From Polyangium aurulentum (GTDB lineage Bacteria; Myxococcota_A; Polyangia; Polyangiales; Polyangiaceae), in contig CAMCKZ010000023.1 of the NCBI GenBank assembly GCA_945875545.1, forward strand, positions 1 through 39,888: a stretch of 39,888 bases of DNA, written 5' to 3'. The notes under the pieces are model-generated. The model had not been told where the DNA came from. It made no database searches and saw only the letters and a list, made by a program, of their open reading frames with translations. Positions 1 to 39,888 of the stretch are shown one piece after another (the stretch's first letter is position 1; every line of letters starts with the position of its first letter). Position numbers and translations under genes: made by a program.

Positions 1-2
1 TC

Positions 3-500
3 GACGACAACCTCAAGACCGTGTCGCTCGCCGATTATTACGACCCCAAGGGCACGCGCGGCATCAAGGTGATTCACTTGGTCGCATCGTCCCGTTGGTG
101 CTCGGTCTGCTCCCAAGAGACCAAAAATTACCTCGTCAAGAACCACGCCGCCAACACGGCAAGTGGCATTGTAGTCCTTCAAACCATGATCGACGGCTTG
201 CGCCAGGGTGTTGCAGCCACGTCGAAAGACATCGACGAGTGGTCCGCATCCACCGGCATTTTCGTCGCCCTCCAATATGGCGATGGGGTTGCGCTCAAGA
301 CGGGCTCGCTCCTTTTCACCCTCGCTCTCGATCCTGACAACAAAAACTTTGGCCCGTTTTTCGACGGTGCGGGCGTGCCGTGGAACGGTTGGCTCGACGC
401 GCGCACGATGGAAATCATCGACTACGCGGTCGGTTTCAACCCCGCCGGCGACGTGGCTGCCCTCAAGTATGTCGGCGCGAATACGCCAAAGGGCCAGTAA
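3..500 (+). CDS. Redoxin / thioredoxin-fold protein, 5' partial
   Basis: The reading frame is open from the left edge (first full codon at 3) and ends with TAA at 498-500, so the gene begins outside the window. A GTG at 21 could be read as a start, but the upstream codons (Asp-Asp-Asn-Leu-Lys-Thr) read as continuous with the fold, so I treat it as truncated. The visible part has the AhpC/TSA-type layout: a beta strand (IKVIHLVAS) followed directly by the redox motif WCSVC, then SQET. That is a CxxC active site, expected to exchange thiols and disulfides in the periplasm or at a membrane. The remainder lacks other motifs I recognise. The next gene, a second thioredoxin-fold protein, starts at the base after this stop codon, so the two are surely co-transcribed. 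Its exact class (redoxin versus TlpA-like) and export signal cannot be judged without the N-terminus. Confidence 0.8.
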   Translation, partial: DDNLKTVSLADYYDPKGTRGIKVIHLVASSRWCSVCSQETKNYLVKNHAANTASGIVVLQTMIDGLRQGVAATSKDIDEWSASTGIFVALQYGDGVALKTGSLLFTLALDPDNKNFGPFFDGAGVPWNGWLDARTMEIIDYAVGFNPAGDVAALKYVGANTPKGQ

Positions 501-1031
501 GTGCATTCTGCAGCTAAGTCTGCGCTGGTCTCCGCCTTTTGCCTCGGCCTCGCGGCATGCGGAGGTGCCGGCGCAGGCGCTTCGCGTGCCGGAATGGCCA
601 CGAACTTCTCCGGCATCGACGTCGGCAACAAGCGGTTCGAACTGAAGACCCACCTCGGAAAAGATGTAATCTACATCGATTTCTGGGCAACGTTTTGCCA
701 GCCCTGCCTGGGCGCCATGCCTCACCTCAAGGCGCTTCATGAAAAGAACGCCGACAGGGGCTTCACCGTGGTCGCGATCAGCATGGACGGCCCCGAGTCT
801 ATCGGAGATGTGCGTGCCTTCGTGACGCGCAACCAGCTGCCGTTTCCCGTGCTTTTGGACGAAGACTCCTCGATTGCAGCCCGGTACAATCCCCGAAAAA
901 GCGCGCCTCTCGGCCTGCTCATCGACCGCGCCGGAAAGATCGTCAAAATTCACGAGGGCTACAACCAAGGAGACGAGCGCGTTCTCGAAGAAGAGGTCCT
1001 CGCTTTGCTCGCCGCGCCCCGTGTTCCGTAA
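501..1031 (+). CDS. TlpA/ResA-like thioredoxin lipoprotein
   Basis: A 176-residue protein starting with GTG directly after the preceding TAA. The N-terminus is a lipoprotein signal with lipobox LAAC and Cys20 as the lipidation site, followed by a Gly/Ala-rich spacer. The thioredoxin fold follows: strand VIYIDFWATF, active-site motif CQPC (Cys66, Cys69), and the cis-proline region around SAPLGLLIDRAGKIV. This is the TlpA/ResA/DsbE-like architecture of membrane-tethered periplasmic thiol:disulfide oxidoreductases that reduce specific client proteins. The C-terminus overlaps the start of the next gene, an outer-membrane barrel with six cysteines, which is a plausible client (inference). Gly at +2 after the lipid Cys is compatible with outer-membrane sorting. 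The family call is firm; the substrate is unknown. Confidence 0.9.
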   Translation: MHSAAKSALVSAFCLGLAACGGAGAGASRAGMATNFSGIDVGNKRFELKTHLGKDVIYIDFWATFCQPCLGAMPHLKALHEKNADRGFTVVAISMDGPESIGDVRAFVTRNQLPFPVLLDEDSSIAARYNPRKSAPLGLLIDRAGKIVKIHEGYNQGDERVLEEEVLALLAAPRVP

Positions 1032-2967
1032 GGCGACCCTCCCAAAACCCCTTGCTGCTGCGCGCCACGGCGAGGCCATTGTTGGTGGCATCTTGCTTTG
1101 TTTGGTCGCGTTTCCGGCGCACGCGGTGGACCTCGGCGTTGTGGCCGACGAGCCTCTGACCCTGGATATTACCAACGTTACCGCGGTGTCGCAGCGCTTT
1201 CTTCCGCGCACCCTCGAAGGCGAACGCGTCAACGATTTTGGGTGGGGTGCCGCCGCGAATCGATTGAATGCGTCGCTTCGTTGGGGCTCCATCACCTTCG
1301 GGTCGCGGCTTGATGGGGTGGCCTATTGGCTGCGCCCCGTCGACATTCAAGACAACCCAACTGCTGCACTCTACATGGATGCGGGTACGCGGTTTCGCAA
1401 CGTGTTTTACCCGGCAAAACTGTGGCTTACCTGGCAAGATTCCGGGGTCGAGCTGACCGTCGGCGACGTGTACGCGCAAATGGGCCGGGGCATGATTCTT
1501 TCGGTGCGCAAACTCGACGACCTCGGGCTGGACACCACCATCCGCGGTGCCCGTGCATCATACACGCAAAATATGGTGTCTCTCACGGCGCTCGCGGGCT
1601 TTGCGAACCCCTCGCGCATCGACGACGCCATGGGCGCTTCGCTCTTCGCCGCCGACGCGGTGCGCATGCCCCCGAGCGTGGTCAACGGCGAGACGATCGC
1701 CGCGCGCCCTACTTTTGGAAGCGATCGCATCGGCGCCGCCGAACTGTTTGTGGGCCGCGGAACGAGCGTCGTCGGGGGCTTCTCGGCGATGGGCATGCAG
1801 CGCTGCGCGCCCTACGCGTACGATGCCAACGGCCGCATGGTCGAGGCCACGGCTTTTTCCGATTTGGCAGGTTATTCGCTGGGAAGTTGCGCCACCGCCG
1901 ACGTCTCCCGCTGGCTCCAGTCGCTGCCAAAAACAAACCCCACGTACCAAGCTTCCAAACTTTGGGCCTTCGGTCCGTCGCTCGAATTTCCAAAAATGGG
2001 CGCATTCGGTTCGCTCTATTTGGGTGCAGTCTTCACCGATCGCACGAAGCACGACGGCGAGTGGGAAAAGCCATCGGCAGGCAATGCACTATACGCAAAC
2101 TATACAGCAACAACCAGCGATGTCACGCACTCGGTGGAAGTGAAAAGTTACCGAAATTTTTACCCCGTCACGGCTGCCTCCAACACCAACGTGAACGGGA
2201 TGCTGGCGTTCTCGAACGTGGCGTATTCCATGCCGCCGACCATCGAATCGATCATGCAAGACAGCGCCTTTGGCTTCTTCAATGTCTGCGTCGACGGCGG
2301 GCGTTACCGGGCCGACTGGCGCGTGCGCGACGGACTGGTTCTGAGCGCCCAGGCGTCGTATTTCAAGTCGCTCACGGAACAAGACGGCGGCGGATGCACC
2401 GCCACGCGCCACGGCAGCATCACGAGCGATGCGCTGGTGCCCGAGGGAAAAACGGCCAAGCAAATGCGCAACGACGTCGTCGATGGGTTTGCCTTCGTGC
2501 AGTGGGATTTTGAGCAAAATACCTCGCATTTCTATGCAACCGCGGGCGCCCGCAACGACAACCTCGACGAGAAAACTTACTACCGCGAAGGGTATGTAAA
2601 CTACACGCTGTCGAAGCACGTACGCGATGAGCTTACGGTCGAACTCAATGGTCGGCATCGCATGCGCTACCGCGAGGCAAACAACGTCGACGACAACGGA
2701 GACGCGCAGACGTGGCGCGAGGGCGAGCACTACACGGCGCTCAAAATTGCGCCATCTTGGGTGATTACCCAGGGTTTCGAGTACACAACCAACAATGCGC
2801 AGCCAACGTATTACTGGAACGGAAACGTGTACTACCGGTTCGATGGCGGCTCCAATCTTCGCGTTCTCGCGGGTCAGCAGCGAGGCGGCCTTCGGTGCGT
2901 GAGCGGGGTGTGCCGCATCTTTCCCGCGTACGAGGGCGTGAGGGCCGAACTCACCGTGCGCTTCTGA
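1021..2967 (+). CDS. Outer-membrane beta-barrel protein (DUF6029-like), cysteine-containing
   Basis: The open frame extends upstream to 874, but the likely start is GTG at 1021. It overlaps the last 11 bases of the preceding gene and gives a signal peptide with hydrophobic core VGGILLCLVA and cleavage after FPAHA. This yields 648 residues. The mature part is rich in alternating polar/hydrophobic strands with Tyr and Trp, has Gly/Asn turns, and ends in Arg-Phe, the terminal aromatic expected of a BAM-assembled barrel. It resembles the DUF6029-type porin-like proteins, an assignment made from overall character rather than a diagnostic motif. Mature Cys are at about 262, 290, 423, 459, 626 and 631. 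That is unusual for a barrel and interesting beside two thioredoxin-like genes. It may be the client of the neighbouring oxidoreductases. Transport function is not predictable. Confidence 0.75.
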   Translation: MFRKATLPKPLAAARHGEAIVGGILLCLVAFPAHAVDLGVVADEPLTLDITNVTAVSQRFLPRTLEGERVNDFGWGAAANRLNASLRWGSITFGSRLDGVAYWLRPVDIQDNPTAALYMDAGTRFRNVFYPAKLWLTWQDSGVELTVGDVYAQMGRGMILSVRKLDDLGLDTTIRGARASYTQNMVSLTALAGFANPSRIDDAMGASLFAADAVRMPPSVVNGETIAARPTFGSDRIGAAELFVGRGTSVVGGFSAMGMQRCAPYAYDANGRMVEATAFSDLAGYSLGSCATADVSRWLQSLPKTNPTYQASKLWAFGPSLEFPKMGAFGSLYLGAVFTDRTKHDGEWEKPSAGNALYANYTATTSDVTHSVEVKSYRNFYPVTAASNTNVNGMLAFSNVAYSMPPTIESIMQDSAFGFFNVCVDGGRYRADWRVRDGLVLSAQASYFKSLTEQDGGGCTATRHGSITSDALVPEGKTAKQMRNDVVDGFAFVQWDFEQNTSHFYATAGARNDNLDEKTYYREGYVNYTLSKHVRDELTVELNGRHRMRYREANNVDDNGDAQTWREGEHYTALKIAPSWVITQGFEYTTNNAQPTYYWNGNVYYRFDGGSNLRVLAGQQRGGLRCVSGVCRIFPAYEGVRAELTVRF

Positions 2968-3138
2968 CGCCGGCGGCATTTTTGTGCGCCGTTGAGGCTC
3001 AACTTTCGCCGCGCACTCTGCCGTATCGCGTTGGAATCACTACGGTTATTCGCCTCGCCGCGAGCGGTTGGAGCGCGTGGTCCCGCCCTTTTTTTCTTGC
3101 GTCGCAGAGCGAATCGCCGCTTGCATCCCCGGTGACCC
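2968..3138 (+). other. Intergenic region upstream of the trp operon
   Basis: These 171 bases separate the barrel gene from trpE and must hold any trp promoter or leader. I see a run of seven T at 3089-3095 after a GC-rich stretch, and a frame passing through with two Trp codons three apart (Trp-Ser-Ala-Trp near 3069-3080). There is no convincing leader start codon or terminator-type stem, so attenuation is not supported. No clear -35/-10 pair could be assigned. Confidence 0.3.
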
Positions 3139-4731
3139 ATGCCCTCGCTTCCTGAGCCCTTTGGTCCTTCTTCCGTGACGTGCCGCGTCCTCCGCGAGGC
3201 GCTGCCTTTGGCGGCGTGTGCGGAGCCTCTGGAGGCGTTTTTGGCCCTACGCGGCGCCTACGGCGGCGTGCTCATGGAAAGCGCCGACCAAGGGGCACCT
3301 GAGGGCCGCTATTCGGTGATGGTCCCGTGCCCGTCTTTGCGGCTGATCTTGCGCGGCACGTCGGCCGTGTACGAGGCTCTTGATGGTCGCGGCGCGCAGC
3401 TCTTGCCTCATCTCGTGGCCCTCCATGGGGGCGTGCTCGAGGGTGGGCGCGCACGCCTCGAAACCGCGAAAGACCGCACAGACCCGGCGCTCTCGGACCG
3501 GGAAAGAGTGTCGTCCGATGGGCCCTTGGATGCCCTTCGCTGGATGGCTGCACTCTGCACCGATGCCGTCGCTACATCCCTTGGCCCGCCGTCGATATAC
3601 GGGGCAATCTCCTACGAAATCGTTGATTCCTTCGAGACGCTTCCGCCGCGTAAAACGAGCGCCTTGGGCGACCCGGACGCGCACTTTGTGCTCGGCCTTG
3701 ACTCCATCGCGTACGACCACATCGACGGGCACGTCACCGTCACGACGCGCGCTTTCGATGACGAGTCTATGGCCCATCACCAAGCCAGACATGATGCAAT
3801 CTGCATCAATCTTCGCGTCCCTCGGCGCACGAAAAATCTTCAGCCCGTGGCCCGCGCCGTTGCGGAAAAAGAGGCCACGGCCGATACAACCGACGAAGGG
3901 TTTTTGACGAGCCTCGGGAGCTTTCTTGAGCATATTGCCGCAGGAAATATTTTTCAGGGTGTGCTCTCGCGCGGCCTCCGCATGACGAGCGAGGCGTCAC
4001 CGCTCGAAGTTTACGCCCAGCTCCGCGCAATGAATCCTTCGCCGTACATGTTTTACCTCGACCTCGAAGACGGCGTGCTCTTCGGGGCAAGCCCTGAAAC
4101 GTGCGTGAAGGTTTTGCGCGGCGAGATCGAAATTCGTCCGATTGCGGGCACCGTCGCGCGGGGTTTTCACAGCGATGGCACGATTGATCGCGAACTCGAC
4201 ACGCGCCTTGAGATCTCTCTGCTCCTCGATCGCAAAGAGCAGGCGGAGCACGCCATGCTGGTGGATCTCGCGCGAAACGACGTGGCCCGCGTCTCGGTTC
4301 CCGGCTCCCGTTACGTCGATAAACCTCTTTCGATTGAGAAGTACAGCCACGTGCAGCACCTCGTTTCGCGGGTGCGCGGCACTCTGCGAAGCGAGCTCGA
4401 CGCCCTGCATGCGTACAAGGCCTGCGCCAACATGGGCACGCTCACGGGGGCGCCAAAACTACGCGCGATGGAACTGATTCGCGAGCACGAGCCGAGCTCC
4501 CGGGGATTTTACGGCGGGGCTGTGGGCTACTTGATGCAAGACGGCGCCTTCGACACCTGCATCGTGATTCGCTCAATGCGCTGGAAAAATGGGGAGTTTC
4601 TCCTGCGCAGCGGTGCGGGCATTGTGGCCGAAAGCGACCCTCACCGCGAACTTGCCGAGACGCTCCACAAGGCCCGCGCGTGCCGCGTCGCCGTGGCCAA
4701 GGCCGAATTTGCCCGCCGCGGAGATGTGTGA
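3139..4731 (+). CDS. trpE: Anthranilate synthase component I (TrpE)
   Basis: A 530-residue chorismate-binding enzyme of usual length that makes anthranilate from chorismate using ammonia delivered by TrpG. The N-terminal domain contains the LMES motif (residues 45-48) followed by Arg-Tyr-Ser, matching the Trp-binding LLES...S element, so feedback inhibition by tryptophan is expected. The C-terminal catalytic domain shows IRPIAGT, the DLARND segment and GTLTGAPKLRAMELI (about residues 433-447). It ends with the FYGGAVGY and IVIRSM strands and the SGAGIVAESDP signature. These separate it from PabB and isochorismate synthases only with trpG and trpD context, which is present. ATG at 3139 is the first start in the frame. 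The stop TGA (4729-4731) shares one base with the ATG of trpG, giving translational coupling. Confidence 0.97.
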   Translation: MPSLPEPFGPSSVTCRVLREALPLAACAEPLEAFLALRGAYGGVLMESADQGAPEGRYSVMVPCPSLRLILRGTSAVYEALDGRGAQLLPHLVALHGGVLEGGRARLETAKDRTDPALSDRERVSSDGPLDALRWMAALCTDAVATSLGPPSIYGAISYEIVDSFETLPPRKTSALGDPDAHFVLGLDSIAYDHIDGHVTVTTRAFDDESMAHHQARHDAICINLRVPRRTKNLQPVARAVAEKEATADTTDEGFLTSLGSFLEHIAAGNIFQGVLSRGLRMTSEASPLEVYAQLRAMNPSPYMFYLDLEDGVLFGASPETCVKVLRGEIEIRPIAGTVARGFHSDGTIDRELDTRLEISLLLDRKEQAEHAMLVDLARNDVARVSVPGSRYVDKPLSIEKYSHVQHLVSRVRGTLRSELDALHAYKACANMGTLTGAPKLRAMELIREHEPSSRGFYGGAVGYLMQDGAFDTCIVIRSMRWKNGEFLLRSGAGIVAESDPHRELAETLHKARACRVAVAKAEFARRGDV

Positions 4732-5345
4732 TGTCTACACGTATTATCATGGTCGACAACCGCGACAGCTTTACGTTCAACCTCGTCGACGACCTTGAGC
4801 AACGGGGTGCCTCGGTCACGACCATTCGCGGAGATGCAGCCGTCGAGGCCATGCGGGCACGGGTGGCTGCGCTGAGGCCCCACGCGGTTATTCTCTCGCC
4901 GGGAGCGGGTCACCCGAGCGACGCAGGCTTGATGGTGCCGTGGCTGCGCACCGAGCCCGAGGTTCCTATTTTGGGCGTTTGCCTTGGCCACCAAGCGCTG
5001 GCGGTTGCCTATGGCGGCCTCGTGGGCCGCGCCCCGGAGCCGGTGCACGGCAAGGCCGAACTCATCGACGCCGAAGACGATCCGCTCTTCACGGGGCTGT
5101 CGTCGCGTATTTCGGTCGCCCGTTACCACTCACTCGCGGTGACCGAATTGCCCGCGTGCTTTCGATCGATCGCGGCCCTGGTGCATGGCCGAACGCGCGT
5201 TTGCATGGCGATGCGGCACGCGTCAAAGCTTCGCGTGGGTTTTCAGTTTCACCCCGAGTCGGTGCTCACGCCCCATGGCTCCACGCTTCTCGCGCGCTTT
5301 GTCGCCGAGGCGACGGCTCAGAATCCGCACGGAAGTGAATCATGA
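4731..5345 (+). CDS. trpG: Anthranilate synthase component II, glutamine amidotransferase (TrpG)
   Basis: A 204-residue class I glutamine amidotransferase that hydrolyses glutamine and passes ammonia to TrpE. It starts with ATG overlapping the trpE stop by one base, then MSTRIIMVDNRDSFTFNL, the typical TrpG/PabA opening. The nucleophile is Cys84 in GVCLGHQ, and the triad is completed by His174 and Glu176 in FHPES. The oxyanion-region motif reads LSPGAGHPSDAG, with Ala where Pro is usual (PGPG). That is a small deviation not expected to abolish activity. There is no fusion to trpD as in enterics. Being in the trp operon it probably serves TrpE, though many such subunits also serve PabB. The stop overlaps the trpD start (ATGA). 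Confidence 0.96.
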   Translation: MSTRIIMVDNRDSFTFNLVDDLEQRGASVTTIRGDAAVEAMRARVAALRPHAVILSPGAGHPSDAGLMVPWLRTEPEVPILGVCLGHQALAVAYGGLVGRAPEPVHGKAELIDAEDDPLFTGLSSRISVARYHSLAVTELPACFRSIAALVHGRTRVCMAMRHASKLRVGFQFHPESVLTPHGSTLLARFVAEATAQNPHGSES

Positions 5346-6370
5346 GCTTTGCCCCTTTCCTTGAAGATTTGCTGGCAGAAACGCCCATCGCGGCAGCACG
5401 TGTTGAAGCGGTGTTCGACGCCATTTTTCGCGGAGAGGTGCCCGATGCCGTCGTCGGGGCCGTCTTGATTGGGCTGCGTCCTCACGAAAAGAGGCCCGAA
5501 ATTCTTGCGGCCACCGCGCGTTCCATGCGCAAACATCGCGAAATAGTTCGTTCATCGCGAACGCCTCTTCTCGATACCTGCGGCACCGGCGGCGACAAAA
5601 GCGGCACCTTCAACATCTCCACCACCACGGCATTTGTCATGGCCGGCGCCGGTGCATCGGTGGCCAAGCACGGCAACCGCAGCGTCACATCGAAGTCGGG
5701 GAGCGCCGATGTCCTTGAGGCCTTAGGCTGCGCGATCGACCTTTCACCGCAGGCCGCGGGCAGGGCTCTCGACGAAACGGGCTTCGCATTTCTCTTCGCG
5801 CAGCGCCTCCATCCGGCGATGAAAAGCGTGGGCGTCGTGAGGCGTTCCATGGGAATTCGCACGCTATTCAATTTGCTCGGTCCTCTCGCGAATCCCGCCG
5901 AAGCGCCCAGGCAGTTGCTCGGAACATTCGGTGCAGAGTACACAGAGGTGATGGCGCGGGCGCTCTTGGAACTCGGCACCGACGACGCGATGGTGGTTCA
6001 CTGCGAGGGCCTCGATGAGGTGGGGCTTCACGGTCTTACGAAGGGGTACCGGGTGCGCGGCGGCACGCTGGAACCCCTCAGCCTCCGAGCCGAAGACTTC
6101 GGTCTCGGGGCCGTTAATATGGGCGACCTTCGCGGCGGTGATTCTCACGAAAATGCAGCAATTTTGCGGTCGATTCTCGCCGGTGGCCTGGGCCCCAAGC
6201 GCGACGTGGTCTTGGCCAATGCGGCGTGCGCGTTGATGGTGGCGGGCCTCTCGTCGTCTTTGCGTGAAGGCGTGGCATGCGCCGCGTCGGTGATCGATTC
6301 GGGCAAGGCCGCGGCCGCTCTCAACGCCTACGTGACCTTATCGCAGTTGCTCAAGTCGGAGGCCGTTTGA
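5342..6370 (+). CDS. trpD: Anthranilate phosphoribosyltransferase (TrpD)
   Basis: A 342-residue enzyme of normal length that transfers phosphoribose from PRPP to anthranilate. It has the small alpha-helical N-terminal domain and then the glycine-rich PRPP loop DTCGTGGDKSGTFNIST starting at Asp78. This is followed by the anthranilate/PRPP-binding stretch AKHGNRSVTSKSGSADVLEA. The later segments HPAMKSVGVVRRSMGIRTLF and NLLGPLANPA are family hallmarks. The start overlaps the trpG stop by four bases, and the stop TGA shares one base with the ATG of trpC. Nothing is missing from the active site as far as can be read. Confidence 0.97.
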   Translation: MSFAPFLEDLLAETPIAAARVEAVFDAIFRGEVPDAVVGAVLIGLRPHEKRPEILAATARSMRKHREIVRSSRTPLLDTCGTGGDKSGTFNISTTTAFVMAGAGASVAKHGNRSVTSKSGSADVLEALGCAIDLSPQAAGRALDETGFAFLFAQRLHPAMKSVGVVRRSMGIRTLFNLLGPLANPAEAPRQLLGTFGAEYTEVMARALLELGTDDAMVVHCEGLDEVGLHGLTKGYRVRGGTLEPLSLRAEDFGLGAVNMGDLRGGDSHENAAILRSILAGGLGPKRDVVLANAACALMVAGLSSSLREGVACAASVIDSGKAAAALNAYVTLSQLLKSEAV

Positions 6371-7167
6371 TGGTTAACGTTCTCGATGCCCTCGTGCGCG
6401 AGGCCGAAAAACGATCGGCTCAATTGCCTCCCTTCGCGCGCCGCGAGATAACCGGCCGACGCGCCGCTTTTATTAGGGCATTTGCTGATGATTCGCGCAT
6501 GCACGTCATCGCCGAATTCAAGGCCCAGAGTCCAAGCCTAGGGGTCATCAACACCGCGGTGCAGCCCGCCGAGCAGGCCCGCCTCTACGAGCGAGCGGGA
6601 GCCGCTGCGATCAGCGTCTTGACGGAACCCACGCGTTTCGGCGGCAGCTTCGAGAACCTTGAGCGCGTGACCCAGGCGGTTTCAACGCCCACGCTGATGA
6701 AAGATTTTGTCGTCGACGAGCGGCACTTGGCCGAGGGCGCACGGCGGGGGGCTTCGGCGGCGCTGCTTATTGTTCGCTGCCTAACAGATGATCGCCTGCA
6801 AATACTGGCAGAAGCCGCGCGCGACCTCGACCTCGCGGTGCTCATCGAGTGCCACACGGCCGACGAAATACGCCGCGCTCTATGCGTGCAAGATGCACTC
6901 ATCGGCGTGAACAACCGCGACCTCGACACCCTTCAAATCAACCGCGCCACCTGCGAGATGCTCCTTCCGCTCGTTCCGGCGAATCGCATTTCGGTGGCCG
7001 AGTCGGGTTACGACGGCCCCCTCGATTTGGCCTCCGTGGCGCCTTTCGCGCGGGCTGCCTTGGTCGGCACGGCCCTTATGCGCGCGGCCGATCCGGCCAA
7101 GCTCGTCGCCTCCATCGCCGCGCTGGATCGCAGCAGTTTCCCTCGTCATCAACAGGAGTCTCCATGA
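6370..7167 (+). CDS. trpC: Indole-3-glycerol phosphate synthase (TrpC), not fused to TrpF
   Basis: A 265-residue single-domain (beta/alpha)8 enzyme that converts CdRP to indole-3-glycerol phosphate. The frame is open further upstream, but the ATG at 6370 overlaps the trpD stop and gives the normal N-terminus. All catalytic landmarks are visible: [12 protein letters not shown] (Glu and Lys), LMKDF (Lys), LIECHT (Glu), GVNNRDL (Asn) and VAESGY (Glu-Ser). The phosphate-binding end LVGTALMRA is also present. The length matches TrpC alone, so the TrpC-TrpF fusion of enterics is absent, and no separate trpF follows. The C-terminus overlaps the trpB start by four bases. AGGAG at about 7154-7158, just inside the end of trpC, serves as ribosome-binding site for trpB. 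Confidence 0.96.
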
Positions 7168-8402
7168 GCCAAGAGTCGATTCTTTCGCCGCGCAAAGGCG
7201 CATTTGGGGCCTACGGCGGGCGCTACGTTTCAGAGCTTCTCGTTCCCGCGTTGAACGAACTCGAAGAGGCACGGCGCACGATTGTGCGTTCGTCGGCCTT
7301 CAAGAAAGAGTTTCGAGGCATGTTGCGCGACTGGGCCGGGAGGCCAACCGCGCTGACCTACGCGCCAAACTTTTCAAAACTGTGCAATCTGCACGTGTAT
7401 CTGAAACGCGAAGACCTGCTCCACGGCGGGGCTCACAAGACGAACAACGTTGTAGGGCAGGGAATTCTCGCGAAACGCATGGGCAAAACGCGCATCATTG
7501 CCGAGACGGGAGCGGGCCAGCACGGCGTCGCGACGGCGATGATCGGAGCGCGCATGGGCTTTGAAACCGTCGTGTACATGGGCGCGCGCGACGTGGAACG
7601 CCAAGCGCCGAACGTCAAGCGCATGCAACTGTGTGGTTGCACCGTGGTGCCCGTCACCACCGGTTCGCAGACCCTCAAAGACGCCATCAACGAAGCCCTT
7701 CGCGACTGGACGGCGAACCTCGGAAACACGCACTACCTGCTCGGCACGGTCTGTGGCCCAGACCCCTTTCCCCGGCTTGTAAGGGACTTTCACCGCGTCA
7801 TTGGCAAGGAGGCCAGGGCGCAGTGGGCCGAGAGCGTCGGCGACCTTCCGCGGGCTGTGGTGGCCTGCGTGGGCGGCGGTTCCAACGCCCTCGGGATCTT
7901 CAAAGCCTTCGTCAAAGACGCGGGCGTGGACCTCGTGGGCGTTGAGCCCGGCGGCCACGGGCTTGAGTCGGGCGCCCACGGTGCAACGCTTTTGAGGGGA
8001 ACCCCGGGATTGTTGCATGGTGCACGCACCAGTGTTTTGCAGGACGAATTCGGGCAAATTCTCGAACCGCACAGCGTCGCGGCGGGCCTCGATTACCCCG
8101 GCGTTGGGCCCGAGCACGCCTACCTGCGGGACACCGGGCGAGCTCGCTACACCTCGGTGACCGACGACGAAGCCATCGAAGCCTTTGAAATCTTGGCGCG
8201 CACCGAGGGCATTATTCCCGCGTTCGAACCGGCCCACGCCTTCGCGTACCTCATGAAAGCCGTGGCCCTTGGTGATTACGAGGCAGGCGCTAAAATCTTG
8301 GTCAATTGCTCGGGCCGCGGCGACAAAGACCTCGACACTTACCGAAAACTTTATGGGCACCGCCTCGCCGGCGCCGGGGCAAAGATGGGGCCGTTGTCAT
8401 GA
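7164..8402 (+). CDS. trpB: Tryptophan synthase beta chain (TrpB)
   Basis: A 412-residue PLP enzyme that condenses indole with serine to give tryptophan. The frame is open well upstream, but ATG at 7164 has an AGGAG about six bases before it, overlaps the trpC stop, and yields the standard TrpB opening with FGAYGGRYV. The PLP lysine is Lys92 in HGGAHKTNN. Other hallmarks are [12 protein letters not shown], the phosphate-cupping [10 protein letters not shown], and GRGDKDLDT near the end. This is a TrpB1-type sequence with the usual partner trpA immediately downstream, overlapping by four bases. I see no missing key residue. Confidence 0.97.
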
Positions 8403-9214
8403 GCCGAGCGAACCTCGCGGCTGCCTTCGCAGCCAGCAATCAACACGTCAGTCCGTTTCTGGTCCTCGGCGATCCGACCCCTGAAATTAGTTTTCAACTC
8501 GCCAAAGCAGCCATTGAACTCGGTGCCACGATGTTGGAGGTGGGCATCGCTTTTGGCGACCCCTCCGCAGACGGCTTGGCCATTCAGCGCGCCAATCTTC
8601 GTGCCATGAATGCCAAGGCCACGACGCCCGTCGCGTTTTCAATAATGAAGCGTATTCATGCGGCGTTTCCCACGATTCCAATGAACCTCTTGGTCTACGG
8701 AAACCTCGTGCACGCGGCCGGTTTTGAACGCTTCGCGCGGGAGGCGGTCGAGTCCGGCGCCAGTTCGCTCCTCGTGCCCGACCTGATGTTTGAAGAGGGC
8801 GAAGAACTCCGTGCAGTATGCAAGACGGTGGGGCTTGGGCATGCGGAACTCGTGGGGCCGCTTTCCGAGCCGAAGCGCATCCGAAAACTCGCCGCCGCGG
8901 TCGATGCGTACCTGTACTTGGTCGCATTTCAGGGCGTAACGGGCGCGCGAACCGGTGCCGCCGACTCCATTCGTGAGCTCGTCCATCGCACGGCCTCCGG
9001 GGTCGAAGTTCCCGTTTGTGTAGGGTTTGGCCTGTCAACGCGCGAGCAGATCGCCGCGGTTTTCGAGGCGGGTGCCCGGGTGGCCGTCGTCGGTTCTTAC
9101 TTGGCGACCGCGATTGAAGCGGGCGTGAATGCGGGCCCACTTGGCGACGGCGCACAGGTGCTCGCGAAGTTTCGCGCGGCCTTCGCGCCGCTTGTAGGAG
9201 CGGTTGCGCAATGA
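8399..9214 (+). CDS. trpA: Tryptophan synthase alpha chain (TrpA), divergent
   Basis: A 271-residue TIM-barrel enzyme that cleaves indole-3-glycerol phosphate to indole and channels it to TrpB. The ATG at 8399 overlaps the trpB stop and is preferred to the upstream open frame. The catalytic acids are present: Glu47 in [14 protein letters not shown] and Asp58 of the same stretch. GVTG (in FQGVTGAR) and the phosphate-site-like GFGLST are also readable. Several otherwise strong positions differ: IAFGDP replaces the common VPFSDP, GPLSEP replaces the usual APTTP-like loop, and Phe-Gln precedes GVTG in place of Ser-Arg-type residues. It is clearly TrpA by position and catalytic residues, but a divergent one. 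It is the last gene of the trp operon; a 57-base gap follows. Confidence 0.92.
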
Positions 9215-9271
9215 CCCGCCGTGACGAAACGACGATGGTGACCGGGTTCGCGGCGGGTTAAGGCAGACCCC

Positions 9272-10270
9272 GTGCGCCACATAGCCCGTTGGGATCTCGA
9301 CAAGACGTACCTGCGAACGGAGTTCGATACCTTGCGTGACTTGGTCCGTACGGCGTTCGAGCGGCCGGACGAAAAGCGCACGAATCCCGGGGCGGCCACG
9401 GTGATGCGCGAACTCAATCGCGCAGGCTCGATGGTGCATATTCTCTCGGGCTCGCCGGAGCAGATGCGGTCGCGCATCGAGGCGAAGCTTCAAATCGATG
9501 GCGTGCGGTGGGAGAGTTTGGTGCTGAAACCAAACTTGCGAAACATCCTGCGGTTGCGCTTTCGCGCTGTAAAAGACCAGCTGGGGTACAAGTTGTCGGC
9601 GCTCTTGGCTGGGCGTCAAGCGGAGCAAACCAAGACCGGGTCACTCCCGATGGAGACCCTGTTCGGTGACGATGCGGAGGTCGACGGCTTTGTATACGCA
9701 GTGTATGCTGCCATAGTATCCCGCGTAATCGACCTTGATGGCATTGTGGCTATTTGTCAGGCAGGCAACGTATATGCTGACACGCGCGACGAAATCATGG
9801 TGTCGGCGCAGAGTATTCTTCGAGCGCCGGCCGTGGAGCGTATCTTCATTCATCTGGAAAGCCGCACGCCGCCCAGTGAATTTGCTGCCTATGGCTCGCA
9901 GCTCGTGCCGTTTTTTAACTACGCGCAGGTGGCGTATGTGCTGCTCGCCGATGGTCGCCTTGGGGGCGAGGCCGTGCTGCGGGTGGCCACCGAACTCATT
10001 GTTGACCACCACTTCGATGGCGACTCGCTCGGCAAGAGTCACGGAGAATTGGTGCGGCGGGGCGGCCTATTGAAGCCCGTGGGCGGGGCGCTGAGCGAGG
10101 CGGTGAGCACGTTGGCCGTGCGGGGTCATGCCCGCGACGAAGTCTTGCGAACCGTCGAAGCCATCGTGAACGCGGAAGCGCACCAAGTGATCGCCGCAGA
10201 CGACCGGCCGTGCACCCTCGACTGGGTCGCGACGGCCAAAGCCAACGTGCGGCACCGGGCGAAGAAATAG
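9272..10270 (+). CDS. HAD-superfamily phosphatase-like protein (DUF2183/App1-like)
   Basis: A 332-residue protein starting at GTG 9272, the first start after an in-frame stop at 9239. It opens with WDLDKTYL, HAD motif I with nucleophile Asp8 and acid Asp10. Motif II is the Ser in HILSGSPEQM, a Lys follows in a motif III position, and GDDAEVDGF is an acidic motif IV. That order supports a Mg-dependent aspartyl-phosphate phosphatase of the haloacid dehalogenase superfamily. The LNS2/App1-type (DUF2183) group is the closest I can name. The C-terminal 190 residues are alpha/beta with no motif I recognise. There is no signal peptide, so it is cytoplasmic. It lies 57 bases after trpA on the same strand and may be read through from the operon. 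It ends six bases from the convergent E2 gene. The substrate is unknown. Confidence 0.7.
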   Translation: MRHIARWDLDKTYLRTEFDTLRDLVRTAFERPDEKRTNPGAATVMRELNRAGSMVHILSGSPEQMRSRIEAKLQIDGVRWESLVLKPNLRNILRLRFRAVKDQLGYKLSALLAGRQAEQTKTGSLPMETLFGDDAEVDGFVYAVYAAIVSRVIDLDGIVAICQAGNVYADTRDEIMVSAQSILRAPAVERIFIHLESRTPPSEFAAYGSQLVPFFNYAQVAYVLLADGRLGGEAVLRVATELIVDHHFDGDSLGKSHGELVRRGGLLKPVGGALSEAVSTLAVRGHARDEVLRTVEAIVNAEAHQVIAADDRPCTLDWVATAKANVRHRAKK

Positions 10271-10276
10271 GCCGAA

Positions 10277-11644
10277 TTAGACGGCGAAATCGGCCTTCTG
10301 AAGAAGCTCGTTGACCCGCCACAAAAACCCATTGGCCGCGACGCCGTCGACGATGCGGTGGTCGTAACTAAGGGCCATGTACATGACCGGGTGAATGGCC
10401 ATGACGTCTTCGCCGCCCGCGCCCTCGATGACCACGACGCGCTTTTTTGTCTCGCCCATGCGCAAGATTCCGACGTTGGGTTGGCTGATGATCGCCCCCC
10501 CAAAAAGGTTGCCCTTGATGCCGGGGTTCGTGACCGAGAACGTGGCTCCGGAGAGGTCGTCGATGGTCACCTTGCCGCTCTTGGCGCGCTTGGCGAGTTC
10601 GTCGATGGTGCGGACGATGCCGCGCACCCCAAGCTCGTCTGCGCGGCGCACAACGGGCACCACGAGGCCGTCGGGCGAGTCGACGGCGACGCCGATGTTG
10701 ATGTCTTTGAAACACACGTAGCTGTCCGAGAGGACGCGCGCGTTCAAGTCAGGAAATTCCCTGAGTGCGCGGGCCGTAGCGGCCACGACGAACGAGAGCA
10801 CGCTGAGCGAAAGACCATCTTTTTTGAAGCTGTCTTTGTGGACCTCGCGAAGCTTCATGACCGCGTGCATGTCGACCTCGGCGACCGTGACCACGTGGGG
10901 CGACACCTGCTTTGAGTAGGTCATGTGGTCAGCGGTAATGCGCCGACGCCGGGTAAACGGAATGACCTTGTCGGAGGGCTGAGGCCGGTACGGCGCAACC
11001 TTGAACGCGCCGAAACCAACGCCGGGAACAGGCGGTACAAAACCGCCGCCATCGTTGACGGGTTTGGCGAGATTGGCGAGATCGGGCGCGCGCGAAACAC
11101 CAGCGGGGACCGGCGTCGTTCGCGGTGCGGCGTTGGCCGGTGGCAGGTTGGAGGACGGGTGGTGAATTTCGCCTGCTGGCGGGGAGCCGGCGGCGCGAAG
11201 GACGTCGTCTTTTGTGATGCGGCCCCGGTCACCGGTGCCATGCACACCATCGAGTTTTACCTCGGCTTCGAGCGCCGCTTTGCGAACCGTTGGCCCCGCC
11301 AGTGGCTCGCCCGTGGCGCTTTTTGACGCGTCTGCGGGAGTCGATGCGGCGACGCTCGGCGCGGCCGGGGAGGCTGCTGCGGGGCTCGCCGTTGCGGCGC
11401 TCGTCGCGGCGGTGTCGATGCGTGCGATGACCGTTTTGACGGCGATGGTCTGACCTTCGGCGGCCAAAATCGCGGTGACCGTTCCGGTGGCTGGCGATGG
11501 AACGGGCGAATCAGCCTTGTCCGTTGCGACCTCAAAAAGATCTTGATCTTTTTGGACCGCATCACCGGCGCGCACGAGGATCTTGATGATGGTTCCTTCG
11601 CTCACGCTCTCGCCGAGCTGGGGAAGAATGACGTCGACGATCAT
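10277..11644 (-). CDS. 2-oxoacid dehydrogenase E2 subunit (dihydrolipoamide acyltransferase, SucB-like)
   Basis: A 455-residue E2 component. The ATG at 11644 has AGGAG about 11 bases upstream and begins a lipoyl domain (MIVDVILPQLGESV), with the lipoylated lysine Lys43 in EVATDKADS. An Ala/Pro/Ser-rich linker follows (about 80-115). Next comes a peripheral subunit-binding domain at 118-152 (VRKAALEAEV, GRITKDDVL), a second linker and the CoA-dependent acyltransferase domain. Catalytic His429 and Asp433 lie in DHRIVDG near the C-terminus. The domain order lipoyl-PSBD-catalytic fits E2 of 2-oxoglutarate or branched-chain complexes. The single lipoyl domain and the TDKADS context favour a succinyltransferase (SucB), but pyruvate or branched-chain specificity cannot be excluded because no E1 or E3 gene is in the window. 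The 212 bases upstream are without a gene and probably hold its own promoter. Confidence 0.9.
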   Translation of the reverse strand: MIVDVILPQLGESVSEGTIIKILVRAGDAVQKDQDLFEVATDKADSPVPSPATGTVTAILAAEGQTIAVKTVIARIDTAATSAATASPAAASPAAPSVAASTPADASKSATGEPLAGPTVRKAALEAEVKLDGVHGTGDRGRITKDDVLRAAGSPPAGEIHHPSSNLPPANAAPRTTPVPAGVSRAPDLANLAKPVNDGGGFVPPVPGVGFGAFKVAPYRPQPSDKVIPFTRRRRITADHMTYSKQVSPHVVTVAEVDMHAVMKLREVHKDSFKKDGLSLSVLSFVVAATARALREFPDLNARVLSDSYVCFKDINIGVAVDSPDGLVVPVVRRADELGVRGIVRTIDELAKRAKSGKVTIDDLSGATFSVTNPGIKGNLFGGAIISQPNVGILRMGETKKRVVVIEGAGGEDVMAIHPVMYMALSYDHRIVDGVAANGFLWRVNELLQKADFAV

Positions 11645-11856
11645 GGGGTTTCCGGCTCCTGAAAAGACCCCTCTGGCTATACGCGCTCCGGCACCTTCGC
11701 CGCAACCGCCGACCCGACGCCGCGTGTGAATCGTGCGACGGGCGCGAGAGGCAGGGCCAAAACGTTGGCGACAAAATGCCCGCTCGACCCAGCGAGGCGA
11801 CCTGACTCGGTGCAAAGAAAAATGAGTAGTATCAATGGCTTACAAGACACCACGGG

Positions 11857-13161
11857 TCAGCCAGGCTTCAGAAATGCCATCAACGAATAGCCCTCGGTGC
11901 CGTGCGCAAGAGGCGAAAGCGTCGCGGTACTGCCGCCCACAACCGCGAGCTCCGCTGGCGCAAATTGGAGGTCTTCGAGCAGGTGCGCCCACAGCTCCGA
12001 ACTCTCTTCGGGAAACAGGCTGCAGGTGGCGACCACCAGTAGGCCGCCGGGCCGGACGAGCGCGGAACATCGGCGCGCAATCGATCGCTGAAGGGCAACG
12101 AGTTCTGCGAGCTTCGCCTCGGTGAAACGAAGGGCAATTTCGGGCCTGCGCAAGAAGGTTCCGCTGCCTGTGCAAGGTGCATCGACGAGAACGCGATCAT
12201 AAGAATTGTGCGGGAAGGGGCCCGTGCCCGCCGTCCAGTCGACGGCTTCGACCCGGCCCAGATCGAACCCCAGCGCCGCGGTTTCTCGGAGCGCCACCTG
12301 AAGCTTTTTTTCGTGCAAATCTGCTGCGTCCACGACGCCCGTCGGGCCCACGGCCTCGGCCAGCAGCGAGGTCTTGTGACCGCGGCCCGCGCACGCATCG
12401 AGGATGCGCTCGCCCCGTTGCGCACCGACCGCGAGGGCCACGACCTGCGAGCCCTCTTCTTGAACGACGGCGCGCCCATCGCGCACGCACGCGAGATCGT
12501 CGACGATGCCCGCGCGGCGCACCAATACGGCCCGAGGCGAGAGTGTTCCGAGTTCAACGGAAGCCTCCGGGCGGTCGCGCAAAACGTCGGCCATCAGCTC
12601 CGACCGATCGACCGTGGCGCCTACGCGGAGGCCCGTCCACGGAGCGTCGCCGCGGAGCTGGAGCGCGTCGCAAAGCTCGCGAGAAATGCGGGAGCGAAAT
12701 CCGTCCGGGAGACTTTCCCAGACCGCATCGGAAAAGGACGCGGGGGCGGCTTCGAGGTCGCTCGCAACGCGCCTTAAGATGGCGTTCACCGCCCGGGCCA
12801 CGGGCTCTCCGCCTTCACGTTTTGCCGCGCGCACAGCCTCGTTGACGGCGGCTGACGCCGGAATTCGCGATAGAAATGCGAGCTGATACGCAGCGATTCG
12901 CAAATGCCAGCGCACCTTTGGCGGAAAATCCTTGACACCCTTTTTGGCGTAGCGATTGAGGCGCGCGTCAAGGGCACCGAGCGTTCGCAGGGTGCCGAAG
13001 GCGAGGGTGGTGGCGAGCGCTGCCTCGCGGCCTTCGAGGGTCGGCCAGCTGGCAAGTTCGCTGTGGAGCGCCGCCGCGAGAAAGGCGCCGTCGCGGTCTA
13101 CGCGGCGGAGAACTTCTGCGGCGAGGGTGCGGGCACTGGGTGTAGTTTGCAGCTTGATCAT
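11857..13161 (-). CDS. rsmB: 16S rRNA (cytosine967-C5)-methyltransferase RsmB
   Basis: A 434-residue protein with an N-terminal NusB-like helical RNA-binding domain (about 1-140) and a C-terminal Rossmann SAM methyltransferase domain. The SAM motif is DACAGRGHKTSLLA (from about 255). The two conserved cysteines of the m5C family are Cys330 in VDAPCTGSG (motif IV) and Cys380 in VATCSLFPEES (motif VI, the expected nucleophile). The presence of the NusB domain favours RsmB over RsmF or other NOL1/NOP2/Sun enzymes. ATG at 13161 overlaps the stop of the upstream rseP-like gene by four bases (ATGA), so it is translationally coupled. The frame continues upstream inside rseP, but that part has no family resemblance. 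The pairing with an intramembrane protease is unusual. Confidence 0.93.
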   Translation of the reverse strand: MIKLQTTPSARTLAAEVLRRVDRDGAFLAAALHSELASWPTLEGREAALATTLAFGTLRTLGALDARLNRYAKKGVKDFPPKVRWHLRIAAYQLAFLSRIPASAAVNEAVRAAKREGGEPVARAVNAILRRVASDLEAAPASFSDAVWESLPDGFRSRISRELCDALQLRGDAPWTGLRVGATVDRSELMADVLRDRPEASVELGTLSPRAVLVRRAGIVDDLACVRDGRAVVQEEGSQVVALAVGAQRGERILDACAGRGHKTSLLAEAVGPTGVVDAADLHEKKLQVALRETAALGFDLGRVEAVDWTAGTGPFPHNSYDRVLVDAPCTGSGTFLRRPEIALRFTEAKLAELVALQRSIARRCSALVRPGGLLVVATCSLFPEESSELWAHLLEDLQFAPAELAVVGGSTATLSPLAHGTEGYSLMAFLKPG

Positions 13162-14864
13162 GGAGAGCCAACCCGCGTGTCTTGCACGATGTCGTCCCAT
13201 CGGCGCACAAGGTCGTTGCGCACGGAAACGACGGTCAACGCCAACAGGAGCACGACGCCTACAACGGACGCGACGTCCCGCACGACGGCCGACGCGGACT
13301 TGCCGCGCACGACTTCGGCGGCGAGAAACGCAAGTTGCCCGCCATCGAGAATAGGCAAGGGGAGCAGGTTCAAGAGGCCCAAATTGATCGACAGTACGGC
13401 CAAGGCCCAACAGAAGAATGCGAGACCACGCGCGCCTGCTTCGCCGGCGATTTCGTAAAGCAGTACCGGGCCGCCAATGCTTTCGAGAGGCAATTCCCCG
13501 CGGAGAAGGCCCCGAAGTCCCCGAAAAACCAGGCCGCTGACATGCCGCGTTTCGGCGAATCCGCGGCGCAGACCATGCAGCAGCCGCGCATCATTTTTCA
13601 CCCAACGAGGCATGGCGGACGGGCGCCAAAGGGTCATGCGCGGAACGTACCGTTCAACGACGTCGCCGCCGGTTTCCGTCCAGCGTTCTTGGCGCAGCGT
13701 GAACTTGCCTTCGCGCACCGTTCCGAGGTGAAGAAACTTCACCGCGTGTTCTTCCGCCGGGGCCTTGCCGATCAGGTCTTCGATGGCCTCCGCGTCGACC
13801 GTCGCGACGCCATCCACGCGCTCGATGCGATCGCCTACGCGCAGCCCCGCTTGCCATTCGCTCGACCCCTCAACGACCGCGGCGACGAACGTGTCCGGGG
13901 GCACGATGCCCGTTCGTGCAAGAACATCCGCGGCGCGGTCTTCCGCCGTTTGGGGCGCCACGGTGTCAGCTTGACGAGCGGTAGGCGTGATCTGCGCGAG
14001 GCCCGCCTCGAGGCTCGCGACCATCACGACGTCGTTCGGCCCGGGCTGCGGTGGCTGCCCGCGCAAGTACCCAATTGACAGCGATTCTCCACGATTATGC
14101 GATAGTTTGGCGACCACTTCGTCGAAGGTATCGACGCGAACGCCGGCCACGCTCACGACCCGGTCGAAGGTGCGCAGGCCCGCGCGCGAGGCGGGTGAGT
14201 CGTTGCGGACAACGCCAATGACCGACGACAGGGGGCGAGGCGTGATGCCCAGGCGGCCGACGGGCGCATCGAGAGGATCGGGGCTTGTGCGAACGCTGGC
14301 GGCGCGAACCTCGACGGCCAAACGTTTGCCTTCGCGCTCCACTTCGAGGCGCACGATCTCGCCCGGCAGCGGGGCCACGAGGGCTTGTACGTCGGCAAAG
14401 TGGGCGACGTCCGAGTTCGCCACGCGCAGGATTTTATCGCCCGGTTTCAGGATGCCGTAAGCGCGCCCCGTGGACGGCGTTCGTCCCACTTCTGCCGGGT
14501 GAAATCGGTCTTCGCGCATGAAGAAAATCGCGAATAAAAACACGGGTAACGCGAGGTTCATCGCCGGGCCCGCCAGCACGACGAGGGCGCGCTTCCAGAC
14601 CGGTTGGCGATCGTACGCACGCCCGCGCAGGCGAGGCGGTAACGGGCCGTCGCGCTCCTCTTCGACGAACGTGACGAACCCGCCCGCGGGCACCAACGCA
14701 AGGGCGTATTCCGTTTCGCCGAGGCGCACGCGCGCGAGCTTCGGACCAAACCCAATGCACACCTGCGCCACGGCCACGCCGAGCGCCTTCGCCACCAAGA
14801 AGTGCCCGAGCTCGTGCACGAAAATGAGCAAGCCCGCGAACGCTAAAAAATAGACGAGGTCCAC
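13158..14864 (-). CDS. rseP: RseP-type site-2 intramembrane metalloprotease with three PDZ-like domains
   Basis: A 568-residue polytopic inner-membrane protease of the S2P/M50 family, which cleaves transmembrane anti-sigma factors or other substrates within the membrane. The zinc motif HELGH is at 17-21 in the first membrane segment. LAGPAMN is at about 98-103. The third metal-ligand motif, PILDGG, is at about 504-509, followed by a last membrane helix (about 532-548). Between them are three PDZ-like regions rather than the two of E. coli RseP: about 122-190, 205-285 (SPASRAGL..FDRVVSVAG) and 315-395 (SEWQAGLRVGDRIERVDG). This explains a length well above the roughly 450 residues of E. coli RseP. 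It starts with GTG at 14864, 11 bases after the stop of the SUKH gene, with no strong ribosome site visible. The usual neighbours (dxr, cdsA, bamA) are absent. Fold and catalytic assignment are firm; the substrate is unknown. Confidence 0.92.
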   Translation of the reverse strand: MDLVYFLAFAGLLIFVHELGHFLVAKALGVAVAQVCIGFGPKLARVRLGETEYALALVPAGGFVTFVEEERDGPLPPRLRGRAYDRQPVWKRALVVLAGPAMNLALPVFLFAIFFMREDRFHPAEVGRTPSTGRAYGILKPGDKILRVANSDVAHFADVQALVAPLPGEIVRLEVEREGKRLAVEVRAASVRTSPDPLDAPVGRLGITPRPLSSVIGVVRNDSPASRAGLRTFDRVVSVAGVRVDTFDEVVAKLSHNRGESLSIGYLRGQPPQPGPNDVVMVASLEAGLAQITPTARQADTVAPQTAEDRAADVLARTGIVPPDTFVAAVVEGSSEWQAGLRVGDRIERVDGVATVDAEAIEDLIGKAPAEEHAVKFLHLGTVREGKFTLRQERWTETGGDVVERYVPRMTLWRPSAMPRWVKNDARLLHGLRRGFAETRHVSGLVFRGLRGLLRGELPLESIGGPVLLYEIAGEAGARGLAFFCWALAVLSINLGLLNLLPLPILDGGQLAFLAAEVVRGKSASAVVRDVASVVGVVLLLALTVVSVRNDLVRRWDDIVQDTRVGSP

Positions 14865-14875
14865 GACGGGGGCGG

Positions 14876-15511
14876 CTACGTCCAGTGGCCAGACTTCAGC
14901 GCGCCACCATCAATCGCGCGAAGGCGCGACACCATTCCTTCGCGAAAAGTATCTTCGTCGTCCACGTCTGCGAGGCGAGTTCCGAAGCCCTTCGCGAGCT
15001 TCAATCCGGCCCCAATAATGCGCAAAAACTGTGCAAAACTGCTGGCCGCAAGGGTCGGCTGCCAGCGGTCTTGACCCGACATCGCGGTGCGTACCGGGCA
15101 ATCGCCTTCGCTGTCGCGGGAGCCCAAATCGAGGAAGTACGGGTCGCCCAAAAGGGAACTCTCCGCAAAGAGGAACCACGTGGGCTTCCAGTCGGCCCCG
15201 CGTTCCGTCGACGGCGCGTTTGCAGCCGCAAGTTCCGACACGGGCAAAAAGCGAACGCGCTCAATGGGCAAGGCTGCGTCCACGTCGTGCGCATCAAAGG
15301 CGAGCAAAAAATCACGAAAACGTGCAGTCAATGCAAATCGCTTTTTGAGCTCTGCAACGACTGCCGGATCGCCCTTTCCGACGAGAAAGCGCTGACCAGC
15401 CTCCTTAAAGCCATCTTGGAGCGCTGCAACTGCCTCGACCAGATCCGCGTCCACTCGACCTCCAACGCCGTTTACAGATGAATCGCTGTCGAAACAACGA
15501 TCGGAGCGCAT
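14876..15511 (-). CDS. SMI1/KNR4 (SUKH) family protein
   Basis: A 211-residue protein when started at ATG 15511. A second candidate start is GTG 15454, which has GGAGG four bases upstream and gives 192 residues; I cannot decide between them. The central stretch has the SUKH signature: an FRDFLLAFD helix, a PVSEL segment, WFLFAESSLLGDPYFLDL, then a Gly-Asp-Cys-Pro turn and a long terminal helix SFAQFLRIIG. SUKH domains bind protein partners. In bacteria they are often immunity proteins of contact-dependent toxins, but single-copy genes like this, without a toxin nearby, are usually of unknown role. It is cytoplasmic, with no signal peptide. It is the first gene of an operon with the RseP homologue (11-base gap) and rsmB, so a regulatory or scaffolding link is possible but unproven. 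Confidence 0.75.
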   Translation of the reverse strand: MRSDRCFDSDSSVNGVGGRVDADLVEAVAALQDGFKEAGQRFLVGKGDPAVVAELKKRFALTARFRDFLLAFDAHDVDAALPIERVRFLPVSELAAANAPSTERGADWKPTWFLFAESSLLGDPYFLDLGSRDSEGDCPVRTAMSGQDRWQPTLAASSFAQFLRIIGAGLKLAKGFGTRLADVDDEDTFREGMVSRLRAIDGGALKSGHWT

Positions 15512-15689
15512 GCCGCGGCCGAGTCTAGCGGACCGGGCGCGCATTGAGAAGCTCTGTCGCGTCCCACTGCGTCAAAGGCTGAAAAAAACCGCGTGGTTTT
15601 GTTGCAGCCGCCCCGGGCCGCGTGCGGATTCGAGCGGGCCCGCCCGTTTGACAAAGTGGGTTCTCCTGGTTCTGCGCTACGAGCCGTGC
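15512..15689. promoter_or_regulatory. Divergent intergenic region between the SUKH operon and hisD
   Basis: These 178 bases must contain the promoters of both the leftward SUKH-rseP-rsmB operon and the rightward hisD. A perfect TTGACA lies at 15648-15653 on the + strand, but no acceptable -10 box is found 16-18 bases downstream, so it is only suggestive. No operator-type inverted repeat was seen. Confidence 0.25.
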
Positions 15690-16982
15690 ATGCTCACGAT
15701 CGTCGCGCACGACAGCCCCGAGTTCGGTCCCGCCCTCGCGCGACTTGCGTGCCGCGGAGAGCTCGATTTCGAAAAGGTTGAGGGCGCGGTTCGCACCATC
15801 ATCGCCGACGTGCGCACGCGCGGTGATGCCGCCGTTCGCGATTGCATCCAGCGTTTTGAGCACCGATCGCCTGCCCTTCTCTTTCGCGAAGATTACGGCG
15901 GCGCTGCGGCGCTGGCTCGCCTTTCGCCCGAGACGCGAGGGGTGCTCGTTCGCGCGGCGGACCGCATCACGCGCTTTCACGAACGCCAACGCGACGCAGG
16001 TTTTCGCTACGTCGAAGATGGCGTGACGCTCGGAACGCGAACGCAGCCCGTGGAGCGCGCCGCAGTTTATGCGCCCGGCGGCAAAGCTCGCTACCCGTCG
16101 AGTGTGTTGATGGCGGCGATTCCCGCGCGCATTGCTGGCGTGCGGAGCCTCTTTCTCGTGACCCCTCTCGCCGACGACGCCGCGGACGACTTGATTCTCG
16201 CGGCGGCTCATCTTTCCGGCGTCACCGCGGTCGTCGACGCGGGCGGCGCACAGGCCATCGCGGCGGTGGCCTACGGCACCGAGAGCATTCCGCGCGTCGA
16301 CAAGATTGTGGGGCCCGGAAACATCTACGTTGCGACGGCAAAACGCTTGGTTTTCGGCGCGGTGTCGATCGACAGTATCGCGGGGCCGAGCGAGATTCTC
16401 GTCCTCGCCGACCACACGGCCAATGCGCGCGTCGTCGCCGCCGATCTGCTTTCTCAGGCGGAACACGACGAAGCGGCTTACGCGCTACTTGCGTGTACTT
16501 CGCATGCATTTGCCGAGGCGGTCGCGCGTGAACTCACCGAGCAGCTCGAGTCGCTTCCGCGTGGACCGATCGCGGCAACTGCATTGCGCGCGAACGGGCT
16601 GGCGCTCGTGGTGCAAGACCGCGACGCGCTCGTGTCCGTCGCCAATCGCATCGCTGCCGAGCACCTCTCCATTCAAACGCACGAGGCGCAGTTGCTCGCG
16701 GACCGCATCGAACGCGCTGGCGCAATCTTCGTCGGTCACGCGACACCGGAGGCCGCTGGCGACTATTTTGCGGGGCCGTCGCACGTCTTACCGACGGGCG
16801 GTGCCGTCCGTTTCGGTTCACCTCTGGGCGTCTACGACTTTATGACGCGGAGCTCCATTATCGCTTACGAACCGGAGGCGCTGGTGGCCCAATCGGCCGA
16901 TATACAGGCATTTGCCAGGCTAGAGGGTCTCGAAGCGCATGCCCGGGCCGTGGCCGTTCGGGTCGGGCAGGGTCGTCCGTGA
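15690..16982 (+). CDS. hisD: Histidinol dehydrogenase (HisD)
   Basis: A 430-residue enzyme, the usual family length, that oxidises L-histidinol to histidine in two NAD-dependent steps with a catalytic zinc. The frame is open upstream to 15510, but ATG 15690 gives the normal N-terminus. Motifs in order: GPGNIYVATAKR (from Gly208), DSIAGPSEILVLAD, LLSQAEHDE with zinc ligands Gln256 and His259, AEHLSIQT (general-base Glu-His pair), AGDYFAGPSHVLPTGG with the Asp ligand, and EGLEAHARAV carrying the final His ligand. All catalytic residues are therefore present. No other his genes adjoin it, so it stands alone here. The 203 bases that follow carry weak hairpins before the metalloprotease gene. Confidence 0.97.
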   Translation: MLTIVAHDSPEFGPALARLACRGELDFEKVEGAVRTIIADVRTRGDAAVRDCIQRFEHRSPALLFREDYGGAAALARLSPETRGVLVRAADRITRFHERQRDAGFRYVEDGVTLGTRTQPVERAAVYAPGGKARYPSSVLMAAIPARIAGVRSLFLVTPLADDAADDLILAAAHLSGVTAVVDAGGAQAIAAVAYGTESIPRVDKIVGPGNIYVATAKRLVFGAVSIDSIAGPSEILVLADHTANARVVAADLLSQAEHDEAAYALLACTSHAFAEAVARELTEQLESLPRGPIAATALRANGLALVVQDRDALVSVANRIAAEHLSIQTHEAQLLADRIERAGAIFVGHATPEAAGDYFAGPSHVLPTGGAVRFGSPLGVYDFMTRSSIIAYEPEALVAQSADIQAFARLEGLEAHARAVAVRVGQGRP

Positions 16983-16994
16983 ATACTGGAACTC

Positions 16995-17055
16995 TTCGCC
17001 CGTGGGCGAACAAGCACCGCCCTAGCCACGAGGCCCTTTAATCCGCGAGGGCTTC
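16995..17055 (+). terminator. Weak hairpins after hisD
   Basis: Two short inverted repeats follow hisD. One is TTCGCC / GGCGAA (16995-17000 and 17005-17010) with a four-base loop. The other is GAGGCCCT / AGGGCTTC (17030-17037 and 17048-17055, one G-U pair). Neither has a T-run, so intrinsic termination is uncertain. Confidence 0.25.
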
Positions 17056-17088
17056 GCACTAGGGGCTCCAAACAATATTTTCCGGGGA

Positions 17089-17104
17089 GCGATCGGGTGA
17101 TCGC
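17089..17104. promoter_or_regulatory. Short palindrome upstream of the metalloprotease gene
   Basis: A perfect inverted repeat GCGATC-GGGT-GATCGC lies about 80 bases before the metalloprotease start, in its promoter or leader region. It could be a regulator-binding site or a small hairpin. The arms are only six bases, so chance is possible. Confidence 0.2.
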
Positions 17105-17185
17105 CTCGCGTCGGTCACCATGCTTCGAGCTTCGCTTTATGTTTTTGGTTTTGGTCGCAAATGCGGCCGTCGAGGAGAGCAAGGA

Positions 17186-20100
17186 ATGCGTTCACTACAG
17201 CGACAATTGAGCATCGCCGCTCTGGGGCTAATGGCCGCCACAGCGACGATTGGCTGCGCGCAAGAGAGAGATCCGATCAGCCGGGTCCAGCCGCGAGCCC
17301 TGAAAAAATCCTGGTTTGTCGGCGATCTCAAAGATCCCAACGACGACCCCGAATTTTTCGCGCGAGCGATGGTCATCGACGCCGGTTACGGCGTGGCCCA
17401 AGATCTTCTGTTCACGTCGACCATCAACAAGGTTGCGCGCATCAAGTGGTCGATCGAAGAAGACCTGCTTGTCGGTCGTTCGTCCATGGAGCGCATTGTC
17501 GGAAGCGACGCGAAGGGCTCCAACGGCGGTAAAGACAACGACGGCGTTGTCGCATACGCATACCGTATCCAATCCCACTTCGACGTGCGCCGCGCGTACA
17601 ACGCCCAGACCGGCGAAGAGTCGAACGTCGTCGAGGAGAACTCCGTCGACCGCGCCTGGTACGACCGCGGTTACATGCGCGTCGACTGGTCGAAGAACCT
17701 GAACGCGAAGTCCTACGACTTCGATACGGTTTCATGGCTCACGGGCGCTGTCGGCATCAGCTACGAGGCCCTCGGCTGGACGGACCAAGACGCCAACCGT
17801 TACCCAGACAGCCAGCCACAATTCAACGACATCGAAACGCAGGGCTACTTCGACGTCACCAACCGCGTCTTCGCGACCCCAGGGCTCGTGAACATCCCCG
17901 CGGCCTGGGGCGGCGGCACGTACCCATCGTGTTTCCTTCCGCCAATCATTGCGGGCGGCACCGAGCCCGTCGGCATGTGCAACCCGGCGGAAATCGTCGT
18001 TCGCCAGTCATTTCTCCGTGTGGATCCTACGCAGCACGACTACGAGCCCACGAGCTACGACGGCCACAAGTTCGAGGTCGGCGGTCCGTTTACCACGGAC
18101 AAAAACGGCTACGCGCGCAACTACGGCATCACCGACGACCGCGCTCAGTGGCTGATCAACCGCTACAATATTTGGGAGCGCAGCCACTATTTCGCGGACC
18201 CAGCGGCCCTCACCGGCGCTATCGCGTGCAACACGCCGGCCACCACGGCATTCGGCGAGAACCCGCACCGCGACGGCAACAACGACGGCACCGAAGACGA
18301 GTGCGCAGCGGTCACCGCAGCCACGGAGGTCGGCGGGTCACACTGCGACGAAATCAGCAAGAAGTGCACGCTTCCGTACCGCTCGCGTACCGCCAAGCCG
18401 TTGCCTTGGTACGACAGCAACGACAGCGACCCGCGCTACGCCGAGCCTACGGCCCGCGCGACCAACGAGTGGGACACCGCTCTCCGCATGGCCGTTAACG
18501 CGGCTCGCTACTCCGAGTGCGCAGCCACGGCTGGCGCGGATTGCGCCACGACGTACCCGGTTATTCGCGGTCAGGTCGGCGAAGCCGAAGACCTCGTCGC
18601 GCTTACCCGCGACGTCGACGCATGCCGCCACGGCAAGACCACGGAAACCGACTGCAATGCGCTGGCTGACGCGGTCGGCCTGAAGCGTGACTACACCGCG
18701 GCGGTCATTGCCCTCGCGAAGGCACCGGAGATGATCGCGTTCTGCCACAAGGCAATGGGCGCCGAAAAACTCGCGGCTTGGAACTCCAAGTACACGATGA
18801 ACGCAACGGACCAGAACTACTGGGCTCCCGCATGCGGCAACATCGACGAGAAGAACCCACGCGCGGGCGACCTTCGCTACAACCTCTTGACGAACGTCTA
18901 CATTCCCCAGTCGCCGTCGCCTTGGGGCATCATGACCGACGCTAACGATCCGCTCACGGGCGAAACGATCGCGACCAGTGTCAATACGTGGACATACGTC
19001 AACGACCTTTGGTCGCAAGGCGCCATCGACCAACTTCGCTACATGAACGGCGAACTCGAAACGAGCGAAGTTACCACGGGTAAGCACGTCGCCGAGTGGT
19101 CCGCTGCCGCAGCGCGCGCCTCACGCGGTGGCGCCGAAATGCCCGTCTTCACCAAAGACGCCGTCGACACGCGTTTGGCCGGTGCCGCCAATGTCTCCCT
19201 CGCGGAGTTTCGCGCACAGTCCAATCGCTTCCAGAACGATCCCCGCATGAAGGCGCTCGCCGAAACCGTTCGCGAACAGGCTCAGCAGGTTCGCGCCGGC
19301 GCAGGTGCAGCTTCCGTCAACGGCCCCATCGTCAAGGCCCGCAAAGACAAGCTCATCGGCTCATCGATCGAGGCCTCGCTGACCACCGTCGCGATGCAAG
19401 ACACGCTGTCGCAAGCCGCTCGCGCCGCCGTTGGCCCAACCAACGCTGCGTCGCTTACGTCGCCTCTCCGCGGTCTCGACGCCACAGCGCTCCGCAACAT
19501 GCGCCGCGCATGGGACGCCGCCCTGGCCCAGCGGGGCGTCTGCATGATGAACGAGCTTCCGTCGCCCCTCGGCTACATCGGGCTCGGCAACATTCTGCAA
19601 GAGAAGTTCGGCAAGTTCAACAAGACCGACGCAAAGTCCGTGCAGTATGCACGCGGCGCGAAGATGCAGACCTACGTGGGCCAGCACGCTCACTACTCGG
19701 TTGTTTCCCACGAAATGGGCCACTCGATTGGCCTTCGCCACAACTTCGTGTCCTCGTCCGACTCGTGGAACTACCGCCCGCAGTACTGGCAGCTCCGCAC
19801 GAACAACAAGGCCGTGACGACCGCTTGCACCACGGCGACCGCCGATGGCCGCACCTGCATCGGCCCGCGCTACTACGACCCCGTCACCGACAACGAAGCC
19901 GACAACCTCATCCAGATGTGGATGCACTCGTCGACGATGGACTACGCGGGCGAGCCACTCCAAGACTTGCTCGGCCTCGGGGCGTACGACTTCGCCGCCA
20001 CGGAGCTTTTCTACGCGGACTCGGTCCACGTTTACCAGGGCGCGAGCTACAACAAGGGCACCGCGCGCTCGAACGGCGCCCTCGCCAAGATGGACCAATT

Positions 20101-22102
20101 CGGCGGTCTTATTGGCTGGGACTATTCGAACATCAACCACTACTCGGAATTCGACAAGTCCTACGACGCGCTCGTCCCGGGCTCCTGCAAAGCGGTCAAC
20201 CCCGACGACTTCAAGCCCGTGGCTTGGAATGAAGCGGCCGACGGCAAATTCAACGCTATCGTCGACGGCCACATCGTCAAGGACGAGGCCGGGGTCTACA
20301 AGCGCTGCAAGCAGCAGCCCGTCGACCACGTTCAGTACAGCAAAATGAAGGACAATCCGTCCGCGCAGTTCAGCAAGAACCGCCGCACGGCCTTCGACAG
20401 CGCCAATCGCACACGCGTTCCGTATGGCTTCGCGACCGATAGCTGGGCAGACCTCGGGAACGTCGCGGTGTACCGCCATGACAACGGGGCCGATTTCTAC
20501 GAGCAGATTGCCTTCTGGACGACCCAGATGGAAGTCGGCCACATCTTCGACAACTACCGCCGCGGCAAGGCTACGTGGAACGTGCGATCGGCCTACGGCC
20601 GCACGGTCGGCCGCTACCTAGAGAAGATCCGCGACGGCGGCAAGGGCATGGGGCTCTACTACAACATCTACCGCTCGATCTTGGGCGACCAAGGCACCGA
20701 CTTCGACGCCGCATGGCCGGGAATCCTTGCCGGGCTCGAGGCGAACGTGATGGCGTCGGGTATGGCGTTCGATCTCTTCACCCGGATGTTCCAGCGTCCG
20801 CAGTCTGGCGACCACGCGATGGTCACCGACATGTTTGGCAAGGTTCTCCGCTCGGAAGACGACTCGTCCTACGACGCTAGCATGGGCGATCCCGGCGACC
20901 CCGTCGAGGTAACGACCAAGGCGCTCTCCGTTCCCAACGGCGCAACCGGCATCCAAGACGCCACCAACCCGATGTTCCGCAACGTCAGCTGGGGCGGACG
21001 CCCCATCAACAACGCCCTGGCCGACAGCTACGACCGCGGCGACTACTCGAGCCGTTACACAGAAGGTGTGGGCTCGTACTACGAGAAGTCCTTCGTTCCC
21101 GTCATGCTGACCGAGTCCGAAGACAACTTCATCTCGTCCTCACGACGCGACTTCTTCGATGCTCGTTGGCGCAACATCTCGATGGCCGACATCTTCCCCG
21201 ACGGATTTCGCCGATTCATGGCGAACAACCTCGCCGACGACGACAGCATTCGCGGTGTGCGCGTGGCAGCTGACGCCAGCGGTAATCCGCTCAAGTCCGC
21301 CGCCGGTTACCCCGTCAACGGCCTCAGCTTCACCCAGTGGTGGCCGAGCGCGGGTCCAAGCGCTTGCTTCCCGAGCGCAAACAGCATGGTCTGCGCCCGC
21401 GACCAAATTGCGGGTGGGTCGGCGCTTCAGAACGTGGACTTCGGCGCGCTGTCGTTCAACAACGTCGCGATCGTCGAGCCGCAGGTTGCCTGGGAGCAAC
21501 AGAAGTTCCTCATCGTCAACACGGCGCTGAACCTCCCCGAGAACCAGCTCACCAAGTGGACCGACATGATGCGCGTCTACGACATCGGCGTCTCCAACGA
21601 CCCGGGTTTCGCAGCCAACGAGCGCATCGAGTTCTACAACCCGCAAGGCAGCAAGTTTGTGGCTCGCACTTACGGCACCGAGGTCATCTTCGGCAAGACC
21701 GTGCAGCGCGGCATCGCCGCACGCGTTCTTCAACACGCGAACGAGCTTCTCAACAAGGCCTACGTCACGACGAAGGTCACCGGAGGCCCCAGCACCTGGT
21801 ACGTGCCAGTCATCGGGTCGAACGGCCGCGCTCTGATTAAATTCCAGGGTCTCGAGCAGTCGTCGCGGGCGAACTGCCAGGCGGTCACGTCGACCAACCT
21901 CGCATTTAGCCCAAGCGCGAACTTCGGTACCGCCGGCGCCGCCTCCCTCGCGGAGTACGAAGCCGCATACAGCGCGTGCACCGTCTCGGCCAACCAGGCC
22001 GCAATCGCGGTCGAGAAGTACGTGTCCGTACCGACGTTCATGAACCAGGTCCTCGAACAACTGGGCATGATCCCGATGCACGGTCTCAAGGGCGTCTACT
22101 AG
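17186..22102 (+). CDS. Giant zinc-dependent metalloprotease lipoprotein (metzincin type)
   Basis: A 1638-residue secreted protein. The frame opens at 17120, but ATG 17186 is preceded by GAGGAGAGCAAGGA and begins a lipoprotein-like signal (basic n-region, hydrophobic core, ATIGC with Cys24). The -3 residue is Thr, so the lipobox is imperfect. The catalytic site is HEMGHSIGLRH at His842, an exact HExxHxxGxxH zinc motif, with a likely Met-turn SSTMDYAG at Met918. Together these define a metzincin. The long N-terminal half contains many Cys and a Ca-site-like DGNNDGTEDEC; the C-terminal 700 residues have no motif I recognise. Related very large 'zinc-dependent metalloproteases' are common in Myxococcota. 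Codons are strongly C-ending (TTC, AAC, GAC, AAG) compared with neighbours, suggesting high expression. The gene is monocistronic, ending at a strong terminator. It probably acts at the outer membrane or outside the cell; the substrate is unknown. Confidence 0.88.
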   Translation: MRSLQRQLSIAALGLMAATATIGCAQERDPISRVQPRALKKSWFVGDLKDPNDDPEFFARAMVIDAGYGVAQDLLFTSTINKVARIKWSIEEDLLVGRSSMERIVGSDAKGSNGGKDNDGVVAYAYRIQSHFDVRRAYNAQTGEESNVVEENSVDRAWYDRGYMRVDWSKNLNAKSYDFDTVSWLTGAVGISYEALGWTDQDANRYPDSQPQFNDIETQGYFDVTNRVFATPGLVNIPAAWGGGTYPSCFLPPIIAGGTEPVGMCNPAEIVVRQSFLRVDPTQHDYEPTSYDGHKFEVGGPFTTDKNGYARNYGITDDRAQWLINRYNIWERSHYFADPAALTGAIACNTPATTAFGENPHRDGNNDGTEDECAAVTAATEVGGSHCDEISKKCTLPYRSRTAKPLPWYDSNDSDPRYAEPTARATNEWDTALRMAVNAARYSECAATAGADCATTYPVIRGQVGEAEDLVALTRDVDACRHGKTTETDCNALADAVGLKRDYTAAVIALAKAPEMIAFCHKAMGAEKLAAWNSKYTMNATDQNYWAPACGNIDEKNPRAGDLRYNLLTNVYIPQSPSPWGIMTDANDPLTGETIATSVNTWTYVNDLWSQGAIDQLRYMNGELETSEVTTGKHVAEWSAAAARASRGGAEMPVFTKDAVDTRLAGAANVSLAEFRAQSNRFQNDPRMKALAETVREQAQQVRAGAGAASVNGPIVKARKDKLIGSSIEASLTTVAMQDTLSQAARAAVGPTNAASLTSPLRGLDATALRNMRRAWDAALAQRGVCMMNELPSPLGYIGLGNILQEKFGKFNKTDAKSVQYARGAKMQTYVGQHAHYSVVSHEMGHSIGLRHNFVSSSDSWNYRPQYWQLRTNNKAVTTACTTATADGRTCIGPRYYDPVTDNEADNLIQMWMHSSTMDYAGEPLQDLLGLGAYDFAATELFYADSVHVYQGASYNKGTARSNGALAKMDQFGGLIGWDYSNINHYSEFDKSYDALVPGSCKAVNPDDFKPVAWNEAADGKFNAIVDGHIVKDEAGVYKRCKQQPVDHVQYSKMKDNPSAQFSKNRRTAFDSANRTRVPYGFATDSWADLGNVAVYRHDNGADFYEQIAFWTTQMEVGHIFDNYRRGKATWNVRSAYGRTVGRYLEKIRDGGKGMGLYYNIYRSILGDQGTDFDAAWPGILAGLEANVMASGMAFDLFTRMFQRPQSGDHAMVTDMFGKVLRSEDDSSYDASMGDPGDPVEVTTKALSVPNGATGIQDATNPMFRNVSWGGRPINNALADSYDRGDYSSRYTEGVGSYYEKSFVPVMLTESEDNFISSSRRDFFDARWRNISMADIFPDGFRRFMANNLADDDSIRGVRVAADASGNPLKSAAGYPVNGLSFTQWWPSAGPSACFPSANSMVCARDQIAGGSALQNVDFGALSFNNVAIVEPQVAWEQQKFLIVNTALNLPENQLTKWTDMMRVYDIGVSNDPGFAANERIEFYNPQGSKFVARTYGTEVIFGKTVQRGIAARVLQHANELLNKAYVTTKVTGGPSTWYVPVIGSNGRALIKFQGLEQSSRANCQAVTSTNLAFSPSANFGTAGAASLAEYEAAYSACTVSANQAAIAVEKYVSVPTFMNQVLEQLGMIPMHGLKGVY

Positions 22103-22157
22103 GCGCTAAAAGCCAAGCGATGAGCCTCACGCGCGAGTGAGGGGCTCTCGGCCGGTC

Positions 22158-22197
22158 AAACCCTCGGGGTCTTCGGACTCCGAGGGTTTTGTCTTTT
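22158..22197 (+). terminator. Strong intrinsic terminator after the metalloprotease gene
   Basis: A 14-base stem (22158-22171 with 22176-22189, one G-T pair) is closed by a TTCG tetraloop and followed by TGTCTTTTCC. This is a textbook rho-independent terminator and the clearest in the window. It isolates the metalloprotease gene from the dehydrogenase gene downstream. Confidence 0.92.
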
Positions 22198-22290
22198 CCG
22201 CCGTCGCAACCCGTGCAGTCTGCATGCCTATTGGGTGGGGCCATCGGTCAGTATTTTTCTGCACGGGAAAGCGCGCTAGGGCCATGGGGC

Positions 22291-23373
22291 ATGAGCATGC
22301 AGCGACCCGTGGCCGATTTTGGAGATGTGTTTGGCATTCATCGATCCCTGGAGCCCGCCGGGGCCTTGCCGCAGCCCGCCGAAAAAGTGTGTGCAGACTT
22401 CACGCATCTTTACGACGGGGAAATCCTTCTCGCGGTCGAGACTCTCAACGTGGACGCGGCGAGTTTTCGTCAAATGGAAGAGGCTTCGGCCCTCGCGGGT
22501 GTGGCCGCTGCGCTCATTGGAGAGGCGGTCGGTGAACGCGTCATGGCGACGGTAAAAGCCCGCGGAAAGCAGCACAATCCCGCGACGGGCAGCGGCGGAA
22601 TGCTCCTCGGCCGCGTGCTCCAAGTCACGCCGTCGCATCCGGCGTCGGCCTCGTTGAAGGTGGGTGATCGGCTCGCGACGCTTGTCTCGCTCTCGCTGAC
22701 CCCGCTGCGTCTCGACGCGGTGAAGGCCGTGCGCCGTGAGAGCACGCAGCTCGACGTGGAGGGTGAGGCGGTGCTGTTCGCGTCCGGCGCGTTCGCGGTG
22801 CTTGACGGCGGTCTGCCAGACAGACTGGCCCTCGCGATTCTTGATGTGGCCGGTGCGGCGCCGCAGGTCGCGCGCCTTGTGAAACCTTCCCAGACGGTTT
22901 TGGTGCTCGGTGCCGGCGGCAAGAGCGGCATTCTTTGCGTCGCCGAGGCGCGGCGATGCGGCGGGCCCGAGGCCGTGATTGTGGGTGTCGAGAATCACGA
23001 GCCGGCGGCCCGGGAGCTTCGAGAACTGGGGCTATGTACCTGTGTTATTTCAGGAAATGCGCGGGACGCAGTGGCCATGCGCCAGGCCGTTCTGGCGGTC
23101 ACGGGCGGACGCGAGGCGGACGTCACGTTTTCGTGCGTGAACGTGGAGGGGGCTGAGATGGCCGCCATCCTCTGCACGCGGCAACGCGGAACCGTTTACT
23201 TTTTTGCCATGAGCACGAGCTTCACCAAGGCCGCTCTTGGGGCAGAAGGAGTCGGCCGCGACGTCGACCTGCTCATCGGAAATGGCTACGCAGAGAACCA
23301 TGCAGACCACACGCTTTCTCTCGTGAAGAGTCTGCCCAATGTGCTTGCACTCTTCACGCATCGCTACACGTGA
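22291..23373 (+). CDS. kdd: L-erythro-3,5-diaminohexanoate dehydrogenase
   Basis: A 360-residue NAD(P)-dependent dehydrogenase. The frame reaches back to a TTG at 22189, but that lies in the terminator stem, so ATG 22291 (or 22297) is chosen. The sequence shows the distinctive KDD opening FGIHRSLEPAGALPQPA, then LYDGEILLAVETLNVDAASF, the NPATGSGGMLLGRV segment, GDRLATLVSLSLTPL, and a Rossmann loop VLVLGAGGKSG starting at about Gly207. This enzyme deaminates 3,5-diaminohexanoate to 5-amino-3-oxohexanoate in the lysine fermentation pathway. The partners normally found with it (kamA, kamDE, kce, kal) are absent from the window, so its role here could be lysine or beta-lysine catabolism with genes elsewhere, or a related reaction. 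It runs as a single gene, convergent with tamA. Confidence 0.88.
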   Translation: MSMQRPVADFGDVFGIHRSLEPAGALPQPAEKVCADFTHLYDGEILLAVETLNVDAASFRQMEEASALAGVAAALIGEAVGERVMATVKARGKQHNPATGSGGMLLGRVLQVTPSHPASASLKVGDRLATLVSLSLTPLRLDAVKAVRRESTQLDVEGEAVLFASGAFAVLDGGLPDRLALAILDVAGAAPQVARLVKPSQTVLVLGAGGKSGILCVAEARRCGGPEAVIVGVENHEPAARELRELGLCTCVISGNARDAVAMRQAVLAVTGGREADVTFSCVNVEGAEMAAILCTRQRGTVYFFAMSTSFTKAALGAEGVGRDVDLLIGNGYAENHADHTLSLVKSLPNVLALFTHRYT

Positions 23374-23467
23374 GAGCGGCTGTCGGGGTGTGAGCTCCGT
23401 TGCTGCTGCGATCGCGAGTCCCCGTGGATTCCCTGCAATTTGTGCGGAAAACGCGGCTCGTGGCGCG

Positions 23468-26400
23468 TTAGAAAAGGCCCACCGCGAAGTGGTAGGCGTA
23501 GCGGTCTTCCCAGCGGCGCGGCGCGAGATTCCATCCGACGTCGATGGCGATTGGAAAGAGCGGAGTGTCGACGCGCAGGCCTGTGCCGGCGGTGGCGCGA
23601 ATAGAAAAACTCTTCAGGTGATCGAGCAGGGCAAAGGGGTCTTGCCAAAGGTTCACGCCGTCCAGAAATGCCACCGTTCCGATCATGCCCGAGATCGGAA
23701 TACGCAGCTCCGTGCGCGGATTCACAAACAGATTTCCGCCACGCGAAACCACATTCGCCAGCGACAGATTCGCGTTCGCCTCGAGTTCGCTCGCGATGTC
23801 TTGGGGAACGAAGGCATCCTGCAAATACCCACGTACGGAGTCCATGCCGCCCAAAAAGAAGAGGCGGTCCGGGTAGGTCTTCGAGGTGGCGAGACTCGTC
23901 AAGTGGGCAACCTGCCCAAGGCGCAACTGGGTCGCCCACGTGATGCCAAAGGGGAGCGGCACGTAGGCTGAAACGTTCTGGGTGAGCTTGAAAAAGTGAC
24001 CCTCAAAACTCGACTTTCCGTCGGCTCCAGCGTCGGGAAAGGAGTCCACATGTTCGACGCCGCAGGAGGCAAAAAAGCCGCGGTGCGCGTTGAAGCCGTT
24101 GTCGCGAAGGTCGTAAGAGACCTGAAGTTTCTGAGCGATGACGGTACTTGAGCCGTTGGGAATGCGGAGCAAGCGAATGAGGTTCACGTCGACGACTTGC
24201 CCCGTCTGCTCGGCCAAGCCCTTCAAGTAATCTTCGACGGTGTTCGCATCGACGAAAAGGCGAATGGTATTGAGCTCGACGGCGGGCCCAACAGAGATGC
24301 GCAGGGCAGGCGTAGGCACCCACGACAGGGTGGCGGCAATCGTGCGTTTATCCAGGCGAAAGTCTCGTTGGAGGTCGCGAATCACCGCCACATCGAAGCT
24401 TCCGCGCACCGCGTTGCCGAGGCCCAAATCGGGAAAGGCCACGCCCGCGGTCACCCGGGCCACAAGCCGATCGACCATCTCGAGTTTGCCGATATTTTCT
24501 TTCGCGACCGAGTCGAGGAGCAGCAAGTCGGGCAGGTATGAGAGCTGTATACGCGTCGACGCACTAATACCATACGAAAGTATGTTGCGGTGTGTGTACT
24601 CGAAGGAGCTTCGGTAACCCTCGCCGGTGGATGCACCCGGACGCACTTCGACGATCTGGCGTTTGGCCTCGCGAATGGACACGATGACCCGCTGGCGCGA
24701 CGCGGGTACGGAGTCTTCTTCGAGGCCAATGGTGACGTTGGCGACCGCGGGAAGGGCAGCCACGGCTTCGCGGGACTTGCGCACGAAACTCGTGCGAAAA
24801 GGCTCACCAGGTTGCAGCGAGAGCCGGCGGCGCAAGAGGTCTTCCGACAGCGATTCGTTCCCTTGAATCACAATCGCATCGACGATGACGAGCGGGCCCT
24901 CGTTGACCTCGAAGCGCACGCGGCCTCGTTCGGCGTTGGACGAGGTATCGATCAGAAAACGCGCCGACGCGAAAAAATAACCGAGCTCTCGGTAGTGCTC
25001 CACGAGGCGATCGGTCGCCACTTGAAACACGGCGGTGCTCGCCGCGTCGCCCAGGCGCAGGTCGACCAAGTGCGCCGCATCGACCTCGCTCATGGCCCGC
25101 AATCCCGTGAAGGCTACGTCGGCAAGGTACGTTCTCGGCCCCAAGATGACCGGGAGACTAAGCCCCACGCCACGCTCGCAACCCGTGCTTTTTTGCTCGT
25201 GGGGATCGCACGCGGGCAAACTTTCGACGGGGCTTCCATCGGAGACGTTGTCACCCGTCGGAGTCGCCTCGCAACCGAGAGGTGAAGGCGTGGCGCAAGG
25301 CTTTCGCGACACAACGAGAGGCCCGGCCTGGGCCTGGAGGAAGCCCTCGTTGCGGTACGACTCCTCGATGTACTGGCGCACCCGATCGTAGGCGGGGCGA
25401 AAGAACGAGGTGCCGATGCGCTCAATGGTGACGTCGCCGACGGCGCTGCGAACGGCCTGCCCGGGCAAGCCTCCGTCGGTGGCGGGGCGAAAAAATGGCA
25501 GCCCCGGGAGGTCTTCTTGGAGGAGTTCGGTGGCGAGGCGATCGAGGTCCTCGACGGTGCGCGGAAGGGCCGCGAGCACGCCCTTCATGTCCTCGTCAAA
25601 GTGAGGAAATGACCTAGCCATAATCGGTACGCGTTCGTGCTCGTTCGTGACAATCACGAGGTCCGCGAGGTGGCCGCGGAGGCTGCGTCGAACCTCGGCC
25701 CGCACCTCCACGTCGAGGTAACCCCGGGCACCATAAAACGCCGCCACCACCTCGCTGAGGTGGGCCCCGTCGCGCCCCTCGCGGGTTCCGAAATCGGCGA
25801 GCTGCCGAAGCGCGTCTTCATCAAAGCGATCGACGCCCTCGAACTTGAGCCGAAAAAGCGCACCCGGTCGAACGCCGAACCGGACAGCCCCCGTTCCAGA
25901 CGATTGCACATCGACGATGGCCTCGAAGTAGCCCTGCGAGCGCAGCTCTTCCTGCAAAGAATCAGCGGTTACGCGCAGCCGCTCGTCGTCGATGCGGGCC
26001 CCGATCGCTGGCAGGTTTTCCCGCAGTCGGGCCTCCATTGGCCCCAAGTCGCGATCGAAATCCATGCGCGCCGCGGTGACCGGTCTTTCGGTCGCCCCGG
26101 ACACCGCGAGACGAAACGCCATGCGCAGCCCTCGTGCCGTCGGCGTCGCCGTCAGGCGTACGAGCGCGCCCACGAAACCCCGGCGCTCGAGCATGATTTC
26201 GACGCGCTTCACAGCCTCGGTCGCATCGCGACTGCTGAGGGCCTGCTCCGGCACCAGATGTGCAAAGCGTTGAATTTCATCGGTATTTGGCCCGGCGCCG
26301 TCCAGCGTGACTTCCAGCGAATCCACAATCCGGCGCGATACGAGGCGCAGCGTGAGCAAGACCTGATCGCCATCCTGCGACGCTTCGATGGCACCGTCGG

Positions 26401-26791
26401 CGTACGCCCCGGTGCCCAGCACGGCCCGCAACAGGCCCTCTGCCTCGTCTTCGCGAAACGGACGCCCGATAACTGGTGGCGCGGAGGGAAGCCCGTCTGT
26501 GGTCGTCCACGGGGCAGCATCGACCTGCACGGCGACACGGCTCACGAGCCGACCGCGCAGGCTTCGAGCGGCGCCGGGAGCAAGGAGGCTGAACGGGTCG
26601 TGAGTCTCGGCGGCCCGCGCATTTGCAGCCAGGAACAGCGCGAGCATCGACGCGGTTACGGCGGCGCGGGCCGTCTGACGCAGATTCGCCTGACGCAGAT
26701 TCGTCTGACGCAGCTTCGTCCGACGCGGGCCCGCCTCGTGAAACGCGCCAGCGACGAACGGCTCCAAAGCTCCAGACCGACCCCCCGTCAC
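23468..26791 (-). CDS. tamA: Omp85-family outer-membrane protein (TamA/BamA-like, enlarged POTRA region)
   Basis: A 1107-residue member of the Omp85 superfamily. The frame is open to GTG 26809, but GTG 26791 overlaps the tamB stop (GTGA) and has GGAG five bases upstream, so it is preferred. There is a long basic n-region with LRQT/NLRQ repeats, then a signal sequence ending near ANARA (about residue 60). After it, several POTRA-like repeats extend to roughly 730, then the D15/surface-antigen barrel. The barrel has typical late segments such as FFLGGMDSVRGYLQDAF (the VRGY motif) and ends in Phe. It is about twice the length of E. coli TamA. An insert at about 495-545 carries four Cys (499-538) between POTRA units. 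With TamB directly upstream in the same operon, a role in outer-membrane assembly or envelope lipid transport is likely. BamA itself is a less likely alternative. Confidence 0.88.
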   Translation of the reverse strand: MTGGRSGALEPFVAGAFHEAGPRRTKLRQTNLRQANLRQTARAAVTASMLALFLAANARAAETHDPFSLLAPGAARSLRGRLVSRVAVQVDAAPWTTTDGLPSAPPVIGRPFREDEAEGLLRAVLGTGAYADGAIEASQDGDQVLLTLRLVSRRIVDSLEVTLDGAGPNTDEIQRFAHLVPEQALSSRDATEAVKRVEIMLERRGFVGALVRLTATPTARGLRMAFRLAVSGATERPVTAARMDFDRDLGPMEARLRENLPAIGARIDDERLRVTADSLQEELRSQGYFEAIVDVQSSGTGAVRFGVRPGALFRLKFEGVDRFDEDALRQLADFGTREGRDGAHLSEVVAAFYGARGYLDVEVRAEVRRSLRGHLADLVIVTNEHERVPIMARSFPHFDEDMKGVLAALPRTVEDLDRLATELLQEDLPGLPFFRPATDGGLPGQAVRSAVGDVTIERIGTSFFRPAYDRVRQYIEESYRNEGFLQAQAGPLVVSRKPCATPSPLGCEATPTGDNVSDGSPVESLPACDPHEQKSTGCERGVGLSLPVILGPRTYLADVAFTGLRAMSEVDAAHLVDLRLGDAASTAVFQVATDRLVEHYRELGYFFASARFLIDTSSNAERGRVRFEVNEGPLVIVDAIVIQGNESLSEDLLRRRLSLQPGEPFRTSFVRKSREAVAALPAVANVTIGLEEDSVPASRQRVIVSIREAKRQIVEVRPGASTGEGYRSSFEYTHRNILSYGISASTRIQLSYLPDLLLLDSVAKENIGKLEMVDRLVARVTAGVAFPDLGLGNAVRGSFDVAVIRDLQRDFRLDKRTIAATLSWVPTPALRISVGPAVELNTIRLFVDANTVEDYLKGLAEQTGQVVDVNLIRLLRIPNGSSTVIAQKLQVSYDLRDNGFNAHRGFFASCGVEHVDSFPDAGADGKSSFEGHFFKLTQNVSAYVPLPFGITWATQLRLGQVAHLTSLATSKTYPDRLFFLGGMDSVRGYLQDAFVPQDIASELEANANLSLANVVSRGGNLFVNPRTELRIPISGMIGTVAFLDGVNLWQDPFALLDHLKSFSIRATAGTGLRVDTPLFPIAIDVGWNLAPRRWEDRYAYHFAVGLF
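26673..26732 (-). repeat. 15-base tandem repeat inside the start of tamA
   Basis: Three near-identical units at 26673-26687, 26688-26702 and 26703-26717 (gtctgacgcagattc type), with a decayed fourth to 26732. They encode LRQT-N, LRQA-N, LRQT in the basic leader before the signal sequence. The unit is a multiple of three, so copy-number change would keep the frame. Confidence 0.85.
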
Positions 26792-29700
26792 TCGAACTCC
26801 AAACGCCACTTCAGATCGAGCCCGAGGTTGCCCGAGGATGCTGAGGCAGCCGTAGTATAGTTATCGTATGACGCCTGCGCGCTCGTGGCCTTTCCGAAGG
26901 CCCACTCAATGATCGACCTGACGTCGCTGGACTCGCTGATGCCCGTTGTGACCGTGGCGCGAACGCTATCGCTCAGGCGTTTTCCTATGGTTATTTGCGG
27001 AACGGTGCGGGCCGCCCGCGGCGAGTAGCCCGCGCCGAGACGAAAGTCGTCGAGGACCCGAATCGTGTCTTTGACTGCCCGATCGGCTCCACTCAGGGTG
27101 CCGAGCGCACCAAGGGCACCGATGGCGGCGCCGCTGCGCAATTGGTCGAGTTCGGTGCGCGTGATGCCCATGGTCAGGAGCAGCACGATGTCGTCTTGGG
27201 CAAGCGGAGGATCGCTCGTCATGGCCAGGCGCAGATCGCTCGCATCCCCCGAAGCGCGCATGTCGATGCGCCACGTGGACGAGCCTTGCGTCGTACTCGT
27301 GGAGCTTGAACCTGACCCTGTGCCCGTCGCGCTTTTCTCGGAAAAACGCCGGTATTCCGTGTACGCCGATACGTCGACCATGGGCGCCACGCGCGTCGGA
27401 TCGTCGAAGCGAACCGTTGCGGTGCGAACGTCGAAGTCGTTCGTTGGAAAGTGAAACCGACCCCCAGAAAGGGCGTTCAATTCGCCTCGAAGTCCGAAGC
27501 GCTGATTCGTTCCGGTGACGCGAAGGCCGACCTTCCCGGTTTCGAGGAGAACCTCAACGAGGTTGTTGTGGATGCGAATGGGCGTGCCTGTTTTCACTTG
27601 AACGTCGAGGTCCAGCCAGTCGTTGGCGGGATCGTAGTGATCGACGCTGCGGCGCCCGGCCCCGTTCGCGGCAAAGCCCGTGGCAAGGTTGATCGACCGG
27701 ACGTATTCGGCGTCGCGAAGCGTGATTTCGCCCCCGATGCGCGCACGCTCTCCCGTGTGACGAAACGTTGGTACGACGATGTCGAAACGGCCATCGATGG
27801 AGGCGCGCGTGCCCTCGATCGGGGAAAAACGCACGCCACGAACACTCGCAACGGCTTCTGCGCGCACGGGCTCAAAGCCCGAAAGAATGACCGCGCCCGA
27901 GGCATCGAGGTCGCCGCCGCTCGTCCGAGCCGTTGCTTTGGTCAGCTCAAAGCGATTGGGAGAAAGCGTGAACTCTGCACGCACATCGCGCAGCGACGGA
28001 ACTCCCTCCCCGAGGGGAATCTCTTCGGCGTCGAGGTGAAAAGAGCCAGCCACCGCCGGAGACGCGAGGTCGCCGTACACCTCGACCTCGCCAGCCACGG
28101 TGCCCTTGGCTCGGCGAAGACGGGCGTCCAAACTCGCAAACGTACCGAGGGCTGTGGACGGCACTTCGAGATGGCCGCGAACGGTGCCCCGAGCGCCGAG
28201 ATTTTCAATGGCCAGCGACATGCCGATTGCGGTGGTCGATGACTCGTCTGCAGCAAGGAGCTGGACGTGCGTTTGCCCAAGCAAAACCCTGCCATCGGCC
28301 ACCTGGAGCTTGACCGGTTGGTCACCCTTCGTGAGCAGAATTCCCATCGAGGAAAAGCGAAATTGGGTGAGGTCGATGCTGACGTTGGCCTTCGCCCATT
28401 CGCTCGCGCGAAACGAGGCGACGCGGACGAGGCCTGTGACCCGCCCGCTCCACGGATTCGAGGCCGACGTTCCCTCCGTGGCCTCCCGAGCCTCGATGCC
28501 CTCCACCGCATCGGTTTCGCTGATCGGCGCAGGGGTGAACAAGGGCAGGGCGACGCGGGCGACGTCGAGATCGCGGAGATCGAATTCACCGATCAGCATT
28601 GGCGAATTTTCGACCGTCAGCTGAGCGTCTCGCACCAACAATTGCCCACCAAATAGCGACCCATCGATGCGATGAAGTCCCGATGGTGCACGGCGCGCGA
28701 TGTAGGCTGCGCGATCAAAAGGGCTGGAAATTGCCAGGCCGCAATGAGTTAGCGTTGGGCCTGGCTCGCCCCGCGATTGGCCCATGTGCCACGCGACATG
28801 CGACGGCCCAGTCTCGATTCCGTCGACCAGAGTCTGCTCGACATCGAAGAGGCCCTCAAGTTCGAGGGCGTCGATTCGTCCGCCGATGGTGCCATGGCCG
28901 GAAACAAATCCGTCGACTGCGGGTGCCAGCTGGCGAATCTTGTCGAAGCGCCGCATGGGCGTCGCGTCGAGAAAAAATTTGCCGTCCAGCTCGCCGCCGA
29001 AGGCCATTTCCACGGCCCCCGCAAGGCGGCCCACCGTTCGGGAATGGTCGTCAATATCCGCCTTTTCCAGGCGAAAAGAGCCTACGCGCAGCGTGGCACC
29101 GGAGAGTCCCGCGGACCGGTCGGTCCACGCCAAATCGACCGACGCACTGCCGCGATCAAAGTGCTCTTGGAAGGCCAAAACATCTTCCGCCCTCAGGTCC
29201 ACATGCACCGCGACGACCCCGCCACCACAGCGGTCGAGAGGGCCGCCGAGGTCCACGCGAAGGTTCGCTTCAAGCCCCAGCCGCGCATCGAAGCCATCAA
29301 ATCTGGGATCGTTGTCGAGGTGAAATGTCGCGAGAAGATCCCGAAGGCCAACGCTCTCGCCCTCGATCTGCCCGTGGATGACCAATGCCGCATCCGTGGA
29401 AAAATCCAGGAGCATCTGCGCGACATGGTAGCTGCTGCCCCCGCGCTTGACCGTGAATCCGCCGAGGTCAACCTTGAGACTTTGGGACCGCGCGTGCATT
29501 CCCTCCACGTGCCCGAGGGCGATGCCGCCGAACTCCAAATCTTTGCCCGTGGCCTGCACCTCGATGAGCGGATCGCCATTGGCACCGTGCACGTGCACCG
29601 ATGCGGACAGCACGCCGCTGACGGGCATTCCCGCGACCGTGCCCACGTCTGCGAGGTCAAGTTCGAGGGCATCCGCGTCGACTTGCAGGCCCCCCGCAAA

Positions 29701-31260
29701 ACCAATGCGCACCTGCGCGCCGCGGATCGACGAGCGTCCGAAGGAAACGTGGAGCCTCTCAAAAACGAGGTTGTGATCGTCGAGGTGAAGCTGGCCGGCG
29801 ATGCGCGTGGCGCCGAGCCCGACGACGCGTTTGGCCGAGGGATCGTCGACCGCGCGATCGTAAACACCCAGGGAATCTGCGCCTATTTCGATGGGACCGT
29901 TGAGATTGAGCGGCGAGAGCGTGCCGCTGCAATCGCCGACCACAAGGGACTGAACTTGCCAGGCCACATGGGGATGGGGACTCACGCCGAGGGCCTGCAT
30001 CAGTGAGAGAAAATCGATGCCGTCGCCGTTCAAGCGCGCGTGCAGAGGAATGCCCGGCGCGAAGGGCGCCACGCTCACATCGCGGAGCAGCGCAACGCCC
30101 TGGCCAACGCTGATCGACAGACTCGAACTCGAAACGACGTCGTTTTGAATTCTCAAGTCTCCATCGAGCCTGTCGACGAACTCAAATTTGCCGAGCGCAA
30201 TTCCCGACCCGCTGACCCGCGCCTCGAGATCAGGAAGCTTGTGACCCTCGCTCGAGTGAACCTTGAACGTGGTCTCGAAAATGCCCGCTGCGTCGATCGG
30301 CGCAAAGCGATTCGCAAGCGCGAGCGGCGCTCTTAGGACTCCTTCGCCGTGGTAGACCGGTGGCCCGTTCTCAAGAGATTTCCTGGTGATCGCGGTGTCG
30401 GTGAGGGATACACGCACCCACCGTGGATCGCCCGCCGCCGCGTTGCAAACCCGTTCACTGCGCGACGGCTCACGATCGATGAGGCCGTCCACGAGCAGGC
30501 GCCGGAGAACAATGTCCGTCGCATCAATGGTCACACGCGCGGAGAGGCGGCACAGGATGTCATCGTCTCGCGCCACATACGCTGTATGCTCTTCGGTTGC
30601 GGGTACGCGTCGGTGGCGAATCACCCACGACTCATCGGCGTCGAGGGCAACGTGACCGAGCATGCCGCTCGTTGGATCGTCCGTCAGGCGGGCGTCCGCA
30701 TCGAGCCCGTTAATCACAAAGAGGTCGCCCTCGATGTCGAGGTCGAGGGTGGCGTCGGTGACCGCCAAAGTTCGGATCGGCAGGTGGAGGACGCCGGGGC
30801 TTTTTTTGCCGTCGCCGTGCGGAAGTGAGAGATTTTTCACCTCGCCCGCCGCCACCACGACGCGAACGTGCGGCCTCTCGACGCGCAATTCGTCCACGAG
30901 AAATCGCCCCACGATAAGCGGCGAGAGGCGTGGACGCACCTCGAGGCGAGGAATGGAAAGGGCCGGATCGCTGCCGTCGAGAGAAGGAATAACGACGTTC
31001 GTCAGAACGATGCGGGGGGGCAAAAGTTCAACGTGCATGCCCATGGTTGCGGGAATGCCGAGGGTCAAAAGTTCGCGATGCACGCGCTCGGCAATCCATG
31101 CATCGACTGTGGGCAGACGCAGGGCCGCGACACTGGCGATGAGGAGCACGCTCACGCTTGCGAACAGGCCGGCCAAAAGCAGCACAAAGTTGTCGCTGAC
31201 CCGGCGCTTGGAACGCGCACGCACCACGTTTTCAACACGTGCGGGATCGAAGCCTTCCAT
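26788..31260 (-). CDS. tamB: TamB-like translocation and assembly module protein (DUF490, AsmA-like)
   Basis: A 1490-residue protein anchored by one N-terminal membrane helix (about 25-49). A very long periplasmic region of repetitive beta strands follows, the AsmA/TamB/VPS13-like beta-taco. The C-terminal DUF490 domain is recognisable: DLRLAMTSDPPLAQDDIVLL, the MGITRTELDQL helix, then the GAGYSPRA and TVPQITIGKRLSD strands and a barrel-like end in Phe-Glu. ATG 31260 is chosen over an in-frame TTG nine bases upstream. TamB proteins span the periplasm and act with TamA in outer-membrane biogenesis; lipid transport is now the favoured mechanism. The order here is tamB then tamA, the reverse of E. 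coli, with a four-base overlap. It follows the glycosyltransferase gene by 17 bases in the same operon. A Ser/Thr/Gly-rich loop lies just before the C-terminal domain. Confidence 0.9.
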   Translation of the reverse strand: MEGFDPARVENVVRARSKRRVSDNFVLLLAGLFASVSVLLIASVAALRLPTVDAWIAERVHRELLTLGIPATMGMHVELLPPRIVLTNVVIPSLDGSDPALSIPRLEVRPRLSPLIVGRFLVDELRVERPHVRVVVAAGEVKNLSLPHGDGKKSPGVLHLPIRTLAVTDATLDLDIEGDLFVINGLDADARLTDDPTSGMLGHVALDADESWVIRHRRVPATEEHTAYVARDDDILCRLSARVTIDATDIVLRRLLVDGLIDREPSRSERVCNAAAGDPRWVRVSLTDTAITRKSLENGPPVYHGEGVLRAPLALANRFAPIDAAGIFETTFKVHSSEGHKLPDLEARVSGSGIALGKFEFVDRLDGDLRIQNDVVSSSSLSISVGQGVALLRDVSVAPFAPGIPLHARLNGDGIDFLSLMQALGVSPHPHVAWQVQSLVVGDCSGTLSPLNLNGPIEIGADSLGVYDRAVDDPSAKRVVGLGATRIAGQLHLDDHNLVFERLHVSFGRSSIRGAQVRIGFAGGLQVDADALELDLADVGTVAGMPVSGVLSASVHVHGANGDPLIEVQATGKDLEFGGIALGHVEGMHARSQSLKVDLGGFTVKRGGSSYHVAQMLLDFSTDAALVIHGQIEGESVGLRDLLATFHLDNDPRFDGFDARLGLEANLRVDLGGPLDRCGGGVVAVHVDLRAEDVLAFQEHFDRGSASVDLAWTDRSAGLSGATLRVGSFRLEKADIDDHSRTVGRLAGAVEMAFGGELDGKFFLDATPMRRFDKIRQLAPAVDGFVSGHGTIGGRIDALELEGLFDVEQTLVDGIETGPSHVAWHMGQSRGEPGPTLTHCGLAISSPFDRAAYIARRAPSGLHRIDGSLFGGQLLVRDAQLTVENSPMLIGEFDLRDLDVARVALPLFTPAPISETDAVEGIEAREATEGTSASNPWSGRVTGLVRVASFRASEWAKANVSIDLTQFRFSSMGILLTKGDQPVKLQVADGRVLLGQTHVQLLAADESSTTAIGMSLAIENLGARGTVRGHLEVPSTALGTFASLDARLRRAKGTVAGEVEVYGDLASPAVAGSFHLDAEEIPLGEGVPSLRDVRAEFTLSPNRFELTKATARTSGGDLDASGAVILSGFEPVRAEAVASVRGVRFSPIEGTRASIDGRFDIVVPTFRHTGERARIGGEITLRDAEYVRSINLATGFAANGAGRRSVDHYDPANDWLDLDVQVKTGTPIRIHNNLVEVLLETGKVGLRVTGTNQRFGLRGELNALSGGRFHFPTNDFDVRTATVRFDDPTRVAPMVDVSAYTEYRRFSEKSATGTGSGSSSTSTTQGSSTWRIDMRASGDASDLRLAMTSDPPLAQDDIVLLLTMGITRTELDQLRSGAAIGALGALGTLSGADRAVKDTIRVLDDFRLGAGYSPRAARTVPQITIGKRLSDSVRATVTTGISESSDVRSIIEWAFGKATSAQASYDNYTTAASASSGNLGLDLKWRLEFE

Positions 31261-31277
31261 CGTTGCCAAGCCTAGTC

Positions 31278-32930
31278 CTATTTCGGCGTTCGCCGCGTAT
31301 AGACGCTGACGTACGGCACGCCGTCGTGGGTGAGCACGGCCTTCGGCGACTGGGTCTCAAAGGCCACCCATATGCTGTGCTCGACCTCGTTCATGTGCAG
31401 CTCGTGGTGCACGAGCGCCGCATCCGCATCGCTCGGGGCGAACGTTGCCTGCAAGTCGCCGCGCACGACGCCTTCGCTCTGAAGCTGGGCCCAGGAGTCC
31501 CACGCCGTGTCGTGGATAAACACCCGCGATCGCAGCGGCAACGCGTTGAGGACGCCGGCGACGTTGAGGGTTGTGTAGCCCCAAAACTGCCGATTCAGTC
31601 CCAGGCGAGCCCCGCCGCGCATGCCACCTATACCCGGCACATACGGGGCAATACCGAACGGATGCGCATGGAGCGTGACCGCGGAAGCTCCCGCCAGAAC
31701 CGCGACGAGGCCAAGGCCTGTGGCGAGAGCACGCCGGCCCGCCTGGAGGCGATCGCAAAGCGCCGCGAGGCCCACCGCCGCCCCCCGACCCGCCAGCATG
31801 GCGGCAAAAGGGTAGGCCGGCAGCCAGTGTTTGTAGCCACCAAAAATTGGCGTATTTGGCAGGAAAAATGGCCCAAATGAGGCCCCAACGGCGAGCACGC
31901 AAAAGACGACCAACGCCGCGTCTCGGTGGGTTGTAGAACGAGACGAAAAGCCATCGCTCGGCAACCAATTGTGGCGCGCGACCATGCCGAATAAGGCGGC
32001 GAGAACCATCGTTGTGGGCACCGTGGCGAGAACCACGACGGGCAGGTACGCGAGGGGGGCGGGCGGTGAAAAAACGTTTCGCCCGAGAAATTCGATGTTG
32101 TAATAATCGTGGTGCAAGTGGAACGCGGCATAGCCCTGCATGCGCGCCCAGGTGTCGTGCCAGAGCCACGGCCAGAGGGCCACAAAGACGCCGGGCCCAA
32201 TGAGGTACGGCGCGATGATTGCCCAGGGAAATACGGGCTTTCCAAGCACGGACCGGCGGCCAAAGAGGAGCCCATGGGGCACCAGCACTGCGGGCAGCAT
32301 CCACGCGTTGTGCTTGGTCTCAAGGGCTAGCCCGTAGGCGATTCCAAGGACGATAAACGAGCCCACCGATCGCATGCGCAATGCACGCAAATGAGCCCAC
32401 GCCACCAAGACCCAGAGGGCTGCAATGGGAGCATCGAAACAAGCAAGGTGCGCGTGGTGAAAGAACCCGGGGCACATCGCGAGAAACCCCGCCGCCGCAA
32501 GGCCAGCCGCCGTCCCGAAGGCCTCGGCGGCCAGGGTACCCGTGCAGAATACACAGAACGCCGACAGCGCCATGGCGGGCAAGCGGAATGCCAAACTGCC
32601 TGAGGAAATCCACGCGAGATGTTCGTGGAGTCCGAGCCAACTCAAGGCAAAGAGACTCTTCACCAGAGATGGATGCTCGTGGTTGACCGACCACGCGGCG
32701 TCCACGACTCCGGGCTCCAAAGCCCCGCGCCAATTCTGATGAAGAAGGTCGAACCACTGGGCGTAACTTCGGGCCGCCGAAAAATAAAAACCCTCGTCGC
32801 GGGCAAAGCCCAAGTTCGAAGAGGTGACCACGAGGAGCCCGAGCCACGCCACGGACACCACCGACAGCAGCGGCACGATCCACATCGACGGCGCCCTGCG
32901 GGACCAGCCCGCTCCGCCGAGAGCCCTCAT
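31278..32930 (-). CDS. Polytopic glycosyltransferase, GT39/ArnT-PMT-like
   Basis: A 550-residue integral membrane protein started at ATG 32930, which overlaps the stop of the upstream gene (ATGA) and has GAGG just upstream. About ten hydrophobic segments are visible. After the first (about 16-37) comes RDEGFYFSAARSYAQWF, with Asp45-Glu46 in the position of the catalytic acid of GT-C enzymes. NHEHPSLVK, the second-loop His-Pro motif of the PMT/ArnT family, follows. A lysine/histidine-bearing loop GYKHWLPAYPF comes later, with a soluble C-terminal tail. Such enzymes transfer sugars from polyprenyl phosphate to proteins, lipids or glycans on the periplasmic face. The donor and acceptor are unknown. 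Its position before tamB and tamA suggests an envelope component. Confidence 0.8.
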   Translation of the reverse strand: MRALGGAGWSRRAPSMWIVPLLSVVSVAWLGLLVVTSSNLGFARDEGFYFSAARSYAQWFDLLHQNWRGALEPGVVDAAWSVNHEHPSLVKSLFALSWLGLHEHLAWISSGSLAFRLPAMALSAFCVFCTGTLAAEAFGTAAGLAAAGFLAMCPGFFHHAHLACFDAPIAALWVLVAWAHLRALRMRSVGSFIVLGIAYGLALETKHNAWMLPAVLVPHGLLFGRRSVLGKPVFPWAIIAPYLIGPGVFVALWPWLWHDTWARMQGYAAFHLHHDYYNIEFLGRNVFSPPAPLAYLPVVVLATVPTTMVLAALFGMVARHNWLPSDGFSSRSTTHRDAALVVFCVLAVGASFGPFFLPNTPIFGGYKHWLPAYPFAAMLAGRGAAVGLAALCDRLQAGRRALATGLGLVAVLAGASAVTLHAHPFGIAPYVPGIGGMRGGARLGLNRQFWGYTTLNVAGVLNALPLRSRVFIHDTAWDSWAQLQSEGVVRGDLQATFAPSDADAALVHHELHMNEVEHSIWVAFETQSPKAVLTHDGVPYVSVYTRRTPK

Positions 32931-33853
32931 CGGACCGCCTCGAGGAGTGCCGCACTCATGCCAAAAAGACGACGTTGGCCCCCGGGGCTTTGGAGCCTTA
33001 ATTCCAGGATTCCATCCCGTTGGAGGGCGGTTGGAACCAGCGCTTCGAAGCCCTTCCAGCCCTCGCCATCGCGGTGCGTGAGCGATGCGACAGACTGGCC
33101 GTCGATGCGCCACTCGGCCCGAACATCGGCCCCTTTGCCGTCGCGCTCGGCCTCGGCGTAGAGACCGTACCCGCCGCGGAGCGACGTGCCCATGGTCATG
33201 CGCGGCCAGCGCACGATGAGGGTGCGCCCGTCGCCGGGAACATCCGTGTAGATTGCATCATGTGCGCGGTACTCGGTGTCGGTTACGACAGACCGCGCGA
33301 GGAAAGCTCCGTTGCACGTGAAGCGCTCGGCGGGGAGGGCTGGGCCCCACCCGAGGTTGCCGCTTTGGGCCCCAGATGTTCCGTACGTACACGGGTCTTC
33401 GCGGTCGTTCGTCTCCAGAAAAACCGACGCCTCCGGGAGCTTGGCCTCGAGACGGGCGAGCACGCGGAAGGGGTTTTCGGCCCGGGCTTTGAGCAGCACG
33501 AGCGAGCCAAAATGCTGTGCAATATCAGATCGATAGCCAGGCAAGAAACTGCCCCGAGCCGTGTCCGACACCACCCACACCGAGGGCCACGTTCCAGGCT
33601 CGCCGCCGAGGCGTTCCCGCGTGAGCAGCCCGTCGCCCAGGTGCTGACGCGCGAGAGGCTCCACCCAGCGCGCTCCGACCACGAGCCCGTCGGCCGCTGT
33701 GATGGAGGCCGTGAGATGCGCTTTCACTGCGGCCCAATCTTCGTCGCGCGGGCCCGCCGCCGCCTGCACCGCCACGCCGGTCAGTTCCGCCAGCGAGACC
33801 GCGACGAGCAATGCGCCCGCGACAAAGGGAACAGATGGGAGCGGTCGCTGCAT
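32927..33853 (-). CDS. Uncharacterised exported or membrane-anchored protein
   Basis: A 308-residue protein I do not recognise. The N-terminus has a hydrophobic segment (about residues 8-33: VPFVAGALLVAVSLAEL and following) that could be a signal peptide or a single anchor. The rest is soluble, with a middle section like a periplasmic extension of a GT-C protein (SVFLETNDREDP, two Cys at the C-T-Y-G and F-T-C-N-G sites). The C-terminal part is beta-rich (RTLIVRWPRMTMGTSLRGGYG, EWRIDGQSVASL, ILELRL), like a jelly-roll or carbohydrate-binding sandwich. It is translationally coupled to the glycosyltransferase (four-base overlap) and heads the operon that continues into tamB and tamA. An accessory role to the glycosyltransferase is a reasonable guess. 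ATG 33853 is the only sensible start. Confidence 0.7.
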   Translation of the reverse strand: MQRPLPSVPFVAGALLVAVSLAELTGVAVQAAAGPRDEDWAAVKAHLTASITAADGLVVGARWVEPLARQHLGDGLLTRERLGGEPGTWPSVWVVSDTARGSFLPGYRSDIAQHFGSLVLLKARAENPFRVLARLEAKLPEASVFLETNDREDPCTYGTSGAQSGNLGWGPALPAERFTCNGAFLARSVVTDTEYRAHDAIYTDVPGDGRTLIVRWPRMTMGTSLRGGYGLYAEAERDGKGADVRAEWRIDGQSVASLTHRDGEGWKGFEALVPTALQRDGILELRLQSPGGQRRLFGMSAALLEAVR

Positions 33854-33958
33854 GAGGGCACGACGCTAACCTGTCAACCCGCGAACGGAAATCGCAAGCG
33901 GCCGAGGCCCAGCGATGATGGCTTGCGCCCTTGCTCGCGCCACTGGTAACGCGTTCGG

Positions 33959-35497
33959 GTGCGGCTCTTTTCCTCGTTGGTTGCCCGATTGCGCGTTGTG
34001 CGTGGATCATCGTGGCTCGTGCTAATCGCCGCCGTATTTGCGACAATTCCCGCATGGATCGTGCGCCATCCGCCCATCACGGACTGGCCTTTTCACGAGG
34101 CGACCATTCGCGTCATCGGAAACTTTCACGACCCGGCGTACGGCTTTGATAAGTATTACCAGCTCACTCTACAGAACACCCAGTACGTAGCCTATTACTT
34201 GATAGGGGCTGTTCTGGCGTTTGCGTTCGGTGTCAAGGCGGCGCAGGTCGTCTTGGTGAGTGCGTACCTCGCGGGAACGGTGCTCGGCATGCGCGCGCTC
34301 CTCTTGGCCCTCAAGAAAGATGAGCGGGCGGCGCTGCTCACCGTTCCGCTTCTCTACAACGTCCTTTTCTACTTCGGTCTCCTGCCGTTCCTCCTCGGAA
34401 TACCCGCGTTGCTCTTTGCTCTGGCCCTCACCATCGAGCAAAAACGAAGACCGACGTCGCGACGGGGCCTCGGCCTAGCGGCGCTCGTGCTCCTCCTCTT
34501 TCACCTGCATTTTTTCCCGTTTGGTGTGTTCGCGTTGGGCGCGTTGTTGCTCGCGCCGTGGGCAAAACCGCGGGCATTTTTCGTGTATTCTGCACCCTTT
34601 GTTCCGTCGGTGGCGCTGGCCCTTCGGTGGATGTTTGGCACCGAGGCCGGCAAGCTTTCATCCGGCGCAATCTTTCAAAAGCACCAAATTCGACCGGCGA
34701 TTCAATCGCTCAACGAGCTGTGGCGCTGGCTTCTCGATGTTGGCCCCGACGACCACGACGAACTCATTCTCGTCGGGTTCATCTTCGCGCTGATCGGCAC
34801 GACGGCCCTCGCGCAAGGCGACGCCGACGACGGTGCCAAAGACTCCCGGGCGCTCGGCCTCTTGCCCCTCGCGTGCGTCGCGCTCTACTTTTTGCTCGAA
34901 GAAGATCACGGCTACATTTGGATCATCGCGCAGCGGTTTCCCGTCCTCTTTCTGCTCTTGCTCCTCCCGTTTCTTCGCATGCCCAAAGGTGCGCGCGGCG
35001 ACGCTGCCGCCCTGGGATTCTCCTGCCTTGCGGCCGCAGCGGTCACCGTGACCGCAGACCGCTTCGTGCGCTTCGAGCTTCAAGAAGTGGGCGACTTCGA
35101 TGCGGCGATTGAACACATCGCGCCGCGCTCAAAAGTTGCGGCGCTCATCTTCGACAAGGGCTCGCGCGTCGTTCACCACACGCCGTTTCTTCACTTCGGA
35201 AGTTACGTGCAGACTGCACGTGGGGGCCTGATCCAATTTAGCTACGCGGGCTTTGCTCACTGGCCCTTTGGCTATCTTCCCCAGGCAGAACCGCCGCCCG
35301 GCGGGAGCGCGCGCCTTCGTTGGGAGTGGACGCCTGAGGAGACGAATCGCAGCGGCGAACTCGCAACTTTTTACGACTACGTTCTCACGCGAGGCTCGGG
35401 CTTTGACGCGGACCGAAACGGATTTCGGCCCGTTTACGAGGGCCAACGCTGGTCGGTCTGGGAGCGAAATATCGGTGAGAACGCATTGGGGCGGTGA
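33959..35497 (+). CDS. Polytopic membrane protein of unknown function
   Basis: A 512-residue integral membrane protein with about nine to ten hydrophobic helices spread from residue 19 to about 370, followed by a soluble tail of about 140 residues. It starts at GTG 33959, with no strong ribosome-binding site visible. Notable loops are HPPITDWPFHEATIRVI after the first helix and DVGPDDHDELILVG in the middle. The general layout (helix, periplasmic loop with charged residues, many helices, soluble end) is like GT-C glycosyltransferases, but I find no firm catalytic motif, so I leave it unnamed. It is divergent from the unknown/GT39/tamB/tamA operon and lies 68 bases before the first bactofilin gene on the same strand. 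The 105-base region between it and the divergent operon shows no repeat. Confidence 0.75.
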   Translation: MRLFSSLVARLRVVRGSSWLVLIAAVFATIPAWIVRHPPITDWPFHEATIRVIGNFHDPAYGFDKYYQLTLQNTQYVAYYLIGAVLAFAFGVKAAQVVLVSAYLAGTVLGMRALLLALKKDERAALLTVPLLYNVLFYFGLLPFLLGIPALLFALALTIEQKRRPTSRRGLGLAALVLLLFHLHFFPFGVFALGALLLAPWAKPRAFFVYSAPFVPSVALALRWMFGTEAGKLSSGAIFQKHQIRPAIQSLNELWRWLLDVGPDDHDELILVGFIFALIGTTALAQGDADDGAKDSRALGLLPLACVALYFLLEEDHGYIWIIAQRFPVLFLLLLLPFLRMPKGARGDAAALGFSCLAAAAVTVTADRFVRFELQEVGDFDAAIEHIAPRSKVAALIFDKGSRVVHHTPFLHFGSYVQTARGGLIQFSYAGFAHWPFGYLPQAEPPPGGSARLRWEWTPEETNRSGELATFYDYVLTRGSGFDADRNGFRPVYEGQRWSVWERNIGENALGR

Positions 35498-35565
35498 CAT
35501 GTGGCGCGGCCCTGACTACGGTCCCGGGCGGCTCGGCTCGGCCTTGCTTCCGGAGAATGACTACG

Positions 35566-35958
35566 ATGGCTGAAAGCTACGAAACCACAATCGGGCCGCG
35601 CACGCGCCTCCGGGCCCGCGTGCATGGCGACGGCGACGTGTCTCTTGAAGGGCAGGTCGAGGGAAACATAGCGCTCGGCGGCAAGCTCACCGTTCACGAA
35701 GGTGGCTCGGTCAAAGGCGAAACGAGTGCCAGCGATGTGGTTGTCCACGGCGACCTCGAAGGCCCGGTGCGTAGCGACGGAACGCTTCATGTGGGCTCCA
35801 CTGGCAAGGTCAACGGAGTCGTCAAAGTGACCGCGCTTTCCTTGGACGACGGCGCCCGTTTTCATGGGCAAGTCATCGCCTCCTTCGACCTTCCGGCGGA
35901 ACTCGCCGAAAAGATTTCCGCACCCGCGGCGGCGCCAACTGTTGGTGCCCGTCGTTAA
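35566..35958 (+). CDS. Bactofilin (first of three)
   Basis: A 130-residue bactofilin (DUF583), a cytoskeletal protein that self-assembles into nucleotide-free filaments from a right-handed beta-helix. The frame opens at 35494, but ATG 35566 is preferred. It has GGAG ten bases upstream and begins MAES, as does the third paralogue, whereas ATG 35557 has its GGAG only one base away. The repeating short-strand pattern (VSLEGQVEGNI, LTVHEGGSVKGE, LHVGSTGKVNGVV, LSLDDGARFHG) is the beta-helix core, with a short Ala/Pro tail. It is the first gene of a bactofilin trio running into pyrE. In myxobacteria bactofilins organise cell shape and chromosome-segregation proteins; which role applies here is unknown. 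Confidence 0.9.
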   Translation: MAESYETTIGPRTRLRARVHGDGDVSLEGQVEGNIALGGKLTVHEGGSVKGETSASDVVVHGDLEGPVRSDGTLHVGSTGKVNGVVKVTALSLDDGARFHGQVIASFDLPAELAEKISAPAAAPTVGARR

Positions 35959-36019
35959 TTTATTTCCATCTTCAAGAGCTTCAGCACGTGCAAATAAGCA
36001 CGCAGTAAGGAATGTCACG

Positions 36020-36331
36020 ATGAGCACGATCATTGCGGCGGGCATCACAGTCGAAGGCGAAATTGTTGCGGACGAAGACCTCCAAATTGGAGGAACCGTG
36101 CGCGGTAAACTCACGTCAAAAGACGTTGTGGCGATCGAGGCGGGCGCCGTGGTCGAAGCCGATGTTCAGGCAGCTTCGTTGACCATCGGCGGCAACCTTG
36201 TCGGCAACTCGCACGTCACCGAGCGCGTCGATTTGCTCGCGGGTGCCCGGGTCATCGGAAACGTGAAGGCTGCACGCATCACGATCGCGGAAGGCGCCCA
36301 GTTCAAGGGCAACGTTGACATGGACGTTTGA
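36020..36331 (+). CDS. Bactofilin (second of three), minimal
   Basis: A 103-residue bactofilin, nearly all beta-helix core. ATG 36020 has AAGG nine bases upstream and gives the natural N-terminus MSTIIAAGITVEGEIVADE. The open frame upstream of it runs through the previous gene and is not coding. The repeat pattern is clear (LQIGGTVRGKL, AIEAGAVVEADV, LTIGGNLVGNS, VDLLAGARVIGNV, ITIAEGAQFKGNV). It has almost no terminal tails, unlike the third paralogue, so it may be a filament core subunit whose behaviour is set by the others. It sits 61 bases after the first and 17 bases before the third bactofilin gene. Confidence 0.9.
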   Translation: MSTIIAAGITVEGEIVADEDLQIGGTVRGKLTSKDVVAIEAGAVVEADVQAASLTIGGNLVGNSHVTERVDLLAGARVIGNVKAARITIAEGAQFKGNVDMDV

Positions 36332-36348
36332 CGTCCACGGAGCAGACC

Positions 36349-37059
36349 ATGGCCGAGAGCACAGTTATCGGCGCGGGAACGCGCATCCGGGGTCGCATTC
36401 ACGGCGACGGCGATCTCCTTGTCGACGGCTTCGTCGAAGGCGACGTGAAAGTTAGCGGCGAAGTTGTCATTGGCGCGTCGGGCCTCGTGGGCGCGGCGGT
36501 GCAAGGCTCGCGCATCACGGTTCGCGGTGCGGTTCGCGGCGACCTTTCCGCGACCCTGTCAATCCACTTGGAAGAGGGCGCTCGCGTCGTGGGTGCCGTT
36601 CGTGCGCCGCGCGTCTCGGTCGCCAGCGGCGCGATGTACCGAGGTATTTTGCACACGGCAGCACCCGGTGAGCCCGTGCCGACGATCGCAGGCCTCGCGG
36701 TCACGCCCGCGGTTCAAACGCCAGCGGCGAAGGCTCAAGCTGCACCTCTCGCGCGTCCCGCGGCACCGGTCATACAGGCTGGTCTCGCCGTCCCAGGCCG
36801 CGCGCCGGCTCCGGCGGTCATCGCGGCACCCGCCGCACACGCCGTAAACGTCGCACCCGCCGCACCCGTCGTAAACGTCGTAAACGTCGCTCCTGCCGTG
36901 GCCCCAAGTGCCGCCGGGCATGGCTTTTCGGCACCCCTCGTGTCGGCCACCGCTGAATCAGATTCAGACGGAGAAAACCTGGACACCGACGACGCCGAGG
37001 GCACCATGCCAGCCTTGCGCCGGGGTGCTCGGGGCCAGGTCGCCAAAAAGAGGGGCTGA
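36349..37059 (+). CDS. Bactofilin (third of three) with long Ala/Pro/Val tail
   Basis: A 236-residue bactofilin. ATG 36349 has GGAG six bases upstream and is chosen over a TTG at 36328 that overlaps the previous stop. The first 110 residues are the beta-helix core (MAESTVIGAGTRIRGRIHG, LLVDGFVEGDVKV, ITVRGAVRGDL). A tail of about 120 residues rich in Ala, Pro and Val follows, including repeats of the VNVAPA / VVNVVNV type. An acidic patch comes next (ESDSDGENLDTDDAEG), and the protein ends with a basic RRGARGQVAKKRG. A long disordered tail ending in basic residues is the pattern of bactofilins that recruit partners or contact membranes or DNA. Its stop is three bases before pyrE. Confidence 0.9.
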   Translation: MAESTVIGAGTRIRGRIHGDGDLLVDGFVEGDVKVSGEVVIGASGLVGAAVQGSRITVRGAVRGDLSATLSIHLEEGARVVGAVRAPRVSVASGAMYRGILHTAAPGEPVPTIAGLAVTPAVQTPAAKAQAAPLARPAAPVIQAGLAVPGRAPAPAVIAAPAAHAVNVAPAAPVVNVVNVAPAVAPSAAGHGFSAPLVSATAESDSDGENLDTDDAEGTMPALRRGARGQVAKKRG

Positions 37060-37062
37060 CGG

Positions 37063-37638
37063 GTGAACCCTGTGGCTCGCCGCGATCGCCTTCTCGAGCT
37101 CCTTCGGGCGCGCTCTTTTTCTCGGCGCCGCGTCGTCCTGGCGTCGGGCCGTGAGAGCGACTTTTTTATCGATTGCAAACAGACAGTCCTCCTCGCCGAG
37201 GGCCATGTGCTGATTGGGCATGTGATGCACGAGGCCCTTGCGTCGTTCGCGTCCTTCGGGGCGGCCGTCGCGGTCGCGGGCGTCGAACTCGGGGGCTGTT
37301 CGCTCGTGAGTGCAGTCGCCATGCATTCGTTTCAGGTGGGGTTTCCTGTCGATGCCCTTTTTGTGCGAAAAGCTGCAAAAGACCACGGTTCCAAGCGCCT
37401 GGTTGAGGGCGGCGACACCCTTCCTCCGCAGAGCAAAGTTGTCGTCCTCGAAGACACGGCCACCACGGGCGGCTCCGCGCTTCGCGCCGTTGGCACCCTT
37501 CGCGAGGCGGGTTTTGATGTCCTCGGCGTGCTCGCCATCGTGGATCGCTTGGAGGGGGCCGCGGAGTCCATGCAGTCTGCACAGATGCCGTTCCATGCAC
37601 TCTACACGCGTCACGACTTTATTTCCCCCGGGACGTAA
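37063..37638 (+). CDS. pyrE: Orotate phosphoribosyltransferase (PyrE)
   Basis: A 191-residue type I phosphoribosyltransferase that converts orotate and PRPP to orotidine monophosphate in pyrimidine synthesis. The PRPP loop VVVLEDTATTGGSAL (Glu130-Asp131, then TTGG at about 134-137) is canonical. GRESDFFIDCKQTVL near the N-terminus and the FVRKAAKDHGSKRLVEG flexible loop match PyrE specifically. It begins with GTG at 37063, three bases after the bactofilin stop, with AGGGG about eight bases upstream, so it is in the same transcript as the bactofilins. The length is a little shorter than E. coli PyrE but in the normal range. Confidence 0.93.
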   Translation: MNPVARRDRLLELLRARSFSRRRVVLASGRESDFFIDCKQTVLLAEGHVLIGHVMHEALASFASFGAAVAVAGVELGGCSLVSAVAMHSFQVGFPVDALFVRKAAKDHGSKRLVEGGDTLPPQSKVVVLEDTATTGGSALRAVGTLREAGFDVLGVLAIVDRLEGAAESMQSAQMPFHALYTRHDFISPGT

Positions 37639-37886
37639 CCCGCGATTCACGGCGGGCAACCTCGTTCCGCGCGGGTTTCCTGTGTCTTCGTGAGGGGGCC
37701 GCGTGACGCCCTTTGCGCCTCGGACATCGCGACGCTGGCCAGGAAATTCGCTGGAACTTAGGGCGCTGTTCGCCGCCACTTCGGGCCCGGGCCGCGCCTC
37801 TGTGACGCACGTTTGCACGCGGTGACACGCTGCGTTCACCGATTTCGCCACGCGGCGATGGGCGCGGTGGGGTACAAAGAGGGGCT
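37639..37886 (+). other. Intergenic region before the ppsR-like gene
   Basis: These 248 bases between pyrE and the next gene hold no open frame I would call. A bulged hairpin GGTGA-c-ACG / CGT-TCACC lies at 37821-37840, about 45 bases before the next start, within what must be its promoter or leader. A GGAACTT box at 37753-37759 resembles a sigma-E-type -35 but lacks a -10 match. Functions are unassigned. Confidence 0.3.
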
Positions 37887-38726
37887 ATGGAACCGCGAAG
37901 TATCGACGTCTTGAGTGACTCAACGGGCGAGACAGCCGAGAAGGTTGTGCGCGCTGCGCTGCTGCAATTTCCGGAATCTGGAGCGCAGGTTCGTCTGCAC
38001 ACGCGCGTGCGCACGAAAGAGACCGCGCGGCCTGTGCTCGAGCGCGCAGCCCGCGAAGGCTCGCTCGTGGTCTTCACGGTGGTGAGCCCCGAATTGCGTG
38101 AATATTTGCACGCCACAAGCCAAGAGCTTCACGTGGAGGCTCTCGATTTGATCGGGTCGCTGATCGGAAAACTGGGCACGTATTTGGAGCGCCAGCCGAT
38201 CAACACGCCGTCGAGTTTGTTGCCTCTTTCCGACGAGTACTTTCGCCGCATCGAGGCTGTGGAGTTCACCGTAAAAAGCGACGACGGAAAAGAGCCGCGC
38301 AACTTCAAGAAGGCCGACATCGTTTTGGTGGGCGTGAGTCGCACGTCAAAAACGCCGCTCTCCACCATTCTTGCGCAACGCGGTTTGAAGGTCGCCAATC
38401 TTCCCCTCGTGCTCGGCGTTGAAACCCCGCCGGAGCTGGAAGAAACCAATCAAGAACGCATCGTGGGTCTGATGATCGACCTCGATACGCTGGTCGAAAT
38501 TCGCAAAGCGCGTCTCAAGCAATTGGGCATGCCCGTCGACACCTCTTACGGCCTCCGCGATCAGGTTCAGGAAGAACTGAATTACGCGCACCGCATCTAC
38601 CGCGCCCACCCCGAGTGGCCCATCATCGACGTCACGGGCCGCGCCATCGAAGAGACCGCGGTCATCATCCTCGATGCGCTGCGTGACCGCCACACGCGCA
38701 TCGCCGAGGTCGCGGGCCGTCGCTAG
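37887..38726 (+). CDS. ppsR: PEP synthase / pyruvate phosphate dikinase regulatory protein (DUF299)
   Basis: A 279-residue bifunctional regulator that uses ADP to phosphorylate, and phosphate to dephosphorylate, a threonine of PEP synthase or pyruvate phosphate dikinase, switching it off and on. The opening DVLSDSTGETAE is the family's N-terminal hallmark. The nucleotide-binding P-loop GVSRTSKTPLS runs from about Gly149, followed by LAQRGLKVANLPLVLG and a C-terminal IDVTGRAIEETAVIIL. The length is normal. The target enzyme gene is not in the window, so whether it controls PpsA or PPDK is open. The gene stands alone between pyrE and a convergent lipoprotein gene. Confidence 0.93.
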   Translation: MEPRSIDVLSDSTGETAEKVVRAALLQFPESGAQVRLHTRVRTKETARPVLERAAREGSLVVFTVVSPELREYLHATSQELHVEALDLIGSLIGKLGTYLERQPINTPSSLLPLSDEYFRRIEAVEFTVKSDDGKEPRNFKKADIVLVGVSRTSKTPLSTILAQRGLKVANLPLVLGVETPPELEETNQERIVGLMIDLDTLVEIRKARLKQLGMPVDTSYGLRDQVQEELNYAHRIYRAHPEWPIIDVTGRAIEETAVIILDALRDRHTRIAEVAGRR

Positions 38727-38732
38727 AAGTGT

Positions 38733-38768
38733 GTTGCCCAGCCCACTTTGAGGTGGATGATGGGCAAC
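38733..38768. terminator. Nested hairpin between convergent genes
   Basis: A perfect eight-base inverted repeat GTTGCCCA (38733-38740) / TGGGCAAC (38761-38768) encloses a smaller CCAC / GTGG stem. It lies in the 74-base gap between two convergent genes and could terminate both. There is no T-run on the + strand right after it, so this remains tentative. Confidence 0.4.
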
Positions 38769-38800
38769 GGCGGGCCGCCCGGAATCGGATTGGGCCGTCT

Positions 38801-39808
38801 CTATTTTGCGCAGCTTTTTTTCACGAGAAACGTGTCAACGGGGGCTGCCACACCGGCGGCAAACGCCTGACCGTGGATCTCTCCCCGGGCGATGCCCAGG
38901 CGCAGTGCGCCGTAGTGCGTGTCGTCAAAAAAGAGGCTTCCTTCGGCCACCTCCTCCTGATGCTCGTAGAGGTGCGCGCCTCCGTTTCCTGAGACGATGT
39001 AGGGCAGTCCGTCGATGTTCAGGCGCTCGTAGTGGTGGTTGTGGCCGGTCAGAACGAGGTCGGCGCCCCACGCTTTGAAAGGCCATCGAAGGGCCGTGGC
39101 AGGACGATGCCCGGTGAGCGTGGTGTACGGCGGGTGATGAAAAGCCACGACATGAAAGCACGCGCTCGCAGCGTTCGCCTTCAGGGTTTCTTCGAGCCAA
39201 AGCGCTTGCTTGGACGTGGCCCTGATGCCGTCGGGCTCGTGCGAATCGCTGTCGAGGACGTAAAGATGCACGAGGCCTTGCGCATCGAGAGCGCGGTCGT
39301 AATAGCGCTCGCCGCCGGGCCCCGGGGGAAGGGTGAAGAATGCACGAAACCCCGCGAGAGCTTCGTTGCCAGCCCAATCGTGGTTGCCCGGGACGGGCCA
39401 AAAATGGTTCTGCATCGCGCCCACGCCGTGGGTGCCTTTGTAGTCCCCGATATAGTCGGCGTAATACGCGCCCACTGCGTCGTCATACGAGCCGCCGCCA
39501 TCCGGATAGATGTTGTCACCCGTCGTGATAATCTCCAATGGATTCCACGACTTAATGAGTTTGGCCACGCTGTCTTCGTGGGCATCTTGGCTGCCGAAAT
39601 CGCCCACGACGGCCACGGTGTATTGGGGGGCCATGGAGGGCGTCACCGGGGGAGCCGGCGGGGTTTCGTCCGGCGGCTTCGAGGCGTCGATTGTTTGCGA
39701 CGGGAGCTCCGTGGGGGTCTTCATGCAAGATACAAGGACCGACGGCGAGAAGACCGACAAGAATACCGAGCAAGGGAAGACCATTCGTCGCGCGGTCATG
39801 GTGCTCAT
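38801..39808 (-). CDS. Purple-acid-phosphatase-like metallophosphoesterase lipoprotein
   Basis: A 335-residue protein started at ATG 39808 (AGGA about nine bases upstream); a further ATG at 39799 is possible. The frame continues to 39880 but would place a non-signal extension ahead. The N-terminus is a lipoprotein signal with LVSC and Cys28, then a Pro/Thr-rich spacer to about 60. The metal-site motifs of the calcineurin-like fold follow in order: GDFG (Asp70), GDNIYP (Asp98), GNHDW (141-145), AFHHPPY (His224-225) and GHNHHYER (255-262). The Tyr after GDN and the HHYER end match purple acid phosphatase rather than other metallophosphoesterases. It is expected to hydrolyse phosphate esters at the outer membrane or periplasm. 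It is convergent with the ppsR-like gene, and the 80 bases upstream to the window edge show no gene. Confidence 0.9.
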   Translation of the reverse strand: MSTMTARRMVFPCSVFLSVFSPSVLVSCMKTPTELPSQTIDASKPPDETPPAPPVTPSMAPQYTVAVVGDFGSQDAHEDSVAKLIKSWNPLEIITTGDNIYPDGGGSYDDAVGAYYADYIGDYKGTHGVGAMQNHFWPVPGNHDWAGNEALAGFRAFFTLPPGPGGERYYDRALDAQGLVHLYVLDSDSHEPDGIRATSKQALWLEETLKANAASACFHVVAFHHPPYTTLTGHRPATALRWPFKAWGADLVLTGHNHHYERLNIDGLPYIVSGNGGAHLYEHQEEVAEGSLFFDDTHYGALRLGIARGEIHGQAFAAGVAAPVDTFLVKKSCAK

Positions 39809-39888
39809 GGTTCCGGTCCTAGCATGGCCCGTCGCGATGGAGAGGGCGGGCCAGAGGCACCGAACTGAACGCGCGCTCACGTGGCGAA

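Follow-up and report, generated by a model that had tools for sequence, protein, structure and literature searches.

The window (the whole 39,888-nucleotide stretch of DNA that was analysed) carries a gene for a giant predicted lipoprotein metzincin, the features of which are collected in Table 1. The sequence CGAGGAGAGCAAGGAATG at 17186 is conserved in the nearest relative, and the bases further 5' show indels; an alternative in-frame ATG lies at 17120. The gene was the sole match in the genome of origin (3.5 Mb in 188 contigs, 97.5% complete). Ten terminator-like sites were predicted between 16900 and 22300, against 5.7 (sd 2.7) in shuffled sequences. The one at 22158-22189 has the most base pairs of them, and its hairpin has a fold z of -4.0. 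No sigma70-like promoter was found in the same interval, where 0.9 would be expected by chance.

Table 1. Features of the giant metzincin gene (positions in the window)
Feature	Position	Strand	Remark
Ribosome-binding region CGAGGAGAGCAAGGA	17171..17185	+	Conserved in nearest relative
Giant lipoprotein metzincin gene	17186..22102	+	1638 aa
Lipoprotein signal peptide and lipobox up to Cys24 (+1)	17186..17257	+	Signal peptide read from sequence
N-terminal part, residues 25-544, Cys-rich	17258..18817	+	From about residue 262 aligns with DUF5117/DUF4953 core
DGNNDGTEDEC, calcium-loop-like, residues 363-373	18272..18304	+	Sequence pattern
DPLTGE region, residues 588-600	18947..18985	+	Counterpart of DPRTG in DUF4953 proteins (hhalign)
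Zinc site HEMGHSIGLRH, residues 842-852	19709..19741	+	Predicted ligands H842, H846, H852 and catalytic E843
Met-turn, M918 to Y920	19937..19945	+	M918 and Y920 kept in 57/57 genes
C-terminal tail, residues 959-1638 (680 residues)	20060..22099	+	No known family
Predicted intrinsic terminator	22158..22189	+	14-pair stem, TTCG loop, T-rich tail

The gene is preceded by hisD and followed by a diaminohexanoate dehydrogenase-like gene, beyond which Omp85 and TamB-like genes lie on the other strand; these neighbours in the window gave no functional hint. A hisD-like ORF lies directly 5' of the metzincin gene in 7 of the 25 loci that were clustered, and because of this the gene is regarded as an old resident. 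The downstream neighbour (22189-23373, + strand) scores just above the NCBIfam cut-off as an L-erythro-3,5-diaminohexanoate dehydrogenase, an enzyme of lysine fermentation. At 23468-31269 (- strand) an Omp85/POTRA protein of 1113 aa, whose first Pfam or NCBIfam match begins near residue 546, adjoins the TamB-like protein, and two consecutive bactofilin genes are found at 35864-37059 (+ strand).

An earlier note on this DNA had described a lipoprotein with many Cys, a calcium-binding-like stretch, an HExxHxxGxxH site (His842) with a Met-turn (Met918) in mid-protein, a long uncharacterised tail and a strong terminator of its own. All of these features were recovered. The protein contains 22 Cys, and the pattern of the DGNNDGTEDEC stretch, which resembles a calcium loop, recurs in 20 of the 25 near members of the family and in 8 of the 33 others. 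A Pfam search at E<=1 matched no family in residues 25-544 and 959-1638, an NCBIfam search gave no match, and a PDB sequence search gave none at E<=10. The Pfam M6 profile matched nowhere in the genome of origin and neither did its control. AlphaFold2 models of residues 25-1180 and 545-1638, built from alignments of 6 and 7 rows, had pLDDT values of 32.1 and 32.6, respectively, too low for either model to be used.

Lipoprotein signal and predicted location

The N-terminus combines a signal peptide with a conserved lipobox Cys, the pattern by which bacterial lipoproteins are recognized. Of the 58 family genes, 57 have this Cys24; L116 lacks it in the alignment. Export of the giant metzincin, its lipid anchor and its disulfides are predictions. 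The residue at +2 of the mature protein is Ala in all 25 near members; that at +7 is Pro in the window protein and in 23 of the 25, with Ala and Ser in one member each. In M. xanthus, according to PMC3222651, Lys at +2 marks inner-membrane lipoproteins and Ala at +7 those of the matrix, and lipoproteins of the outer membrane have no conserved residue. As Ala at +2 and Pro at +7 fit neither the inner-membrane nor the matrix signal, an outer-membrane site is suggested by exclusion, under sorting rules that are those of M. xanthus and not of this lineage.

The M. xanthus protein FibA is an M4 peptidase and belongs to another family than the giant metzincin. FibA is described as an extracytoplasmic lipoprotein and metalloprotease and is named as the most abundant matrix lipoprotein (PMC3222651; PMC3236237). 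The giant metzincin is likewise predicted to be an extracytoplasmic lipoprotein and metalloprotease; it differs from FibA in having Pro at the +7 position where the latter carries the Ala of its matrix signal.

Zinc site and family relation

The family alignment comprised 59 rows but, as L001 and L059 are the same contig, 58 distinct genes. One of these genes ends before the active-site region, leaving 57 to be scored there. H842, E843, H846, H852, M918, Y920 and D935 are all kept in every one of these 57. Position 849 is Gly in 43, Ala in seven and Ser in seven of the 57 rows that are longer than 1250 aa. The Met-turn reads SSTMDY (residues 915-920, M918 codon at 19937) and lies downstream of the HExxHxxGxxH motif, the combination that defines the metzincin clan in sequence terms. 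The spacing from H842 to M918 is 76 residues in the window protein and 57-94 across the family. Zinc binding and proteolytic activity are predicted from the conserved residues. Inactive partners had been suspected in tandem pairs from eight rows that were missed by a pattern with Gly or Ala at position 849; the idea was dropped, since seven of the eight keep the ligands and the eighth ends before the region.

Metzincins of the reprolysin, astacin and serralysin types share the zinc motif and the Met-turn with the giant protein, and their Pfam profiles matched it below cut-off, at the motif only. A Tyr two residues past the Met, as present here, is a feature of astacins and serralysins. The Pfam family that did exceed its cut-off was DUF4953 (PF16313; 25.1 bits against 24.2), with a match confined to the motif at profile positions 6-36 of 316. 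Of the 21 diverse members of the family profile A3, 20 also hit DUF4953 at E<=0.01; the remaining Pfam matches among these members were motif-level hits to peptidase families in a few and DUF4215 in one.

Two DUF5117-type proteins, L129 and L130, whose open frames have 893 and 937 aa, were aligned to give a two-row template, with which profile A3 (21 rows, also used for the phylum search) was compared by hhalign. Two collinear blocks were obtained. One covers residues 262-601 and scores 96.5; the other, with a score of 82.6, covers residues 836-949 and so runs from the zinc site via the Met-turn to GxYD. The reversed template scored 17.5 and 20 column shuffles at most 24.0. A template ending 30 columns before HExxH still scored 82.5, whereas none of 20 shuffles went above 21.5. 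By this alignment with the L129+L130 template the homology to PF16313 extends beyond the motif. Against L130 alone only a 22-column motif was aligned, and the global mode gave no sensible alignment. DUF5117 (PF17148) had no Pfam match at E<=1 in residues 25-544 and none in the genome of origin; the residues from about 262 nevertheless align with the end of the DUF5117 region in L129 and L130.

Because of the two blocks and their controls the giant metzincin is read as an enlarged and diverged member of the DUF5117-DUF4953 superfamily. Judged by profile alignment, it is a diverged, much enlarged relative of these Met-zincins and not an orphan, and on the same basis its great length is due to insertions into and extensions of the DUF5117-DUF4953 core. 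Both groups have an HExxHxxGxxHxF site, an SVMDY-type Met-turn followed by GxYD, and a DPxTG motif with one DxRY and one WN/WD segment ahead of it. The giant protein differs in being about 1.8 times as long as L129 and L130, with Cys-rich insertions and a long extra tail, in its lipoprotein character, and in the spacing from His to Met, which is 76 residues compared with 23 in L130 and 38 in L129.

A match to the protein was present in 49 of 59 related genomes, its own included. The PF16313 search was positive in 43 of 57 genomes of the order. Profile A3 at E<=0.001 found 63 of 112 phylum genomes, counted by profile match alone; five of these are weak (E 1e-8 to 1e-3), one of them being the genome of L129. 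Clear DUF5117-type proteins occur in 2 of the 112. Up to 10 A3 matches were seen per genome, and a single gene can yield several. The named relatives from the close-relative scan were six loci in MAGs designated as myxobacterial or 'deltaproteobacterial', among them a Labilithrix sp.; a single gene in two pieces accounts for two of these loci. Giant metzincins thus appear to be a large protease family that is spread through the phylum and apparently unstudied: open-access literature searches brought up nothing on the protein or its family, judged by title. The relevant passages of PMC9304148 deal with a different protein, CarG.

Codon usage and predicted abundance

Codon usage was ranked in a sample of mechanically called genes of at least 200 aa, taken from about 0.78 Mb of the genome of origin plus the window (0.82 Mb of 3.5 Mb) and including some false ORFs. 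The first sample held 223 non-ribosomal other genes and the enlarged one 456 (457 with the target). Shorter genes were dropped, as was one + strand ORF that reaches 200 aa but lies opposite the ribosomal genes of L040. The target was scored from the ATG at 17120, and ten genes of the ribosomal cluster served as the CAI reference. The metzincin gene has the highest C-fraction at NNY codons of the 457 genes (0.893; mean 0.655, sd 0.080), the highest CAI (0.782; mean 0.644, sd 0.041) and the lowest ENC (35.6; mean 44.9, sd 3.5); in GC3 it is exceeded by 6 of the 456.

The ribosomal-cluster genes themselves are only mildly biased (mean CAI 0.689), and for this reason GroEL was considered the better yardstick, being used instead of EF-Tu because the EF-Tu genes are cut at contig ends. 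The two GroEL loci were kept outside the ranking and scored apart. L131 (C-fraction, CAI and ENC of 0.848, 0.771 and 35.5) goes beyond the metzincin gene on ENC only; L132 (0.972, 0.800 and 31.1) exceeds it on all three measures. The genome of origin thus holds two GroEL genes of unequal codon bias, with C-fractions of 0.85 and 0.97.

Among the top 15 genes by CAI were those for a C13-peptidase protein, an SdhB-like protein, flagellin, SHMT, glutamine synthetase and GyrA. The same 15 also include genes whose products are not known to be abundant, namely a DUF4340 protein and a fatty acid desaturase, so that the CAI scale is an imperfect measure of abundance. The C13-peptidase protein, second by CAI, is encoded at L058:15186-17492 (- strand); it has 768 aa and combines a periplasmic-binding-like part with a C13 (legumain-type) peptidase domain. 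The flagellin gene at L147:9678-10511 (+ strand) is strongly codon-biased in a myxobacterial-type genome, and so are the adjacent ABC_transp_aux and DUF4340 genes at L143:12415-15331 (+ strand), which we take to be those of a gliding-type transporter.

C-ending bias exceeds that of the pooled flanking genes in 54 of 57 family members (24/24 near relatives and 30/33 others), and it exceeds that of every single flanking gene in 22 of the 57. As the members are related and in part share a locus, they do not count as independent trials. Below the pooled flanks were L116 and both copies of L113, a locus with two flanking genes only. Horizontal transfer as the source of the odd codons is disfavoured because of this bias in all near relatives and of the hisD-like ORF that recurs upstream. 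The earlier note had seen codons more C-ending than in the flanks, had proposed CAI against ribosomal genes as a check and had taken the gene to be highly expressed. The codon preference was borne out and extends to the relatives, the check came out in favour of the proposal, and high expression holds as a prediction from the extremes of CAI, C-fraction and ENC. High abundance of the giant metzincin is thus predicted by a proxy, the rank of its codon bias within this gene sample.

Proposed role and tandem pairs

The best explanation, to which we assign a probability of roughly 60%, is that of an abundant, outer-membrane-anchored zinc protease that digests external protein. An exported and lipid-anchored zinc endopeptidase, in which Cys-rich insertions and a long C-terminal tail have been added to a DUF5117-DUF4953 Met-zincin core, would be made at a very high level, would most likely be held on the outer membrane, and would cut proteins outside the cell and in this way feed the bacterium. 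The least certain part is the nature of the substrates, which would be proteins from outside, as nutrients or from prey, and not those of the cell's own envelope; feeding on external protein is a conjecture. As a whole, the earlier note's interpretation of the protein as a possible major surface or predation enzyme is partly supported.

An abundant protease for maintenance or maturation of the cell's own outer-membrane or periplasmic proteins would agree with the single copy in a small 3.5 Mb genome and with the hisD-like ORF directly before the gene in 7 of 25 loci. However, 10 of the 59 related genomes have no match, some of these misses possibly being assembly gaps, whereas other genomes hold several copies, including 13 loci with two side by side. 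Because presence and copy number are patchy in this way, feeding fits better than housekeeping, and we consider a maintenance role unlikely. It is very improbable that the protein is mainly a structural component of surface or matrix, with proteolysis as a side function: none of the 57 genes, even among the distant paralogues, has lost the catalytic residues, even though the extreme predicted abundance, the many Cys and the long tail that matches no known family would suit such a role. Such a role would also have a precedent in M. xanthus, where the metalloprotease FibA gives rise to a fragment that is a spore-cuticula protein (PMC3236237).

Instead of abundance, the codon pattern could also reflect local composition, or selection for translational accuracy in a long protein rich in Cys. 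The gene is unusually long and Cys-rich, and its Ala, Pro and Leu codons are closer to the genome average than to GroEL. On the other hand, the codons for Phe, Asp, Asn, Val, Ile, Arg and Lys are like those of GroEL, the C-fraction is high throughout the gene (0.84-0.95 in eight bins; the final one, of 6 codons, stands at 1.00), and the next long genes of the window, of 1113 and 1493 aa, reach a CAI of 0.65 and 0.64 only. This account is distinctly unlikely. If the protein does reach the abundance to which its codon usage points, an unstudied giant surface protease would take up a large share of the protein made by many members of this phylum, which is known for its predators, and the single-copy gene would offer a handle on extracellular protein digestion in myxobacteria beyond M. 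xanthus.

More tentatively, and we regard this as doubtful, the outer membrane of many Myxococcota may be densely coated with giant lipoprotein Met-zincins of top abundance, which would digest protein on contact and, in some lineages, would act as fixed pairs of two unlike proteases with adjacent genes. Two co-oriented copies are present in 13 of 20 selected loci (L099-L108 and L111-L113), from which no rate can be derived because the 20 were picked partly for tandem matches. That tandem partners form complexes is a guess. In a tree of 57 rows with SH-aLRT support, from which the incomplete second copy of L102 was left out, 11 pairs sort first copies with first and second with second, in three lineages, and each of the six first- or second-copy clades has 100% support. 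Since a copy's place within its pair agrees with its clade in these 11 cases, old and co-inherited pairs of unequal partners are real in this set. The two copies of L113 group together.
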